The position numbers and the translations under genes are program-made. DNA of 64,000 nucleotides from Paenibacillus bovis (GTDB lineage: Bacteria > Bacillota > Bacilli > Paenibacillales > Paenibacillaceae): positions 2,535,501 to 2,599,500 of the forward strand of contig NZ_CP013023.1 of NCBI RefSeq assembly GCF_001421015.2, written 5' to 3'. The notes beneath the pieces were generated by a model. It was given only the letters and a program-made list of their open reading frames with translations. It did not search any database and was not told the DNA's origin. Of the stretch, positions 1 to 64,000 are shown piece after piece; within the stretch, counting starts at the first letter, position 1; each line of letters opens with the position of its first letter.

Positions 1-814
1 TCATTTTGGCTACCATTTCATTGAACTTATGATTGATAATACCGAGGTCATCGGTACCAGTCTTGATATGAATATCGAGATTTCCTTTGCTCACTTCTTC
101 AATACCACGAATCAGTTCACGGATTGGAGACAGCGTTTTGCGTACGATAAAGAATTGTACCAGGAAGATCAGGATCAGGAAGATTACCATGATAGTAATA
201 CCACGTACCAGCAGCTGATGAAGGCCATCCGGTACTGCACTTGCATCGGCATCAACGCCAAAGTAAGCGAAGATTTCACCGTTGGAGTTTTTGATTGGAT
301 ACAGAATCGTTGTCCAGAGTCCGAAATCATCGGAGTAGAAGCTTGTAAAAGTGGTCTGGCCGGTTGCCATCATTTCTTTTACACCATTTACAATCGTTTC
401 TGGTTGCTCATACAGATCGCCGATATTCATTTTGCCTTCTTTGAGGGCTTCCATCAGCTTGGTTGGAACGGCTACGAGAGAAGTCTGGTTACCGTTAGCC
501 AGTTCAGTACCGAATACATAGGCTTGAGCAATATTCGGATTGTATTTATTAACATTATCCAGATAGGAGCGAAGTTCGCTTTGAGTGGCGCCTTCGTAAC
601 TTTTTTCGGTCATGGCCTGTTGAACTTGTTGAGCGGTAATGCCCTGTGCAAATGTGTCGGTTACGGCCTGAATCTGTCCATGCAGCTGATCAATCAGAAT
701 CGTCTTCTGGGTAAAGTAACTGCTCACCAGCAAGATAACACCGATCAGTAAAATGTTAATTGCCGAGATTAATAGGTTTTTCGTGAAAAAGGATAAACTG
801 CTTATCTTCTTCAA
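1..814 (-). CDS. Methyl-accepting chemotaxis protein, N-terminal part
   Basis: Read on the minus strand from a TTG codon at 814-812, with an AGGAG ribosome site at 827-823 placed 8 bases upstream. The 271 visible codons give a short cytoplasmic start, a first membrane helix (about residues 12-33), an extracytoplasmic sensor region of about 170 residues, a second membrane helix (about 201-221) and the beginning of a HAMP domain (motif LSPIRELIRGIEEVSKGNLD). This is the standard layout of a transmembrane chemoreceptor that passes ligand binding to CheA/CheW. The methylation and signalling region lies beyond the left edge. The extracellular part resembles a dCache/sCache-like sensor in its FxSFYSDDFG..TTILYPI..NGEI stretch, but the ligand cannot be told. 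The + strand open frame over the same bases is a shadow. Confidence 0.88.
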   Translation of the reverse strand, partial: MKKISSLSFFTKNLLISAINILLIGVILLVSSYFTQKTILIDQLHGQIQAVTDTFAQGITAQQVQQAMTEKSYEGATQSELRSYLDNVNKYNPNIAQAYVFGTELANGNQTSLVAVPTKLMEALKEGKMNIGDLYEQPETIVNGVKEMMATGQTTFTSFYSDDFGLWTTILYPIKNSNGEIFAYFGVDADASAVPDGLHQLLVRGITIMVIFLILIFLVQFFIVRKTLSPIRELIRGIEEVSKGNLDIHIKTGTDDLGIINHKFNEMVAKM

Positions 815-856
815 TTCTCTCACTCCTGTTTGAGGTAATAAAATCAATATAACAAG

Positions 857-874
857 GTCTTTGTGGACAAAGAC
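857..874. promoter_or_regulatory. Perfect 8-bp inverted repeat upstream of the chemoreceptor
   Basis: GTCTTTGT, two bases, ACAAAGAC: a perfect dyad centred about 50 bases upstream of the chemoreceptor start. Its size and place suit a repressor or activator operator in the chemoreceptor's control region, or a leader hairpin. No T-run follows on either strand, so a terminator is unlikely. The cognate protein is unknown. Confidence 0.4.
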
Positions 875-1230
875 TCCGTAAACATGGTGTGCGACGATAC
901 AGATCCAATACCAGCTAAGTTGTTTAGGTATTTTGAACCATTGATAATCAAGTAAATTTTTACAAGATTGCCTTCTATTGCAAGAATAGACCGGACGTGT
1001 AGCTAACGTGCACAAAATAATATGTCGGAAATTGTTGTCTAATATGTTATAGCACAAGGTAAATTTATTTTTGGATAAAATATAGTTCTAATAGCATGGT
1101 CTTTTTAGCCTACGTTTATATAACCCGTTTTGTTGATTTGAAACCAAAATATAAAAATAGATGACGGAATCAGCATTAAATTGATTTTGTAATTCTGATT
1201 TACTTGGGATAAAATGTAGCATAGAACAAA
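875..1230. other. AT-rich intergenic stretch, no gene seen
   Basis: Between the divergence-side dyad and the small coiled-coil gene there is AT-rich DNA with stops in all frames. I see no convincing ORF, RNA gene or sigma-D promoter. It presumably holds the chemoreceptor promoter and the 3' end of the neighbouring transcript. Confidence 0.4.
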
Positions 1231-1428
1231 TCAGGCGTGATATTTACCCTGGGGCTGATCCAGCACCCATTCAAGCATCATGGTCATATCATCAATTCTG
1301 GCCAATTGTTCATTCAGGGAAGTGTACGCCGCAGCTTCCGGCGTAAGTGTGGAGAGTCGGGCTTGCAGATTTCTTTTTTGCGTGTTCAATTCGCCTAGCT
1401 TGGATTTAATCTGATCTTCGGTTCGCAT
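1231..1428 (-). CDS. Small coiled-coil hypothetical protein (65 aa)
   Basis: An ATG start has an AAAGGAG site 8 bases upstream. The product is short, soluble and almost entirely helical: residues 5-55 have heptad-like spacing of leucines and many charged residues, ending in an aromatic VLDQPQGKYH tail. No catalytic motif or membrane segment is visible. It resembles the small uncharacterised coiled-coil proteins common in Paenibacillus, but I do not recognise a named family. The good ribosome site supports it as a real gene. Confidence 0.6.
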   Translation of the reverse strand: MRTEDQIKSKLGELNTQKRNLQARLSTLTPEAAAYTSLNEQLARIDDMTMMLEWVLDQPQGKYHA

Positions 1429-1607
1429 ATGAGTGGCTCCTTTGAGTTGTGAATCGGCAGGATTGGACTGTGTGTATTCACCAGTCCCTAGTATAGTTCA
1501 AATGATCCATGAAATCCATGGATGAGCTGACTACATTTGCAGATAAATGCAGAATAGCTACAAAATAGGCGATTATACAAATTTGAGTGATGGAGTGAAA
1601 CGTTAAC

Positions 1608-2285
1608 ATGAATATCAAGCAGCTGGCTGCAGAGAAAGCAGTCGATTGGGTAGAAGATGGCATGATGGTTGGGCTGGGTACCGGTTCAACAGCAGTGTAC
1701 GCTATTCGCAAGCTCGGGGAACGCGTGCAACAGGGTTTACATATCAAAGCGGTTGCCACATCGGTCGAATCCGAGAAATTGGCAAAAGAGATGTCAATTC
1801 CTATTATTCCTTTCGCTGAAGTAGGACAGATTGATCTGACTATTGACGGTGCCGACGAAGTAGATCCGGACTTGAATCTGATCAAGGGTGGCGGCGGAGC
1901 GCTGCTGCGCGAGAAAATCGTTGCAGCTCGCAGTCGCCAGGTAATGATCGTAGCCGGAGACAATAAAGTGGTAAAACGTCTGGGTGCTTTCCCGTTGCCG
2001 GTGGAGGTCGTCACCTTTGCCCATGAGTGGACCATCGAAAAACTGGCAAGTATGGGCTGCACGCCGGTACTGCGCAAAACGGAATCCGGTGAAGTGTTTG
2101 TGACGGATAACGGCAACTACACGGTAGACTGTCATTTCAAGGAAATACTGAATCCGGCGCGTATGCACCGACAGCTGAATGATATTCCCGGCGTTGTCGA
2201 TAATGGGCTGTTTATCGGCATGGCCAGTACGGCGGTCATTGCCTACAATAGTGGAACAATAGAAATTTTGCGTGCAGGCAAATAA
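1608..2285 (+). CDS. rpiA: Ribose-5-phosphate isomerase A
   Basis: Interconverts ribose 5-phosphate and ribulose 5-phosphate in the non-oxidative pentose phosphate pathway; cytosolic. At 225 residues it has the usual family length. It shows the phosphate-binding GTGST loop (residues 24-28), the DGADE motif (80-84) and the KGGGGALLREK motif (93-103), which holds the catalytic glutamate and lysine of the family. The start is ATG at 1608, preceded by a GGAGTG site. It stands alone, followed by a strong hairpin terminator, so it is probably monocistronic. Confidence 0.95.
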   Translation: MNIKQLAAEKAVDWVEDGMMVGLGTGSTAVYAIRKLGERVQQGLHIKAVATSVESEKLAKEMSIPIIPFAEVGQIDLTIDGADEVDPDLNLIKGGGGALLREKIVAARSRQVMIVAGDNKVVKRLGAFPLPVEVVTFAHEWTIEKLASMGCTPVLRKTESGEVFVTDNGNYTVDCHFKEILNPARMHRQLNDIPGVVDNGLFIGMASTAVIAYNSGTIEILRAGK

Positions 2286-2377
2286 GCAAGATGCCGAATA
2301 TACACATTGTATATCGGACTCTGCTTCATTTTTTGTAATGAAAAGTAACCTAATGGTACAAACAATATTTCAAAATT

Positions 2378-2432
2378 AAAAATACCTTTGGGTACTGCAG
2401 CTGTATGGCAGCGTACCCACAAGGTATTTTTT
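2378..2432 (+). terminator. Rho-independent terminator after rpiA
   Basis: A long near-perfect stem: AAAAATACCTTTGGGTAC at 2378-2395 against GTACCCACAAGGTATTTTTT at 2413-2432, with a 17-base loop and a following T-rich stretch. The A-run before and T-run after the stem allow it to work in both directions. Confidence 0.85.
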
Positions 2433-2532
2433 AATTTATTTTTAGCATACTGGTCGATATCGAAATAAACATAGCGAGACAGCTCGTTTCTTTCCCAATT
2501 ATTTTCCCAATAATACATAAACAGAAAAATAT

Positions 2533-2581
2533 CTTAATGTGAAAATTAAGTATTGACAAAACTGCTTTTTTGCACTATCTT
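2533..2581 (+). promoter_or_regulatory. azoR promoter with overlapping dyad
   Basis: A near-consensus sigma-A promoter, TTGACA (2553-2558), 17 bases, TATCTT (2576-2581), lies about 55 bases before azoR. Immediately upstream is an inverted repeat CTTAAT-N6-ATTAAG (2533-2550), and further AATTAAG/CTAATTAAT half-sites lie downstream up to about 2610. AT-rich dyads of this kind are typical MarR-family operators, and a MarR gene lies directly downstream of azoR; that pairing is inference. Confidence 0.65.
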
Positions 2582-2637
2582 TAAATTAAGATTTACTAAT
2601 TAATAATTTCCCGTGAAATTGAAGGAGAGATATCAAT

Positions 2638-3264
2638 ATGTCCAAAGTATTATTCGTCAAAGCAAATAACCGTCCTGCCGATCAGGCAGTCAGCGTTCAA
2701 CTGTATGAAGCATTCCTGAACAGCTACAAAGCAGCTCATCCACAGGATGAAGTAGAAGAACTGGATCTGTTCGCAGAAAACCCTCCTTACTACGATGCAT
2801 TTGTACTGGGTGCAAACTTCAAGGCTTCCCAGGGTATGGAAGTAACTTCCGAAGAGCAGGCTGCTGTAGATCGCATCAACCGCTACATGAACCAATTCCT
2901 GGCTGCTGAGAAAGTTGTTATTGCTTTCCCACTGTGGAACTTCACAGTTCCTGCTGTACTGCACACGTACTTTGACTACCTGTCCCAAGCAGGCAAAACA
3001 TTCAAATACACTCCGGAAGGTCCTGTAGGACTGGCTGGCGGTAAAAAAGTAATGCTGCTGCATGCTAGCGGCGGTGTATATTCCGAAGGTCCTGGAGCAG
3101 ACATCGAACTGGCTGTAAGATATGTACGCACACTGCTCGGATTCTGGGGCATTACAGATGTAGAGAAATTCATTATTGAAGGTCACAATGCATTCCCTGA
3201 CCGTTCCCAACAGATCGTTGCTGAAGGTCTGGAACAAGCTGCTGAGACTGCAAAAGGCTTCTAA
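2638..3264 (+). CDS. azoR: FMN-dependent NADH-azoreductase
   Basis: A flavodoxin-fold NAD(P)H quinone/azo reductase of 208 residues, the usual AzoR length. The N-terminal VLFVKAN strand and the PLWNFTVPAVLHTYFDYL block (about residues 100-117) with downstream GKTFKYT form the FMN-binding surface typical of the family. It reduces quinones and azo bonds by two electrons, a detoxification role against electrophile and quinone stress. The start has an AAGGAG site 7-8 bases upstream. The promoter is strong with dyad elements, and the next gene is a MarR regulator, the common arrangement for quinone-responsive control in Firmicutes. Confidence 0.9.
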   Translation: MSKVLFVKANNRPADQAVSVQLYEAFLNSYKAAHPQDEVEELDLFAENPPYYDAFVLGANFKASQGMEVTSEEQAAVDRINRYMNQFLAAEKVVIAFPLWNFTVPAVLHTYFDYLSQAGKTFKYTPEGPVGLAGGKKVMLLHASGGVYSEGPGADIELAVRYVRTLLGFWGITDVEKFIIEGHNAFPDRSQQIVAEGLEQAAETAKGF

Positions 3265-3406
3265 GCTGCAATAGAATAAATTTTAGTCAATAAGCAAGTG
3301 ATATGTTAAAATAGGTAGCGTCTGTACAGTTGGTTCGTACTCTTTATTTCATTAATAAAGAAGAACACGTGCAGGCGCTCTTATATACTCGTAGGGAGGA
3401 CGCAGG

Positions 3407-3445
3407 ATGCATCCAACCGTTTTTAGCAGAGAGGAGGAAGTATGA
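3407..3445 (+). CDS. Putative 12-codon leader peptide upstream of the MarR gene
   Basis: An ATG with a GGGAGG site 7 bases upstream (3394-3399) opens a frame for MHPTVFSREEEV and ends in a TGA (3443-3445) that overlaps the first ATG of the MarR gene by ATGA. The frame also contains the MarR gene's own AGGAGG site. This layout fits a translated leader whose termination re-initiates MarR synthesis. It is far too short for any homology and could be chance, but the ribosome site and the stop/start overlap are both exact. Confidence 0.35.
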   Translation: MHPTVFSREEEV

Positions 3446-3927
3446 TGGAAGCCGAAATGAACATCAATAATCCAAACAGTGATGAGATGGAAGAGAAAGA
3501 ATCTCTTCATTTATTAATAGTATTATCCCGTACGTATCAATCAATCATGACGCATATTCATCGTGATATTCAGAGTTATGGACTGAATCCTACCGAATTT
3601 GGGGTGCTGGATTTCCTTTATCACAGCGAGACATCCCAGCCGCTGCAAAAGATCGGCGAAAAAGTATTGATTTCCAGCGGAAATATTACGTATGTCGTCG
3701 ACAAACTGGAAAAGAAAAATATGCTGTGCCGCAGAGCCTGTGAAGAAGATCGCCGCGTTATTTTTGCAGAGCTGACCCAGCAAGGCAAAGACTTTTTTGA
3801 AAGCATTTTTGCAGGACACAAAAAAGTAATTCAACATGCAATGGCTGGACTGGATCATGACGAGAAATTGCAGGTTATCCCGTTATTAAAAAAACTGGGC
3901 TTTGCAGCCGCCGGTAAAATAGTCTGA
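3442..3927 (+). CDS. MarR-family transcriptional regulator
   Basis: A 161-residue winged-helix regulator. The helix-turn-helix and wing run from about residue 45 to 110 (FGVLDFLYHSETSQPLQKIGEKVLISSGNITYVVDKLEKK..., then a basic ACEEDRRVIFAELT wing), flanked by dimerisation helices. MarR proteins repress as dimers and release DNA on binding phenols, quinones or on cysteine oxidation; one or two cysteines (LCRRAC) sit near the wing. The second ATG at 3445 has better spacing from AGGAGG (3432-3437) than the first. Likely target: azoR just upstream and itself (inference). Confidence 0.88.
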   Translation: MMEAEMNINNPNSDEMEEKESLHLLIVLSRTYQSIMTHIHRDIQSYGLNPTEFGVLDFLYHSETSQPLQKIGEKVLISSGNITYVVDKLEKKNMLCRRACEEDRRVIFAELTQQGKDFFESIFAGHKKVIQHAMAGLDHDEKLQVIPLLKKLGFAAAGKIV

Positions 3928-3928
3928 T

Positions 3929-3959
3929 CGGTAGAACTCCTACCGGTTGGACTTTTTTT
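3929..3959 (+). terminator. Terminator after the MarR gene
   Basis: CGGTAG (3929-3934), loop AACTC, CTACCG (3940-3945), followed a few bases later by a run of seven T (3953-3959). A short but clean intrinsic terminator starting just after the stop codon. Confidence 0.8.
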
Positions 3960-3980
3960 GTTGAAATAAGTGCAATATAT

Positions 3981-4012
3981 AATAGAACATAAAAAGAATA
4001 GAACATAAAAAG
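3981..4012 (+). repeat. 16-bp tandem duplication
   Basis: AATAGAACATAAAAAG occurs twice in direct tandem (3981-3996 and 3997-4012) with no mismatch. It lies in intergenic DNA after the MarR terminator. It may be simple slippage. Confidence 0.9.
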
Positions 4013-4082
4013 AATGGTTTTTAACACACGAGCGGCTGATCTCTGTGTTTTTTTATTTCCGGTCGGCAGCCACTTATAAATC

Positions 4083-4096
4083 CCCTGTATACAGGG
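4083..4096. promoter_or_regulatory. 14-bp perfect palindrome
   Basis: CCCTGTATACAGGG is a perfect palindrome in the 330-bp region between the MarR terminator and the ABM gene. The size suits a dimeric regulator site. It lies about 150 bases upstream of the candidate promoter at 4239, too far for a simple repressor site. The rest of 4013-4238 shows no gene. Confidence 0.35.
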
Positions 4097-4238
4097 TGTT
4101 TTGACCTGTTTATATAGGACAGACAGTTAGCGGAAGCAGCTAAATTGGTTGTATCGGAACTTGCTTAATTACGCAATGTATGGGAAAATTTCACTAATGA
4201 CTATTCAATAGCGGACAACGTTGTTGTAGGCGTTTAAC

Positions 4239-4265
4239 TTGACGGGCTCATGGATATGATATAAG
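4239..4265 (+). promoter_or_regulatory. Candidate promoter for the ABM/B12/histidine-kinase operon
   Basis: TTGACG (4239-4244), 15 bases, then an extended -10, TG-A-TATAAG (4257-4265). The short spacer is compensated by the TGn extension. It lies about 30 bases before the first gene of the set. Confidence 0.5.
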
Positions 4266-4295
4266 CTCGTAATTCATTTAGGGGGAAATAATTTC

Positions 4296-4601
4296 GTGTA
4301 TATTGTACAATCCATTGTCCAGGTGCCGGAACACAAAGCCGAAGAGCTGGTGGAAGTTTACCGTAACCGCAGCAGGTCAGTGGATCGGCAGCCGGGATTT
4401 GTATCTTTTCAACTTCTTCAGAGTGAGACTACACCGGGTGAATTGATCGTTCACATGTCCTGGGATACCAAAGAAAGTTATATGGCCTGGGTACAGAGCT
4501 CCGATTTCAAACGTATACATGAACTGGAAAAAGCATATCCAGATCAGGAACTAACAGATATCAAGCCTGCTGTCAGACGTTATCTGGTACGTGCGGAGTA
4601 G
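4296..4601 (+). CDS. Antibiotic biosynthesis monooxygenase (ABM) fold protein
   Basis: A 101-residue ferredoxin-like alpha/beta-barrel protein of the ABM superfamily, which includes the heme-degrading IsdG/HmoA/HmoB enzymes and quinone-forming monooxygenases. The pattern PGFVSFQLL, then SWDTKESYMAWVQSSDFKRIHE, matches the core of heme-degrading members, including the W and the distal H; the N-terminal Asn found in IsdG is not evident. The start is GTG with a GGGGG site upstream. It leads what looks like a three-gene operon with a B12-binding protein (34 bases downstream) and a histidine kinase, so a role in tetrapyrrole handling is tempting but is inference. Confidence 0.7.
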   Translation: MYIVQSIVQVPEHKAEELVEVYRNRSRSVDRQPGFVSFQLLQSETTPGELIVHMSWDTKESYMAWVQSSDFKRIHELEKAYPDQELTDIKPAVRRYLVRAE

Positions 4602-4635
4602 TCCTCTTTACTGACAAGTCAGGAGGTGTCCGCAG

Positions 4636-5715
4636 ATGGCCTTACAGGAAAAAGAAACAGCAGGACAACAATTAATTATAGAAGCAGACCGGCTTGCAGA
4701 ACAGGTTACCCATATGCAGTACCTGAAACAGCCAGATCTGTACCAGCGTTTTGGAGCCAAGGGTAGAGAGCGAACGAAACAGGATTCTTTGTACAGCTTG
4801 AGTTATTTAGCTGAGAGCGTACTTATGAAAAGTCCTGCTTTGTTCATGAACTATATCTCTTGGCTCAAATTGCTTTTAAGCGGTTATCGTGTAACCGAAG
4901 AAGATCTGATTGTGAATCTAGTAGCGATCAAACGGGTACTGCTTGATCATTTCGAACATAATGACAAATCCAGTGTAGTGGATTATCTGGATATGGGCAT
5001 TGACCATGTTCGCACAGTAGAGCTTCAGCAAACCTATATTACGGAAGATTCCGTACTGGGAGCAGAGGCCCGAGAATATCTGGAGTATCTGCTGCAGGCA
5101 GATCGCAAGCAAGCCTACACTCTTATTGTTACTCTACTCGATCAGGGAATCGCCATAAAAGATATTTATATTCATATTTTTCAGAAATCACAGTACGAAA
5201 TCGGTAGGTTATGGCAGATTAGCCGGATAAATGTCGCACAGGAGCATTATTGTACAGCTGCGACACAGAGTATTATCTCTCGATTATATCCATACTGGCT
5301 GCAAGCAAGCAGTTCTGGCAGACCGCGCCGACTGGTATCCGCCTGTGTCGGTACAGAGCAGCATGAGATTGGTATTCGGATGCTGACCGACTTTTTTGAA
5401 ATGGATGGCTGGGATACGTATTATCTGGGAGCCAATGTTCCCGACCACAGTCTGATTCAGTCTATTACAGATTACGAGGCGGATATTGTAGCCATTTCGG
5501 TAACTATGACCTTTCATGTTCATCTTGTTCATGAATTGATTGAGAAGATCAGGGCATCCGAGAAGACCGCACAGATCAAAATTATCGTCGGAGGGTTGCC
5601 TTTTAATATAGATCGGAGTCTCTGGAAACTGGTGGGAGCAGATGGTTATGCTCCGGATGCGAATGAAGCCATTCAATTGGCTGATACTCTGGTACCTGTG
5701 GCAGAACTCGGATAA
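4636..5715 (+). CDS. B12-binding protein with photoreceptor-type Wx9EH signature
   Basis: A 359-residue soluble protein. Residues about 25-125 form a helical N-terminal domain I do not recognise. Residues about 140-222 fit the four-helix cap of B12-dependent photoreceptors, with W193-x9-E203-H204, the Wx9EH signature of CarH/LitR-type light sensors that shields the upper face of adenosylcobalamin. Residues about 230-355 form the Rossmann-like B12 domain: E241-x-H243-x-x-G246 (the E/DxHxxG motif, H243 the lower cobalt ligand), then SVTMTF and a VGG turn (318-320). Unlike CarH it has no MerR DNA-binding domain. The start has a GGAGGTG site. The next gene is a hybrid histidine kinase lacking a sensor domain, so this protein may be its light or cobalamin input. 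Confidence 0.8.
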   Translation: MALQEKETAGQQLIIEADRLAEQVTHMQYLKQPDLYQRFGAKGRERTKQDSLYSLSYLAESVLMKSPALFMNYISWLKLLLSGYRVTEEDLIVNLVAIKRVLLDHFEHNDKSSVVDYLDMGIDHVRTVELQQTYITEDSVLGAEAREYLEYLLQADRKQAYTLIVTLLDQGIAIKDIYIHIFQKSQYEIGRLWQISRINVAQEHYCTAATQSIISRLYPYWLQASSSGRPRRLVSACVGTEQHEIGIRMLTDFFEMDGWDTYYLGANVPDHSLIQSITDYEADIVAISVTMTFHVHLVHELIEKIRASEKTAQIKIIVGGLPFNIDRSLWKLVGADGYAPDANEAIQLADTLVPVAELG

Positions 5716-5746
5716 ACCGGATCAGCCGGATTATAGGGAAGGGAAG

Positions 5747-7486
5747 ATGAATACAATGTCAAATGCAGAGCATGAAATCATGGTTTTGCGCAAAACGATT
5801 GAAGATCTTTCCCACCAGATTATCAATAGCAAACACCAGGAAGAACGAATTTTGTCCGAATTCTCTTCGATGAACAGCGAACTGGTCAATCTGCAGCGTC
5901 TGCTTGCCAAAAGCAATGCAGAGCTCAAGGCAGCACGGGAAGAAGCGGTCAATGCTAATCAGGCACGGGCCCGCTTTCTGGCGATTATGACCCACGAGAT
6001 ACGTACACCGATGAATGGTGTGATCGGCATGGCGGAGATTCTGCTATCCTCGGACCTCTCGGATGAACAGAAGCGCTCGGTACTGCTGATTCAGGAATCG
6101 GCCGAGCTGCTGCTCGGGATGATCAACAATATGCTGGATCTGTCCAAAATGGAAGCAGGCAAAATGCAGCTGCAGGAAAGTACGGTCAATATGCGCCTGC
6201 TGCTGGATCATATCATTCGTCTAATCGAACCAAAGGTACGCGAAAATGAAAATACCATTTCTGCATTTATTGATTATCGTGTAGAAAGTAACCTGATCGG
6301 CGACGGTGGACGAATTCGCCAGATCTTGCTGAATTTGCTCAGTAATGCGAATAAGTTTACCCAGAATGGTAAAATCGAGATCAGTATACAGCTGAAAGAA
6401 AATAGTGCAAATTTACAATCCCTCCACATTGAGGTGTCTGATACAGGCATCGGCATTGCGCCGGATCATCAAAAGAATCTATTCCAGCCCTATGCACAGG
6501 CAGACCGGCCGGAGCAGCAGGATGTGGAAGGAACCGGGCTGGGACTCTCCATCTGTAAGTCATTGGTAGAGTTAATGGAAGGAACAATTGATTTGAAAAG
6601 CGATAAAGGCAAAGGTTCTACGTTCTGGTTCGATATTCCACTCAAGAAAAGCCCGAAAGAATCGGAGCTGCTCGTTCAGACAAGAGCAAGCAGCAACGAG
6701 CAATCAGGCAGTCAGAACGAATCTTCAGTACCGCCTCTAGCTGTCAACCAGATGGAAAATCCGATTCTGATCGTAGAAGATAATCCGATCAACAGTCAGG
6801 TTATTCAGCTCCAATTAAAGAAAATGGGCATTACCAATGTGCATACAGCGATTAATGGACAAGAAGCGGTCTCTATCTATCTCAGTCATAATTATCTGAT
6901 GGTACTGATGGATAATCGAATGCCGGTAATGGACGGTTTTCAGGCTACACGCAAAATTCGCGAACTGGAAGCCACCGAGATGCGTGTAGCTGTTCCGATT
7001 ATTGCACTTACCGCGAATACCAGTCAGGAAGATCGGCAGCGTTGTCTGGATGTAGGTATGGACGATATTCTGACCAAGCCGGTGAATTTGGATAGTCTGA
7101 CTCGCATTATGCATAAATGGCTACCAGTTACGATTACTGAAAAAATTCTGGATATGAGTGTGATTCAGGAGATTATAGAATTAAATGAAGCCGGAGATCC
7201 GGAAGTACTGCGCACGCTGATTGGCATGTATCAGAGCGAGACACCAAAGAAGCTGGAACGATTGCGCAGACTGGCTGCTGCAGGTGACGCGGAAGCACTC
7301 GCAGACGCAGCCCATGAATTGAAATCGGGCAGTCTCAGTATTGGGATCAATCACTTATCCCAGCTGCTATCCGAGATTGAGAAAAAATCGCGCCAGCAGG
7401 ATATGCAGGACATATCACAAATGGTCGAAGCCTTGTTCCCTGCTTACGAAAAAGCCAAGAAAGAACTGGAACAGCTGGTAAATTAA
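5747..7486 (+). CDS. Soluble hybrid histidine kinase (HisKA-HATPase-REC-HPt)
   Basis: From ATG 5747, chosen because AGGGAAGGG precedes it and the longer frame would overlap the upstream gene, the protein has 579 residues. Order: coiled coil (about 8-70), HisKA with H83 in THEIRTP, HATPase with N box (NLLSNANKFT, about 196-205), DTGIGI (232-237) and GTGLGLS (262-268), receiver with E344/D345, phosphoacceptor D389 and K444, and HPt with H523 in AAHELKSGS. There is no membrane segment, PAS or GAF domain, so the signal must arrive by protein contact. Internal REC and HPt make a full phosphorelay, but no output domain is present and a separate response regulator is needed. Partner: very likely the B12 protein encoded 31 bases upstream (inference). 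Confidence 0.92.
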   Translation: MNTMSNAEHEIMVLRKTIEDLSHQIINSKHQEERILSEFSSMNSELVNLQRLLAKSNAELKAAREEAVNANQARARFLAIMTHEIRTPMNGVIGMAEILLSSDLSDEQKRSVLLIQESAELLLGMINNMLDLSKMEAGKMQLQESTVNMRLLLDHIIRLIEPKVRENENTISAFIDYRVESNLIGDGGRIRQILLNLLSNANKFTQNGKIEISIQLKENSANLQSLHIEVSDTGIGIAPDHQKNLFQPYAQADRPEQQDVEGTGLGLSICKSLVELMEGTIDLKSDKGKGSTFWFDIPLKKSPKESELLVQTRASSNEQSGSQNESSVPPLAVNQMENPILIVEDNPINSQVIQLQLKKMGITNVHTAINGQEAVSIYLSHNYLMVLMDNRMPVMDGFQATRKIRELEATEMRVAVPIIALTANTSQEDRQRCLDVGMDDILTKPVNLDSLTRIMHKWLPVTITEKILDMSVIQEIIELNEAGDPEVLRTLIGMYQSETPKKLERLRRLAAAGDAEALADAAHELKSGSLSIGINHLSQLLSEIEKKSRQQDMQDISQMVEALFPAYEKAKKELEQLVN

Positions 7487-7496
7487 AAGATCGGTT

Positions 7497-7532
7497 AGAG
7501 CCTGTTATGCGTAATGCATACAGGCTCTTTTT
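7497..7532 (+). terminator. Terminator after the hybrid kinase
   Basis: AGAGCCTGT (7497-7505) pairs with ACAGGCTCT (7520-7528), followed by TTTTT. It closes the ABM/B12/kinase transcript. Confidence 0.88.
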
Positions 7533-7892
7533 GCTATACAGGTGTGCAGGAGGGATTACAGGCTATAGAAATACATAAGGTACAAGGACAGTCATACAGG
7601 TAGAAGGATATCTTTTTGTATAAAAAAAATCGGACAGACAAGGAATACAGCAATAGAGAAAGTGAAAAATAGCTATAGGTCGTGAAAATATAAGTTGGAT
7701 ATGAATCAGCGGATATAGGAGAAGGTTAGCCTGGAATCCGCGATAGCGCATATTACTATCACTATGTAGGCAACCCCGCCGTTATGGGTAATGGTACTTA
7801 AGTAAATGGAGCGGCTGCTTAATGACAGAAGGAAATAGTTGGCGGCCCGTATACCTGCAGGATCAAATATAAGGAAACAGGAGTGATATATA
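7533..7892. other. Intergenic region with no recognised gene
   Basis: Stops occur in all frames. The part from about 7720 to 7860 is more GC-rich than its surroundings and contains potential pairings such as CCCCGCC with GGCGG, but I could not match it to a riboswitch family. The methyltransferase promoter presumably lies here. Confidence 0.35.
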
Positions 7893-8648
7893 ATGTGTGC
7901 ATCATTTGATACAGCAAGAGAATCTGAAGCTAAATACCATGAGCAATTTTACAAGGAAAATGAATTGTTTGAATCAGGCAGCTGGATATCCCAGCCTACT
8001 CCGCTCGTTATGGAACTGCTGCAGCGGCTGCTCAAATACACGCCTGCACCTCATGTGCTGGATCTGGCCTGCGGAGTAGGACGTCATGCGATACCGGTAG
8101 CCCAGCAGCTTACACAGGGCGGCCATGTGACCGGAGTAGATCTGCTGGAAGATGCGATTGATCAGCTGCAGAAGTATGCTGCCAAGTATGAAGTGGAAGA
8201 CCGGATTCAGGCAATAACGCATGATGTGGAGAATTACCAGATTGAGCCGGACAGCTGCGATTATATTATTGCAACAGGCTGTCTGGAGCATTTGTCTTCC
8301 GAAGAATCCTTCCGTCAGGTATTGAAACAGATGCAGGCAGGAACACGAATGGGTGGAATTCACTTTATTTCGATGACGTCTTCGGTACAGCAGGTTGAGC
8401 AGGATACGGACAAGGTCGAAGAAGGCAATATTGAGCTGAATCTGAGTACGGAGCGTCTGCTGGAGATTCTGGATGAGAGCTATGCAGGCTGGAATGTACT
8501 GGCACGCAAAGCAGTAGCACAAGCCATAGAAGAAAACAAGGATGACAAGGATATTGAGCTTCGCGGGAACTGGGTCACCTATGCGGTCTGCAGGGAACCG
8601 GAAGAATCTCGTCCAGATAGGTTGCAGCAGATCAAGCCGGAGGAGTAA
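7893..8648 (+). CDS. Class I SAM-dependent methyltransferase
   Basis: A 251-residue Rossmann-fold methyltransferase. Motif I is VLDLACGVGRHAIPVA (about 55-70), motif II VTGVDLLEDAI, with a later DYIIATGCLEHL block typical of the Methyltransf_11/25 type and ending at the expected small-molecule methyltransferase length. The acceptor is not predictable; tellurite-resistance TehB-like enzymes and small-molecule O/N-methyltransferases share the pattern. Start ATG with AGGAG about 10 bases upstream. A GNAT acetyltransferase follows 41 bases downstream in the same direction. Confidence 0.85.
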   Translation: MCASFDTARESEAKYHEQFYKENELFESGSWISQPTPLVMELLQRLLKYTPAPHVLDLACGVGRHAIPVAQQLTQGGHVTGVDLLEDAIDQLQKYAAKYEVEDRIQAITHDVENYQIEPDSCDYIIATGCLEHLSSEESFRQVLKQMQAGTRMGGIHFISMTSSVQQVEQDTDKVEEGNIELNLSTERLLEILDESYAGWNVLARKAVAQAIEENKDDKDIELRGNWVTYAVCREPEESRPDRLQQIKPEE

Positions 8649-8689
8649 AATAGTGAGGATGTGGATATGAGCAAACAGGAGGAACTATT

Positions 8690-9145
8690 GTGCTGGAATT
8701 AATTAATGATCGTCTGGAAGAACCCGAACTGCGTGAACTGTTATCCTATGCTGTCTTCCCGGATGAGGATGTACTAAACGCTGTTATTGAACAATATCGT
8801 ACCGAACCGGAGCTGCGGCTGTATGGATATCTGGAAGAAGGCGTGTGGATTGGCGTCATTGGCTGTGCACAGGATCAGGAAATGCCGGATGCGCTCCGTG
8901 TACGTCATATGGCTATCGCTCCCGATGAACGTGGACTGGGCTATGGACGCGGTATTATACTCAAGCTGCTGGCTATGGAAAAGCCGACTATGCTGATGGC
9001 AGATGCCGATGCCGAAGGCGCCGAATTTTACCGGAATATCGGTTTCTCGGTAGTAAGTACAGGAGCCAATGCTTTTGGTGCAGAAGGAACTTCCGAGCAA
9101 TTCGTGTGTATTTTCCATGCTGAGGAAGAAGAAACAGAAGAGTAA
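8690..9145 (+). CDS. GNAT-family N-acetyltransferase
   Basis: A 151-residue GNAT protein. The acetyl-CoA binding motif is MAIAPDERGLGYGRGIILKLL (about residues 70-90, with the Q/RxxGxG/A-like RGLGYG core), followed by the AEGAEFYRNIGF strand-helix of motif B. The substrate is unknown. The start is GTG at 8690 with AGGAGG (8677-8682) 7 bases upstream. It is probably co-transcribed with the methyltransferase and is closed by a strong terminator. The acidic C-terminal tail is unremarkable. Confidence 0.87.
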   Translation: MLELINDRLEEPELRELLSYAVFPDEDVLNAVIEQYRTEPELRLYGYLEEGVWIGVIGCAQDQEMPDALRVRHMAIAPDERGLGYGRGIILKLLAMEKPTMLMADADAEGAEFYRNIGFSVVSTGANAFGAEGTSEQFVCIFHAEEEETEE

Positions 9146-9235
9146 TCCAAGATTTGTTCTGCCTCGCATAATCGGGGAAAAGATGATTTATTTCTGCTGA
9201 ATAAGCGGGCAGCGACCAAAATGCCTGTAATGGAT

Positions 9236-9304
9236 AAAAAGCCTTTTGTAATGATAATCTGTGCTCTTTCGGGAGAACAGACTGTCATATGCAAAAGGCT
9301 TTTT
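9236..9304 (+). terminator. Bidirectional-looking terminator after the GNAT gene
   Basis: AAAAAGCCTTTTG (9236-9248) pairs perfectly with CAAAAGGCTTTTT (9292-9304). Inside the loop a second hairpin (TCTGT...ACAGA region with a TTCGGG turn) is possible. The A-run before and T-run after mark an intrinsic terminator. Apart from this and the promoter near 9390, the 9146-9514 interval holds no gene. Confidence 0.85.
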
Positions 9305-9386
9305 GTATATAAGAATATTCTTCTAGCTTATAGGCAGAAACTACTTCACTTATAACTTATCCATATAGTACGCTTGCTGACTTCTA

Positions 9387-9395
9387 TGTTATAAT
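9387..9395 (+). promoter_or_regulatory. Extended -10 promoter for pucR
   Basis: TG-T-TATAAT is a perfect extended -10 element about 120 bases upstream of the pucR start. No good -35 lies 17 bases upstream, as is common for extended -10 promoters. A TTGACA at 9398-9403 lacks a partner -10. Confidence 0.5.
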
Positions 9396-9514
9396 ACTTG
9401 ACAATATTCAAATATATAACCGGAAAACAGGTTCGGAAAGCGACAAAATGGAAAAAAGCAGCAGGATTTACCTATTCATCAACAAGTAATGTCAAGTAAA
9501 TGGGAGGTACTCGT

Positions 9515-11107
9515 ATGCAATTGACTGTTCAGGAAGCGTTGGCGGTGTACCCGCTATCAGAAGCGCGACTGGTTGCGGGTGCCGGCGGAACGTCACGGCT
9601 GATGAAGTCGGTGAACGTAATGGATGCACCGGATATTGCCGACTGGGTGAAAAGTGGTGAAATGCTCTTTACCACGGCTTTTCTGATGAAAGACAATCAG
9701 GAGGAAGCGATCAAGCTCATGCGCAAGCTGAATGAACGCGGATGTGCAGGCATGGGGGTCAAATTGGGACGCTTCTGGGATGTGATCCCGCAGGTCATTA
9801 TCGAGGAAGCAGATCGACTGCAATTTCCGCTGCTGGAACTGCCGTTTGAATTTACGTTTTCGGATCAGATGAATGCCCTGTTCCAGGTAGAGCATGAGCG
9901 CAGCACCAAGCTATTGCAATCTGTACTGTCCAAGCAAAAGCAGCTAATGCAGTTTGCGCTTCATCAGGATTCGCATGTCAATGTATTTGCCGTGCTGGAG
10001 ACTATTCTGAAATATCCTGTCGCTATTATCGGTTCACGCGGACACGTACTATATAACAGTGGCGAAGGTCGGGAAGATGGTCTGCTGCAGGGCTGGCCCT
10101 GGAAAATAGCACTGACACGGGTGAAATGGAATCAGGGCAGCTGCTACCGGGTACCGATTATGCAGCGCGATGAGCATTATGGGTTTCTGCTTGTATTTAC
10201 CGATACTGCGATTCAGTTAAAGGAAGAAGAAGAGTTGTTCCAGCAGGCGGCTGAGGTACTGGCATTCCACATGGACACTACATACCGCGAACATATCAAT
10301 CCGGGTATTCAGGACAAAATGCGTACACTCGTATCCGAGCATCTTGGCCGTCGTATTACGCTGACCGATCTGGTTCAGGGTGCTGAGCATTTGGGGATCA
10401 ATCTGTTTCCGGGACCGTATCAGTGTGTGCTGACGACGCTGGAGCCGCAGGCTTTTTCCTCCGAGAAACGGCTGGCACAGATTCATCAGGAATTGCAGTA
10501 CAATCCGCTGATGCAGTTGTTTCCGTCGCAGCACTTTCGGGTGGAAGAAGGTATTCTGTCGATCTATGCCTGTCCGTCAGAGCGGGATTATGGGGAAGAA
10601 TTGTCTGCTTTCCTGATGAACCGGTTTGAAGATATGGCAGGGCTGGCCAGCAGTGGAGGCAGTCCGCGCTTTTGGATCAGCAATATCAAGCTCAAGCCGG
10701 ATTCTTTTCGGGAAGCCTATCAGGAAGCGGCAGAGACGCGCAAGCTGGCCAAACGGTTTGGCATGGGACATATGGCGCTACAGTTTCATACGGTGGAGTT
10801 TGCCTATGTATTCCAGCATGTGCCGGAACAGATTATGGAAACTTACTGTCATAAAGTATTGGAGCCGCTGACGATCCGGGACGGCGATCCTAATCAGGTG
10901 CTGATGAATACGCTGGAAGCTTTCGTAGAAAATGATGGTCTGATCAACGAAGCTGCTCGGCAGCTGTATGTGCATCGGAATACCGTTACTTATCGGATGG
11001 ACAAAATTGGCAGTATGCTGCAGATGGATTTCAAGAAAACAAATGATCTGTTAAAGCTGAAGATGGTCTTTACTTTTCGTAAATTTCTAAAGCACAAACC
11101 GTCCTGA
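9515..11107 (+). CDS. pucR: PucR-family transcriptional regulator of purine catabolism
   Basis: 530 residues from ATG 9515, chosen because GGGAGG (9502-9507) lies 7 bases upstream; an ATG at 9500 would overlap that site. The N-terminal PucR domain (about 5-125) includes LLELPFEFTFSDQMNALF. A CdaR GGDEF-like middle region follows, and the C-terminal HTH_30 domain (about 467-520) shows AARQLYVHRNTVTYRMDKI. In Bacillus subtilis PucR activates purine and ureide catabolic genes, with allantoin-type intermediates as signals. Here it stands directly upstream of uraD-uraH-allB-allC-pucG and pucABCDE homologues, so it is the likely local regulator. Confidence 0.92.
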   Translation: MQLTVQEALAVYPLSEARLVAGAGGTSRLMKSVNVMDAPDIADWVKSGEMLFTTAFLMKDNQEEAIKLMRKLNERGCAGMGVKLGRFWDVIPQVIIEEADRLQFPLLELPFEFTFSDQMNALFQVEHERSTKLLQSVLSKQKQLMQFALHQDSHVNVFAVLETILKYPVAIIGSRGHVLYNSGEGREDGLLQGWPWKIALTRVKWNQGSCYRVPIMQRDEHYGFLLVFTDTAIQLKEEEELFQQAAEVLAFHMDTTYREHINPGIQDKMRTLVSEHLGRRITLTDLVQGAEHLGINLFPGPYQCVLTTLEPQAFSSEKRLAQIHQELQYNPLMQLFPSQHFRVEEGILSIYACPSERDYGEELSAFLMNRFEDMAGLASSGGSPRFWISNIKLKPDSFREAYQEAAETRKLAKRFGMGHMALQFHTVEFAYVFQHVPEQIMETYCHKVLEPLTIRDGDPNQVLMNTLEAFVENDGLINEAARQLYVHRNTVTYRMDKIGSMLQMDFKKTNDLLKLKMVFTFRKFLKHKPS

Positions 11108-11168
11108 ATCGATAATCTCATAGTAAAGGCAATGCCTGGTCCTGTGATCAATAGATGTTGCTGCTTGT

Positions 11169-11208
11169 ACCCTTATCTGTATGGAGTATCTCCCGGATAA
11201 GGGTTTTT
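11169..11208 (+). terminator. Terminator after pucR
   Basis: ACCCTTATC (11169-11177) pairs with GATAAGGGT (11196-11204), followed by TTTTT. It separates pucR from the ureide operon. Confidence 0.85.
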
Positions 11209-11294
11209 GCTGTGCAGCAACCGAAAAGGATAAGGCATAGATCACAAAACGCTACTATTGTGTTATGTTATATGACAAAATAAAAATAAATAAG

Positions 11295-11323
11295 TTGATA
11301 TGTTCGATTACCTTACGTAAAAT
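11295..11323 (+). promoter_or_regulatory. Promoter of the ureide operon
   Basis: TTGATA (11295-11300), exactly 17 bases, TAAAAT (11318-11323), ending about 50 bases before the uraD start. It probably drives uraD through at least the gamma-glutamyltransferase homologue. I could not identify a PucR box with confidence. Confidence 0.6.
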
Positions 11324-11376
11324 GATAAAAATATCTGATTTTACCGACTATACCAAACAAAATGAGGTTGATATTG

Positions 11377-11892
11377 ATGATATCTGTAGAGCAGCCATGG
11401 AATGCTTGGACAAAAGAAGAATTTATACAGCATTTTGGCGGATTGTATGAACATTCCGCCTGGGTAGCCGAGCAGGTATGGGAGTACAAGCCATTTGCCA
11501 GCTTACAGGAAATGCTGGATCGTATGAATGAAGTGGTTCTATCTTCCGGCAGGGACAAACAGCTGGAGCTGCTGAGACAGCATCCGGATCTGGGCAGCCG
11601 AATTCAGATGAGTGAACATTCACAATCCGAGCAGGCAGGCGCCGGGCTGACTGATTTATCCGCCGATCAGTATGAACGCTTATCACGCGGGAACAGTGAA
11701 TACACGGCGACGTACTCTTTTCCTTTTATCCTGGCTGTCAAAGGTAAAACGGCAGATCAGATTCTGGCAGCACTGGAAGCGCGTCTTGGTCAACCGGAGG
11801 AGGAGGAATTTGTTACTGCCCTGCAGCAGGTGCAGATTATTGTTGGATTGCGGCTGAGAGAATGGGCGAGCCGCCATGGTATGACGGTATGA
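11377..11892 (+). CDS. uraD: OHCU decarboxylase (UraD)
   Basis: Decarboxylates 2-oxo-4-hydroxy-4-carboxy-5-ureidoimidazoline to S-allantoin in urate breakdown. From ATG 11377 the protein has 171 residues, the family size; GAGG precedes this ATG at good spacing, whereas the ATG at about 11362 has no ribosome site. Signatures: HFGGLYEHSAWVAEQVW (around 15-31, with the catalytic His), HPDLGSR, SEQAGAGL and YSFPFILAVKGKT. In B. subtilis this activity is the N-terminal half of the bifunctional PucL fused to uricase; here it is a stand-alone gene and the uricase half is missing from the window. Confidence 0.93.
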   Translation: MISVEQPWNAWTKEEFIQHFGGLYEHSAWVAEQVWEYKPFASLQEMLDRMNEVVLSSGRDKQLELLRQHPDLGSRIQMSEHSQSEQAGAGLTDLSADQYERLSRGNSEYTATYSFPFILAVKGKTADQILAALEARLGQPEEEEFVTALQQVQIIVGLRLREWASRHGMTV

Positions 11893-12248
11893 AAGGCAAA
11901 GTAACTACACATGTACTTGATCTGGGCAAAGGAGGCCCGGCAGTAGGAATGAAGGTGGCGCTATATGCCGAAGATTCTCTTGTAGCGCTGGCTAGCGGCG
12001 TGACCAATGAGGATGGCCGACTGGATGAGCCGCTGCTATCCGTAGAAGCCATGCAGCCGGGAATCTATCAATTGATCTTTTATGCGGGGGATTATCTTCG
12101 TTACCAGGCGGAACACAATCAGGTGACACAGACCTTATCACTGTGGGATCAGATTCCGATTCGGTTCACGATAACTGATGAACAGGGCAATTATCATATT
12201 CCACTGCTGCTGTCACCCGGTGGTTACAGCACTTATAGAGGCAGTTAG
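11889..12248 (+). CDS. uraH: 5-hydroxyisourate hydrolase (transthyretin-like)
   Basis: Hydrolyses 5-hydroxyisourate to OHCU, the step before UraD. The 119-residue product begins MKGKVTTHVLDLGKGGPA, with the family HVLD histidine, and ends in the diagnostic YRGS tetrapeptide. The ATG at 11889 overlaps the uraD stop as ATGA, which suggests translational coupling; an in-frame ATG at 11862 would add nine atypical residues. Length and both end signatures match the family (PucM in B. subtilis). Confidence 0.92.
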   Translation: MKGKVTTHVLDLGKGGPAVGMKVALYAEDSLVALASGVTNEDGRLDEPLLSVEAMQPGIYQLIFYAGDYLRYQAEHNQVTQTLSLWDQIPIRFTITDEQGNYHIPLLLSPGGYSTYRGS

Positions 12249-12349
12249 CAGCAACTGGTTTGTTTGCCGGAAACGAATAGTATGGGAGCCATGCAGCGTT
12301 AGATCGGCCAGATGCAGTAATCCTATATTTGCACAAAGGGGGAAGGGTT

Positions 12350-13750
12350 ATGCAGCCAAATACCTGGAATTGTATTATCAAAGGAGGACTGGTTGTGCTG
12401 CCGGATCGAATCGAGCAGCTGGATATTGTTATCCAAGAAGGCAGGATACAATCGCTAATGCCGTATCAGACTGCATCAGAAGAACTGCCACTGCCGGTAA
12501 TCGATGCAGCCGGACTGCATGTACTTCCTGGTGCGATAGATATTCATGTTCATTTTAACGAGCCGGGTCTGGGTGCCTGGGAAGGGTTCGAGACAGGTTC
12601 GGCAGCACTGGCGGCAGGAGGCATTACTACTTATGTTGATATGCCGCTCAATGGAGTACCGCCAACCGTCAAACCGGAATACCTGATATTGAAAAAACAG
12701 GCGGCCGAAGGACGTTCCTATGTGGATTATGCATTATGGGGTGGTCTGGTAGAAGGGAATATCGACCAGCTGGAGGGACTTGCAGCCGGCGGAGCAGCAG
12801 GATTCAAAGCGTTTATGTCAGAACCGGGAGGAGAAGGAGAAGAGATCTTCACCCGGGCAGATGATCAGACGCTGCTGGAAGGCATGAAGGAGATTGCCCG
12901 GCTCGGTGGGGTGCTGGCAGTGCACGCAGAAGATGAACAGCTCGTCTCGGTTCTGGCGGCGGAGGCCCGGCAGCAGGGGAGAATGGACGCGATAGATTAT
13001 ATCCATTCCCGTCCGGTGGAAGCAGAAATGCTGGCTGTACAGCAGGCACTGTCCTATGCTCGCGAGAGCGGCTGTGCACTGCACTTTGTACATATTAGCA
13101 GCCGGGAAGCCGTCGATATAATCATAGCAGCCAAAAAGGAAGGGCTGGATGTAACTGTAGAAACCTGTCCGCATTATCTGGTGCTGACAGAAGAATCGAT
13201 GCTGACGCAGGGAAGCATTGTCAAATGTGCTCCGCCTCTGCGAAGCCGACAGCAGCAGGAACAGCTGTGGGAAGCAGTCCGTGAAGGATTAATCGATATT
13301 ATCGCCTCGGATCATTCGCCGTGTCCTCCGGCTATGAAGCAATCAGATGACTTTTTTGCAGTCTGGGGAGGTATATCGGGTGGACAGAGTACACTGCTGC
13401 TTATGCTGGAACAGGGCTACCATCAGCGGGGTATTCCGCTGCCACAGCTGATGCAGATGCTGGCTGACCAGCCGGCCGAACGGCTGGGATTAAGCCATAT
13501 CAAAGGCAAAATCGCTGAAGGCATGGATGCAGATCTGGTATTGGTCAATCTGACGGAGCCTTACGAACTGACTTATGAAGAATTGTATGACCGACATAAA
13601 CAGAATCCGTACACTGGCTTTACTTTTTCTTCTACTATTGTACGCACACTGGTAAGGGGAAATACGGTGTATCAATCTGAACAGGGGCTTGTCTCCCAAC
13701 CTGTAGGCCGATTCATCGCCCGGCAGCCAGGAGGTGTAGTTCATGGTTGA
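12350..13750 (+). CDS. allB: Allantoinase
   Basis: Opens the hydantoin ring of allantoin to allantoate. From ATG 12350 (GGGGGAAGG site just upstream) it has 466 residues. It is a metal-dependent amidohydrolase: H66-x-H68 in DIHVHF, carboxylated K153 in GFKAF, H192 in VHAEDEQ, H248 in VHIS and D321 in SDHSP form the binuclear zinc site. The GITTYVDMPLNG stretch is typical of allantoinases. It sits between uraH and allC and overlaps allC by 8 bases, giving a pathway-ordered operon. Confidence 0.95.
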   Translation: MQPNTWNCIIKGGLVVLPDRIEQLDIVIQEGRIQSLMPYQTASEELPLPVIDAAGLHVLPGAIDIHVHFNEPGLGAWEGFETGSAALAAGGITTYVDMPLNGVPPTVKPEYLILKKQAAEGRSYVDYALWGGLVEGNIDQLEGLAAGGAAGFKAFMSEPGGEGEEIFTRADDQTLLEGMKEIARLGGVLAVHAEDEQLVSVLAAEARQQGRMDAIDYIHSRPVEAEMLAVQQALSYARESGCALHFVHISSREAVDIIIAAKKEGLDVTVETCPHYLVLTEESMLTQGSIVKCAPPLRSRQQQEQLWEAVREGLIDIIASDHSPCPPAMKQSDDFFAVWGGISGGQSTLLLMLEQGYHQRGIPLPQLMQMLADQPAERLGLSHIKGKIAEGMDADLVLVNLTEPYELTYEELYDRHKQNPYTGFTFSSTIVRTLVRGNTVYQSEQGLVSQPVGRFIARQPGGVVHG

Positions 13751-15017
13751 GCAGACAGCAGCAGTGCTGGATCAATACAGTATCCGAATGAATGATATGC
13801 TGGAATGGCTGTCCGGTTACGGGGCGGATGAGCAGGGAGGGGTAACCCGGCTGTTGTACAGTAGAGAATGGATAGCTGCGCAGGAAGCCTTGTCTTCTTA
13901 TATGAAAGAACAGGGTCTGGAGACTTTCTATGATCAGGCGGGTAATCTGACTGGCCGGCTCGTAGGGAGCAATCCTGATCTGTTGCCGGTAGTCACCGGG
14001 TCACATATCGATACAGTGATCTGCGGCGGTAAATATGATGGGACCTATGGTGTAGTCGCTGGTATTCTGGCGCTTGCCTATTTGCAGCAGGTATATGGAC
14101 CGCCGGTACGAACGATTGATGTAATCTCGCTCTGTGAAGAAGAGGGCAGCCGGTTTCCGCTAACCTACTGGGGTTCGGGCAATATAGCCGGAAATTATAG
14201 TATGGAACGGATTCCGGCAGTGTCGGATCGGGAAGGGATTACGTTGGAAGAGGCCATGTCAGCAGCCGGATTTGGTCCAGATTCACCCTACAGATCATGT
14301 TTGCGGAGCTGGGATGCATATATCGAACTGCATATTGAACAGGGCTTTGTACTGGAGCGCAGTCAGCAGCAGATTGGCATCGTGAATGGTATTGTCGGTC
14401 AGCGACGTATCCGTGTAAGTGTTGGCGGAGAAAGCAATCATGCCGGCACAACGCCAATGGGCTGGCGTCGTGATTCGCTGGCCTGTGCTGCTGAAATGAT
14501 TACCTGTATCCGCCATTCGGCTCTGGAAATGGGCGATCCGCTGGTAGCTACCGTAGGATCAATCCAGCCTTCGCCTGGAGTATCCAATGTAATCGCCGGA
14601 GAAACGATATTTACTCTGGATATTCGCCATCTGGACCGGAAAGTACTGGATGAATATACAGATAAGCTTCAGCAGAAGCTGCGCAAGATCGCCAGCCAGG
14701 AAGGAATGGATATGTACTGGGAGGAGAATCTGAATATTGATCCGGTACTGATGCATCCGGATATTATTACGGATTTGCAGCACATATGCGAGTCGTCAGG
14801 GATCGCCTGCCGCACTATGCCAAGCGGTGCCGGACATGATGCACAGGTACTGGGCAGTCAGCGTCCGGCAGCTATGATTTTTGTACCGAGTCGGCAAGGG
14901 ATCAGTCATAATCCACTGGAATATACTGCTGACGAAGATCTGATGCAGGGTTTCCGTGTACTCACAGAATGGTTATACCAATATGCTTATCGAGGTGAAT
15001 GCCATGAAACGTTATAA
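13743..15017 (+). CDS. allC: Allantoate amidohydrolase (M20 family)
   Basis: Hydrolyses allantoate to ureidoglycine, CO2 and ammonia. 424 residues. M20 metallopeptidase-like motifs: GSHIDTV (H88), GGKYDGTYGVV (D99), CEEEGSRFPLTYWGS (E133/E134), HIEQG (metal-binding His of the lid region), ESNHAGTTPM and the C-terminal GAGHDAQ histidine. This set separates allantoate and carbamoyl-amino-acid amidohydrolases from ordinary aminoacylases. The GTAGTTCATGG junction overlaps allB, and allC overlaps pucG by 14 bases, so the three are one transcript. B. subtilis PucF is the homologue. Confidence 0.94.
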   Translation: MVEQTAAVLDQYSIRMNDMLEWLSGYGADEQGGVTRLLYSREWIAAQEALSSYMKEQGLETFYDQAGNLTGRLVGSNPDLLPVVTGSHIDTVICGGKYDGTYGVVAGILALAYLQQVYGPPVRTIDVISLCEEEGSRFPLTYWGSGNIAGNYSMERIPAVSDREGITLEEAMSAAGFGPDSPYRSCLRSWDAYIELHIEQGFVLERSQQQIGIVNGIVGQRRIRVSVGGESNHAGTTPMGWRRDSLACAAEMITCIRHSALEMGDPLVATVGSIQPSPGVSNVIAGETIFTLDIRHLDRKVLDEYTDKLQQKLRKIASQEGMDMYWEENLNIDPVLMHPDIITDLQHICESSGIACRTMPSGAGHDAQVLGSQRPAAMIFVPSRQGISHNPLEYTADEDLMQGFRVLTEWLYQYAYRGECHETL

Positions 15018-16257
15018 AGATCTTGCACCACCACCGCGTACGATTATGACACCGGGTCCTGTAGAAGTCGATCCACGTGTGCTGCGAGCGATGTCCTATC
15101 CGATTCTGGGACAGTTCGATCCAGCTTTTACCGATCTGATGAATGAGACGATGGAAATGCTGCGTGAACTATTCGTTACCGGTAATCAGTGGTGTTATCC
15201 GGTTGACGGCACTTCCCGATCGGGACTGGAGGCTGTTCTGGTCAGCCTGATCGAACCGGGTGATCGTGTACTCGTACCGATCTATGGTCGATTCGGACAT
15301 TTGCTCACCGAGATTGCCGAGCGCTGTGGTGCAGAGGTTATCACCATTGAAGCCGAATGGGGAACCGTATTCGATCCACAGCAGGTTATTGACGCTATTC
15401 GCCAGTATCGCCCTGCATTGGTAGCCATGGTACATGGGGAGACATCGACAGGATGCATGCAGCCGCTGCGCGAAATCGGTCATTATTGCCGGGAAATGGA
15501 TGTGCTGTTTGTTGTGGATGCGGTCGCTACGATTGGAGGCGTCCCGGTATATGCGGATAAATGGCAGATCGATGCTGTGATGGGAGGAACCCAGAAGTGC
15601 CTTTCGGTACCTGCAGGCATGGCACCGCTCACCTACAATGACCGGGTCGAGCGCAAGTTGCTGGCTCGCAAAAGTATCGAGCGAGGACTGCGTACAGCTT
15701 CTGAATTCCAGCCAGCCGCTATATCGGGGCACAGTCGTATCGCCAGCAATTATCTGGATCTGGCCCAGCTGCAGGATTACTGGAGTCCGGCCCGGCTGAA
15801 TCATCATACCGAGGCGACCTCTATGCTCTATGCCCTGCGGGAAGGGCTTCGTATTCTGCTGGAAGAAGGTCTGGAGGCACGCTTTGCCCGCCATGCGGAA
15901 AACGGAGCAGCGATTGTAGCCGGTGTGCGCGGGATGGGACTCCAGCTGTTCGGCAATGATCAGGCCCGTTTGCCGGTTGTGACCTGTATTGAGATTCCGC
16001 CAGGTATTGACGGCGAGAGTGTACGCTCCATGTTGCTGGAGGATTTTGGTATTGAAATCGCCAGTTCATTCGGTCCATTGAAGGGCAGAATCTGGCGAAT
16101 CGGCAGCATGGGCTACAGCAGCAGCCGCAAAAATGTACTGCATGTACTGGGAGCGCTGGAAGCAACGCTGCTGCGGCATGGATTCAAGCTGCCGGCAGGG
16201 GAGGGAGTACAGGCTGCACTGGATGTCTATGCACGCAAGGAGGAAGTGACGTGCTGA
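15004..16257 (+). CDS. pucG: (S)-ureidoglycine-glyoxylate aminotransferase
   Basis: A fold-type I PLP enzyme that moves the amino group of ureidoglycine onto glyoxylate, giving oxalurate and glycine. 417 residues from ATG 15004, chosen for its GAGGTG site; an upstream in-frame ATG would sit deep in allC. PLP-lysine is K198 in GGTQKCLSVPAG, with D172 in VVDAVATIGG binding the pyridine nitrogen. The PGPVEVDPRVLRAM start is typical of the alanine-glyoxylate aminotransferase group. Oxalurate as product suits the oxamate-type hydrolase candidate encoded next. Confidence 0.93.
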   Translation: MKRYKDLAPPPRTIMTPGPVEVDPRVLRAMSYPILGQFDPAFTDLMNETMEMLRELFVTGNQWCYPVDGTSRSGLEAVLVSLIEPGDRVLVPIYGRFGHLLTEIAERCGAEVITIEAEWGTVFDPQQVIDAIRQYRPALVAMVHGETSTGCMQPLREIGHYCREMDVLFVVDAVATIGGVPVYADKWQIDAVMGGTQKCLSVPAGMAPLTYNDRVERKLLARKSIERGLRTASEFQPAAISGHSRIASNYLDLAQLQDYWSPARLNHHTEATSMLYALREGLRILLEEGLEARFARHAENGAAIVAGVRGMGLQLFGNDQARLPVVTCIEIPPGIDGESVRSMLLEDFGIEIASSFGPLKGRIWRIGSMGYSSSRKNVLHVLGALEATLLRHGFKLPAGEGVQAALDVYARKEEVTC

Positions 16258-17846
16258 TGAATCTGATGCCGCGCTCGCGTAAAGGAATGGTCGCTGCGCC
16301 TCATTACCTGGCCAGTCAGACCGGCGCATTTATTTTGCAATCCGGCGGCAATGCAGTCGATGCAGCTGTCGCAGTCAGTGCGGTATTGGGTGTGGTCTAT
16401 CCGCATATGACCGGGCCTGGCGGAGATGCCTTTTTCCTGATTCATGATGGAAAAACAGGAGAAATCACCGCCTATAATGGCAGTGGACGTTCAGCCGCAG
16501 GTGCTGTGCCAGAGTGGTATCTAAATAAAGGATACACGTCGATTCCACAGCGAGGGCCACTCGCTGCAGTAACAGTACCGGGAATGGTAGACGCCTGGGC
16601 AGCGGTCTGGAACCGATATGGGCGTCTGCCCTGGGCAGAGGTAATGGCGCCGGCTATCCGTTATGCCAAAGAAGGATTTCCAGCTTCACCGAGTCTGGCC
16701 CGCTGGACGGTGCGTGATCTGGAGTGGCTGCAAGCGGACCCGTATCTATACCAGACTTTTCTTAAAGCCGGACAACCGCTGGAGGAAGGGGATCTGGTTA
16801 TACAGCCCAAGCTTGCTGAAGCTATGCAGGGAATTGCGGAGCATGGACGCGATTATATGTATACCGGTCTATTGGGACAACAGATAGGGCAAGCAGCAGC
16901 GCATGATGGCAGTCTGCTGACCGCCGAAGATTTTGCAGCGCATCGAGGAGAATGGGTAGAACCTATTTCTACCAGCTATCGGGATCATCAGGTATACCAG
17001 CTGCCGCCGAATACACAGGGATTTTCACTGCTGATGATGCTCAATATGCTGGAGCAGACAGAGTTGTCGTCAGTCGCCCGCTTTTCACCGGAATTCTATC
17101 ATCTGATGACCGAGACGGTCAAAAAGGCTTTTCGCGATCGGGATCGTTATCTTACCGATCCGGGATTCCGGCATATTCCGCTGGAGCGACTGCTGTCCAA
17201 GCCGTATGCGCACAAGCTCTGGTATGAAATGCAGTATCAGCCGCAGGCGGCCGAACATCTGTCTGCAGCAATGGGACAGGATACAGCCTATGCCGCTGTA
17301 GCAGACGACGAAGGCAATGCCGTCTCGTTTATCCAGAGCCTGTATTTCGATTTTGGATCAGCTTATGTGCCGGGCGGTCAGGGTGTGATTTTGCAAAATC
17401 GGGGGTCCTTTTTCTCATTGGATGATCGGCTGCCCAATGTATTGGAGCCCCGCAAACGCACATTTCATACGCTCATGCCCGGCATGGTCACCAAAAATGG
17501 CAGACCTTATCTGCTGCTCGGTACCCAGGGCGGCGAAGGACAACCGCAGACCCAGCTGTCTATCCTGACCGGCATGATCGATTACAAGCTGAATATCCAG
17601 CAGGCTATTGCTCTTCCGCGCTGGCTGTACGGCCGGACCTGGGGAACGCTTAGCGATACGTTGAAGATTGAGAATCGCTCGTATGAGGATATCTATTCCA
17701 GACTGGAAGCTTACGGACATACCGTCGAGCCTGTAAGCGACTACGATGCACTCATGGGCGAAGCACAGGGGATTCATATCAGCGAGCAGGGCGTATTCAG
17801 CGGGGCTGCCGATCCACGCAGTGATGGCATGGCGATCGGGATATAA
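16251..17846 (+). CDS. Gamma-glutamyltransferase-family hydrolase, possible oxamate amidohydrolase
   Basis: A 531-residue Ntn-hydrolase of the GGT family. The large-subunit part contains SGGNAVDAAVA and TGPGGDAFFLI; the small subunit would begin at T345 (GQD-TAYAAVADDEGNAVSFIQS), the autoprocessing and catalytic threonine. GTQGGEGQPQTQLS matches the C-terminal GG oxyanion region. There is no signal peptide, so it is cytoplasmic, unlike secreted GGT. Its features resemble the YwrD/HpxW branch, and HpxW acts on oxamate in a ureide pathway. It starts at GTG 16251 (AAGGAGG 7 bases upstream), overlapping pucG by 7 bases, which ties it to ureide use. Substrate assignment is inference. Confidence 0.82.
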   Translation: MLMNLMPRSRKGMVAAPHYLASQTGAFILQSGGNAVDAAVAVSAVLGVVYPHMTGPGGDAFFLIHDGKTGEITAYNGSGRSAAGAVPEWYLNKGYTSIPQRGPLAAVTVPGMVDAWAAVWNRYGRLPWAEVMAPAIRYAKEGFPASPSLARWTVRDLEWLQADPYLYQTFLKAGQPLEEGDLVIQPKLAEAMQGIAEHGRDYMYTGLLGQQIGQAAAHDGSLLTAEDFAAHRGEWVEPISTSYRDHQVYQLPPNTQGFSLLMMLNMLEQTELSSVARFSPEFYHLMTETVKKAFRDRDRYLTDPGFRHIPLERLLSKPYAHKLWYEMQYQPQAAEHLSAAMGQDTAYAAVADDEGNAVSFIQSLYFDFGSAYVPGGQGVILQNRGSFFSLDDRLPNVLEPRKRTFHTLMPGMVTKNGRPYLLLGTQGGEGQPQTQLSILTGMIDYKLNIQQAIALPRWLYGRTWGTLSDTLKIENRSYEDIYSRLEAYGHTVEPVSDYDALMGEAQGIHISEQGVFSGAADPRSDGMAIGI

Positions 17847-17984
17847 TCGGAGGCTATGGACGGGCTTGGTTCCGGTACAGCTTCAACAGTAGATAAACAC
17901 TCTAGACAGAGCAGATAACCATACTGCCGCAGACTCTATTCGTAAATAACGTCGCAGCAGCTACACATCAGAGGGGGAAGCAGA

Positions 17985-19310
17985 ATGGGAAGCATACTGA
18001 TCAGGCAGGCACAGATTGTAACCATGAATGACAAAGAAGAAGTGTTCATCGGGGATTTGCTGATTGAGAACAATATGATTGTCAAAATAGGCACCCATCT
18101 CGACGATCATGCCGATTGTGAGATAGATGCACGCGGCAAAACATTGCTGCCCGGCTTTATCCAGACCCATATTCATTTGTGTCAGACCATTTTCCGCGGA
18201 CGTGCCGATGATATGGAACTGATGGACTGGCTGCGTAAACGGATCTGGCCGCTGGAAGCTGCCCATGACGAAGAATCCATTTTCTACTCGGCGCTTCTCG
18301 GTATAGGCGAACTTATTTCCAGCGGGACAACGACAATCTGCGATATGGAGACAGTGAATCATACGGATTCGGCTTTTCAAGCGATGGCACAAAGTGGTCT
18401 GCGTGTCATTTCCGGCAAGGTCATGATGGATCATGGCGATGATGTACCCGTTCCATTGCAGGAGAAAACAGAGGAATCTCTGCAGAAAAGTGTAGATTTG
18501 CTGGAAAAATGGAATGGATTTGGCGGCGGACGTATCCAGTATGCCTTCTGTCCGCGTTTTGTTGTCTCGTGTACCGAGAAGCTGCTGACCGAAGTGCGTG
18601 ACCTGTCTGCCCAGTATCATGTACGAGTGCATACCCATGCTTCGGAGAACCGCGGAGAGATTGCACTGGTCGAGCAGGAACGGGGCATGCGTAATATTGT
18701 CTATCTGGATCATATCGGTCTGGCGAATCCGCGCTTGATCCTGGCACATTGTGTCTGGCTGAGCGAAGAGGAAAAGCAGATCCTGCACAAGCGCGGAGTC
18801 AAGGTGACTCATTGTCCGGGTTCCAATATGAAGCTGTCTTCCGGGATTGCGGAAATTCCCGACCTGATGAATCGGCATATTCATGTCGGTATAGGGGCAG
18901 ATGGTGCTCCCTGCAATAATAATCTGGATATGTTCCAGGAAATGCGGATGACTGCACTGATACAAAAAGTACCGCATGGGCCGACAGTAATGGACGCGCG
19001 CACCGTTTTGCGCATGGCAACGATGGGGGGCGCGGAAGTGCTGGGATTGTCCAGGGAAATCGGCAGTCTGGAAGTAGGCAAAAAAGCCGATCTTGTACTG
19101 CTGGACCTCGAAGATTATCATACATTCCCGTCGCACGATGTCGATGTCTATTCACGAGTCGTGTACTCTTCTACACGCAGCAATGTGGATACGGTAATTA
19201 TTGATGGACAGATTGTGTTCGAGAACCGCCAGGTCAAAACAATCGACCGCAGTATTGTGCTGCGTGAATCCGATCGTTCCATCAAACGTCTGCTTAGTCG
19301 TATCGGCTGA
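17985..19310 (+). CDS. Amidohydrolase/deaminase of the ATZ/TRZ (deoxyadenosine/guanine deaminase-like) group
   Basis: A 441-residue metal-dependent deaminase. Metal and catalytic residues are visible: H62-x-H64 (THIHL), H218 and E221 (HTHASE), H255 (LAHC) and D306 (GADGAPCNN). The overall plan, with VGKKADLVLLDL near the C terminus, is that of the TrzA/DadD/guanine-deaminase subfamily. In a purine cluster the likeliest jobs are deamination of guanine to xanthine or of an oxidised purine or 5'-deoxyadenosine; the sequence alone does not decide. It starts at ATG with an AGGGGGAAG site, 138 bases after the GGT homologue, where I see no terminator. Confidence 0.85.
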   Translation: MGSILIRQAQIVTMNDKEEVFIGDLLIENNMIVKIGTHLDDHADCEIDARGKTLLPGFIQTHIHLCQTIFRGRADDMELMDWLRKRIWPLEAAHDEESIFYSALLGIGELISSGTTTICDMETVNHTDSAFQAMAQSGLRVISGKVMMDHGDDVPVPLQEKTEESLQKSVDLLEKWNGFGGGRIQYAFCPRFVVSCTEKLLTEVRDLSAQYHVRVHTHASENRGEIALVEQERGMRNIVYLDHIGLANPRLILAHCVWLSEEEKQILHKRGVKVTHCPGSNMKLSSGIAEIPDLMNRHIHVGIGADGAPCNNNLDMFQEMRMTALIQKVPHGPTVMDARTVLRMATMGGAEVLGLSREIGSLEVGKKADLVLLDLEDYHTFPSHDVDVYSRVVYSSTRSNVDTVIIDGQIVFENRQVKTIDRSIVLRESDRSIKRLLSRIG

Positions 19311-19366
19311 TTTGCAGGTATGGTAACAGATTCTAGATTTTGCTGGGAAAAGGAGAGTTGGAGACG

Positions 19367-20467
19367 ATGGATATGAAGGACCTGTGTACAATTGCCCGTC
19401 GTGAACGTCAACAACATATTCGAACCGTTCTTGCTACCGTGGTGCATGTGGAAGGTCATGCTTATCGCAAGGAAGGGGTCTCCATGATCCTGACAGAAGA
19501 TGGACGTCATTATGGTACGATCAGCCCCGGTTGTCTGGAAGAGGATCTATGCGGACGGGTAGAATCGGCGTGGAACAGCAGTACGGTTCAGATAGTAGAT
19601 TATGATATGCGACCAGCGGATGATCTGTCCTGGGGAGAAAATATCGGCTGCGGCGGCCGGCTACAGATTTTGCTGGAACCGGTACGTGGAGAGCTGGAAA
19701 AAATTCTGGATCTACTGGATGAGCGGCTTGAACAGGGAGAAGCTGTCAGGCTGACACGCTTTTTTTGTGCCAATGGACCACGGGTAGAATATATGCTGTC
19801 TGTGCTGGGTGGTACAGGTACAGACAGTCAGCCGACTTTTTCACTTGAGGAAAAGACGACTACAACTGCGGTAGCTCAGCCGCTGATCCTCGCTCATGAT
19901 CACACGACCGAATATGCAAATGCTGATACTAATATCCAGTCGTATACTTTTATCCGTACCTATCGTGCCAAACCGCGTCTGATTCTTATCGGTGCAGGCG
20001 ACGATAGTCAGCTGGTCAGTTCGCTTGCCCAGGCAGCCGGATTTCGCGTAATTGTGGGGGATTGGCGCGAATCACTCTGCACAGCAGATCGTTTTCCGGG
20101 TGCGACCTGTATAACCGGATTTCCGGCAGAACTGTATGATGCGATATCTCCACAGATCGGCGATTATATACTATTGATGAGTCATAATTTTCCCAGGGAA
20201 CGAGAATGGATCGAGTATATACAGCATTGTCCCTATACCTATCTGGGCATTATGGGCTCTTCCGAACGAACCCGCCGATTGTTCGAGGGGCTGCCTTCCT
20301 ATCCCCATGTGCATTCACCAGTAGGGTTATCGATTGGAGCGGATGGACCGGACGAGATTGCGATCAGTATCGCTGCAGAATTGATCGCTGTCAAAAGAGA
20401 TCGCAAGCTATCGACAAAGGAGGAATCGGCTCATGTCTATCGCCGCACTGGTATTGGCAGCCGGTAA
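19367..20467 (+). CDS. pucA: Xanthine dehydrogenase accessory protein, XdhC/CoxI family
   Basis: Matures the molybdenum cofactor (sulfuration/insertion) for xanthine dehydrogenase. 366 residues from ATG 19367; a TTG-started extension would bury the AAGGAG site (19350-19355). The N-terminal XdhC_CoxI domain shows ATVVHVEGHAYRKEGVSM and GCLEEDL; the C-terminal XdhC_C Rossmann domain begins RLILIGAGDDSQLVSSLAQAAGFRVIVGDWR and includes MSHNF and the SSERTRR stretch. It corresponds to B. subtilis PucA and overlaps pucB by 35 bases. Confidence 0.9.
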   Translation: MDMKDLCTIARRERQQHIRTVLATVVHVEGHAYRKEGVSMILTEDGRHYGTISPGCLEEDLCGRVESAWNSSTVQIVDYDMRPADDLSWGENIGCGGRLQILLEPVRGELEKILDLLDERLEQGEAVRLTRFFCANGPRVEYMLSVLGGTGTDSQPTFSLEEKTTTTAVAQPLILAHDHTTEYANADTNIQSYTFIRTYRAKPRLILIGAGDDSQLVSSLAQAAGFRVIVGDWRESLCTADRFPGATCITGFPAELYDAISPQIGDYILLMSHNFPREREWIEYIQHCPYTYLGIMGSSERTRRLFEGLPSYPHVHSPVGLSIGADGPDEIAISIAAELIAVKRDRKLSTKEESAHVYRRTGIGSR

Positions 20468-21215
20468 AAGTAGCCGGATGGGGAAAGACAAGCTCTCACT
20501 GCCGCTTCCAACTATATCCGGAACGTATACAGTTCCAGCTGCAGGCCAACCAGCAACTCCAGATAGGACAGGAATAGAGCAGCATCTATACACCTGTGCT
20601 GTTGTTGACCCCAATACGCAGATCAGCCATGAAAAAAGCATACCCGTCGTATCTAAACCGGTAACAAGTGTGGGCGGCCATGTACTGAAGGCCATACTTG
20701 CTGAGAAAAGGTTATCTCCGGTTGTGATTGTTCATGCTCCCTATTCTTCGCCAGTCTGGCGGCAGGAAGTGCTGGCATGGTGTGAAAGAAAAAACTGGCA
20801 GGAAACAGAATGTGCCGATGCGGATCGTGGAATGTCCTATTCTATTCGCTGCGGAATGGAAAGGATCAAGTCTTCTGCAGCCGAAGCTGTCATGATTTTG
20901 CTGGCGGATCAGCCGCTGGTAGATTCGCTTCTGCTGGGAGATATAATAGACAACTGGCAGCAGAGCGATTCGGCACTGGATTATATAGCCGCTTCGGATG
21001 GACGCAATGCCCAGCCGCCGGTTATTATGGCACGGCACATATGGGACAGACTGGATCAATTAACCGGTGATCAGGGAGCAAGGCAGCTGTTTCGACAGCC
21101 TGATCTACGGGGACGGATTATACCGTATGCCGAACATTATTTCTGGGATGCGGATACGCCGGATGCTTTGCAGCGTATACGTGATCATATTAGATGCACC
21201 TTGGATACAGGATAA
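20433..21215 (+). CDS. pucB: Molybdenum cofactor cytidylyltransferase-like protein with an insertion
   Basis: MobA/MocA-type nucleotidyltransferase that would make the cytosine-dinucleotide molybdenum cofactor needed by xanthine dehydrogenase. It has 260 residues; PucB proteins are usually around 200. The N-terminal LVLAAGKSSRMGKDKLSLPL signature is intact, as are LLADQPLVD (metal-binding Asp region) and NAQPPVIMARHIWD. Between LSLPL and SVGGHVLKAIL about 45 extra residues (roughly 27-72, rich in T, P and V) replace the usual short GGKPL turn. The reading frame is open, so this is not a frameshift visible here. Ribosome site AAAGGAGG. B. subtilis PucB is the homologue. Confidence 0.85.
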   Translation: MSIAALVLAAGKSSRMGKDKLSLPLPTISGTYTVPAAGQPATPDRTGIEQHLYTCAVVDPNTQISHEKSIPVVSKPVTSVGGHVLKAILAEKRLSPVVIVHAPYSSPVWRQEVLAWCERKNWQETECADADRGMSYSIRCGMERIKSSAAEAVMILLADQPLVDSLLLGDIIDNWQQSDSALDYIAASDGRNAQPPVIMARHIWDRLDQLTGDQGARQLFRQPDLRGRIIPYAEHYFWDADTPDALQRIRDHIRCTLDTG

Positions 21216-21230
21216 GCCAGGGTGTTTTTT
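21197..21230 (+). terminator. Terminator overlapping the pucB stop
   Basis: CACCTTGG (21197-21204) pairs with CCAGGGTG (21217-21224) with one G-T pair, followed by TTTTTT (21225-21230). The left arm lies in the last codons of pucB. It separates the upstream purine transcript from pucCDE. Confidence 0.8.
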
Positions 21231-21421
21231 GTTTTATGCCAGAAGTCTTCAGTCAGGTTTATCGGGGATATGGTATACAACAGATACAACGCAAGTTATA
21301 GGCCATATAGAGACAAGCCAGCCAATTATATTACATATTATAAACTCTAAAGATAGATTGTTATTATATATGTTAATTTATATTACATAATAGAAGGCAG
21401 AAAGACTAGGTTATAGGTTTT

Positions 21422-21442
21422 AAATACTAAAAAAGAGTATTT
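21422..21442. promoter_or_regulatory. Inverted repeat upstream of pucCDE
   Basis: AAATACT, seven bases, AGTATTT: a perfect 7+7 dyad about 60 bases upstream of the candidate pucC promoter. The position suits an activator site, for example for PucR, but it does not match the B. subtilis PucR box as I remember it. The remaining DNA of 21231-21540 is AT-rich with no gene. Confidence 0.35.
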
Positions 21443-21476
21443 CGTTTAATATATACACAAAATTAAGTTAGATTAG

Positions 21477-21508
21477 TTGACGTTAATAAGCGGATTCAGT
21501 ACTATAAT
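21477..21508 (+). promoter_or_regulatory. Candidate promoter of pucCDE
   Basis: A perfect -10 TATAAT (21503-21508) lies about 30 bases before pucC. The only -35-like hexamer is TTGACG (21477-21482), 20 bases upstream, which is a long spacer and suggests an activator-dependent promoter. Confidence 0.45.
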
Positions 21509-21540
21509 TGAAATTATACTGTTAATGCGGAGGTGACCTC

Positions 21541-22530
21541 ATGAATATGCATCAAAAAGAATCTTCCTTTTCTACTCCGTTGGCTCCTACGGTATGGGAG
21601 CCGTCCAGTGCCGAAGAAGCTGTTCTTCTGAAGTATCAATATGGAGCCGATGCAGCTTATATAGCAGGCAGTACATTGCTGCGCACTCAATGGGAAGGCG
21701 GTCTGCTGAATATTCCGGGGCATATGATCCGTTTGGATACGATACCGGGATTAAAAGGCATCACAGACAGTGAGCAGCATATTCATATTGGAGCATTAAC
21801 TTCACTGCACGAATGCGGAACAAATCGATTGATACGCAGTTATGCTGGCATCTGTTATACAGCGTGTCGTCATATCGCGGCTCCAGCTGTCCGTAATCAA
21901 GGTACGATAGGTGGCAATATCTCATCAGCCGTAGGAGACATGATTCCGGCACTGCTCGTACATGATGCCCGGCTCGTCTGGATGGATCGGGAGCATCCTG
22001 CATTCGAATACGAGCAGGAGCTGGTAGATTGGCTGGAACAGGTTCGGTTGGGCAGACGCAGTCTGGGTGCGGTCCTGCTGGGTATTACGATTGACAAAAG
22101 TAAAGCAAACACCGGTTTTCTTGATCATAACGAGGAGGAATATAATCGTCCTCCTGCTTCTTTTTCTGGATCATCGTCATGGCGTGAAGTTGGTTTCTAC
22201 CGCAAAGTGGGACGCCGGGAAGCCTTTACTCCTTCGCTCGTTACGGTAGCATTCCGTGCGCTGATGAATCGGGAAGGAGTACTGGCAGATGTGAAAATAG
22301 CAGCAGGCGGAGGTGCTGGTCTGGCTATGCGACTGAATGGATGTGAACATCTGCTGGAAGGCAAAGTCTACGACCCGCAGTATACAGCCACGCTAGCAGC
22401 ACTGGTGACAGAAGAATGGATAAGCTACAGCGATCCTTTTGCTTCGGAATCCTATCGTCGCCAAACAGCAGGCAATCTGCTTGCCGCTGGGTTATGGGAG
22501 ACAATATATCAGGAATGGGAGAGGGGATGA
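21541..22530 (+). CDS. pucC: Xanthine dehydrogenase FAD-binding subunit
   Basis: The flavin subunit of the three-subunit molybdenum hydroxylase that oxidises hypoxanthine and xanthine to urate. 329 residues, CO-dehydrogenase flavoprotein type: PCMH FAD domain with YIAGSTLLRTQWEGG and NQGTIGGNISSAVGDMIPALLVHDA (FAD contacts), then the C-terminal domain with FYRKVGRREAFTPSLVTVA and AAGGGAGLAMRL. Ribosome site GGAGGTGA. It is the first gene of a pucC-pucD-pucE set, six bases upstream of pucD. Confidence 0.93.
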   Translation: MNMHQKESSFSTPLAPTVWEPSSAEEAVLLKYQYGADAAYIAGSTLLRTQWEGGLLNIPGHMIRLDTIPGLKGITDSEQHIHIGALTSLHECGTNRLIRSYAGICYTACRHIAAPAVRNQGTIGGNISSAVGDMIPALLVHDARLVWMDREHPAFEYEQELVDWLEQVRLGRRSLGAVLLGITIDKSKANTGFLDHNEEEYNRPPASFSGSSSWREVGFYRKVGRREAFTPSLVTVAFRALMNREGVLADVKIAAGGGAGLAMRLNGCEHLLEGKVYDPQYTATLAALVTEEWISYSDPFASESYRRQTAGNLLAAGLWETIYQEWERG

Positions 22531-22536
22531 CTGTAG

Positions 22537-24867
22537 ATGCTGCTGAATCGGCAAAATAGTGGAGAACGTTGGCGCAAGCGTCGGGACGGCAAAGAAAAGG
22601 TAACCGGCGAACTGCGTTATCTGACAGATATGACAGCTGAAGGCATGCTGTATGGACGTGTTCTACGCAGCAGTCATCCCCATGCTCGTATTCTGTCGCT
22701 GGATACGTCGGCCGCGGAGAATCATGAAGGCGTAGTAGCTGTAATTACGCACCGGGATGTGCCGGGACTGAATCGTTTTGGGATTGCTGTGCCGGATCAA
22801 CCTGCCCTGTGTGAAGATACGGTTCGTTATATCGGCGATGCTATAGCAGCCGTAGCGGCTATCACTCCGGAAATTGCCGCTTACGCATTATCCCTGATCC
22901 GGGTGGAGTATGAGGTGATGGAGACGATTACCGATCCGATGCGGGCACTAGAGGATACTGCGCCTCGTTTGCATCCCCAGGGCAACGTACTGCACCGTAC
23001 CCAGGTCAAGCATGGTGACGCAGCACGTGCGCTCCAGAATTGTGCCTATGTCGTCAAAGAAATCTACAGTACGCCACGTCAGATGCATGCCTATATGGAA
23101 ACTGAAGGCGGACTGTTTATTCCCGAACCGGATGGACGTCTAACGGTATATGCACCTACCCAGCATGGTTACAAGGACCGGATGCAGATTGCCCGGATTC
23201 TGGATTGGGAAGAAGAGCGGATTCGCGTTATTTCCAGTCCTATCGGGGGTTCCTTTGGCGGCAAGGATGAACTGAATGTACAGCCTTATGGATCGCTGCT
23301 GGCGCTAAAAAGCGGTCGTCCGGTCAAAATGCACAACTCACGGATGGAATCGGTACGTGCAGGACTCAAGCGTCATCCGATGAAAATCGAGATGGAGACC
23401 GGTATGGATGAACACGGTCGGCTAAAAGCCCATCGGGTGCGCATCGTCGCAGATACCGGTGCCTATGCAACGCTGGGTGCGCCGGTGCTGAATTTTGCCA
23501 CAGAGCATTGTATGGGGCCTTATCGATGGGAGCATATGGATGTAGAAGGGATATCGGTGTATACGAATAATGGCGTATCCGGAGAATTCCGCGGCTTTGG
23601 CGGCAATCAGGCGATCTTTGCCATGGAAGGCCAGATGGACAGGCTGGCAGAGCTTATCGGCATGGACCCATGGGAATTCCGGATGCTCAACCGCCGTTAC
23701 CCGGACGACCCCGGACCATTGCAGCAGGAAATCTGGAGAACGAACGGATTGGAACAGGTTATGCAGGCGCTGGCTCAGTCCTCGCTCTGGCAGCGCAGGA
23801 GAGCAATGTCTGATCCATCTGCTTATGATTTTTTATCAGACGCTTCTTCACCTCCATGGATCAAGCGGGGAATTGGTGCAGCGCTGGCGATGCATGGAGC
23901 AGGACTTGGTTATGGCATCGACGATCCGGCAGGAGGGCGATTATCGCTAAATGCAGCCGGACAGATAGAAGCCGCTTTCAGTTATGAGGAATTCGGCCAA
24001 GGATTGATTACGACGCTGGAGATTATGCTGATGGATCTGTTTCATTGTACGAGTGAAGATATCAGTATCGTAATTGGCGATACGGATCGTGTACCTCATA
24101 GCGGTTCAAGTACCGCTTCACGTTCAACGACAATGGCATGGATGGGCTTGCAGCGGCTGAAAAATCCTTTTCTGCAGGCGATTTTGCAAAAGGCGCATGA
24201 CATGACCGGTATTCCGCTTGAACAGCTGACAACCGGCGAGCAAGGGATCTGGCAGGTCACTTTGGAAGATGACACAGAAGTAAGTCGCGAGTGGGTGATA
24301 TCCTACCGGGAAATCGCTGCAGAAGCGCAAGGAAATGAATTTACATTTGATACCAAATTCTCGTATCCAACGACCCCGGATGAGGTAGTTGGTGGACATT
24401 TCCTGTATACCTATGCAGCGGTGGCTGCCGAAGTAGAGGTCAATACGCTGAGTGGTCATGTCAGACTGCTTGACACATATCATACTGTAGCAGCAGGACC
24501 GGCGATTAACCCGATGGGATTTATTGGACAGATCGAAGGTGGCAGTGTGATGGCACTTGGATTTACATTGACCGAAGATGCTGTAATGGAAGAAGGGCAC
24601 TATATGACCCGTAATATGGACACCTATATGATTCCGGGTATTCAGGATATGCATACCTCTCTGGAAGTTGAGGCGATCGAGGATTTGCCGGAAAATGATC
24701 CTTTTGGGCCGCGGGGGATTGGAGAAATCGGTTCGGTAGCGTTGGCACCGGCGATTACCGCAGCTATTCGCCAGGCAACAGGAACATGGGTTACGCAGCT
24801 TCCGGTAGCTCGAGATCAGCTTATTCGGCCAGCAGGCGTATGGCAGCAGGAAGGAGTGCGTCCATGA
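22537..24867 (+). CDS. pucD: Xanthine dehydrogenase molybdopterin-binding subunit
   Basis: Catalytic large subunit, 776 residues. Typical motifs of the molybdenum hydroxylases are visible: the N-terminal DGKEKVTGELRYLTDM and YIGDAIAAVAA, GSFGGKDELNVQPY (cofactor dithiolene contact), EFRGFGGNQAIFAMEGQMD, the SGSSTASRSTTMAW stretch and the C-terminal GPRGIGEIGSVALAPAI, whose glutamate (about E730) is the catalytic base. It hydroxylates purine substrates with water as oxygen source. It ends in an ATGA overlap with pucE, so the subunits are translationally coupled. PucD of B. subtilis is the homologue. Confidence 0.94.
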   Translation: MLLNRQNSGERWRKRRDGKEKVTGELRYLTDMTAEGMLYGRVLRSSHPHARILSLDTSAAENHEGVVAVITHRDVPGLNRFGIAVPDQPALCEDTVRYIGDAIAAVAAITPEIAAYALSLIRVEYEVMETITDPMRALEDTAPRLHPQGNVLHRTQVKHGDAARALQNCAYVVKEIYSTPRQMHAYMETEGGLFIPEPDGRLTVYAPTQHGYKDRMQIARILDWEEERIRVISSPIGGSFGGKDELNVQPYGSLLALKSGRPVKMHNSRMESVRAGLKRHPMKIEMETGMDEHGRLKAHRVRIVADTGAYATLGAPVLNFATEHCMGPYRWEHMDVEGISVYTNNGVSGEFRGFGGNQAIFAMEGQMDRLAELIGMDPWEFRMLNRRYPDDPGPLQQEIWRTNGLEQVMQALAQSSLWQRRRAMSDPSAYDFLSDASSPPWIKRGIGAALAMHGAGLGYGIDDPAGGRLSLNAAGQIEAAFSYEEFGQGLITTLEIMLMDLFHCTSEDISIVIGDTDRVPHSGSSTASRSTTMAWMGLQRLKNPFLQAILQKAHDMTGIPLEQLTTGEQGIWQVTLEDDTEVSREWVISYREIAAEAQGNEFTFDTKFSYPTTPDEVVGGHFLYTYAAVAAEVEVNTLSGHVRLLDTYHTVAAGPAINPMGFIGQIEGGSVMALGFTLTEDAVMEEGHYMTRNMDTYMIPGIQDMHTSLEVEAIEDLPENDPFGPRGIGEIGSVALAPAITAAIRQATGTWVTQLPVARDQLIRPAGVWQQEGVRP

Positions 24868-25382
24868 CGAAGACGACAGGTATACAGTGGCAGGCGGTAG
24901 TCAATGGCAAGGCCCGGGAGATAGAAGTACCTCCATCCCGGCGGCTACTGGATATTTTGCGGGAGGATCTGGATCTGACCGGGACCAAAATTTCCTGCGA
25001 GATCGGAAGATGCGGTGCCTGTATGGTACTGATTGACGGGGAACCGATGAATTCCTGTCTAATGATGGCTTATCAGTGTGCTGGTAGCGAAATTACGACT
25101 ATCGAAGGATTGCATGGTGAGACGGCAGAAGAGCTTCATCCGATTCAGGAAGCTTTTCTCGAAGAAGGCGGGTTTCAGTGCGGTTATTGTACGCCGGGGA
25201 TGATCATCTCCACCAAAGCGCTGCTCGATCGTATTCCCCAGCCCGGGGAACAGGAGATCAAAGAAGGGCTATGCGGCAATTTGTGCCGATGTACCGGTTA
25301 TGGCGGTATTATGCGTGCTGTCGAGAGCGCGGCAGACAAGTGTGCGTATCGCAGTTTACCGTCTCCGGTGGTCGGTCCCTGA
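24864..25382 (+). CDS. pucE: Xanthine dehydrogenase iron-sulfur subunit
   Basis: Small electron-transfer subunit with two [2Fe-2S] clusters. 172 residues from ATG 24864, chosen because it forms the ATGA overlap with pucD and has AAGGAG upstream; the longer frame only repeats DNA of pucD. Plant-type cluster: C45, C50, C53 and C65 (CEIGRCGACMV). Second cluster: C106, C109, C141 and C143 (CGYC...LCRC). It carries electrons from the molybdenum centre to the FAD in PucC. Confidence 0.94.
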   Translation: MTKTTGIQWQAVVNGKAREIEVPPSRRLLDILREDLDLTGTKISCEIGRCGACMVLIDGEPMNSCLMMAYQCAGSEITTIEGLHGETAEELHPIQEAFLEEGGFQCGYCTPGMIISTKALLDRIPQPGEQEIKEGLCGNLCRCTGYGGIMRAVESAADKCAYRSLPSPVVGP

Positions 25383-25429
25383 ACGAATGCTGACCTTTGC
25401 ATCATAACAGAAATATCACAGCGGAAAAA

Positions 25430-25484
25430 TGCAAGCCAAACAGCAGCCAATCTGATATCCCGGATGGCTGCTGTTTGGCTTGCA
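25430..25484 (+). terminator. 20-bp perfect stem-loop after pucE
   Basis: Bases 25430-25449 are the exact reverse complement of 25465-25484 (arms begin TGCAAGCC and end GGCTTGCA), around a 15-base loop. It starts 48 bases after the pucE stop. There is no T-run, so it may act as a 3' stabilising or factor-assisted termination structure rather than a classical terminator. Confidence 0.55.
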
Positions 25485-26067
25485 CCATATTACTATTGCC
25501 AAACCCGCATAATCCGTCTGGATCGGTAGAGCCGGGGGAGCAGACTTGTGGAAAGACCGGCAGTTCTTTTATACTGACAGAGTTCTGCAAAATCACAAGT
25601 CGATATCAAGGTTGCCGATTTCTATAGTACATTTGCACAAAATGAAATAAAACATATAAAACGTGTAGCAAAAATCACCGATGATATAAAAGAGAACATG
25701 GGTTTGTAGACAGATCTCCCAGGCGATAAATAAACCAGTTTGCGATGAGCGGCCTTTACCCGTAAAAGAACAGCAGCAGAACATAAAATCCCTTTCTCCA
25801 ACCGGGCTCCGGACGAAATAGTGTTCACTGGCTCCGGTTCGTGTTATCATATAGCTTTGGCGAATAATGCCGGGATGAGATTTGCCGTAAAAGGCAGGAA
25901 GCAGAGCTGCTGCTGTCGAATAGTACAGAATGAGCTCAGCCTGTTCAATAAAATGGATCACTGCCACCATTTTCAGATAAGAGAATGGAAGGCTTCAATA
26001 GGGAATAGATCGGACTGGAAGATGGCGGTCTGCTTAAATAGAATAACTGCAGTTTATAAAAACGGGC

Positions 26068-26114
26068 GTCGTGATCAGTGTCCAACCTCATTATAGTTGG
26101 ACAATCTGCTGATC
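26068..26114 (+). other. Two-part stem-loop upstream of the kinase gene
   Basis: GATCAG (26073-26078) then TGTCCAAC (26079-26086), nine-base loop, GTTGGACA (26096-26103), a five-base bulge, CTGATC (26109-26114). The stacked helices could form a stable RNA or a DNA operator about 170 bases before the kinase start. No T-run follows. Confidence 0.45.
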
Positions 26115-26282
26115 GACGGGCCGGTCTGCAAAACAAATTATCAAGGGTACAGCAGGATTACATCAACGGATAATCATCAGTCTGCCACATCAGCGTTGCC
26201 TGCATGGGAACTGGCAGTCGAAGGCCGTAATCGGCGTTCTCCCTTACCCGCACAGGATAAAAGGCAACAAGGAGGGGAATCA

Positions 26283-27341
26283 TTGGAACGTGAATATATA
26301 GATTCCATGGAACAACTGGCAGATCATTATTTCCCGTCAGGGAATTGGCATATGGTAGAAGGCAAGGGTGGAATGAACAATACAACCATGTTCATTGACC
26401 ATGCTTCCCGGCGTTATGTATTGCGCCGTTACGAGACACACCGCGAACCGGACAAGGTACGCTATGAACATGAAGTACTGTCAGTACTTCCCGAAGTACT
26501 GACAGGGCTTGAGATTCCTCAGCCGGTCAAAGACCCGGAAGGCAAGACCATATGCATGTCCGGCAGTGAAATGCCGACAGGCGAGCAGAGCAGCGGAAGA
26601 CTCGCGGCTTTATTTCACTATGTAGACGGCAGCAACCCCGTTCTGGCAACTGAGGAGCAGATTTATCGTTTTGGACAGGCAGCAGGCAAGCTGTCGGCTG
26701 CTCTGGCACAGGTGCAGATTGATCTTCACCCGGTCTATCCGCCTTATTACCGGCTTGGACAATCCTATCCGCTCTGCAGTCCAGGACGGATGGAAGCTTT
26801 TTGTGCCAATCCACCGGAAGACTTTGCCGAAATCGCTGATACGCTGTACCGGATCGGTGAAGGTCTGGGCGAGCAGCTGGTTCGTATCACCCGACTGGCT
26901 TCACTGCCGCACCAGCTGATTCATGGGGATCTCAATGCTTCGAATATGCTGCAATCGGAGGATGGAGAGATTACTGCTATTCTGGATTTTGAATTTGTGA
27001 CCCGTGACCTGCGGGCGATGGAGCCGGCTGTATGTCTGTCTGATATGCTGAGCAGCATGGAATGGACCGAACAGGACGAACTTCGCTGTACCGCCTTTCT
27101 CCAAGGATATGCTTCGGTAATTACATTGACAGAAGCGGAGTCTGTTAGACTGCCGCTACTTATTTTACTGCGTCGCATTGATGTATTTATGCATTTTTTG
27201 AGTCGTTATTTCGAAGGTATCGATCAAGCGGATGTAGTCATTATGCAGGCAAAGCGTCTGGATGAAGGACTGAACTGGTACAAAAAAAGCGGCCCCCTGC
27301 TCAAAGCAGTCAGCCGCCGTATTTTTGGATATGATGTCTGA
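26283..27341 (+). CDS. Aminoglycoside-phosphotransferase-fold kinase
   Basis: APH/choline-kinase fold protein of 352 residues. Start TTG 26283 was chosen because AAGGAGGGG ends 5-7 bases before it, and residues upstream of it look non-protein-like. Visible elements: glycine-rich EGKGGMNNTTMFI with YVLRRYE (ATP-binding Lys/Arg strand), the catalytic HGDLNASNML motif and ILDFE, the metal-binding DFG equivalent. Such proteins phosphorylate small hydroxylated metabolites such as homoserine, choline or sugars as often as drugs. Position after the purine island does not name the substrate. Confidence 0.8.
   Translation: MEREYIDSMEQLADHYFPSGNWHMVEGKGGMNNTTMFIDHASRRYVLRRYETHREPDKVRYEHEVLSVLPEVLTGLEIPQPVKDPEGKTICMSGSEMPTGEQSSGRLAALFHYVDGSNPVLATEEQIYRFGQAAGKLSAALAQVQIDLHPVYPPYYRLGQSYPLCSPGRMEAFCANPPEDFAEIADTLYRIGEGLGEQLVRITRLASLPHQLIHGDLNASNMLQSEDGEITAILDFEFVTRDLRAMEPAVCLSDMLSSMEWTEQDELRCTAFLQGYASVITLTEAESVRLPLLILLRRIDVFMHFLSRYFEGIDQADVVIMQAKRLDEGLNWYKKSGPLLKAVSRRIFGYDV
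26478..26505 (+). repeat. 13-bp inverted repeat inside the kinase gene
   Basis: CTGTCAGTACTTC (26478-26490), CC, GAAGTACTGACAG (26493-26505): a perfect dyad with a two-base spacer within codons for VLSVLPEVLTG. A further GAAGTACTG copy precedes it at 26472-26480. It may be a chance effect of repeated Glu-Val-Leu codons. Confidence 0.9.
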
Positions 27342-27399
27342 GCCAATCTCAAGTTTGTCTGATCCACCCCTGAGGTATTGTAGAACACAAGTGAATTCA

Positions 27400-28077
27400 T
27401 CAAGTTGAGAATATTCGACGCAGCCAGCTACGGAATGCCCATCCGCGCTCGCTGCGTTTTTTGTATTTGGGCAGGGAGCGATAGACGACAATCCCTTCGT
27501 CAAAAGCATTGCGGGCAGCTTCGGTGCGGCCGAGAGAACGATCCAGCATTCCCAGCATATAATAAGCCCGGCAGGAGGAAGACTGAATGTTGCGGAACTG
27601 CTCCAGATAATGCAGTGCCTTTGCCTGATCGGTACCGATATATTCGGAAGCCAGACGCAGATAGGGCTCCCCGTATTTGACACGAGGATTCATGTGCAGC
27701 GCCTGCAAAATATGCTTTTCGCCAGCTGGTTTCTGTCCTGTATGCAGTTGACAGGTTCCGAGATCATCCCAGTATTCCACAGAGTCTTCGTAGGCATGAC
27801 CGATCTGTTCCAGCCATTCGAGAGCTTCACGGTAACGCTTGCGTTCAATCAGCAGCCGGGCGAGCTCATACCGGGAAGACATATCACTCGGACTGCCGGC
27901 AATCTGTCTACGCAGATAACGTATACGGCTTATTCGCCGTAAGGGACGTATCAGGCTGGGTGAGATACCGACAAACCGGCGATCCAGCATATAGACAATA
28001 ACAAGAATAACGAGCAGAGCCAGAAATGGATTACCCAGCAGCCACCATAAAATAGAGAATAGAAAAATTTTGCTCAT
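27400..28077 (-). CDS. Membrane-anchored TPR protein
   Basis: A 225-residue protein with one N-terminal hydrophobic helix (about residues 6-30, FLFSILWWLLGNPFLALLVILVIVYML split over the segment), a basic juxtamembrane stretch rich in Arg (36-57), then three to four TPR-like repeats: DMSSRYELARLLIERKRYREALEWL, VEYWDDLGTCQLHTGQKPAGEKHILQAL and CRAYYMLGMLDRSLGRTEAARNAFDEGI. It probably serves as a cytoplasmic-facing scaffold; partners are unknown. It has AGGAGG about 11 bases before the ATG and converges with the kinase gene. Confidence 0.8.
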   Translation of the reverse strand: MSKIFLFSILWWLLGNPFLALLVILVIVYMLDRRFVGISPSLIRPLRRISRIRYLRRQIAGSPSDMSSRYELARLLIERKRYREALEWLEQIGHAYEDSVEYWDDLGTCQLHTGQKPAGEKHILQALHMNPRVKYGEPYLRLASEYIGTDQAKALHYLEQFRNIQSSSCRAYYMLGMLDRSLGRTEAARNAFDEGIVVYRSLPKYKKRSERGWAFRSWLRRIFST

Positions 28078-28172
28078 AACCGGAGGGCCTCCTGTAGGGA
28101 TTAATATCAGGCTGCTGGCAAGCCAGTACCCGATAATCCAGAGATAGAATACAGAAATTTTTATTAAAAAAA

Positions 28173-28181
28173 TGATATAAT
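28173..28181 (+). promoter_or_regulatory. Extended -10 element upstream of uxaB
   Basis: TG-A-TATAAT. A second one, TG-A-TACAAT, ends at 28224 and is closer to the operator at 28252. Either could start the uxaB transcript; neither has a strong -35. Confidence 0.4.
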
Positions 28182-28251
28182 TCCTTCCAAATATTCACTA
28201 TTTCAGTCTAAATGATGATACAATGATGTTCAAGAAACGCTTTTTATCACA

Positions 28252-28271
28252 AAATGTTAACGTGAACATTT
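28252..28271. promoter_or_regulatory. 20-bp near-perfect operator palindrome before uxaB
   Basis: AAATGTTAACGTGAACATTT: nine of ten positions in each arm are symmetric. The centre ACGT and AATGTT/AACATT arms resemble LacI- and GntR-type sugar-acid regulators' sites. It lies 17 bases before the uxaB start region and downstream of both candidate -10 elements, a typical repressor site. No regulator gene is adjacent. Confidence 0.6.
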
Positions 28272-28287
28272 ATCGATATGGAGGAAT

Positions 28288-29814
28288 ATGATGACAATCA
28301 GCAGACTACAGCCCTTGTTACGACTGGGATTAACCGGCGAGGATGAACGCCGCAGACATGTACAGATTCAACAGCTGCCTATCAAGGTACTGCAGATTGG
28401 AGAAGGCAACTTTTTGCGTGGATTCGCTGACTGGATGCTGCAGGAAAGTATTGCTTCCGGCAAGTACCACGGCAGTGTGGTGCTGACTCCCCCTACACCG
28501 AGAGGAGCGTCCAAGCTGGAGCGAATAGCGCAGCAGGATGGGCTGTATACCCTGGTGGTACGTGGACTTCAGGATGGACAAAAAGTAGAAAAACGGCAGC
28601 TTATTTCAGTATTCAGGGATTATGTCGATCCGTATAGCGAGTGGGAGCGCTTTTTGCAGCTGGGGGAATTGGAGTCGCTGGATGTAGTCATTTCCAATAC
28701 GACGGAAGCAGGACTTACCTATACACCAATAGACTACATTCCCGGAGAGCCGATTGTGAATTATCCGGCCCGGCTGACTGTGCTGCTGCAGCGGCGGTTT
28801 GTACATTTTAATGGCGATCCGCAGCGTGGTCTGATGATTCTGCCGTGTGAGTTGATCGAGAATAATGGAGATCGTCTCCGTGAGTATGTACTGCGATATG
28901 GACGCGAGTTTGGTTTTGGTGAGGCGTTCTGCAGCTGGGTAGAGCAATCACAGCTGTTTTTGAATAATCTGGTAGACCGCATCGTAACCGGCATGCCGGG
29001 GGATGAAGAATATGCGAGATTGACAGGCAGCTGGGGGTATGAAGATTCATTTCTGACGACAGCAGAGCCGTATCACCTCTGGGCGATCCAGGGAGATCCG
29101 TCACTGGATCGTCGTCTGCCGCTCGTGCGTGCCGGACTTAATGTACAATGGGTACCGGATCTTAAGCCATTTCGTCAGCGCAAAGTGCATATTCTGAACG
29201 GAGCACACACGCTGATGATGCCGGCCGGACTGCTGCAGGGCAAGACAACCGTTCGTGAAGTGATGGAGGATGAGGAGCTTGGCGAATGGGTGAGAGGGAC
29301 AGTGGAGCAGGAGATTATTCCGGCACTGCCCATGCTGCCCGAGGAATTGAATCGTTATGCTGCCGAGACATTCGAGCGCTTTAATAATCCGTATCTGGAG
29401 CATCGTCTGCAGGATATTGCCATGAATAGTATCAGCAAATTCCAGTCCCGTCTGCTACCTGTATTGAAAGCGTATACAGAAAAAGAGAATCAACTGCCTA
29501 CGCAGCTGGTATATGGTCTGGCTGCGCTGCTGCGACTGTACCGGGTAACAGCAGTCGAACAATCGGATAGGACGATCACCTTTACAACAAATCTGCCAAA
29601 TGGAAGCAGTATGGATATTCGCGATAACACCGAGCAGCTGGGCCGACTGGCAGAACACTGGACCCATTTGCAGCAGAATGAACAGTCGTATCACCAGATC
29701 ATCCATGCGATACTGGCCGATACAGTAATCTGGAATGAAGATCTAACCGCAATAAAGGGACTGGCAGAAGCAGTAGCATCCCAAATAATAAAGATGGAGG
29801 CGGATGGGGCATGA
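28288..29814 (+). CDS. uxaB: Tagaturonate reductase (altronate oxidoreductase)
   Basis: NADH-dependent reduction of D-tagaturonate to D-altronate in galacturonate breakdown. 508 residues of the mannitol dehydrogenase superfamily: VLQIGEGNFLRGFADWMLQ (Rossmann nucleotide-binding start), NNLVDRIVTG and the catalytic K-x-x-ILNGAHTLM block (KVHILNGAHTLMMPAG) with the Lys/Asn/His set of the family. GGAGG lies just before two successive ATGs (28288 and 28291); the second has better spacing. It overlaps uxaA by ATGA, so reductase and dehydratase are coupled. Confidence 0.93.
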   Translation: MMTISRLQPLLRLGLTGEDERRRHVQIQQLPIKVLQIGEGNFLRGFADWMLQESIASGKYHGSVVLTPPTPRGASKLERIAQQDGLYTLVVRGLQDGQKVEKRQLISVFRDYVDPYSEWERFLQLGELESLDVVISNTTEAGLTYTPIDYIPGEPIVNYPARLTVLLQRRFVHFNGDPQRGLMILPCELIENNGDRLREYVLRYGREFGFGEAFCSWVEQSQLFLNNLVDRIVTGMPGDEEYARLTGSWGYEDSFLTTAEPYHLWAIQGDPSLDRRLPLVRAGLNVQWVPDLKPFRQRKVHILNGAHTLMMPAGLLQGKTTVREVMEDEELGEWVRGTVEQEIIPALPMLPEELNRYAAETFERFNNPYLEHRLQDIAMNSISKFQSRLLPVLKAYTEKENQLPTQLVYGLAALLRLYRVTAVEQSDRTITFTTNLPNGSSMDIRDNTEQLGRLAEHWTHLQQNEQSYHQIIHAILADTVIWNEDLTAIKGLAEAVASQIIKMEADGA

Positions 29815-31319
29815 ATACAATGATGAGAGATCATATTGCTATCCGGCAGCAGGACGATGTGGTGATTGCCCTGCATGATATGGCGCCAGGCGATACACTG
29901 GTACTCGATAACGGAGAGATATTGACGATTGTAAATGATATTCCTCGCGGTCACAAAATCGCCGTTCATCCGATTCAACCCGGACAGGATGTAATCAAAT
30001 ACGGCTTTTCTATTGGTAAAGCGACGGTGCCGATTACACCCGGTGAGTGGATTCACAGCCATAATCTGCATACCGGGCTGTCCGGTACACTGGATTATGA
30101 ATATCAGCCAGAGCTGAACTGGCAGCCGCGTGTTATTCCGGCACATTTGCAGACATTTGATGGCTATGTACGACCTGGAGGAGAAGTAGGAATTCGTAAC
30201 GAGATATGGATTATAAATACCGTGGGTTGTATTAACAAAACCTGTGAATTGCTCGCTCGTACCGCTCATTCAGAGATGGCAGGACGTGTAGACGGTGTGT
30301 ATCATTTCCCTCATCCGTTCGGTTGTTCCCAGCTTGGAGATGATCTGGAATACACACGCCAGCTGCTGAGTTCGCTCGTGCTGCATCCCAATGCGGCTGG
30401 TGTACTGGTTATCGGTCTAGGATGTGAAAATAACCAGATTGAACAGTTCTCTGCAAGTATACCAGCAGAATATGCCTATAAAATCCGTTATCTCAAAGCC
30501 CAGGAAGAAGAAGATGAACTGGAAGCAGGCATGGCATATCTGGAAGAGCTGGTGTCGCTGGCCGAGCAGGAACAGCGTCAGCCGCTGCCGCTATCCAGAC
30601 TCAAAATAGGTCTTAAATGCGGCGGTTCTGACGGTCTGTCGGGTATTACCGCCAATCCGCTGGTCGGTGAAATCGCAGACTGGATCGTCTCTGCAGGCGG
30701 CACGGCGATTCTGACGGAAGTACCGGAAATGTTCGGTGCGGAGACGATTCTGATGAACCGCTCCGCCAGTCCGCAGGTATTCGGTCAGCTGGTGGATCTG
30801 ATCAACGGATTCAAGCAGTATTTTGTCAATCATGGCCAAAATATTTACGAGAATCCCTCACCTGGAAATAAGGCGGGAGGAATTACCACCCTGGAGGAAA
30901 AGTCGCTCGGCTGTACCCAAAAAGGCGGACATTCCCAGGTCGTGGATGTGCTGCGTTATGGACAGCGGGTACATCAACCCGGCCTTAATATTGTGGAAGC
31001 ACCAGGAAATGATCTGGTATCCGTCACCGCCCTGTCGGCAGCCGGTGCTCATATCGTGTTATTTACAACTGGACGGGGCACTCCATTTGGCGGTCCGGTA
31101 CCGACAGTAAAGATTGCTACCCAATCCGAACTGGCGAATCGCAAAAAACACTGGATCGACTACAATGCCGGTCAACTGCTGGAAGGGCAATCCATGGAGC
31201 AGGTATCTCTGGATCTGCTAGCCCGTATTGTGGATATTGCTTCCGGACGCTGTCAGACCAATAATGAACAGCGGGGATTCCGCGAAATAGCAATTTTCAA
31301 AGATGGTGTCATCCTGTAA
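29811..31319 (+). CDS. uxaA: Altronate dehydratase
   Basis: Dehydrates D-altronate to 2-keto-3-deoxygluconate, the next step after UxaB. 502 residues: N-terminal SAF domain (about 10-95, with HNLHTGL), then the UxaA catalytic part with VRPGGEVGIRNEIWIINTVGC, HPFGCSQLGDDLEYTR, GLGCENNQ, KCGGSDGLSGITANP and GCTQKGGHSQVVDVL, which supply conserved cysteines and histidines that bind the essential iron. Length is normal. Confidence 0.94.
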   Translation: MNTMMRDHIAIRQQDDVVIALHDMAPGDTLVLDNGEILTIVNDIPRGHKIAVHPIQPGQDVIKYGFSIGKATVPITPGEWIHSHNLHTGLSGTLDYEYQPELNWQPRVIPAHLQTFDGYVRPGGEVGIRNEIWIINTVGCINKTCELLARTAHSEMAGRVDGVYHFPHPFGCSQLGDDLEYTRQLLSSLVLHPNAAGVLVIGLGCENNQIEQFSASIPAEYAYKIRYLKAQEEEDELEAGMAYLEELVSLAEQEQRQPLPLSRLKIGLKCGGSDGLSGITANPLVGEIADWIVSAGGTAILTEVPEMFGAETILMNRSASPQVFGQLVDLINGFKQYFVNHGQNIYENPSPGNKAGGITTLEEKSLGCTQKGGHSQVVDVLRYGQRVHQPGLNIVEAPGNDLVSVTALSAAGAHIVLFTTGRGTPFGGPVPTVKIATQSELANRKKHWIDYNAGQLLEGQSMEQVSLDLLARIVDIASGRCQTNNEQRGFREIAIFKDGVIL

Positions 31320-31372
31320 ACTGGGTATAGCCTGTGAGTATCCGGATAGCCGGTACGGGAAGGAGAAGTGCG

Positions 31373-32365
31373 ATGCCAGTGAACGCGATGATAAATAGAC
31401 GCAAGCTCGGAAATACAGGCTTGGAAGTATCCCCGCTCAGTCTGGGAGCAGCTCCGCTGGGACATGTATTTGGTCATATTGATGAGGATCAGGGTGTACG
31501 AGCTGTTCTGGAAGCTTTTGAACAGGGAGTTAATCTGGTGGATACTTCGCCGTATTATGGAGTCACTCGTTCGGAACAGGTGCTGGGCCGGGCGCTGCGT
31601 CAGCTGCCAAGAGAGCGCTATATCCTGTCGACCAAAGCGGGACGTTATAATGACAGGGAGTTTGATTTCTCCCGTCAACGGATTCTGGATAGTGTAGACG
31701 AGAGCCTGCAGCGTCTGGGGACGGATTATGCAGACATTCTGCTGCTGCACGATATCGAATTCGGTGACCTGAATATCGTTCTGGATGAAGCGATACCGGC
31801 GCTGCAGCAGTTGAAGCAGGAAGGCAAAATACGTTTTTATGGAGTATCCTGTCTGCCTCTGGAAGGATACCGGCGCGTTCTGGAGCATACCGATCTGGAT
31901 GTGATTTTGTCTTATTGTCATTATACGCTGAATGATTCCACTCTTACTGATCTGCTGCCTTTGCTGGAAGCCAGAGGGATTGGGGTTATCAATGCTGCAC
32001 CGGTTGCGATGGGGCTGCTGTCCGACAAAGGGCCTGCTGACTGGCATCCTGCTTCTCCCGAGATCAAGCAGCGCTGCCGCGAAGCGGCAGAATTCTGCCG
32101 ACAGCAGGGGAGCAGCCTGACACAGCTGGCGATCCAGTATGCTGTCTCTAACGAACGTCTAACGACTACGATTGTAGGAACAGCGAGCACTGCAGAGATT
32201 ACCGATAATATTCGTTGGGCAGGTGAGCCGATCGATTTGGATGTACTGCAGCAGGTATTGAACATTCTGGCACCTGTGCAGGGACAGACATGGCCAAGTG
32301 GACATTGGACCCGTGAAATATTGGAAGGAAGCAGAGAATTGAAGTGGCAAGGGAGCCCTTTCTAA
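31373..32365 (+). CDS. Aldo/keto reductase
   Basis: 330-residue AKR barrel from ATG 31373, chosen because AAGGAG stands 7 bases before it. The catalytic tetrad is visible: D near VDTSPYYG, Y in SPYYGVTRSEQVLGRAL, K in LSTKAGRY and H in LLHDIE. The overall pattern matches the L-galactose/L-fucose dehydrogenase and pyridoxal dehydrogenase-like branch, with the C-terminal VGTASTAEITDNIRW cofactor loop. It follows uxaA closely, so a sugar or sugar-acid aldehyde is the likely substrate. A strong terminator follows. Confidence 0.87.
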   Translation: MPVNAMINRRKLGNTGLEVSPLSLGAAPLGHVFGHIDEDQGVRAVLEAFEQGVNLVDTSPYYGVTRSEQVLGRALRQLPRERYILSTKAGRYNDREFDFSRQRILDSVDESLQRLGTDYADILLLHDIEFGDLNIVLDEAIPALQQLKQEGKIRFYGVSCLPLEGYRRVLEHTDLDVILSYCHYTLNDSTLTDLLPLLEARGIGVINAAPVAMGLLSDKGPADWHPASPEIKQRCREAAEFCRQQGSSLTQLAIQYAVSNERLTTTIVGTASTAEITDNIRWAGEPIDLDVLQQVLNILAPVQGQTWPSGHWTREILEGSRELKWQGSPF

Positions 32366-32533
32366 TATCAATCTATAGGCTATAGCCAGGATACGAATTG
32401 ATCGGTTATAGTTAGATGACTATGATAAAACATAGTATAATGACGGAAAATAACGAACTTTCCCAAAAAGAATGTTGCCCATGACAAAAGATGAAATACG
32501 TCATGAATGTAAATAAATGGAGCAGATTCGACA

Positions 32534-32584
32534 AAAATAGCGATACGCAAATGTTGTAATAAACATTTTACGTATCGCTATTTT
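32534..32584. terminator. Bidirectional terminator between the reductase and GH42 genes
   Basis: AAAATAGCGATACG (32534-32547) pairs perfectly with CGTATCGCTATTTT (32571-32584); inside, AAATGTT and AACATTT extend the structure. A-run and T-run flank it, so it can end both the + strand uxa operon and the minus strand beta-galactosidase gene. Confidence 0.9.
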
Positions 32585-32615
32585 CATGTTACAATAAATT
32601 AGGTATCCGATGTAA

Positions 32616-34643
32616 TTATTTTACAGATAAAAGAATGGAGCTGCGCGCTGGAACCTCAATAGAGGAAGCAACCTGATTATTACTTAACATATCCTCTGCG
32701 TTAAGGTTTCCGAGGTCTACAGAAGCAGCTTCGGCATTATGATTAAGCAGGAACAGGAACTTGCGTCCGTCTTTGACACGACATCCTGCTTCTACACCTA
32801 CAGGTGTATCGAGAACCGGCTGAATCCTTTTTTGGTCGCAGAGATGCTTCATGAGTCCGGCAATAAATGTCTCTTCACCATCCGAAGCGATATACCATGC
32901 CTCGCCCTGACCAAATGTATTGCGAGTAAGCACTGGCATTCCCTGGTAAAAGTCTTCACCGTACCGGGCCAGCACTTCGGCACCCTCGGTATGCAGCAGA
33001 TCGCATAGCATGCCGCATTTGTAGTCACCGCTCAGATCACCAAGGGTGTTATTCATCACGATCCGGTTACCCATCGAAGGCAGCAGGGCATCGATTTCTT
33101 CGACCCAGATGCCAAGCAGCTTGCGCAGTTCTCCCGGATATCCACCGAGCGTGACCAGATCGGACTCGCCGACGATTCCACTGAAAAAAGTGGTAACGAA
33201 AGTGCCACCGCTGCTGGTGAATTGTTCCAACTTCTCGGCTAACCCCGGTTTGACCATATACAGAACAGGGGCGAGGATCATATCGTAATGACTGAATTCC
33301 GAGTCGACACTGATAATATCGACCTGCACATTGCGATCGTAAAACGCTTTGTAATACTTATGGATCTGTTCGACATATTTGAGGGCAATTGTCGGTCCGC
33401 TGGATTTCTCGACGGCCCACCAGTTCTCCCAGTCGAACAAAATGGCTACCCGTGCTTCGATGCGTGAATCCAGTAGCTGGTCACCGAGCTGCTGCAGCTC
33501 ATGGCCCAGTTCGCTGACTTCACGGAACACGCGGGTATCTGTATGACCGACATGTTCAATGACTGCGCCATGGAATTTCTCACAGGCGCCGGCTGAACGA
33601 CGCAGCTGGAAAAACATAACTGTATCTGCACCATGAGCGACTGCCTGGTAACTCCAGAGGCGCATCACGCCCGGACGCTTCAGTGAATTATACGCCTGCC
33701 AGTTTTGCTGGCTCGGTGTCTGTTCCATCAGCATGAAGGGTTCGCCGTTTTTGATGCCGCGCATCAGATCATGAGCGAGCGCTGTGAAGCTCACCGGCGT
33801 ATCCAGCCCCGGATAATTGTCCCAGGAGACGATATCCATATATTTGGCCCATTTAAAATAATCCAGCGGCTTGTAGAAGCCCATCAGGTTGGTGGTGATC
33901 AGAGCGTCCGGAATAACGGAGCGTACCGCATCGTACTCCAGACGATAGCATTCCAGCATACTGTCTGAATTGAAACGGGAGTAATCAAGCGAGATTCCCT
34001 GGAAGCTGGAGCTGTTTTCTCCCCATTCTTCACTGCGGTTGTCCGGGAGTACAATTTCATCCCAGTCGTAGAAAGTATGGCCCCAGAATCCGGTATTCCA
34101 GGCTGTATTGACAGCATCCAGTGTACCGTAGCGCTGTTTCAGCCAGACCCGGAATGCCTTTTCGCAGTTCTCGCAGTAACAGTCACCGCCGTATTCGTTG
34201 GAGATATGCCAGACCAGAATCGCAGGATGGTCCTTGTAGCGTTCGGCCAGTCGTCGGGCAATCTCAACCGAATATTTGCGGTACGTCGGGCTGTTCGGAC
34301 AGGAGTTATGACGTCCGCCGAATTTGCGCTTGCGTCCGTCCTTGTCGGTGCGCAGAATATCGGGATAACGCGTCGCCATCCAGGCCGGATGGGCAGCCGT
34401 ACTGGTTGCCAGACAGGTATAGATACCGCTTTCATAAAGGCTGTCGATCAATTCATCGAGCCATTCGAAATGATATGTAACTTCGTCCGGCTGATTGCGT
34501 GCCCAGGAGAAGACGTTGAGAGTAGTGATATCAATGCCGGCCTGCTTGAACATACCGAGGTCTTCCTGATGTGTCTGCTTATCCCATTGCTCAGGGTTAT
34601 AATCTCCACCGTAGAAGATTTTTGGAAGTTTGCTGCTGATCAA
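32616..34643 (-). CDS. GH42 beta-galactosidase
   Basis: Cytoplasmic glycoside hydrolase family 42, 675 residues from a TTG at 34643, which has AAGGAG 8 bases upstream; a GTG at 34652 would abut that site. TIM-barrel start FYGGDYNPEQW, acid/base glutamate in SNEYGGD (about E150), nucleophile glutamate in LMEQTPSQQNW (about E307), and a four-cysteine zinc cluster (NSCPN, then CYCENC), followed by the trimerisation and C-terminal beta domains. It cleaves terminal beta-galactosides, for instance from galactan or lactose-like oligomers. There is no signal peptide. A divergent AraC regulator lies upstream. Confidence 0.93.
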   Translation of the reverse strand: MISSKLPKIFYGGDYNPEQWDKQTHQEDLGMFKQAGIDITTLNVFSWARNQPDEVTYHFEWLDELIDSLYESGIYTCLATSTAAHPAWMATRYPDILRTDKDGRKRKFGGRHNSCPNSPTYRKYSVEIARRLAERYKDHPAILVWHISNEYGGDCYCENCEKAFRVWLKQRYGTLDAVNTAWNTGFWGHTFYDWDEIVLPDNRSEEWGENSSSFQGISLDYSRFNSDSMLECYRLEYDAVRSVIPDALITTNLMGFYKPLDYFKWAKYMDIVSWDNYPGLDTPVSFTALAHDLMRGIKNGEPFMLMEQTPSQQNWQAYNSLKRPGVMRLWSYQAVAHGADTVMFFQLRRSAGACEKFHGAVIEHVGHTDTRVFREVSELGHELQQLGDQLLDSRIEARVAILFDWENWWAVEKSSGPTIALKYVEQIHKYYKAFYDRNVQVDIISVDSEFSHYDMILAPVLYMVKPGLAEKLEQFTSSGGTFVTTFFSGIVGESDLVTLGGYPGELRKLLGIWVEEIDALLPSMGNRIVMNNTLGDLSGDYKCGMLCDLLHTEGAEVLARYGEDFYQGMPVLTRNTFGQGEAWYIASDGEETFIAGLMKHLCDQKRIQPVLDTPVGVEAGCRVKDGRKFLFLLNHNAEAASVDLGNLNAEDMLSNNQVASSIEVPARSSILLSVK

Positions 34644-34756
34644 TGCTGTCACTCCTTATATAAGAATAACTCTATACTAAATGATAATAACACCTTGTAA
34701 AATATAAGATAAAACATGTATAGTATAAAAATATGGATATAGGATGTGAACGTATC

Positions 34757-35590
34757 ATGTACGTAACCAACCCGCACCGCCGCTTTTTTACAGAGCTCAA
34801 AGACCTTCAGCTTCCTATTCATATGGAGAGTATCGGCGAGAATCCGGATCAGGAATATATTGAACGTCCGGATGGTTATCCATGTTATCACTGGCTTCAG
34901 ACGGTGCATGGGGAAGGCGAATTTACATTTGGCGGTGCCCGTTATTTGCTCAAGCCCGGATCGGGTGTACTGCTGGCTCCACGGGATGCCCACAGCTATC
35001 GCCCGGTAAGCAGCGTCTGGGAGACGATTTATCTTACTTTTGGCGGACCGCAATCATTGGGGCTGTTGTCCACTTTTGGATTGTCGCATTCCGCTTATTA
35101 TGAATGGGATCGGGATTGTGATCTGGATACGTTCTCCGGCAATATGCTGGGTAGTATCCGCAGCAACCGTGATTTGTCTGGACTGGATACGAGTGCCGAT
35201 CTGTACCGTTTTCTAACCCTGCTCAAAAAGCATGGACGTATCAATAATCTGCCATCCTTATCCCATACGGTAGAGAGACTGGCGCCATTGATGAGCTTTA
35301 TGGAAGCTCATTATGATGATCCGAATATCGGTCTGGAAGATATGGCGATTCAGGTAGGCGTAAGCGCACGTCATCTGAATACACTGTTCCGTCAGACATT
35401 CGGAATGACTGCCTATGCCTATTTTATTCTGCTGCGTCTGCGCAAAGCCAAAGAACTGATGACACTGTATCCGCGTATGACGATCAAGGAAGTATCCGGT
35501 CAGGTCGGTTTCCGCGATTCCAGTCATTTTGTGGCTACATTCCGTCGCCTGGAAGGGGTAACTCCTGAACAATTTCGCAATTTATATTAA
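34757..35590 (+). CDS. AraC-family transcriptional regulator
   Basis: 277 residues from ATG 34757 (an ATG at 34733 is possible, but a candidate -10 element at 34719-34729 puts transcription start next to it). The N-terminal cupin-like sugar-binding domain contains YHWLQTVHGEGEFTFGG and PRDAHSYRP; the C-terminal double HTH runs over the last 100 residues (GLEDMAIQVGVSARHLNTLFRQTFG and KEVSGQVGFRDSSHFVATFRRLEGVTPEQFR). It is divergent from the GH42 gene with only about 110 bp between start codons, so it most likely activates that gene in response to a galactoside. Confidence 0.9.
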   Translation: MYVTNPHRRFFTELKDLQLPIHMESIGENPDQEYIERPDGYPCYHWLQTVHGEGEFTFGGARYLLKPGSGVLLAPRDAHSYRPVSSVWETIYLTFGGPQSLGLLSTFGLSHSAYYEWDRDCDLDTFSGNMLGSIRSNRDLSGLDTSADLYRFLTLLKKHGRINNLPSLSHTVERLAPLMSFMEAHYDDPNIGLEDMAIQVGVSARHLNTLFRQTFGMTAYAYFILLRLRKAKELMTLYPRMTIKEVSGQVGFRDSSHFVATFRRLEGVTPEQFRNLY

Positions 35591-35626
35591 AATGTGCGTT
35601 TGCTGATCATCAGTCATGCACATTTT
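35589..35626 (+). terminator. Hairpin after the AraC gene
   Basis: AAAATGTGC (35589-35597) pairs with GCACATTTT (35618-35626) around a 20-base loop holding a TGATCATCA self-complementary core. It overlaps the stop codon of the AraC gene. The T-run is short. Confidence 0.6.
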
Positions 35627-35628
35627 GA

Positions 35629-35657
35629 TTGAAAGTATTTTGTTAAGCGCTTACAAT
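35629..35657 (+). promoter_or_regulatory. Promoter with overlapping cre-like palindrome
   Basis: TTGAAA (35629-35634), 17 bases, TACAAT (35652-35657) is a good sigma-A promoter. TGTTAAGCGCTTACA (35641-35655) lies across the spacer and -10; it differs from the catabolite-responsive element TGTAAGCGCTTACA by one inserted base and keeps a TAAGCGCTTA core palindrome. CcpA or a related LacI-type repressor could block this promoter when preferred sugars are present. Confidence 0.65.
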
Positions 35658-35769
35658 ATTAACGCTTGAAAAGGAAAACGGGATAATGAACGATGCCTAT
35701 ACTGCTCATTATCCCTATACTGCATTCATGATACCCAAGCATACATATACAGAAGTGGAGGAAAGGGAA

Positions 35770-36546
35770 ATGGATAAAATATGGATTGCTGATCCTGCGG
35801 TAATAGATGATCAGGGGGAGCGACCTTACCTGGTGCCTTATCTGTTGCCGGATACACGCAGTGCAGTCATCGTACTGCCGGGCGGAGGCTATGAATTTCG
35901 CGCAGATCATGAAGGAGCTCCTGTAGCAGAATGGCTGAATGAGAATGGAATCTCGGCATTTGTACTTCATTACCGCCTTTCGCCGCGGCAGCGCCGGACG
36001 CCGCTCGAAGATGGACAGACTGCGATTCGTCATGTGAGAGCCAATGCAGCGGAATACGGTATAGATCCTTCGCGAATCGGGATTCTGGGCTTTTCTGCCG
36101 GCGGACACCTGGCTGCTATGACAGGAACGGTATTTACAGAGCAGGAGACAGAACTATTAAATGGTCTCAAGCGCGATGTCAGTTCACGACCTGATGTGAT
36201 GGTGCTTTGTTATCCGGTTATTACGATGGACAGTTTTGGACATGAAGGTTCCCGCCTATCCCTGCTTGGCGATCAGGCAGCGATCGAGCTGGTAACCGGC
36301 AGCAGCGCGGAGAAGCAGGTGACAGCCATGACACCACCAGCCTTTATCTGGCATACCACTGATGATGATGTCGTTCCGGTACAGAACAGCCTGCGCATGG
36401 CACTGGCACTGGAAGAACACAGGGTGCCTTTTGAACTGCGTGTATATGAGAGCGGAGGCCATGGGCAGGGACTTGCACTGGACCATCCTGTTATGGGAAA
36501 CTGGACCAGAGATTGTATATCCTGGCTCAAACGTCAGGGCTGGTAA
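35770..36546 (+). CDS. Alpha/beta hydrolase, acetylesterase-like
   Basis: 258 residues from ATG 35770, which has GGAGG and AAAGGGAA upstream; an ATG at 35686 would lie only about 30 bases downstream of the -10 element. Oxyanion loop LPGGGY (36-41), nucleophile S109 in GFSAGG, acid in TTDDDVVP (about D198-200) and H231 in SGGHGQG. It matches the small dienelactone-hydrolase-like acetyl esterases that remove acetyl groups from xylan or pectic oligosaccharides. Cytoplasmic. It heads an operon with an SGNH esterase and an SMP-30 lactonase. Confidence 0.87.
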   Translation: MDKIWIADPAVIDDQGERPYLVPYLLPDTRSAVIVLPGGGYEFRADHEGAPVAEWLNENGISAFVLHYRLSPRQRRTPLEDGQTAIRHVRANAAEYGIDPSRIGILGFSAGGHLAAMTGTVFTEQETELLNGLKRDVSSRPDVMVLCYPVITMDSFGHEGSRLSLLGDQAAIELVTGSSAEKQVTAMTPPAFIWHTTDDDVVPVQNSLRMALALEEHRVPFELRVYESGGHGQGLALDHPVMGNWTRDCISWLKRQGW

Positions 36547-36593
36547 TCATCCGCTTCACAGATGGAATTATGGATAAAGAGGAGATGGCAGAG

Positions 36594-37262
36594 ATGAAAA
36601 TGGATAAAAACAGTACCTTGCTAATGATTGGTGATTCGGTAACCGATTGCGGCCGGGGACGTCCTGTAGGTCAGAATGGTACGCTGGGAGACGGTTATGT
36701 ATTGCTGGTAGATGCACTTTTGCAAACGGTTTACCCGGATTATGCTTTCCGCGTACTCAATACCGGTATTAGCGGCAATACCGTTCGCGATCTGGAAGCG
36801 CGCTGGGAGCAGGATGTGTTTGCCCACAAACCTGACTGGGTATCTATTATGATCGGAATCAATGATGTATGGCGTCAGTTTGACAATCCAACAGAACCTC
36901 ATATTCATGTCTATCTGGAAGAGTATGAGCAGACGCTGCGTAAATTGGTAGAACAGACGCTGCCACGAGTAAAAGGAATCGTTCTGATGACGCCTTATTA
37001 TATGAGCACCACACCGGAAGATCCGATGAGAGCAACAATGGATATATACGGTGCAGTCGTAAAACGCATTGCTGAAGAATACGGGACAACATTCGTAGAT
37101 ACACAGGCGGCGTTTGATCATATCAGTCAGTACATATATCCGGCTAGTCTGTCTTATGGCTGGGATCATGTGCATCCGAATACCAAAGGGCATATGGTGC
37201 TGGCGCGCACATTCCTGCAGGAAATCGGGTATGATTGGAGCCGCTCCCCGATACAGTCCTGA
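36594..37262 (+). CDS. SGNH/GDSL-family esterase
   Basis: 222 residues from ATG 36594 (GGAG 9 bases upstream; an ATG at 36570 is a weaker alternative). Block I GDS with nucleophile S15 (IGDSVTDCGRGRP), block II glycine in NTGISGNTVRDL, block III GIND (N90) and block V D191-x-x-H194 in WDHVHPNTKGH. The set marks a carbohydrate O-acetyl esterase of the rhamnogalacturonan/xylan-oligosaccharide type. No signal peptide, so it acts on imported oligomers together with the preceding esterase. Confidence 0.9.
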   Translation: MKMDKNSTLLMIGDSVTDCGRGRPVGQNGTLGDGYVLLVDALLQTVYPDYAFRVLNTGISGNTVRDLEARWEQDVFAHKPDWVSIMIGINDVWRQFDNPTEPHIHVYLEEYEQTLRKLVEQTLPRVKGIVLMTPYYMSTTPEDPMRATMDIYGAVVKRIAEEYGTTFVDTQAAFDHISQYIYPASLSYGWDHVHPNTKGHMVLARTFLQEIGYDWSRSPIQS

Positions 37263-37286
37263 AACTACACTATTGGAGGATCTATC

Positions 37287-38183
37287 ATGAAGCAGTACAC
37301 GGCCGAATTAATTATTGATGCCAGAGCCAAGCTGGGCGAAGGACCAAGCTGGAATGCAGAGCAGCAGCGTTTGTTATGGGTAGATATTGAAGGCTACCAG
37401 CTGCATATCTATAATCCGGTTACCAAAGAAGATCGTACAGTAAATGTGGGCGAGCATATTGGAGCGGTTGTTCCTTATACCGATACCGAAGTGATTGGCG
37501 CGTTATTCAGCGGTCTCTACCGTATACAGTTATCTGACGGGAGCAAGACATTGATCCATGATCCGGAAGAAGGGCGTCCCGGCAACCGTTTTAATGATGG
37601 TAAGTGTGATCCGGTCGGCCGTTTTCTCGCTGGAACGATGAGCCTGAACGGTGAGGAAAAGCAGGGAGCACTATACAGCATGGATACCACAGGTCATGTG
37701 CGTCTGCTGCTCGGTGAAGTATCTACCTCCAACGGATTGGCTTGGAGCAGTGATCATCGTACACTGTATTATATCGATACGCCAACCTGCCAGATTACCG
37801 CTTTTGACTATGACCTAGAAGACGGATCGATAGCAAATGGACGTGCTGTAGCGGAGCTGGATGATAGTGATGGTTATCCGGATGGCATGACGATTGATGA
37901 AGAAGGAATGCTCTGGGTCGCCCGCTGGGGTGGCAGCCGTGTAACACGCATTGATCCGTCAACAGGTCAAGTAATTGGCGAGGTGCATGTACCTGCCAAA
38001 TGTGTGACAGCCTGTACATTTGGCGGAGCAGATCTGGATGAATTATATATCACTACAGCCCGCGAAGACGATGAAGCAGCCGATTCTCCTGCCGGAGGCG
38101 TATTCGTTGTTCGTCCGGGAGTAAAGGGTATAGCTGCTTACACATTCAATCAGGGGAAAGCTGCGAATTGGCAGACGGCATGA
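37287..38183 (+). CDS. SMP-30/gluconolactonase-family lactonase
   Basis: 298-residue six-bladed beta-propeller of the SMP-30/regucalcin family. LGEGPSWNAEQQRLLWVDIEG carries the metal-binding glutamate (about E19), followed by RFNDGKCDPVGRFLAGTM (Asn metal ligand) and SNGLAWSSDHRTLYYIDTP, and YPDGMTIDEEGMLWVARWGG (Asp ligand). It hydrolyses aldonolactones formed by sugar dehydrogenases. It is 24 bases downstream of the SGNH esterase with TTGGAGG before the ATG, so likely the third gene of that operon; a terminator follows. Confidence 0.9.
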   Translation: MKQYTAELIIDARAKLGEGPSWNAEQQRLLWVDIEGYQLHIYNPVTKEDRTVNVGEHIGAVVPYTDTEVIGALFSGLYRIQLSDGSKTLIHDPEEGRPGNRFNDGKCDPVGRFLAGTMSLNGEEKQGALYSMDTTGHVRLLLGEVSTSNGLAWSSDHRTLYYIDTPTCQITAFDYDLEDGSIANGRAVAELDDSDGYPDGMTIDEEGMLWVARWGGSRVTRIDPSTGQVIGEVHVPAKCVTACTFGGADLDELYITTAREDDEAADSPAGGVFVVRPGVKGIAAYTFNQGKAANWQTA

Positions 38184-38244
38184 TATCATTTGATCGAAGC
38201 ATATAGCTGCAGCAGAGACTGCAGTTACAAGGAATAACTGTATA

Positions 38245-38288
38245 ACAGCACCGCAGATTCCGTTGATCGGGATACTGCGGTTTCTGTT
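38245..38288 (+). terminator. Terminator after the lactonase
   Basis: AACAG-CA-CCGCAG at the left pairs with CTGCGG-TTT-CTGTT at the right (38275-38288), loop with a GATCGGGAT turn. The G+C stem with T-rich trailing bases fits an intrinsic terminator. Confidence 0.65.
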
Positions 38289-38353
38289 TATCCAGTCATT
38301 ATTTTATCGATGATTGGCTATTGCATATTAAAAGGAATATGGAGGAACAAGAC

Positions 38354-38767
38354 ATGAGACCTGTACTGGAATGCTGTGAACAGCCGCTTACGGAAAAGGA
38401 TTTTCAGGAGCTGGAAAAACAAATGGGGCGTCCGTTCCCTCCAGCGTTCAAGCAGTATTATCTGCATTACAACGGAGGGTATTTGCCGGAAGATCGGGAA
38501 GGAAATGCTGTTATCGTAGGCGGATTTAATTCTATTCGTTATGGTAAGCTTCCAGCAGAAAAGCTGTATGCCGATTTGTTGGAAAATTTTGAACAGCTCG
38601 AAGGGTTGTTTCCTTTTGCTTATGATCAGGGTGGGAATAGTTTTCTTATATCTTTGCGAAGTGAGCCTGATTACAACAATATCTATGTCTGGTTAATGGA
38701 TCTAAAGGAGTTGCGATTTATAACCGATTCTTTTGAAGACTTTCTGGTATTTCTGCTGGAGGAATAA
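38354..38767 (+). CDS. SMI1/KNR4 (SUKH) family protein
   Basis: 137 residues from ATG 38354, which has GGAGG 8 bases upstream. The core pattern LTEKDFQELEKQMGRPFPPAFKQYYLHYNGGYLP, then the FNSIRYG and ..GLFPFAYDQGGNSFLISL strands and a DSFEDFLVFL helix, is that of SUKH-1 proteins. Many SUKH proteins are immunity proteins that neutralise secreted polymorphic toxins, and bacteria often keep orphan copies. No toxin gene is next to it here, and the function remains open. A second SUKH-like gene lies 1.4 kb downstream. Confidence 0.82.
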   Translation: MRPVLECCEQPLTEKDFQELEKQMGRPFPPAFKQYYLHYNGGYLPEDREGNAVIVGGFNSIRYGKLPAEKLYADLLENFEQLEGLFPFAYDQGGNSFLISLRSEPDYNNIYVWLMDLKELRFITDSFEDFLVFLLEE

Positions 38768-38927
38768 CAGGAGGCAGGGACTATTTATTTTACCTGCTAT
38801 AGACTGGAATACGGATGAGCAGACAGAGCCCAATGTTTATCCGACTAAAAAGATTGATTTTATATAGTATGTCATTGGATAATATTTATAGTATCTGGAA
38901 TAGAGCTGTAGAGAGGATGAGCTACAT

Positions 38928-40109
38928 ATGACAAGGAAGCGAATCGATCTGTTTATTCGCAATGAAAAAGAAGCAGAACTGGCGGCATGGGCTGATCGTC
39001 TGGCTGTAAAGTTTGCTGAGCGTTCAGCCAAGCATGACGAGGAAGGCTCGTTTCCTTTTGAAAACTTTCAGGAGTTAAAAGAAGCTGGTTACGCCAAATT
39101 GACAGTAGCCAAGAAATACGGTGGAGAAGAACTGGGGCTGTATGAGTGGCTGCTTGTGCAGGAGCGTATAGCCAGAGGAGATGGCTCTACAGCACTTAGT
39201 GCGGGCTGGCATGGCGGTATGATGCTTCATTTCCGTGAAGCCGACGGCTGGCCGGAGCCCACATTCTCGGAATTTTGCCGGGATGCGGTTGCCCATGGCA
39301 ATATGATTAACAAATTTGCCAGTGAACGCGGCACGGGCAGTCCGACACGGGGCGGTCGTCCGCAGACAACCGCTGTACGTACGGAGGGAGGCTGGCTGCT
39401 GAGCGGACGGAAAACTTACAGTACTCTTAGCCCGTTGTTGACTGATTTTATTGTTAGTGCAGGTATTGAGAACCAGCCGGAAATCGGTGATTTTCTGGTG
39501 CGTTCACGGGATGGAGTGAGCATCGAGGAGACATGGAATACGCTCGGCATGAGAGCAACCGGCAGTCACGATGTAATTCTGGAGCAAGTATTTGTGCCGG
39601 ATCGTCAGGTGCTGTCCATCCATCTGCCGGGGACTTCCAAATCGGAACGCGATGATGGTGATGGCTGGCTACTGCATATTCCGGCCTGTTATCTGGGTAT
39701 TGCTTATGCGGCTCGTGATTTTGCATTGGAATTTGCCGCCCATTATACGCCCAACAGTCTGAATGAACCGATCGCCACACTGCCGCATATCCGCCAGTGG
39801 ATCGGACAGATCGAGAGCGAACTGAGACTGGCACGAACACTAATGTACGATGTGGCAGACCGCTGGGATCGTGAACCGGAGCAGCGCAAGCATATGCGCC
39901 CCGACTTTGGATTGGTCAAGTACAATGCTGTGCATCTGGCTAATCAGGTTGTCGACAAAGCGATGAAGATTGTAGGAGGAGCAGCCTTGTCCAAAAATCT
40001 GCCGCTGGAACGCTTGTATCGTGATGTGCGCGCCGGTCTGCATAATCCGCCGATGGAAGATGCCGTACTGCAGACGCTGGCTCGTACAGCGCTGGAGGAG
40101 TTATCGTAA
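38928..40109 (+). CDS. Acyl-CoA dehydrogenase family protein (YdbM-like)
   Basis: A 393-residue FAD-dependent dehydrogenase. N-terminal helical domain with FENFQELKEAGYAKLTVAKKYGGEELGLYEWLLVQERIARGDGS, central beta domain with FASERGTGSPTRGG, GGWLLSGRKTYSTLSP and NTLGMRATGSHDVILEQVFVP, and C-terminal helices with KIVGGAALSKNLPLERLYRDVRAGLHNPP, where the Arg-Asp and Gly-rich segments contact FAD. The overall form resembles B. subtilis YdbM; some relatives desulfurise or oxidise non-CoA substrates, so the substrate is unclear. Start ATG with AGAGGATGAG upstream. Confidence 0.87.
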   Translation: MTRKRIDLFIRNEKEAELAAWADRLAVKFAERSAKHDEEGSFPFENFQELKEAGYAKLTVAKKYGGEELGLYEWLLVQERIARGDGSTALSAGWHGGMMLHFREADGWPEPTFSEFCRDAVAHGNMINKFASERGTGSPTRGGRPQTTAVRTEGGWLLSGRKTYSTLSPLLTDFIVSAGIENQPEIGDFLVRSRDGVSIEETWNTLGMRATGSHDVILEQVFVPDRQVLSIHLPGTSKSERDDGDGWLLHIPACYLGIAYAARDFALEFAAHYTPNSLNEPIATLPHIRQWIGQIESELRLARTLMYDVADRWDREPEQRKHMRPDFGLVKYNAVHLANQVVDKAMKIVGGAALSKNLPLERLYRDVRAGLHNPPMEDAVLQTLARTALEELS

Positions 40110-40151
40110 TATCGGCAACTTTTATAAGTACATTTTGTTAATGGAGGTCCC

Positions 40152-40709
40152 ATGCTGACTCTATCTGAAATCAAGCAAAAACTGGACGACAAATTTATTC
40201 CTCTGCAGGATATTGTTAACGGTCTACGGCTAATGGAACGCAAGCAAAATGTTACTGCGCAAGTACGGCAGCTGGAACAGCAGCTTGGCATGAGTCTGCC
40301 TGCCGATTTTGCGGACTTTGTTCATGCGTATGATCTGGATAACTTCGGCTTATGTAATGTTACTTTTGGTACAGAGAATGATTATGTAAAATGGGTTCTG
40401 GATATTAATACGACTAGCGGATTTGATCGCTGGTGGAGTGGGTCGGAACGTCCGGCAGCATTAATCTGCATTGCACTGTCTGATCCCTATACGCTGTTGT
40501 TGAATCTGCAGACGAACGAAGTGTATGCGATGACCAGTGAGACACAAGATGGAGAATGGCAGCGCGTCGCAAGTCATTTTTCCCTATTCATCCGGGGACT
40601 GGGCACCGCCTATCTGGAATCCGTATCACCTAAACAGCTGGCACAGGAGACAGAAGCAGAGACGCTGAATTTCTGGCAATGGGCGGTCAATCAGGGAACA
40701 CCTGCATAG
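40152..40709 (+). CDS. SUKH/SMI1-KNR4-like protein
   Basis: 185 residues, start ATG with GGAGG 5 bases upstream. Residues about 35-145 follow the SUKH plan: QVRQLEQQLGMSLPADFADFVHAYDLDNFGLCNVTFG, then short strands including RPAALICIALSDPYTLLLNLQTNEVYAMTSE and a HFSLFIRGLGTAYL helix. The first 35 residues are a helical extension. It may be an immunity-type protein. It lies 42 bases after the acyl-CoA dehydrogenase gene, with a terminator behind it. Confidence 0.75.
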   Translation: MLTLSEIKQKLDDKFIPLQDIVNGLRLMERKQNVTAQVRQLEQQLGMSLPADFADFVHAYDLDNFGLCNVTFGTENDYVKWVLDINTTSGFDRWWSGSERPAALICIALSDPYTLLLNLQTNEVYAMTSETQDGEWQRVASHFSLFIRGLGTAYLESVSPKQLAQETEAETLNFWQWAVNQGTPA

Positions 40710-40765
40710 TAGTCCTGTGTATATAGAATGTGGGCATGCCGTACCTATTGCCAGTAGACAATCAG

Positions 40766-40805
40766 CACAAAAAGCCTTAATCCATTATGATTGAGGCTTT
40801 TTGTG
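40766..40805. terminator. Terminator after the second SUKH gene
   Basis: CACAAAAAGCCTTAATC (40766-40782) pairs with GATTGAGGCTTTTTGTG (40789-40805), loop CATTAT. Its A- and T-runs let it serve both the + strand SUKH gene and the minus strand YjfB gene. Confidence 0.88.
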
Positions 40806-40883
40806 ACGTTCCCAAATTCGGATGTAAGCATGTCATACAGTCGGAATCACAGCCAAAGTAACCGTCTACCAAAAGGCTGTTAC

Positions 40884-41060
40884 TCAGGCACGAATGTCCA
40901 GACTTTTACCCAGATTCGGATGCGGAGCTTGCTGGAGCATTTGAGCCATTTGTTGACCTTGCTGTTCCACCATATCTTTTGATAAAGCCATAACCTGGAT
41001 TCCGGCAGCCTGAGCGACAGAAGCCTGACTCATTGCCATTGACAAAGCAGGGATATCCAT
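40884..41060 (-). CDS. YjfB-family putative motility protein (58 aa)
   Basis: Too short for routine gene calls. On the minus strand an ATG at 41060 with AAAGGAGG 8 bases upstream opens a 58-residue frame: it begins MDIPALSMAMSQASVAQAAG, is rich in Met, Gln and Ala, and ends HPNLGKSLDIRA. The start and the conserved LG-x-x-LDIRA end are the marks of the YjfB family, small proteins linked to motility in Bacillus. A sigma-D-like promoter lies just upstream, which supports the link. Molecular role unknown. Confidence 0.85.
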   Translation of the reverse strand: MDIPALSMAMSQASVAQAAGIQVMALSKDMVEQQGQQMAQMLQQAPHPNLGKSLDIRA

Positions 41061-41102
41061 GGATGCTTCCTCCTTTCCTGCCTAGGACAGGGCATAGGTT
41101 GT

Positions 41103-41130
41103 TTATCGGCAGATGCCTGTATAATAATTA
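41103..41130 (-). promoter_or_regulatory. Sigma-D-like promoter for the YjfB gene
   Basis: On the minus strand GCCGATAA (41110-41103) matches the sigma-D -10 consensus GCCGATAT at seven of eight bases. TAAT (41130-41127) stands 16 bases upstream where TAAA is expected. The predicted start lies about 37 bases before the YjfB ATG. Confidence 0.7.
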
Positions 41131-41267
41131 ATACGATCATTCGAATACGCTCTCGTTTTTGGAGGATTGTCCATTTTTAATCGATCTTTTAGGTGAATAT
41201 AAGGTTACTTTCAGGTGTACGGGTTAAATTATAGATATACCCCTTTTGAAATATAGATTTGACGTAG

Positions 41268-41301
41268 ACCCTGTCTCTGGAAGGCAGGGTTATTTTTTTT
41301 T
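41268..41301 (+). terminator. Orphan + strand terminator
   Basis: ACCCTG (41268-41273), 11 bases, CAGGGT (41285-41290), then TTATTTTTTTTT. No + strand gene precedes it within 550 bases; a TATAAT (41120-41125) lies upstream, so a transcript of roughly 165 bases could end here, either a small RNA or a leader of nucB. Apart from this and the sigma-D promoter, 41061-41431 is AT-rich with no gene. Confidence 0.6.
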
Positions 41302-41431
41302 GGACATAACCATACCAAAATTTACATATTTAATGGTATAAATTTACATAAAAAGATTTAAGTTTTAAATAGAATAATTTAAACTAAACTCGGTTTTGTT
41401 TTTACCAATAAAATGGAAGCGAGATGATGGA

Positions 41432-41860
41432 ATGAAAAAAGTATGGATGACGGTAACAATGCTGGTGATGATGATGACATTGCCGGTAGTGCTTCAAGGC
41501 GAAGCACAAATACATAAGGTGTATGCGGCGGCAGCATACGATTATACACTGAATTTTCCGTCCGATCGTTATCCCGAGACTGCTGATCATATTCGTGATG
41601 CGATTGCAGACGGCCATTCAGATGTATGCACAATCGACCGGACAGGCGCAGACGAGCGTCGTGAAGATTCCCTGCGAGGCGTACCGACCAAATCCGGCTA
41701 TGACCGTGACGAGTGGCCGATGGCGATGTGCCTGGAAGGTGGTACCGGTGCAGATATCCGCTATGTGATCCCTTCAGATAATCGCGGTGCCGGCTCTTGG
41801 GTAGGCAACCGACTTGAGAATTACCCGGACGGTACAAAAGTAAAATTTATCGTGAACTAA
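41432..41860 (+). CDS. nucB: Secreted NucA/NucB-type deoxyribonuclease
   Basis: 142 residues from ATG 41432, the first that gives a normal signal peptide (KK, hydrophobic [18 protein letters not shown], probable cleavage near AAA at 32-36). The mature part matches the DNase_NucA_NucB family: [34 protein letters not shown] split over residues 63-96, with the catalytic DRDEWP motif (91-96), two cysteines (C66, C100) that can form a disulfide, and SWVGNRL near the end. Extracellular DNase acting on environmental or biofilm DNA. The ribosome site is weak. Confidence 0.9.
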
Positions 41861-41891
41861 TAAATAACAGATAAAATTAACGGCTGAAATG

Positions 41892-41952
41892 AAAACACCT
41901 CCAGCAAAAGCCTTTATAATGGCAGGGGACCTATTGCTGAAGGTGTTTTTTC
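41892..41952. terminator. Terminator between nucB and the propeller protein
   Basis: AAAACACCT (41892-41900) pairs with AGGTGTTTT (41941-41949), CAGCAA with TTGCTG inside, then T-run. It is flanked by A- and T-runs, so it can serve both converging genes. Confidence 0.85.
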
Positions 41953-41979
41953 TATTGGCAAGCTGCAATGGCAGTAGTC

Positions 41980-44900
41980 TTAATCTTTAACCGGAAGCCG
42001 GATAAGACTACTGTCATAAGATTCTTTGAAATTCATGCTGCTTACATAACCATAGCCATCCGCAAGGAATGAAATTGCCTCATCTCCATTACTATTGTCG
42101 ATAGTTGTAAATTTTTGTGGTGTCAGAGGAAGCGTGTTCAGCTGTGCAGCAGCTGCTTTGTATATCTTAAATTCGTCTGCAATAACGTATAGATTCCCGT
42201 TTCTGCTAAACTCGATGTCATAGGTAGCTGCAGGGAACTCGGCAACCAGTATGGAACTCTGGAAGTAGGTTCCTTTCAGACGTACGACTTTACCTGTAGT
42301 CACATGCGTCTTTTTATTGGTAAAGGAAGCGGCTACATACAGATTGCCTCGTTTATCCCAGTCCAGACCGGTAATCTGCACAGAATATCCTTTGACTTCT
42401 GCATCGGTAAATGGTTTGAATGTCTGACTATAACCCATCAGCTCATTATGGGACAATACCGTTTCTTCTTTGACATAGCGGGCATCGAGCTTGTAGAACA
42501 TATTCTCATAACCGGAGCGCGAGAAGAAAATGTCTCCATGATCATTGACGGTTACCGCTTTACCATTCGGAAGATCGGCAATTTTGGTTTTGAGCAGGGT
42601 AGAGGTAGAGATTCTGAGTAATCCGTAATTCGGATTCTGCTCACTGGCTTCACTGGTCAGATACAGATCTTTATCATTGCTTCCCATTCCTTTGATTGCG
42701 TCTACATCCCAGTCGGACAAAAAGCTCGGAAGCGGCTTGACGCGGACAAAGCGTACTTTTTCCAGCGCACTTATACCGCCAGGAGTAACGGCATTATAGT
42801 GCACCGTATATATTCCTGGTGTATGCACATCAATCTTTGGAATGATTTTACCCTGGAAAGAATACGTAATGGTTTTCTTGAAATCGGAATACGTATCATG
42901 GTCTACTATGAATCCCCGTTCATAATACAGATCATCCTGGAACTGGGAGACTTCTTCCTTGTCAATGACAATCACAGGTCTTGATGCCGGGAAAATACGT
43001 TGGATCGATGTACCATCGATAGTATAGGATTTGCCGTCGGGCAGGAACAAAAAGTCTTGTGCACCATTAGTCTGTGAATCACTGTGTTTATAAATATTTA
43101 CTTTATCCGCAGTTATGGGCCATGTGCCATTCAGGCTGTCTGCAGTAACTTTATTGATTCCTTTTGTAAACATTGGATTCCAATCGTTCCTATTGTAAGT
43201 CATAAAATAAAGATTACCTTTGGTATCAAAAGCAATTCGTGACGTAGGTTCATTATCAGCGAGAAGGGGAATCCACTGTTTGGAACTCTCATTCCATTTG
43301 AAAATCGTCCTGCCTGCCTTTATCGGGACATCAGTAGAGATGTACAGCTCATCCTTCGGACTGATGGCAATATTCAAAGAGGGAACGTTGTAGAACCCTT
43401 CAGAAGAGAATATAGCATAATCTGTACTGATCCGGCTCAGTTCCGCTGCCGTTATAGGACGGGTTGGTATATCTGCCGCCGCTATCTTTTTGACGGATGC
43501 TTTATCCTGATTATAAAAGTCAGTAGTGTAATAGAGGTTGCCCGAGGAATCCAGAGCGACCGAATGAAAGGACGTATTGGGTCCGGTTACAATTGGTGTG
43601 ATCTGGCGTGTGGCAAGAGAAACTTTGGATAATCCTTTCATCCCCTGTGCAAAATACACATATCCATCATGATACTCTACACCCCATGGATTGGTAATAT
43701 TTAGATTTTCCAGTCGGTCATTATCCTCTTCAATTCCATCAGGAAGAGCAGGCTCGATGAAAGGTGTTTTTTGTATATTTGTAAATACATACGTACTATC
43801 AATGCTTCTATTGCTGGTATACACTTCACCATTTGGCAAAATGGCAATACCGTCACCAAAGAAGGTGGGATAATTGTCACTTAGTTTTTCGCTTCTGAGG
43901 TTTGGTTGGAAATCCAGCAATTGTGAGGCTGTAATCCGGTGAATATAGGACTCCATAAAAAGCAAATTACCGGAAGGACCGAATGATATATCCTTTATTG
44001 TATAAGGGATGGATACAACCGGTTCGGTAACTTTCAGATCTTTGGCATCTGTTCGTGCTAGTATGGAATCACGACCATAATTTTCTCCTCTTGATAGTGC
44101 AATATATAATTTACCATATTTGTCAAAATCAAGACCTGTTATTCTGCCATCCTCCCATACCTGTTTTTCTGTAAAGGGCATAAAATACTCAGCATGAGAT
44201 AAGAATTGTTCCAATGTCAAAGGGACGGATGTGCTGAGATAGCGAGCATCCACTTTTCCGATCTGTTTGCTATCGGGGAGAACAAAGTACAGATTACCTG
44301 CTGTATCCACTGCCAGCGCATTGAACAGCTGATTTGTATCCACCAGCACGGAACGTTTGTAATCGGATAAGGAGAATTTATAAATGCCTGGTGGTTGGGA
44401 CTGATCATAAATGGGACCATTGGCTACATAGAGATTTCCATTGGCAGCATCCATCGTTTTCGGATTTCTCAGATCAATCTCGGACAGATCGTTGGGCAGC
44501 GGCTTGACCGTAACTGTTTGTGTTTGGGTCTCTGCCACAAGACCATCGGCATTTATGGCATTGTAATAAACCTTGTACTCTCCCGCCAGAGAAGTATCCA
44601 GACGGGATACAGGTTGTCCGTCCAGCGTATAGGTGAGCTGCAGAGGGAGGTCGCTGTATTTTTCATCTTCTACGATAGCCCCTCTTTCAACATAAGGTTC
44701 GTTCTGGAACAGTTGGATGGGCGCAGCATTCTTCAAAATGATGCGCGGCTTGGAACCTGGAAAAGGTGCAAAAATAGATTGGCTGTCTGCCACGTATACC
44801 CTCCCATTGGGAAGGATAACCAATCCATAAATATGCAGGGCCTCATGAAAGTACGGTTTGGGCGTTTTTTTCGAAATGGGTAGATTCTTGAGCGCACTGC

Positions 44901-45735
44901 CCGGAATTCGGTTTAATTCATCCATTACATATGGAGACTCGTACTCATAGTAGCCAGCCAGCTGAACATGCAGATTGCCTTGAGGGTCAAAAGCAATAGC
45001 TTTGATACTCATGGACTGGTTTTCAATAACCCTATAGAATTTTTGCTTGGGATTATCCCATTTGAGCAATCCTGTCAGTTCGGGGCCGAAGTTGTTATAG
45101 TACTTGTGAAAAAGAGATATATACAGTTGATTATCCGGTCCCATAGCCAGGCCGCTGATTTCTGTACGTTCTGATTTATCGGAGGGAAGAGGAACTTCAG
45201 TATAGATGGTACTCTGACTTACGAATTTGTCGGCAGTTAGGGGAAGGGCTACAGATTTGTTAAATGTAAACTTGTAAACATACGGCTTGGAGCGCAGGGA
45301 GTAGTACAGGCTGCCGTATGTATCCACCGTCACGGACCGAAAGGCAATTTGGGAGCTTTTGCCTACCACAACATGAATTTTGCCTGTTGTAAGAGAGATT
45401 CGCGATAATCCGTTCTGACCTTGAGCAACATAAATGTATCCGTTGTAGTAACTCATGCCATTAGGAGTCGCGATTGCGAAGTTCTGCAATTGATCATATA
45501 CATCTTGCTGTACGGAAGACTGCTCGTTTTGCAAAGTGGAGACAGCTGGCTGTTCCGGAAGAGTGTATACCTCATTATGTACGGTGGATTTGCTAGGATT
45601 ATCAGCTATGGCGTTTTCCTGCACCATCCCGGTAACCGCTTCCTCAGGAATAGAGTTTGCCGCAAAAGTCCGGCTGTTCACCACCCCTGTCAAGATTAGA
45701 CAGATCACCAATCCCCAAAGTAAACCTTTTTTCAT
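41980..45735 (-). CDS. Large secreted beta-propeller/Ig-like protein with internal duplication
   Basis: 1251 residues with a signal peptide (about 1-25, cleavage after FAA). NHL/SMP-30-like propeller repeats (pattern GNLYY/GxLYI plus a LAMGP/LAFDxxG strand) recur throughout. Two Ig-like (DUF5011/HYR-type) segments lie at about 330-412 and 918-1002, each ending VKPLP. The whole unit is duplicated: residues about 85-660 align with about 677-1250 at a constant shift of about 590 (for example YVAQGQNGLSRISL with YFAQGMKGLSKVSL, and KVDARYLSTSVPLT with KLDARYVKEETVLS). No enzyme motif or cell-wall anchor is seen. Probably a cell-surface or extracellular binding protein. The start has GGGGGGAT upstream. 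Confidence 0.82.
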   Translation of the reverse strand: MKKGLLWGLVICLILTGVVNSRTFAANSIPEEAVTGMVQENAIADNPSKSTVHNEVYTLPEQPAVSTLQNEQSSVQQDVYDQLQNFAIATPNGMSYYNGYIYVAQGQNGLSRISLTTGKIHVVVGKSSQIAFRSVTVDTYGSLYYSLRSKPYVYKFTFNKSVALPLTADKFVSQSTIYTEVPLPSDKSERTEISGLAMGPDNQLYISLFHKYYNNFGPELTGLLKWDNPKQKFYRVIENQSMSIKAIAFDPQGNLHVQLAGYYEYESPYVMDELNRIPGSALKNLPISKKTPKPYFHEALHIYGLVILPNGRVYVADSQSIFAPFPGSKPRIILKNAAPIQLFQNEPYVERGAIVEDEKYSDLPLQLTYTLDGQPVSRLDTSLAGEYKVYYNAINADGLVAETQTQTVTVKPLPNDLSEIDLRNPKTMDAANGNLYVANGPIYDQSQPPGIYKFSLSDYKRSVLVDTNQLFNALAVDTAGNLYFVLPDSKQIGKVDARYLSTSVPLTLEQFLSHAEYFMPFTEKQVWEDGRITGLDFDKYGKLYIALSRGENYGRDSILARTDAKDLKVTEPVVSIPYTIKDISFGPSGNLLFMESYIHRITASQLLDFQPNLRSEKLSDNYPTFFGDGIAILPNGEVYTSNRSIDSTYVFTNIQKTPFIEPALPDGIEEDNDRLENLNITNPWGVEYHDGYVYFAQGMKGLSKVSLATRQITPIVTGPNTSFHSVALDSSGNLYYTTDFYNQDKASVKKIAAADIPTRPITAAELSRISTDYAIFSSEGFYNVPSLNIAISPKDELYISTDVPIKAGRTIFKWNESSKQWIPLLADNEPTSRIAFDTKGNLYFMTYNRNDWNPMFTKGINKVTADSLNGTWPITADKVNIYKHSDSQTNGAQDFLFLPDGKSYTIDGTSIQRIFPASRPVIVIDKEEVSQFQDDLYYERGFIVDHDTYSDFKKTITYSFQGKIIPKIDVHTPGIYTVHYNAVTPGGISALEKVRFVRVKPLPSFLSDWDVDAIKGMGSNDKDLYLTSEASEQNPNYGLLRISTSTLLKTKIADLPNGKAVTVNDHGDIFFSRSGYENMFYKLDARYVKEETVLSHNELMGYSQTFKPFTDAEVKGYSVQITGLDWDKRGNLYVAASFTNKKTHVTTGKVVRLKGTYFQSSILVAEFPAATYDIEFSRNGNLYVIADEFKIYKAAAAQLNTLPLTPQKFTTIDNSNGDEAISFLADGYGYVSSMNFKESYDSSLIRLPVKD

Positions 45736-45839
45736 AAAATCCCCCCTTTAATTGGTATAAATGTATTACTAAAACTAATATAGCATCTTATTCTTATAAA
45801 TAGATATAGAGACTAAGCAGTGTTATTGATATAAATAAA

Positions 45840-45895
45840 ACACCTCCAGTGCCATTTCCATATCTTGAGACATGGTTATGGACGACGGGAGGTGT
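45840..45895 (-). terminator. Terminator of the MFS transporter gene
   Basis: ACACCTCC (45840-45847) and GGAGGTGT (45888-45895) pair, with CCAT/ATGG pairing inside. On the minus strand the stem is followed by TTTATTTATA, the right polarity for ending the MFS transcript. Confidence 0.65.
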
Positions 45896-45985
45896 ATAGA
45901 ATCTTGTTTTATAGCGAAAATTGCAATCGAACCAATCGGACTTTACGTTTGGAATATCAGACCGGATGGTTAGGGTTATCTCATA

Positions 45986-47191
45986 TTATGCTTGGGTATC
46001 ATTCCATCTTGGCGGTTTGACCCGCATAGCCAGCATAAAGCATACGCATAGTACGACAGCTGCCAGTACATAAGGATAGTTAATATCCAGATCGAACAAC
46101 GCACCTGCGATCACCGGACCGGCAATATTGCCGAGACTCGTATAGGCCGAGTTCAGACCCGCAATATAACCCTGTTCATCTCCGGCATTCTGCGACAGCT
46201 GTGTCCCGATCGCTGGACGCAAAATGTCCATGGCCAGAAAGACGGCAAACGTAACGACAAAGATCAGGAAGTACGTGTGTACCATTAATGTCAGCATGAT
46301 AAATACAGCCGAGGCAATCAGACAGATCACGATAAGTCGCTGTCCACCGAACCGGTTAATCATCCAGCCGAAGATCGTCGCCTGCACAACGGCGCCAGCG
46401 ATAGAACCAAATGTAATAATAATGGCGATATCACGCGCAGTAAAGCCGAATTTGTGATCCACGAACAGCGAGAACACCGTCTCGTAATTTGCCAGTCCGA
46501 ATGAAGCGACGAACACAATGACCAGACTCAGAAAATAAGGCTTGCGGTACGATTCCATCAGCTGGCGAACCAGACTGCTTCGAGGTCCTGCATCCTGCAC
46601 TGTAGCCAGCTGCGCCCGGCGTTCCGGACTCAGTGACTCGGGCAGCAGAATAAGGGTCGCTACTGCAGCGATCAGACCCGCTATAGCCGCCGCATAAAAC
46701 GGTACCCGGATACCATATTCAGCCAGCAGTCCACCAATTCCCGGTCCGATGATAAAGCCGGTCGTAATCGCCGCATTGATAAATCCCATCCCGGCACCAC
46801 GTTCTTCATTGGAAGTAATATCGGCTGCATACGCCATAACCGACGGCATAATGAGTGCTGCGCCGAGTCCGCCGATCATGCGTGAGACGAATAGCAGACC
46901 CGGTGCATTAGCGATCGCAAATAGCCATTCCGAGACAGCAAATATGACCATCCCGGCAATAATCAGCTTTTTCCGTCCTACCCGGTCAGAGAGACGACCT
47001 GTAAAAGGAGAGAAGACCAGCTGGCTGATCGAGAAAGCCGCGACCATCAGGCCGAGTATACTGCCTCCGATATGCAGTTCATTCATATAGGTGGGCATGA
47101 TCGGAATAACCAGACCAATCCCGGTAAAGACGAGGAAAATATTGAACATGAGCAGCAGCAAAGCTGCCCGATTACGAAATAAAAGTGCCAT
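45986..47191 (-). CDS. MFS multidrug-type exporter (12 TM)
   Basis: 401 residues from ATG 47191, which has GGAGG 5 bases upstream; an ATG at 47203 has no such site. Motif A GRLSDRVGRKK between helices 2 and 3, motif B MIGGLGAALIMP, and the antiporter motif C GFIIGPGIGGLLAEYG in helix 5 mark a drug:H+ antiporter of the DHA1 group (Bmr/Blt/NorA-like). The sequence shows about twelve hydrophobic segments. It lies directly downstream of a TetR gene in the same direction and has its own operator-like dyad, so it is likely induced by the drug or metabolite sensed by that TetR protein. Confidence 0.9.
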   Translation of the reverse strand: MALLFRNRAALLLLMFNIFLVFTGIGLVIPIMPTYMNELHIGGSILGLMVAAFSISQLVFSPFTGRLSDRVGRKKLIIAGMVIFAVSEWLFAIANAPGLLFVSRMIGGLGAALIMPSVMAYAADITSNEERGAGMGFINAAITTGFIIGPGIGGLLAEYGIRVPFYAAAIAGLIAAVATLILLPESLSPERRAQLATVQDAGPRSSLVRQLMESYRKPYFLSLVIVFVASFGLANYETVFSLFVDHKFGFTARDIAIIITFGSIAGAVVQATIFGWMINRFGGQRLIVICLIASAVFIMLTLMVHTYFLIFVVTFAVFLAMDILRPAIGTQLSQNAGDEQGYIAGLNSAYTSLGNIAGPVIAGALFDLDINYPYVLAAVVLCVCFMLAMRVKPPRWNDTQA

Positions 47192-47227
47192 TGTATCCTC
47201 CATAATATCATGTATTAATTTTCATAT

Positions 47228-47245
47228 ACTGAACATTCGGTTTGT
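47228..47245. promoter_or_regulatory. Imperfect operator upstream of the MFS gene
   Basis: ACTGAAC, four bases, GGTTTGT: the left half is identical to the TetR-gene operator at 47903 and the spacing is the same, but the right half is only a partial match to GTTCAGT. It lies about 40 bases before the MFS start, a suitable TetR site. Confidence 0.55.
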
Positions 47246-47291
47246 ATTAATGCCTGACCATATCTTATGCAAAGACAGGCGGTTCAACCTG

Positions 47292-47891
47292 TCATTTCTT
47301 TTTGGCAATGCCATGCAAAAATGTCTGAATAGCAAATTGATAGCTGGTTAGCATCGTCTCGATTGAAGCGTTGCGGGACATCTGACTGAGTCCTACCAGA
47401 ATACTTTCGAGCACCATCGCTTTTTCTTTCACATCGCCTGCAGCGAATTCGCCGGCATCAATGCCTTCCTGAATCAGCCGCTCGTTGAACTGCAGATGTT
47501 CTGTCATCATGCTGGTCATTTTTTCTTCCACTTCGCTTTTTTGCTCGTCATTACTGAAGAACTCATCAGCTGCGCGGGTAAGTGGATGATTCAGCTCCTC
47601 CTGAATGATCTGCTCCGCCAGACCGAATAATTTGTCGGTAACGGTAGCATAGGAAGACTGTTTTTCCTGCCATTTATCCAGCCAGTCACGATCCCATTCA
47701 TTTAATAGGTAGAGGAAGAGCCCTTCCTTGCTTTTGAAATGATAATAAATATTGCCTTTGCTGCTGCCGGTAGCGGCAACAATATCTTCGATAGAAGTTG
47801 CCTTGTATCCCTTTTGCACGAACAGGCCACGTGCTGCTTCACTTATTTTTTTGCGGGTCAATTCACTCTGGGCCTGCTTTTTATTCATCAT
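47292..47891 (-). CDS. TetR/AcrR-family repressor
   Basis: 199 residues. N-terminal TetR HTH: KISEAARGLFVQKGYKATSIEDIVAATGSSKGNIYYHFKSKEGL, split in residues about 13-57, then a helical ligand-binding domain. TetR proteins repress as dimers and release DNA on ligand binding. A perfect dyad lies immediately upstream of its ATG and a related half-dyad lies before the MFS gene, so autoregulation plus control of the exporter is likely. Minus strand, 88-100 bp before the MFS start. Confidence 0.92.
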   Translation of the reverse strand: MMNKKQAQSELTRKKISEAARGLFVQKGYKATSIEDIVAATGSSKGNIYYHFKSKEGLFLYLLNEWDRDWLDKWQEKQSSYATVTDKLFGLAEQIIQEELNHPLTRAADEFFSNDEQKSEVEEKMTSMMTEHLQFNERLIQEGIDAGEFAAGDVKEKAMVLESILVGLSQMSRNASIETMLTSYQFAIQTFLHGIAKKK

Positions 47892-47902
47892 ATCACCTCT
47901 AC

Positions 47903-47920
47903 ACTGAACGTTTGTTCAGT
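47903..47920. promoter_or_regulatory. TetR operator (7-4-7 perfect dyad)
   Basis: ACTGAAC, GTTT, GTTCAGT: perfect inverted repeat starting 12 bases before the TetR start codon. ACTGAACN4GTTCAGT-like dyads are typical of AcrR/QacR-type repressors. Confidence 0.75.
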
Positions 47921-47968
47921 ATTGTAGCAAATCTCGCTATAACAAAGCAAGAGGATTGATCGATGATT

Positions 47969-47996
47969 TTGAAAAAGGGTTATGATATGATACGAT
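47969..47996 (+). promoter_or_regulatory. Promoter before rsmD
   Basis: TTGAAA (47969-47974), 16 bases, extended -10 TG-A-TACGAT (47988-47996), about 95 bases before rsmD. Likely drives rsmD-coaD. Confidence 0.5.
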
Positions 47997-48090
47997 AGCG
48001 TCGTAATTTACAGGACAAATAGCTTGCAGACAGGGTATTCTTGCTGGTTATCATGTCCGATGCTAAATCAGAGAACGGGTGAATGAATAG

Positions 48091-48675
48091 ATGAGAGTAA
48101 TATCAGGCAGTGCCAAAGGCAGACCGCTCAAAGCAGTTCCCGGCAACGGGACCCGCCCTACAACCGATAAGGTCAAGGAATCCATGTTCAGTATTATCGG
48201 TCCTTATTTTGACGGAGGGATGGTACTGGATCTGTTCGCCGGTACAGGCGGACTTGGTATCGAAGCGCTGAGTCGCGGCATGGAGCATGGCATATTTATT
48301 GATATGGAGTACAAAAGTATCGAAGTGATCAAAAACAATCTGCAAGCGGCCGGACTCAGCGATCAGGCAGAGGTCTACCGCAATGATGCCGGGCGTGCAC
48401 TCAAAGTACTGGCCAAAAAAGAATCTGCTTTTGATCTGGTCTTCCTTGATCCACCGTACCGGATGAAAAATGGTACAGAGCTGATGACCGAAATGCATGA
48501 ACGTCATCTGCTGAACAGCGGAGCAACGATTGTACTGGAATTTGAATCCAAGCATCGTTATCCGCAGGAATTCGAGCATTTCCAGGGGCTGCGCCAGGCT
48601 GTATATGGCGAGACGACCATACAGGTATACCGGTACGAGCCGGAACAAGAACAGGGAGGCCCAAAGCATGAGTAA
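48091..48675 (+). CDS. rsmD: 16S rRNA (guanine(966)-N2)-methyltransferase
   Basis: Methylates the exocyclic amine of G966 (E. coli numbering) in 16S rRNA, using SAM. 194 residues: MRVISGSAKGRPLKA N-terminal signature, RPTTDKVKESMF, SAM loop DLFAGTGGLG (47-56) and the N-methyltransferase catalytic DPPY (120-123). The family length is close to 190. It overlaps coaD by 8 bases, the usual ylbH-coaD pairing in Firmicutes. Confidence 0.94.
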   Translation: MRVISGSAKGRPLKAVPGNGTRPTTDKVKESMFSIIGPYFDGGMVLDLFAGTGGLGIEALSRGMEHGIFIDMEYKSIEVIKNNLQAAGLSDQAEVYRNDAGRALKVLAKKESAFDLVFLDPPYRMKNGTELMTEMHERHLLNSGATIVLEFESKHRYPQEFEHFQGLRQAVYGETTIQVYRYEPEQEQGGPKHE

Positions 48676-49180
48676 TGAAACGTACAAAAAACGTGTAGCC
48701 GTGTATCCCGGAAGTTTTGACCCGGTGACCATGGGACATCTGGACATTATTCAGCGTGCTGCCCGGCAGTTTGATACATTGATCGTATCTGTATTGAATA
48801 ATCTGAGCAAAAAGCCTCTGTTTACTGTAGAGGAACGTGTAGCCCAGCTAAAGGAAGTTACTGCTGATTTGCCCAATGTGGAGATTGACAGCTTCCGTGA
48901 CCTGCTGGCTAATTATATTCGTGAACGCGAAGCCCAGGTAGTAGTACGCGGGATTCGTTCGGTAACGGATTTTGAATATGAACTGCAAATGGCTTCTATT
49001 AATCGCGAGCTTAATCCGGATGCAGAGACCATCTTTATGATGACTAATCCGCGCTATTCCTACCTGAGTTCGAGTATGGTCAAGGAGATTGCCCGTTTCA
49101 ACGGCAATGTATCCGACTTTGTACCTCCGGTAATTGAACAGCAGCTTCAGCGCAAATTCCTGTCGGCTGATCTTCACTGA
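48668..49180 (+). CDS. coaD: Phosphopantetheine adenylyltransferase
   Basis: Fourth step of coenzyme A synthesis: ATP plus 4'-phosphopantetheine to dephospho-CoA. 170 residues from ATG 48668 (GGGAGG 9 bases upstream). Nucleotidyl-transferase T21-x-G-H24 motif in PGSFDPVTMGHLDII, RGIRSVTDFEYE and the YSYLSSSMVKEI motif that replaces ISSTxxR. The upstream extension of the frame lies inside rsmD and is not used. Confidence 0.95.
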   Translation: MSNETYKKRVAVYPGSFDPVTMGHLDIIQRAARQFDTLIVSVLNNLSKKPLFTVEERVAQLKEVTADLPNVEIDSFRDLLANYIREREAQVVVRGIRSVTDFEYELQMASINRELNPDAETIFMMTNPRYSYLSSSMVKEIARFNGNVSDFVPPVIEQQLQRKFLSADLH

Positions 49181-49294
49181 GGCAGTCACCTGAGTGGAAT
49201 TGCATGGTTGGACATGGGATAATAAATACAAGCAGATAGCATACGCATATAGCTGCTGATCGTCAGTGTATCAGATATCAAAGGAGAGAAACCC

Positions 49295-50323
49295 ATGTCC
49301 GGCTCCAAACTTCGCCAGCCGCTGTCTTCAAAGCGGTCATGGCTTTATTTATTATGCTTTATCCTTTTCGTATACGTGCTTGTCTATATGCCAACGCCCT
49401 ATGTGATTAACGCGCCTGGCAGTGCAGACGAGCTCAAGCCGATGGTAACGGTAAGCGGCGGAGACCCAACAGAAAAAGGGACGTTTATGATGACGACCGT
49501 AGCTGTCAGCTATGCCAATATGGCTATGCTGATTGGCAGCGTATTTGATGATAACGAGGAGATTGGTCCCAAGCCAGCTCAATCCGACCGCAAGGAATAC
49601 GAAGCCGAACAGCTCTATTATATGAACAGTTCCCAATCCAGTGCTGTCGCCGCTGCTTATCATCGGGCGGGCATCGCCTATTCTATCGAACCGCAGTATG
49701 TATTTGTAATTAATGTACCGGAAGACATCACGCAGATCCATGGCGGAGATCGTTTTGTCAAACTGGATGGTCAACCGGTCGATTCATTTGAACAACTGGA
49801 GAAATTGCTGAACAGTAAAAAAGCCGGCGATATAGTCAATGTTGTGTTTGATCGTGCTGGAGCAACAGTAGAGCAGCAGATTACCCTGCGAAGCTTTCAG
49901 GGTGCAGGCGGCAAGCCGCGTGTCGGCTTTGGCGTATCGATCGGTGAAGTGCAAAAGGTCGCTCCTACCAATCCCGCACATGAAGTACATTTCGCCAGTA
50001 CGAGTATCGGTGGACCTTCGGCAGGGCTCATGTTTACACTGGAGATCTATAACCAGCTGACCAAGGGTGATTTGACCAAGGGATACCGGATAGCTGGAAC
50101 AGGTGCTATTGATATCAAAGGAAATGTAGGCGTGATCGGAGGAGTCCAGCATAAAGTAGTCGCTGCCCAGGCCAAAGGCGCCGAGATGTTTTTTGTTCCT
50201 CAGGGTAATTATGCAGAAGCGAAAAAGCAGCTGCAAAAGATGCATTCCACCATGAAGCTGATTCCGGTTAGCACACTGGATGATGCACTGCAGGAACTGA
50301 ACAAGCTGCCTGCCAAAGCCTGA
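49295..50323 (+). CDS. ylbL: PDZ-Lon-type membrane protease (YlbL)
   Basis: 342-residue membrane-anchored serine protease. One N-terminal helix (about 15-34), a PDZ domain (about 140-200, GGDRFVKLDGQPVDSFEQLEKLL) and a C-terminal Lon-type proteolytic domain with the Ser-Lys dyad S242 (SIGGPSAGL) and K287 (GVQHKVVAA). In B. subtilis YlbL takes part in DNA-damage checkpoint recovery. It is placed after coaD as in Bacillus. Ribosome site AAAGGAGAG. Confidence 0.93.
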   Translation: MSGSKLRQPLSSKRSWLYLLCFILFVYVLVYMPTPYVINAPGSADELKPMVTVSGGDPTEKGTFMMTTVAVSYANMAMLIGSVFDDNEEIGPKPAQSDRKEYEAEQLYYMNSSQSSAVAAAYHRAGIAYSIEPQYVFVINVPEDITQIHGGDRFVKLDGQPVDSFEQLEKLLNSKKAGDIVNVVFDRAGATVEQQITLRSFQGAGGKPRVGFGVSIGEVQKVAPTNPAHEVHFASTSIGGPSAGLMFTLEIYNQLTKGDLTKGYRIAGTGAIDIKGNVGVIGGVQHKVVAAQAKGAEMFFVPQGNYAEAKKQLQKMHSTMKLIPVSTLDDALQELNKLPAKA

Positions 50324-50445
50324 ATCGGTTGGAAGAAATGCTATTGCCGCTATTCACACTTATAATAAATTGATACATCATCGCAGCAATTGGACACAAG
50401 ACGGCAGTCAACTGATTTATACCAATAAGAGTTTATGATCAAAAT

Positions 50446-50477
50446 AAAAGCACCGTCACAAAAGGACGGTGCTTTTT
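50446..50477 (+). terminator. Terminator after ylbL
   Basis: AAAAGCACCGTC (50446-50457), loop ACAAAAG, GACGGTGCTTTTT (50465-50477): perfect 12-bp stem and T-run. Confidence 0.93.
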
Positions 50478-50528
50478 GCTATACTTCTGCATGCTTTTTG
50501 CTATACTTTTGTATTCCTTTTACTATAC
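50472..50528 (+). repeat. Degenerate 22-23-bp tandem repeat
   Basis: Three copies of a CTTTTTGCTATACTT-like unit start at 50472, 50494 and 50517 (third copy CTTTTACTATAC, diverged). The first copy begins in the terminator's T-run. It probably arose by local duplication. Confidence 0.7.
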
Positions 50529-50608
50529 CGCGCATTTCTTGCCCTATTTTTGTGTCCATCAGTCTGTACCTCTATTATCTATTACACAATGGAATGCGTA
50601 TAGATATA

Positions 50609-51829
50609 TCACACTCTCACCGGTGCGCGATAATAATCGGAATAAAGCTGCTTGATATCTTGTGAAGCAAAGGCGGAAGCCTGCATTACGGTTGCGCGGA
50701 TATCAGCTTCCATATGGGGATGATCCGTATCGGCAGGACGTGTAATGACGGGAAGTGTGGATGTTTTCTTCATTAATTTAAGCAGCTGCCTGCCATTCTC
50801 GGTAAATCCCAGTACACGCAAATAACCAGGACCCTGCTGGAGTGACTCCTCTGTAAGCTCCGCGCGTCTGTGACCGAGCAGCAGATGGGCAATCAGCCGC
50901 TGTAGTCGCGCATAGGTATAGCGTTTCGTTTTCAGACTGGCGAGCAGCCCGGTTACCGAGCAGTCGTCCAGAGAAGTCAATTTGGACAGCAGCCGATATT
51001 CCAGTCCTTCATTCATATCATAGTATCCTGCCAGCTGGTCAGGTCTAGAGGTGGAGAGAATCTGCAGCAGTGGCTGCCAGAGTGCATTGACATGGACCGG
51101 ACCACGTCCGGATTCGATCTCTCTGGCAATAATAAGCATGACTTCTTCCGGCATATAGGCGGCAGCCTGCTTGGGGTCCTCCATCAGCAGTTTGCGTATG
51201 GCTGTCGCACTGGCAATCTGTTCATGAACAGGCTGAAGATCATGGTAATGGGACTGCTCCCGCTGGATAGTCCCGGGTATAATGGAGCTGTTCAGACGCC
51301 GCAGGGCAATCAGATACTGAAGTCCCAGCGTATTGTTGGGCTCTTGCAGCAAAGCAGCAGTTTCAGGTGCGGTATATCCTGCGCTGCCCGCCGCCTGGCT
51401 AAGCGCTGCAGGGTAGCTCAGACCTTGCTGGAGATATGCCTGCAGCTGCAGCCTGAACTGAGGCGTCTCGTCAGTCAGAAGGTCAGCCAGCGCACTCAGA
51501 TCAGACAGCGAACCGGCTTCGCTGCCAAAAACTAGCTGGTCGACGATTCCGGTTGCGTTCAGCAGTGAGACGGCTCCATAGGCGAACCACTCTGCCGGCT
51601 GCACTACATAGACCGACGGCAGCTCCACAACCAGATCGCAGCCGGAACGCAGCGCCATTTCGGCCCTTGCCCATTTGCTAAAAGCAGCCGGTTCGCCGCG
51701 CTGGGTAAATCCGCCGCTCATAACAGCAATAACCGCATTACAGCCTGTTTGCTCGCGTGTTTTATGTATATGAAGCAGATGTCCGTTATGCAGCGGATTA
51801 TATTCTACAATAATGCCTGCAACTTTCAT
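50609..51829 (-). CDS. tmcAL: tRNA(Met) cytidine acetate ligase (TmcAL/YlbM)
   Basis: Acetylates C34 of elongator tRNA-Met in Firmicutes, using acetate and ATP through acetyl-adenylate. 406 residues from ATG 51829 (GAGGAGAG upstream); a longer frame would reach into the divergent promoter region. N-terminal nucleotidyltransferase-like domain: GIIVEYNPLHNGHLLHIHKTR with H-N-G-H, and MSGGFTQRGEPAAFSKWARAEMAL (phosphate-binding). It lies on the opposite strand between ylbL and yceD, as in other Bacillales. Confidence 0.92.
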   Translation of the reverse strand: MKVAGIIVEYNPLHNGHLLHIHKTREQTGCNAVIAVMSGGFTQRGEPAAFSKWARAEMALRSGCDLVVELPSVYVVQPAEWFAYGAVSLLNATGIVDQLVFGSEAGSLSDLSALADLLTDETPQFRLQLQAYLQQGLSYPAALSQAAGSAGYTAPETAALLQEPNNTLGLQYLIALRRLNSSIIPGTIQREQSHYHDLQPVHEQIASATAIRKLLMEDPKQAAAYMPEEVMLIIAREIESGRGPVHVNALWQPLLQILSTSRPDQLAGYYDMNEGLEYRLLSKLTSLDDCSVTGLLASLKTKRYTYARLQRLIAHLLLGHRRAELTEESLQQGPGYLRVLGFTENGRQLLKLMKKTSTLPVITRPADTDHPHMEADIRATVMQASAFASQDIKQLYSDYYRAPVRV

Positions 51830-51945
51830 AAATACTCTCCTCATTTCGGTAAAATTATGGTAAAATAAACGGTATGTGCAATTTATAATTGTAAGTATAA
51901 ACGATATGTTTACGATATCATTATACTGAATTAATAAATCATACG

Positions 51946-51975
51946 TTGACAAAAAGAGTCATTAATCGGTATAAT
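51946..51975 (+). promoter_or_regulatory. Promoter of yceD-rpmF
   Basis: TTGACA (51946-51951), 18 bases, TATAAT (51970-51975): both hexamers are consensus. It lies about 28 bases before yceD and excludes an upstream start codon for that gene. Confidence 0.85.
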
Positions 51976-52002
51976 AATTTTTGTTTGTTTGGAGTGATAA
52001 TG

Positions 52003-52509
52003 ATGCAATTCCAATTTAGAAAAATGGCGCAGAGCGATCAGCCTATAGAGTTTCATCAGACACTTGATTCCGGCTTTGTAAAAAGCGGACGTAATGATAT
52101 CCTGTCAGCTTCACCTTTACATGCAGATGTAAAAGCGAAGTACAGAGTAGATCAGGCTGTTGATGTGAACGGAACGTTGAAGCTTGACTTACAGATGGCG
52201 TGTGCCCGCTGCCTGAGACCTGTAGATCTGCATCTTGATGTAGCGATACAGGAAGAGATCAGACACGGCGCAGAACCGGAGAACGTAGCCGAGGAAGACG
52301 ATGCAGTATATGTGAATAGCGATACTGTTGACCTTCAACCTTATCTGGAAGAAGCTGCTTTAATGGATTTGCCGGCGTCAGTTCTATGCAAGGATGATTG
52401 CAAAGGACTGTGCCCGACATGTGGAGTCAACCTGAACGAACAGGATTGTGATTGCGATAACCGGCCGATTGATCCTAGGCTGGCAGGACTTAAGGATTTT
52501 TTCAAATGA
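52003..52509 (+). CDS. YceD/DUF177-family protein
   Basis: 168 residues from ATG 52003 (a preceding ATG at 52000 is also possible; GGAG is 8 bases before 52003). DUF177 proteins sit almost universally before rpmF and are linked to 23S rRNA/ribosome assembly. Two pairs of cysteines stand out: CARC around residue 64-67 and CKDDCKGLCPTCG near the C terminus, a possible zinc site. The 52517-52532 hairpin and L32 gene follow. Confidence 0.9.
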   Translation: MQFQFRKMAQSDQPIEFHQTLDSGFVKSGRNDILSASPLHADVKAKYRVDQAVDVNGTLKLDLQMACARCLRPVDLHLDVAIQEEIRHGAEPENVAEEDDAVYVNSDTVDLQPYLEEAALMDLPASVLCKDDCKGLCPTCGVNLNEQDCDCDNRPIDPRLAGLKDFFK

Positions 52510-52516
52510 TTTGATA

Positions 52517-52532
52517 ACTCTGTTTTCAGAGT
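52517..52532 (+). other. Small hairpin between yceD and rpmF
   Basis: ACTCTG, TTTT, CAGAGT: a 6-bp stem with four-base loop 38 bases before the rpmF start, perhaps an mRNA processing or protection point. No T-run. Confidence 0.35.
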
Positions 52533-52570
52533 GTTAAATGGCATTCAACTAGATTAAGGAGGTGGGAACG

Positions 52571-52744
52571 ATGGCAGTACCTCAACGGAGAACTTCCAAA
52601 ACACGTCGTGACAAACGTCGTACACACTTTAAATTGGCAGTACCAGGTATGGTAAAATGCGAAAACTGCGGAGAAATGAAATTATCTCACCGCGTGTGCA
52701 AAGTGTGCGGAACTTACAAACAAAGAGAGATTGTACAACAATAG
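52571..52744 (+). CDS. rpmF: 50S ribosomal protein L32
   Basis: 57 residues from ATG 52571, with AAGGAGGTG 6-7 bases upstream; an in-frame GTG nine bases earlier would overlap that site. [21 protein letters not shown] is the usual L32 start, and C-E-N-C and C-K-V-C form the zinc ribbon, so this is the zinc-binding (C+) form. A terminator follows, so fapR has a separate promoter. Confidence 0.96.
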
Positions 52745-52752
52745 TCTTTCAC

Positions 52753-52792
52753 AAAAGTAGTGCTTCATCACTTGATGGAGCGCTACTTTTTT
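52753..52792 (+). terminator. Terminator after rpmF
   Basis: AAAAGTAG-TGC-TTCATCA pairs with TGATGGA-GCG-CTACTTTT, CT loop, then TTTT. A long stem with a 3-nt internal bulge. Between here and the FapR operator (52793-52992) I see no gene. Confidence 0.85.
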
Positions 52793-52992
52793 GTTTGTGT
52801 AGGCTTTTTTTGAGCTGTACAGATCTTTTGTTTGCCAAAGGCTAGTCTTGGCGTACATAGCGGATATTTTGAATAGCTGAGTCAGCCGATGAAGGAGCAA
52901 GGCTAAGCCTCCAACCCTTGCCAGATATAGATTTGGAGAAGAAGATTGCACTGCCTCTTTCTTTTTGCAGAAATATGCTTTATACTACATTC

Positions 52993-53009
52993 TTAGTACC
53001 AGGTTCTAA
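52993..53009. promoter_or_regulatory. FapR operator
   Basis: TTAGTACCAGGTTCTAA is a near-perfect 17-bp dyad and a close match to the FapR consensus TTAGTACC-TRR-TACTAA. A -10-like TATACT lies at 52981-52986, so bound FapR would cover the start site of the fapR-plsX-fab operon. Malonyl-CoA would release it. Confidence 0.85.
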
Positions 53010-53115
53010 AACGAAACCAACAGGTTTACATATAGCTTTACAAATTGCTTTATAAAAGAAGTGCGACATTATTCGGATGTCACAGCATTCAAGTTACAGC
53101 GAACAAGGGAGGTGT

Positions 53116-53727
53116 GTGGCCATCGAACGTTTGCCCAAAAGGCAGCGGCAGCAGCGGCTTGTCAAAATTATTGATGATAACCCATTTGTTACGGATCAGG
53201 AACTGACCCGGCAGCTCAAAGTCAGTATTCAGACGATTCGTCTGGATCGGATGGAGCTGGGGATTCCCGAACTTCGCGAGCGGATGAAGCTGATGGCTGA
53301 GCGTTCCTACGATCAGGTCAAGTCACTGCCGCTGGATGAAGTCATTGGGGAAGTTGTTGATTTGCAGCTGGACAAAAGTGGTATTTCGATTTTTGAGATT
53401 CGTGAGGAGCATGTATTCTCGCGTAACCATATTGCCCGGGGCCACCACATTTTTGCCCAGGCCAACTCGCTGGCTGTCGCTGTCATCAACGATGCGATAG
53501 CTCTGACAGCTTCGGCGGATTTGCGTTTTGTACGTCCGGTGAATCTGGGAGAGAAATGTATAGCCAAAGCCTATGTACAGTCCGGCGCAGCTCGCAAAGG
53601 TAAAGCCAGAGTGGAAGTGCTGACTTATGTAGGTGAGGAAATGGTATTTCAGGGGAACTTTGTGATTTACCGGTCAGACGGGGAAGAACACGATGAAGGA
53701 GGACTTGATCATGCGAATCGCGATTGA
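53116..53727 (+). CDS. fapR: FapR, malonyl-CoA-sensing repressor of lipid synthesis
   Basis: 203 residues from GTG 53116 (GGGAGG at 53107-53112 is close but usable); an ATG at 53077 lacks any site. N-terminal HTH with [34 protein letters not shown], linker, and a C-terminal hot-dog domain ([42 protein letters not shown]) that binds malonyl-CoA but lacks thioesterase catalysis. It represses fab and plsX genes when malonyl-CoA is low, and has its own operator upstream. It overlaps plsX by 17 bases. Confidence 0.95.
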
Positions 53728-54694
53728 TGCGATGGGGGGAGATCATGCTCCAGACAGCAATGTCTTAGGCGGATTACAGGCAGCAAAAGAATGGACGGAT
53801 GCAGAGATCATCCTGGTGGGTGATGAACAGCGGATACGACCACTGCTGTCCGAGATTCCTTCCAACTTACGGATTGTACATGCATCCGAAGTAATAGAAC
53901 CGGATGACGAGCCGGTCAAATCGGTTCGGCGTAAAAAGGATGCTTCGATGGTAGTTGCGGGCCGCATGGTCAAGAACAACGAAGCCGATGCGATGATTTC
54001 TGCGGGGAATACCGGAGCACTCATGACGACAGGACTTCTCGTGGTCGGACGGATGCCGGGTATCGAACGTCCGGCACTTGCACCGATGATCCCGACAATC
54101 GATGGTCATGGTGTACTGGCTCTGGATCTAGGAGCGAATATGGATGCCAAGCCCGAGCATCTGGCACAGTATGCATTGATGGGCAGCATCTACCGGGAAA
54201 AGGTTCAGGGAGTAGCCAATCCGCGGATCGGACTGCTGAATGTCGGTACCGAAGCTCAAAAAGGCAATGAATTGACCAAAGAGGCTTTTCCGCTACTTGA
54301 AGCACTGCCGATCAACTTTGTAGGCAATGTGGAGGCGCGGGATATTCTGAATGGGGTATGTGATGTTCTTGTATGTGACGGATTTGCAGGCAATATTTTG
54401 CTCAAATCCATGGAGGGAACAGCTTCGGCGATTTTCTCCTTGCTCAAGGACAGCTTTACCCGGTCGCTCAAAAACAAGCTTGCAGCAGCCGTGCTGATGC
54501 CCGAGCTGCGCGGCCTCAAGGATACACTGGATTACAAGGAACATGGCGGTGCACCGCTGCTCGGACTTAACGGACTGGTTGTCAAAAGCCATGGATCTTC
54601 GGATGCAGGAGCGATCAAAAACGCTGTACGTCAGGCGAGAGTGGCTGTCAGCAGCGGGCTGGTTGCCAACATTTCCAAAGAAGTTATACAATAG
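53711..54694 (+). CDS. plsX: Phosphate acyltransferase PlsX
   Basis: Makes acyl-phosphate from acyl-ACP for phospholipid synthesis. 327 residues from ATG 53711 (GGAGG 8 bases upstream). [15 protein letters not shown] is the family start; [34 protein letters not shown] and [20 protein letters not shown] follow, with [25 protein letters not shown] late. It lies inside fapR-plsX-fabH, typical of the FapR regulon. Confidence 0.95.
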
Positions 54695-54771
54695 GTTTTT
54701 GTTGAATTGTCATTTGCACGGTTTTGCAGATTCTATCCATCATGGAAATTAGCGAGAAAAGAGTGACATAT

Positions 54772-55758
54772 ATGAGCGTTTTGCCTATCGGAATTATCGG
54801 AACAGGAAAATATGTTCCTGAAAAAATATTAACAAATGCAGATCTGGAGAAAATGGTAGAAACCAACGACGAATGGATCGTCAGCCGTACAGGTATCCGT
54901 GAACGCCATATCGCTGCGCCGGATCAGGCGACTTCGGATCTGGCCTATGAAGCAGCTGTCAAAGCGATTGCTTCTGCCGGCATTACCGCTGAAGAACTGG
55001 ATCTGATCGTTATCGCGACGATTACACCGGATATGTCTTTCCCTTCTACAGCCTGCATTTTGCAGGAAAAGCTGGGCGCCAAGAAAGCAGCAGCTTTTGA
55101 CCTGTCTGCGGCCTGTTCCGGATTTGTCTATTCTCTCGCAGCTGCGACTAGCATGCTGCAGATGGGCATGTACAAAAATGCACTGATTATCGGTGCAGAT
55201 ACATTGTCCCGTATCACGGATTATACTGACCGCAACACATGCGTACTGTTCGGTGATGGAGCAGGTGCAGTAGTGATCGGTGAAGTTGGCGAAGGACGCG
55301 GTTTCAAATCGTTTGACCTGGGCGCAGAAGGTGCAGGCGGCGAATTGCTCAAACTGCCAGCTGGCGGTTCCAGAACACCGGCATCTGTAGATACGCTGGA
55401 AGCCAAACAGCACTTTATCCAGATGAGCGGACGCGAAGTATTCAAATTTGCCGTACGTGTTATGGGTACAGCAACCGAGGAAGTACTACGTAAAGCAGAA
55501 CTGTCCAAAGATGATATTGATCTGTTTATTCCTCATCAGGCGAATGTGCGCATTATCCAGTCTGCTATGGAGCGCCTGAATCTGAGCGAAGACCGTGTTA
55601 TGGTCAACGTACAGAATTACGCCAATACCTCTGCAGCCTCTATTCCGCTGGCACTGGTAGAAGCCGTAGAACAGGGTCGCATCAAAGAAGGCGACCGCGT
55701 TGTTATGGTCGGTTTTGGCGGCGGATTAACCTGGGGTGCATCCGTACTGGTATGGTAA
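54772..55758 (+). CDS. fabH: 3-oxoacyl-ACP synthase III
   Basis: Starts fatty acid synthesis by condensing acyl-CoA with malonyl-ACP. 328 residues from ATG 54772; earlier ATG codons (54724 and 54742) have no better ribosome site. Thiolase fold: catalytic C115 in DLSAACSGF, H in PHQANVRI and N in NYANTSAASIPLA form the Cys-His-Asn triad. GFGGGLTWGASVLVW is the usual end. In Firmicutes with branched fatty acids it uses branched-chain acyl-CoA starters. Confidence 0.94.
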   Translation: MSVLPIGIIGTGKYVPEKILTNADLEKMVETNDEWIVSRTGIRERHIAAPDQATSDLAYEAAVKAIASAGITAEELDLIVIATITPDMSFPSTACILQEKLGAKKAAAFDLSAACSGFVYSLAAATSMLQMGMYKNALIIGADTLSRITDYTDRNTCVLFGDGAGAVVIGEVGEGRGFKSFDLGAEGAGGELLKLPAGGSRTPASVDTLEAKQHFIQMSGREVFKFAVRVMGTATEEVLRKAELSKDDIDLFIPHQANVRIIQSAMERLNLSEDRVMVNVQNYANTSAASIPLALVEAVEQGRIKEGDRVVMVGFGGGLTWGASVLVW

Positions 55759-55847
55759 CGGGTGATCATGGTAGTATTAGAACTGCATGAGCATGACAGC
55801 AAATGAACGACCAAATATAATTAACGGATTTCAGGAGGTTATTCCGA

Positions 55848-56780
55848 ATGGGTAAAATCGCATTTGTGTTTCCCGGACAGGGAGCACAAAAAGCAGGCAT
55901 GGCCAAAGATGTATACGATGCAATGCCGGAAGCGGCAGTGTATTTCAACAAGGCTGATGAAGTGCTTGGTTTTCCTATCAGTACACTCGCTTTTGAAGGT
56001 CCGGAAGAAGAGCTCAAGCAGACAGCCAACACACAGCCTGCTTTGCTGACAGCCAGCATTACCCTGCTTGAAGCACTCAAGACTCGCAATATCCAGCCGG
56101 ATTATGTGGCAGGGCACAGTCTTGGCGAATACAGCGCTCTCGTAGCAGCTGGTGCACTTTCCTTTGAAGATGCCGTGGCGATTGTACGTGCCCGCGGACA
56201 ATTTATGGAACAGGCTGTTCCTGCTGGTCAGGGTGCGATGGCAGCTGTACTGGGTGCAGAGCGTGAAGCACTGACAGCGCTCTGTGCAGAGATTACAGCT
56301 GACGGCCATGCAGTAGAGCTGGCCAACGTCAACTGCCCGGGACAGATCGTCGTATCGGGTTCCCAGGAAGGCGTCGATGCTGTAGCCAGCCGGGTCAAAG
56401 AAATTGGCGGCAAGCGTGCGATTGCACTGGAAGTGAGTGGACCTTTCCATTCTTCCATGATGAAGCCTGCAGCCGAACGTCTCGGCGAGCGATTGCAGGA
56501 GGTACAGATTCAGGATGCAGCTATTCCGGTTGTAGCTAATGTAACGGCCAGTCAGGTGACTGCGGGAGATGATATCCGCTCCCTGCTGGTAGAACAGGTA
56601 TACTCTCCTGTATTATGGGAAGATAGCGTGCGTTACCTGATTAACGAAGGTGTAGATACATTTATCGAGATTGGACCAGGCAATGTACTGACCGGCCTGA
56701 TCAAGAAGACCGATAAAAATGTACGACTCATCAATATCAACAGCCTGGAAAGTCTGGAAGCTATTGAAGTTGACGCCTGA
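55848..56780 (+). CDS. fabD: Malonyl-CoA:ACP transacylase
   Basis: Loads malonate from CoA to ACP. 310 residues: GKIAFVFPGQGAQKAGMAKD start, GHSLGEYSALVAAG with the active serine (around S90), catalytic His in SGPFHSSMM. Ribosome site AGGAGG about 8 bases upstream. It feeds FabH, FabF and the elongation cycle. Confidence 0.95.
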   Translation: MGKIAFVFPGQGAQKAGMAKDVYDAMPEAAVYFNKADEVLGFPISTLAFEGPEEELKQTANTQPALLTASITLLEALKTRNIQPDYVAGHSLGEYSALVAAGALSFEDAVAIVRARGQFMEQAVPAGQGAMAAVLGAEREALTALCAEITADGHAVELANVNCPGQIVVSGSQEGVDAVASRVKEIGGKRAIALEVSGPFHSSMMKPAAERLGERLQEVQIQDAAIPVVANVTASQVTAGDDIRSLLVEQVYSPVLWEDSVRYLINEGVDTFIEIGPGNVLTGLIKKTDKNVRLININSLESLEAIEVDA

Positions 56781-56850
56781 TACAGGCTTGACTTGATAAC
56801 CAATCAGCATCGATTATGAATGGTACCTGGAGAGGGAGGAATGGTTGGAA

Positions 56851-57600
56851 ATGAGTAAACCGCTTCAAGGGCAGGTTGCACTGGTTACAGGAGCATCCCG
56901 TGGTATCGGACGCAGCATTGCGCTTGCGCTGGCTGCTGCTGGTGCCGATGTAGCCGTCAATTATGCAGGCAGTGAGTCTGCTGCCCAGGAAACTGTAAGT
57001 CAGATCGAAGCCATGGGTGTAAAGGCTATTGCTATTCAGGCCAATGTCGGCAAGACCGATGAGGCAGAAGCCATGGTCAAACAGGTCAATGACACATTTG
57101 GCCGACTGGATATTCTGATCAACAACGCAGGGATTACGCGTGATAATCTAATTATGCGTATGAAAGAAGAAGAATTTGATCAGGTCATCGAGACGAATCT
57201 CAAAGGCGTATTCAACTGCCTCAAAGCAGTAACACGCCCGATGATGAAGCAGCGTTATGGCCGAATCGTCAATATTTCTTCTGTTGTTGGTGTACAGGGT
57301 AATCCTGGACAAGCCAACTATGTGGCAGCCAAAGCAGGTGTAATTGGCCTGACCAAATCTTCGGCTCGTGAGCTCGCTTCGCGCGGAATCACTGTCAACT
57401 GTGTAGCACCTGGCTTTATCGCTACCGACATGACAGATGAACTGAACGAAGATCAGCGTGCCGGCATTCTGAATACCATTCCTCTGGGACGGCTCGGTCA
57501 GCCGGAAGAGATTGCTCAGGTAGTCTCCTTCCTGGTGTCACCAGCAGCCACCTATATGACGGGTCAGACCCTTCATGTAGACGGCGGAATGTACATGTAA
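56851..57600 (+). CDS. fabG: 3-oxoacyl-ACP reductase
   Basis: NADPH-dependent reduction of 3-oxoacyl-ACP. 249 residues from ATG 56851; TTG 56845 (two codons earlier) is 5 bases after GGGAGG and is also plausible. SDR motifs: [12 protein letters not shown], and the catalytic Ser-Tyr-Lys set ([21 protein letters not shown]). It ends VDGGMYM like other FabG proteins. Confidence 0.94.
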
Positions 57601-57681
57601 TATATAGGGCATTCTTACAGATGCTTATATAGATTTTTAACTGCAATTTCCGTATAATACTTGGAAGAGGAGGTGAACCGG

Positions 57682-57915
57682 ATGTCTGATGTTATGGAGC
57701 GTGTAAAACGCATCGTTATCGACCGTTTAGGCGCTGACGAAGCTGATATCAAGCTTGAATCTTCTTTTAAAGATGACCTTGGCGCAGATTCCCTCGATGT
57801 GGTGGAACTCGTTATGGAATTGGAAGATGAATTCGACCTGGAAATTTCTGATGAAGACGCGGAGAAAATTACGACCGTAGGTGAAGTTGTGAACTACATA
57901 CAATCTCATACCTAA
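57682..57915 (+). CDS. acpP: Acyl carrier protein
   Basis: 77-residue four-helix protein. The 4'-phosphopantetheine attaches to the serine in [18 protein letters not shown] 57682 has GAGGAGGTG at normal spacing; the longer frame upstream is not needed. Acidic composition is typical. It shuttles acyl chains between the fab enzymes encoded around it. Confidence 0.96.
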
Positions 57916-57922
57916 GGATCAT

Positions 57923-57960
57923 AAGTCCCGTTACCTGCGATATACTGCAGGTCGGGACTT
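57923..57960 (+). other. Stem-loop between acpP and fabF
   Basis: AAGTCCCG (57923-57930) pairs with CGGGACTT (57953-57960), with ACCTGC/GCAGGT inside. Strong but without a T-run. It could be a partial terminator or a 3' stabiliser that allows high acpP levels relative to fabF. Confidence 0.6.
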
Positions 57961-58030
57961 CTCCACATTTTTGGCGTCTATCGGAGTGAATACAAAATAT
58001 ACACATGCAGTCGATATGAGGTGAATGTGT

Positions 58031-59269
58031 TTGAAGCATAGAGTGGTAATTACAGGTCTCGGAGTGATGACAGCTCTGGGCAAAGACAAAGATACATTTT
58101 GGAATAATCTGATGGCCGGCAAGTCCGGTATTACACCGATTGAAGGATTTGATGTGAGCGATTATCCTACGAAAATCGCCGCACAGGTTCATGATTTCAA
58201 CCCGGAAGAATATATGGAACGCAAAGAGGCGCGCAAGCTCGATCGTTTCGTACAATTTGCGGTAGCTGCTACAGCCGAAGCGCTCAAAGACAGCAAGCTG
58301 AATGTACGTGAAGATGCAGATCCTGAACGTGTCGGCGTTATTATTGGTTCCGGTATTGGTGGTCTGGGAACGTTCGAAGACCAGCACAGCATTTTGTTGG
58401 AAAAAGGTCCAAAACGGATCAGTCCATTTTTCATTCCAATGATGATTGCGAATATGGCTTCCGGTCATGTATCGATCGTTCATGGAGCAAAAGGTCCTAA
58501 CGTAGCGCCTGTCACCGCTTGTGCGAGCGGCAGTCACGCGATCGGGGATGCGTTCAAATTTATTCAAAGTGGCGAAGCAGACGTAATGATTACCGGCGGA
58601 GCGGAAGCGACGATTCGTCCTACCGGACTCGCGGGATTCTGTTCGATGCGCGCCATGTCTACACGCAATGATGATCCGGCCTCAGCCAGCCGACCGTTCG
58701 ATACCGGACGTGACGGATTTGTAATGGGCGAAGGTTCGGGCATACTGATTCTGGAATCTCTGGAACATGCGCAAAAACGCGGTGCTCACATTTATGCAGA
58801 GGTTATTGGTTACGGCCTGAGTGCAGATGCTTTCCACATGACAGAACCCGATCCGGATGGACCGGCACGCTGCATGAAGATGGCGATCCGTACTGCAGGT
58901 ATCCAGCCGGAAGATATTGATTATATCAATGCTCACGGCACATCTACACCGGTAGGCGACAAATCAGAGACTCGTGCGATCAAAATGGCACTGGGCGAGC
59001 ATGCAGCGAAGATTGCTGTCAGCTCTACCAAATCCATGACCGGTCATCTGCTTGGAGCGGCGGGCGGCGTGGAAGCGCTGATCTGTGCATTGTCTCTGCA
59101 GAACCAGATTATTGCGCCAACGATCAATCTGCATGATCAAGATCCGGAATGTGATCTGGATTATGTACCGAATGAACCGCGTCAGGCCAATTTGAATGTA
59201 GTAATGTCCAACTCTTTTGGATTCGGGGGACATAATGCCTCGATCATCCTGAAGAAATTTGAAGCGTAA
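58031..59269 (+). CDS. fabF: 3-oxoacyl-ACP synthase II
   Basis: Elongating condensing enzyme. 412 residues from TTG 58031, chosen because GAGGTG ends 7 bases before it; ATG 58025 is only one base from that site. [11 protein letters not shown] is the normal start. Catalytic Cys in [14 protein letters not shown], His in [11 protein letters not shown] and His in [16 protein letters not shown] give the Cys-His-His triad. It continues the fab operon after acpP. Confidence 0.94.
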
Positions 59270-59281
59270 GGAGTCAGTTTC

Positions 59282-59974
59282 TTGAACGGAGATGTGAAAC
59301 AGCTACAGCAACAAATTCAAATTCAGTTTCATAACCGCCAGCTGCTCAAACAGGCGTTCACACATGCGTCTTATGTGAACGAACATCGCTTCAGTCAGCA
59401 TCAGGATAATGAACGTCTGGAGTTTTTGGGTGACGCGGTTTTGGAGTTGACAGTGTCGGAGTATCTCTATAATGAATATCCCGAACGTCCGGAAGGTGAG
59501 CTGACCAAGCTGCGTGCAGCTATTGTCTGCGAGCCTTCACTCGTGAAGTTTGCGGAATCGCTTGATTTTGGACGTTATGTTCTGCTCGGCAAAGGAGAAG
59601 AACTAACAGGCGGACGTCAGCGTCCGGCATTGCTCGCAGATGTATTTGAATCTTTTATCGGAGCGTTGTACCTGGATCAGGGCCTGGATGCCGTAAAAGC
59701 TTTCCTGGATAAGTATGTATTCTCAAGCATATCGCCCGGCGGCCAGTTCCAGATGATGGACTTCAAAACGGAACTGCAGGAACTTACCCAGCATCATAAT
59801 ATGGGCGTTTTGGAGTACCGTATCGTCGAGGAAAAAGGTCCTGCCCATGAGCGGGAGTTTGTCTCGGAAGTATATATGGGAGAAGAGAGCCTTGGCCAGG
59901 GATCAGGCCGCTCCAAAAAAGAAGCGGAACAACGCGCGGCATCTGCTGCACTGAACCGGTTGAAGCTGAAATAA
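59282..59974 (+). CDS. rnc: Ribonuclease III
   Basis: Double-strand-specific endoribonuclease for rRNA and mRNA processing. 230 residues, TTG start with AAGGAG 8 bases upstream. RNase III signature [21 protein letters not shown] (about 43-63) with metal-binding Glu/Asp, [16 protein letters not shown] (second metal site), and a C-terminal dsRNA-binding domain ([10 protein letters not shown] to [14 protein letters not shown]). Confidence 0.95.
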
Positions 59975-60005
59975 CATTCTCTTTTCTGACAATTACAGGA
60001 CAAAC

Positions 60006-60072
60006 AAAGAGCAAAGAGCAGTCATAGCCCCCTTGAGGAGTACAAGAGGCACGACCGCTTTTTGCTCTTTTT
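60006..60072 (+). terminator. Long hairpin terminator between rnc and smc
   Basis: AAAGAGCAAA (60006-60015) pairs with TTTGCTCTTT (60061-60070), with inner GC-rich helices (GTC/GAC, GCC/GGC) and TTTT trailing. It may cut readthrough from the fab operon into smc. Confidence 0.7.
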
Positions 60073-60129
60073 CCATTGATGGAACAGCAGGTAATTATGC
60101 TACAATAGCAGTAGAGGTGAACACGAACT

Positions 60130-63100
60130 ATGTTCCTGAAAAGAATTGAATTATCCGGTTTTAAATCATTTGCCGACAAGACGGAAATGGAGTTTGTCAA
60201 AGGCATTACAGCCGTCGTTGGACCTAATGGCAGCGGTAAAAGCAATATCTCTGACGGGATTCGCTGGGTACTTGGTGAACAGAGTGCCAAATCCCTTCGG
60301 GGTGGCAAAATGGAAGATATTATTTTTGCAGGTAGCGACTCGCGCAAGGCAGTCAGCTATTCCGAAGTATCACTCACACTTGATAATGAAGATCAGGCAC
60401 TACCGCTTGATTTCAACGAAGTAACAGTGACTCGCCGCGTCCATCGCAGTGGAGACAGCGAATACTTGATTAACAAGCAAACCTGCCGTCTCAAGGATAT
60501 TACCGAGCTGTTTATGGATACCGGTATTGGTAAAGAAGCCTATTCCATTATTGGCCAAGGACGGATCGAGGAAATACTCAGTACCCGTTCGGAAGACCGG
60601 CGGGGGATTTTTGAGGAAGCTTCCGGTATTGTCAAATACAAGTCCCGCAAAAAGGATGCTGTTCGCAAGCTGGACGATACCGAACAGAATTTGCTGCGCA
60701 TTTATGATCTGGTGCACGAGCTGGAAGATCAGATCGGTCCGCTCAAAGAGCAATCGGCCAAAGCGCTCCATTACAAAGAACTCAAAGAAGAATTGAAACA
60801 TAAAGAAATCTCGCTCTATGTACACGAAATTGAACGTATTCATACCGCATGGAGTCTGGCCGGAGACAAGCTCAAGGAACTGGAAAAGGTTCAGGAAGCA
60901 CTGGCAGCAGTAGTAGCCGGTCATGATGCCAAGCTGGAAAATGAACGCGGTGCCCTGCGTGAAGCGGAGCAGGCTGTCGAGCGGCTGCAGGAGCTGCTGC
61001 TGCAATACAGCGAGCAGGCCGAAAAAGCAGAAGGAATGGGCGAGCTGCTCAAGGAGCGCCGTCAGAATCTGGAGAACAATCGCAAACAATTGGGAACGGC
61101 ACTGGAGCGCAGTGAAGAGCGTACCAGTCAGCGTACGGGTGAGACCGAGCAGCTGCAAGCCCGATTGGCTGAATTGAATGAACAGCTGTCTACTCTGCAG
61201 CAGACGCTCATACACGAAGAAGAGCGGCTGACCGGGATTAATGGAGGCATTCAGCAGAACCAGGAAGAAAGTCTGAAAGGCGATCTGTTGGAGCTCATGA
61301 ATACGATGGCGCAGACGCGCAACGAAATCCGTTATGCCGATCAGCAGACTGAAGCGACCCAGCGTCGTATGGTACGAGCCGAGAGTGAATCCGGCAAATG
61401 GCGTGACGAGAAAAAGCGTCTGGAAGACAGCAAGACTTCATTAACTTCGGTTATGGAAAAGCTGGCCAAAGAAATTGCCAAAGTCAGAACAGATTATATC
61501 CAGCAGAGTGAGCAGCTGCATGCACTGCAGAAATCCGGCGAAGAGATGCAGACCTCGATCCGCAAATGGGAGCAGCGCCGGGAAGCACTTATTTCCCGCC
61601 GGGATACGATGCAGGAGATGCAGGAAGATTTTGAAGGGTTTATGCTGGGTGTCAAAGAAGTGCTCAAAGCATCCCGAAATAATCAGCTGCCCGGTGTACA
61701 TGGTGCAGTAGCAGAGCTGATTCGGGTGCCGGAGCATCTGGAGCAGGCGATGGAGACGGCACTCGGTGCCTCTGTTCAGCATGTGGTTATGGAAAATGAA
61801 GAAACGTCCCGCCGCGCGATTGCTTTCCTGAAGCAGCGTCAGCTAGGACGTGCGACATTCCTGCCGCTGAATGTTATTCGTCCTCGTCGTATTCAGGACA
61901 GTGACAAGCGATTAGCGGAAAGCGCCGAGGGCTTTGTCGGTATTGGAGCGGAGCTGGTTGGCTATGATGATCAGTATGCATCAATCGTTGGCAGTCTGAT
62001 CGGCAGTGTCGTCATTGCTGAGACGCTGGAACAGGCGAACCGTATAGCAGCCAAGCTCAGCTATCGTTACCGTGTAGTTACACTCGAAGGTGATGTAGTC
62101 AATGCCGGCGGTTCCATGACAGGCGGAAGTCAGCACAAGAAAAACAACAATCTGCTGGGACGCAAGCGTCAGCTGGATCAGCTGGGTGAACAGATTATCG
62201 AGAGCGAAGCACAGATCAAACGTCTGCAGCAGGAGATTCAGCAGATGCGTCAGCAACTGCAGGATACCGAGAGCCGACTGGATCAGCTGCGTTCTGCAGG
62301 TGACCGCAAACGTACAGAAGAACAGCAGGCAGCCGGTGAGCTCAAGCAGCTGGAGCATGAGTTCCGTCATGTGAACGAGCAGTATGAACTGTATGGTCAG
62401 GAGAAGACTACCTATAACGAAGAGCTTGCTGCTATTGCCAAATCGCGCAAGGAATCCGAGCAGAAATTGGCTGAACTACAGAAGCAGGAGCAGAAAATCC
62501 AGGCGGATATTCAGGCGGCCGAGCAGGCACGCAAATCGAATGAGTCGGTGAAAGAAGAGCTTCAGGAGAAAGTCACCGATCTCAAAATTCGTGAAGGCAA
62601 GTTCAGTCAGGAAATTTTCTCGCTGGAAGAGCAAATGTCACGTACCCAGGAAGAGTCCCAGGATTATGGACGTGAGCTGGAAAGCAACCGCGAACAGTTG
62701 TTAGCAATTGATAAAGATCTGGAAAAAAACAGTCGTGAGCAGCAGCGTCAGCAGGAAGAACTGATTCGTCTGCGACGCAAGCGTACCGAGACGAGCGAAG
62801 AACTGGAACTCAAACGTGCAGAACGAACACGACTGCAGCAAAAGCTAGATGAAGAAGAAAACAAAACCCGTGAGCAGCGTAATGAACTCAAGACTATAGA
62901 AGATGAGCTGCGCAAAACAGAAATCCAGGTCAATCGTCTTGACGTGGAACTGGAGAATATTTTGTCCAAGCTGCAAACAGATTATGAACTCACCTATGAA
63001 ATGGCCAAGCAGCGCTACGAACTGCCGGAAGATGTGCAGAACACCGAGCAGGAAGTACGCGATTTGAAATCACGGATTACCGCGCTGGGTGATGTGAATC

Positions 63101-63702
63101 TGGGAGCGATCGAAGAATATCAACGCGTTAATGAACGCTATGAATTCCTGTCTGAACAGCAAAATGATCTGATAGAAGCCAAAACAGCTCTTTATCAGGT
63201 GATTAAGGAAATGGATGATGAAATGTCCAAGCGTTTCAAGCATACGTTTGAAGCGATTCGCGGACAATTCGGAACTGTATTTGCCAAGCTGTTTGGCGGA
63301 GGCCGTGCAGATCTGGTGCTGGCCGATCCGGAGCGTATGCTGGAGACGGGTATTGATATCGTCGCTCAGCCACCAGGCAAAAAGCTGCAAAATCTGCAGT
63401 TGCTCTCCGGCGGAGAACGTGCATTGACTGCTATGGCGCTGTTGTTTGCTATTTTGCAGGTTAAGCCGGTTCCATTCTGTGTACTCGATGAGGTGGAAGC
63501 GGCACTCGATGAAGCCAATGTGGTACGTTTTGCGCAGTATTTACGCGAATTTTCGGGGCAAACCCAGTTTATCGTTGTTACCCACCGCAAAGGTACCATG
63601 GAAGAAGCAGATGTATTATATGGTGTTACCATGGAAGAAGGCGGAGTGTCCAAGCTCGTCTCCGTTCGTCTTGATGATGTAGACGAGGCGGATATTGCCT
63701 GA
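60130..63702 (+). CDS. smc: Chromosome segregation ATPase SMC
   Basis: 1190 residues, the usual SMC length, acting with ScpA/ScpB to load at parS and compact chromosomes. Walker A GPNGSGKSN (31-39), long coiled coil 1, a hinge near residues 520-660 (VHGAVAELIRVPEHLEQAMETALGASVQ to GSMTGGSQHKKNN), coiled coil 2, ABC signature LLSGGERALTAMALLF and Walker B FCVLDEVEAALDEANV at the C terminus. Ribosome site AGAGGTGAA. Confidence 0.96.
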   Translation: MFLKRIELSGFKSFADKTEMEFVKGITAVVGPNGSGKSNISDGIRWVLGEQSAKSLRGGKMEDIIFAGSDSRKAVSYSEVSLTLDNEDQALPLDFNEVTVTRRVHRSGDSEYLINKQTCRLKDITELFMDTGIGKEAYSIIGQGRIEEILSTRSEDRRGIFEEASGIVKYKSRKKDAVRKLDDTEQNLLRIYDLVHELEDQIGPLKEQSAKALHYKELKEELKHKEISLYVHEIERIHTAWSLAGDKLKELEKVQEALAAVVAGHDAKLENERGALREAEQAVERLQELLLQYSEQAEKAEGMGELLKERRQNLENNRKQLGTALERSEERTSQRTGETEQLQARLAELNEQLSTLQQTLIHEEERLTGINGGIQQNQEESLKGDLLELMNTMAQTRNEIRYADQQTEATQRRMVRAESESGKWRDEKKRLEDSKTSLTSVMEKLAKEIAKVRTDYIQQSEQLHALQKSGEEMQTSIRKWEQRREALISRRDTMQEMQEDFEGFMLGVKEVLKASRNNQLPGVHGAVAELIRVPEHLEQAMETALGASVQHVVMENEETSRRAIAFLKQRQLGRATFLPLNVIRPRRIQDSDKRLAESAEGFVGIGAELVGYDDQYASIVGSLIGSVVIAETLEQANRIAAKLSYRYRVVTLEGDVVNAGGSMTGGSQHKKNNNLLGRKRQLDQLGEQIIESEAQIKRLQQEIQQMRQQLQDTESRLDQLRSAGDRKRTEEQQAAGELKQLEHEFRHVNEQYELYGQEKTTYNEELAAIAKSRKESEQKLAELQKQEQKIQADIQAAEQARKSNESVKEELQEKVTDLKIREGKFSQEIFSLEEQMSRTQEESQDYGRELESNREQLLAIDKDLEKNSREQQRQQEELIRLRRKRTETSEELELKRAERTRLQQKLDEEENKTREQRNELKTIEDELRKTEIQVNRLDVELENILSKLQTDYELTYEMAKQRYELPEDVQNTEQEVRDLKSRITALGDVNLGAIEEYQRVNERYEFLSEQQNDLIEAKTALYQVIKEMDDEMSKRFKHTFEAIRGQFGTVFAKLFGGGRADLVLADPERMLETGIDIVAQPPGKKLQNLQLLSGGERALTAMALLFAILQVKPVPFCVLDEVEAALDEANVVRFAQYLREFSGQTQFIVVTHRKGTMEEADVLYGVTMEEGGVSKLVSVRLDDVDEADIA

Positions 63703-63884
63703 CAACCGGCTTGCCAGTATTCAGCCTGCGATACAGGCATAGGTAAGGCAAAAGTAAAATCAAGCGATACAGGGACAGATATAATGAAAGTGGCAGCATT
63801 ACATGGAATCCAGTCTTTTCATCATATTCACTCCTATTTAATCAATCATAATTCGAACAAAGCATATACCAATGGAGGCATTCT

Positions 63885-64000
63885 ATGAGCTTTTTCAAAA
63901 AACTAAAAGAAAGCATTTCCCAAAAAACAGAAACCGTCACTAAGCAGTTCCGTGACGGTCTGGAAAAAACACGCAAAGGATTCGTCGAAAAAGTATCCGA
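63885..64000 (+). CDS. ftsY: Signal recognition particle receptor FtsY, start only
   Basis: ATG at 63885 with GGAGG 6 bases upstream. The 38 visible codons (MSFFKKLKESISQKTETVT, then KQFRDGLEKTRKGFVEKVS) match the N-terminal helix of FtsY, the membrane-associated GTPase that receives SRP-bound ribosomes. smc-ftsY is the common order in Bacillales, which supports the call. The GTPase domain lies beyond the right edge. Confidence 0.9.
   Translation, partial: MSFFKKLKESISQKTETVTKQFRDGLEKTRKGFVEKVS

Follow-up and report, generated by a model that had tools for sequence, protein, structure and literature searches.

The question raised by this locus is what a cobalamin-binding protein does beside a sensorless histidine kinase. 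The window (the whole 64-kb stretch of DNA that was analysed) comes from a genome of 5.5 Mb in two contigs, and no Rfam riboswitch family reached gathering threshold in its 64 kb. All features described here lie on the + strand. An ABM-fold protein gene (4296..4601; 101 aa, GTG start; Pfam ABM E=5.9e-17), possibly a heme- or bilin-related accessory gene, is followed by the gene for a photocobilin-type receptor of 359 aa (4636..5715), with an N-terminal photoglobin domain and a C-terminal B12 module, and then, after a spacing of 31 bases (5716-5746), by the gene for a 579-aa soluble hybrid histidine kinase (5747..7486) with the Pfam architecture coil-HisKA-HATPase-REC-Hpt. HisKA, HATPase_c, Response_reg and Hpt each exceed their curated Pfam cut-offs and only a coil-like stretch precedes HisKA, as the original prediction had described; the coordinates, the 31-base gap and the residues W193, E203, H204 and H243 that it gave also held when the sequence was re-checked. 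By analogy with known photocobilins, we consider it about 70% probable that the 359-aa protein is a photocobilin-type photoreceptor that controls its dedicated histidine kinase in trans, as a soluble two-chromophore sensor.

To collect homologues, two peptide patterns from the B12 domain were run against genome_contigs, described as covering 84,980 species; of the 128 relatives obtained, the best 80 were examined. Fifty of them are of Paenibacillaceae type (among these a record labelled Neobacillus mesonae), and the 30 others include, by record title, Chloroflexi, Thiotrichaceae, Desulfoferrobacter, Syntrophobacteraceae, Heliorestis, Treponema, Bacteroidales, Cloacimonadota and the archaea Methanolobus and Methanohalophilus. 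A close relative, the record labelled Paenibacillus dauci, shows 93% identity to the 359-aa protein. The computed B12 module (residues 140-355; 5053..5700) consists of a four-helix cap followed by a Rossmann domain, with Pfam matches to B12-binding_2 (1.5e-12; residues 146-217) and B12-binding (1.8e-24; residues 232-346). W193 (5212-5214) and E203-H204 (5242-5247) are located in the cap and the cobalt-ligand motif E241-x-H243-x2-G246 (5356-5373) in the Rossmann domain, and W193, E203, H204 and H243 are invariant in 81/81 sequences (the window and 80 loci), so these motifs are not due to chance.

The N-terminus, originally regarded as helical and unassigned, is assignable by sequence comparison as a photoglobin (biliverdin-globin) domain (residues 1-132; 4636..5031). 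The 359-aa protein thus has a fused phycobiliprotein-like biliverdin-globin domain, photocobilins were its top match in structural comparison, and D50 (codon 4783-4785) and W76 (codon 4861-4863) align with Asp270 and Trp296 of SasPcob, whose pocket residues are Trp61, Glu71-His72, His108, Asp270 and Trp296 (PMC10979010; judging by W61/E71/H72, chain numbers in the PDB search are shifted by 5). Both biliverdin contacts are invariant in all 80 sequences containing the region, homologue L118 having no N-terminal region, and D50, L58 and W76 are the sole invariant positions of the domain in a 46-sequence alignment; L052 (interrupted frame) was excluded from alignment A1 and L094 (N-terminal stop) from A3. 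A bilin-binding-type globin at the N-terminus would make the protein a photocobilin and not a CarH-like sensor of B12 only. According to PMC10151467, photoglobins carry a CxQD motif with a Cys; the equivalent position 47 is Thr in the window and Cys in 8/81 homologues, so that a non-covalent bilin would be expected, as in SasPcob. Residue 194, at which CarH uses a second His ligand in its bis-His light state according to PMC11796333, is Gln in the window (Q194; Gln in 77/81 sequences, His in 4/81). The same paper gives a light signature of GxxW, EH, GxxH and GxxxP, and the window protein matches GxxW, EH and GxxxP, with the GxxH element reading TxxH (T240; Gly there in 32/81 sequences) and the Pro of GxxxP, though present in the window, missing from 7/81. 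A CarH-like repressor was rejected, since Pfam reports no DNA-binding domain in the B12 protein, in agreement with the earlier description, and NF052513 scores 38.7 against a cut-off of 400 bits. The accompanying statement that known photoreceptors with this cap work directly on DNA was incomplete, as photocobilins control an enzyme, in trans as well (PMC10979010).

Computed linkage argues that the two genes belong together. A same-strand signalling enzyme is found downstream of the receptor gene in all 80 examined loci (the best 80 of 128), which do not equal 80 independent events because many of the 50 Paenibacillaceae-type loci are closely related. The partners are 78 histidine kinases, including that of L104, counted as adjacent by hand (long reading frames), one GGDEF protein (L129) and one SpoIIE-domain protein (L135). 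Among 59 whole genomes (own and relatives) the receptor gene is carried by 21, with a frame-interrupted copy in G014, and the kinase comes next, in the same orientation, in 20/20 loci of relatives; consistent separation of the two genes, named at the outset as a reason to abandon the pairing, was therefore not what was found. In most loci the partner's open frame touches or overlaps the end of the receptor gene (median offset of -8 bases over 79 loci, measured from the partner open frame and not from the start codon), the exceptions being L109 (396 bases, with a 108-aa ORF between) and L113 (124 bases). Mirror-tree rho values of 0.68 (78 loci) and 0.31 (28 non-Paenibacillaceae loci) were obtained with no control set and carry little weight. 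This linkage lends strong comparative support to the suggestion that a B12-photoreceptor-type protein acts on the sensorless kinase beside it, with the correction that the protein would be a photocobilin and not a CarH-like, B12-only one. The recurrent partner also bears on the idea that the B12 protein carries methyl groups on a corrinoid for a methyltransferase system and lies beside a kinase by chance. Partial NCBIfam matches to MtgC, MtbC and pyl_corrinoid speak for it, but they score far under their cut-offs (at best 60.9 vs 370 bits, and 55.8 vs 350 bits, for MtgC/MtbC), a signalling enzyme is next in 80/80 examined loci and the best structural match is to photocobilins, so the methyl-carrier was rejected as highly improbable.

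The feature shared by these partners is a partner-specific signalling coil, which in the window kinase spans 5795..5950 and contains NSELVNLQRLLAKSNAEL; its consensus, LNNELVxxQRELAKKN, occurs in the signalling partner of 79/80 loci. Twenty Paenibacillaceae-type sequences supplied a profile of kinase residues 1-60, and this profile matches exactly one ORF per locus in 79/80 loci, always the partner and the GGDEF protein included, and it matches the partner in 29/30 loci outside the Paenibacillaceae-type group. It matched none of the 23 further kinase frames of the 80 loci (one of them, an 82-aa frame in L139, may be a piece of the split partner frame of that locus), nor did it match the SpoIIE partner of L135. 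When a 25-sequence coil profile (A5) was run against 26 whole genomes, the best match fell inside the partner frame in 25 (E 1.1e-23 to 7.3e-14), although 20 of the 26 had supplied profile rows, which makes this genome-wide control of coil specificity weaker than it looks. Five of the six genomes that gave no profile row (G059, G069, G074, G091, G100 and G104) match at the partner, and G100, which has the SpoIIE partner, gave no A5 match. In the own genome, the coil of the 579-aa kinase is the only A5 match at E<=0.01 (2.0e-17), and the strongest matches outside partners were 4.2e-6 (G081) and then 0.0028 (G080). By eye, an N-terminal domain of ~110 residues precedes the coil in 26/30 non-Paenibacillaceae partners and in four hand-picked Paenibacillaceae-type partners, and is absent from the kinases of the window, L114, L121, L122 and L126. 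Since the coil is shared more widely than this domain, it would be the likeliest point of signal entry, that is, the candidate receiver of the photocobilin signal.

Taken together, a photocobilin and its kinase could work as follows. Adenosylcobalamin would sit between the W193/E203/H204 cap and H243, and the photoglobin domain would hold a bilin, probably biliverdin, next to the cobalamin, gripped by D50 and W76. The Co-C bond would be broken by green light acting directly or by red light acting via the bilin, and departure of the adenosyl group would shift the cap helix and alter the dimer interface. The altered receptor might then dock on, or release, the N-terminal coil of the neighbouring kinase, which would switch the relay from His to REC Asp to HPt His and on to a response regulator. 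Chromophores, photochemistry and action in trans are carried over here from SasPcob and AbDPcob, and both AdoCbl/biliverdin coupling and light-driven Co-C cleavage have been reported for photocobilin relatives (PMC10979010); the gating of the kinase, the docking on the coil and the relay to a regulator are steps that we infer for this pair.

Both chromophores could be supplied in the own genome, which encodes a PduO-type adenosyltransferase and a canonical heme oxygenase whose gene adjoins that of an 847-aa bacteriophytochrome-GGDEF protein. Across the 59 relatives, canonical heme oxygenase was present in 19/21 genomes with the receptor gene vs 0/38 without it (Fisher 1.5e-13), 16 of the 21 belonging to one genus; by genus, the counts are 3/5 vs 0/30 (p=0.0015). 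Phytochrome, present in 18/19 of the heme-oxygenase genomes, is a confound, since the heme oxygenase may serve it. A survey covering the genomes of 76 of the 80 loci (L116, L063, L096 and L109 left out) found PF01126 heme oxygenase in 38/48 Paenibacillaceae-type holders, a set that shares several genomes with the 59 relatives, and found it missing from 10/48. Thirty-one of the 38 have a phytochrome and 7 do not, and no phytochrome stood beside the heme oxygenase in the three of these 7 whose surroundings were inspected. Outside Paenibacillaceae, PF01126 was missing from 27/28 receptor-bearing genomes, many of them MAGs that may be incomplete, and the holders without it nonetheless keep the bilin-pocket residues. 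HutW, the anaerobic bilin route, was rejected as a source, because matches in 28/28 of these genomes were all below the cut-off; these may be HemN/HemW-like.

Several receptor-bearing lineages are strict anaerobes, in which O2-dependent biliverdin and sunlight are both doubtful; this tells against the photocobilin reading, as do the many holders that lack heme oxygenase. Homologues with all pocket residues and no PF01126 heme oxygenase occur in anaerobic lineages (the methanogens L114 and L122, a Treponema-labelled MAG, L137, and a Cloacimonadota-labelled MAG, L131), as would suit a sensor of cobalamin, or of corrinoid redox state or oxygen, in which the kinase reports AdoCbl occupancy and the Co-C bond is light-sensitive only incidentally. 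However, a B12-only sensor leaves the D50/W76 bilin contacts, kept in 80/80, unexplained, AdoCbl photoreceptors have the same W/E/H residues in their cap, and presence of the receptor gene tracks heme oxygenase and phytochrome among the relatives; we therefore regard a plain cobalamin sensor as unlikely.

The ABM gene brings in one further explanation, in which a tetrapyrrole, such as biliverdin or a product of heme breakdown, is the chemical signal read by the photoglobin domain, the ABM enzyme makes or consumes it, and the pair reports heme turnover. The gene is directly upstream of the photocobilin gene in the window and in at least 9/50 Paenibacillaceae-type and at least 4/30 other loci, counts that are lower bounds since the single-sequence phmmer screen, used for all but the 7/80 loci covered by an upstream Pfam scan (ABM in 4/7), missed L109. 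Both receptor-bearing relatives that lack heme oxygenase, G017 and G023, have an ABM gene in front, which is suggestive of a substitute heme oxygenase, yet ABM is not enriched where heme oxygenase is missing (3/10 HO-lacking vs 5/38 HO-bearing Paenibacillaceae-type holders, p=0.34), and that role was rejected. IsdG-type heme-degrading monooxygenases use a catalytic triad of Asn, Trp and His. In 15 aligned ABM copies, W65 and H75 are kept in 15/15, and the Asn position, occupied by Asn in the aligned structures 8avh (heme-degrading) and 1iuj, is Ser6 in 15/15, so the ABM protein lacks the full IsdG-type triad; heme degradation by it is possible, judging from these residues, but not supported. 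Pfam upheld the ABM fold attributed to the lead gene in the original prediction, whereas a heme oxygenase function for it is not supported, given the invariant Ser and the canonical heme oxygenase elsewhere in the genome. With an adjacent ABM gene detected in a minority of loci only, a heme-turnover sensor has a slim chance of being correct.

The photocobilin reading adds to a receptor family that is already known; its new part would be the constant partnership in trans with a specific coil. The cellular role of standalone photocobilins was called "less clear" in the discovery paper (PMC10979010). The words "kinase" and "Paenibacillus" are absent from the main texts of two photocobilin papers, and no receptor-kinase pairing was recognised in the titles and abstract openings on photocobilin, photoglobin and B12 photoreceptors with histidine kinase, among the matches listed. 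For testing that role, the cassette offers a partner, the coil as a candidate contact, and Bacillota as organisms to work with. If the proposal is true, a soluble protein would give green/red dual-colour control of a histidine kinase, which would be useful for optogenetics, and the question is raised of what occupies the bilin pocket of those holders in which the search turned up no known enzyme of bilin synthesis. The abstract of the founding photoglobin paper (Schneider 2022) reportedly refers to gene neighbourhoods that include signal transduction domains; an earlier notice of the pairing is therefore possible. More speculatively, and with the odds somewhat against it, the locus might exemplify an undescribed light-gated two-component unit spread across bacteria and archaea, in which a free two-chromophore photoreceptor signals through one dedicated coil, apparently occurring a single time in each genome and able to serve kinase as well as diguanylate cyclase outputs, and in which holders without heme oxygenase, methanogens included, fill the conserved bilin pocket with a chromophore from a new, possibly O2-free, route.

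Among known systems, CarH/LitR have the AdoCbl cap and cobalt-ligand residues in common with the window protein, which differs in having no MerR DNA-binding domain, Gln in place of the second His and an added bilin-type domain. H-NOX/HnoK and NosP/NahK are trans-acting NO sensors, in which a soluble sensor is encoded beside the histidine kinase that it regulates; the arrangement resembles the window pair, but heme/NO is sensed there and the sensor fold is unrelated. In photoglobins or BBAG-2 globins, the photoglobin domain is likewise tied to B12-binding domains, with the CxQD Cys where the window has Thr, and the accessible passages of PMC10151467 contain no kinase pairing for them. AbDPcob (PDB 8J2Y; PMC10979010), a photocobilin-diguanylate cyclase fusion, also joins a photocobilin with a signalling enzyme, whose control is putative in the window; it acts in cis, whereas the window enzyme is separate and the partners of its relatives are usually histidine kinases, with one GGDEF protein (L129), and it has His in place of the biliverdin-binding Asp, unlike D50 of the window protein. 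The standalone photocobilin SasPcob of Saccharothrix syringae (PDB 8J2W/8J2X; PMC10979010) has the same two domains, the same W/E/H/H B12 residues, the same D and W in the biliverdin site and the Gln beside the cap Trp; like the window protein, it has no fused output domain and, at the motif position (T47 in the window), no Cys to link a bilin covalently. Its domain order is reversed, the globin coming first in the window protein, identity in the B12 module is ~30%, and, unlike SasPcob, the window protein has an adjoining dedicated kinase with a conserved coil.

Many of the signalling enzymes encoded next to a photocobilin gene carry a conserved N-terminal domain of ~110 residues ahead of the coil, the partner-specific stretch proposed to receive the signal. 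This domain is found in the partners at loci L043, L095, L099 and L103 and in most of those at L108-L139, but is absent from the window kinase (5747-7486, +), and a Pfam scan of eight kinases that have it named no family in that region. At another locus, L052 (G014:C5, about 947126-947858), the photocobilin reading frame is broken, yet the frame of the adjoining kinase is open.

A stand-alone photoglobin-like ORF of 129 aa (L058:6574-6960, -) has the D and W residues, the predicted bilin contacts, as well as a CRED motif, and reading of its neighbours by eye showed no recognised B12 or kinase gene. As for bilin supply, PF01126 heme oxygenase is missing from 27 of the 28 photocobilin-bearing genomes outside Paenibacillaceae (G077-G104), and the HutW cut-off was reached in none of these 28.

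Within the window, a gene run for purine/allantoin catabolism (9500-15017), unrelated to the photocobilin-kinase unit, was read by eye and comprises a PucR-like regulator with allantoinase-like and amidohydrolase-like ORFs. Elsewhere, since a bacteriophytochrome-GGDEF gene adjoins a heme oxygenase (L055:3316-6488, -), the genome containing the window likely has at least two light-sensor systems. Searches of this genome with PF02310 and the photocobilin query did not find MetH, and the sole other PF02310 protein found, a 638-aa ORF (L056:5587-7500, +), is probably a radical-SAM-type protein.
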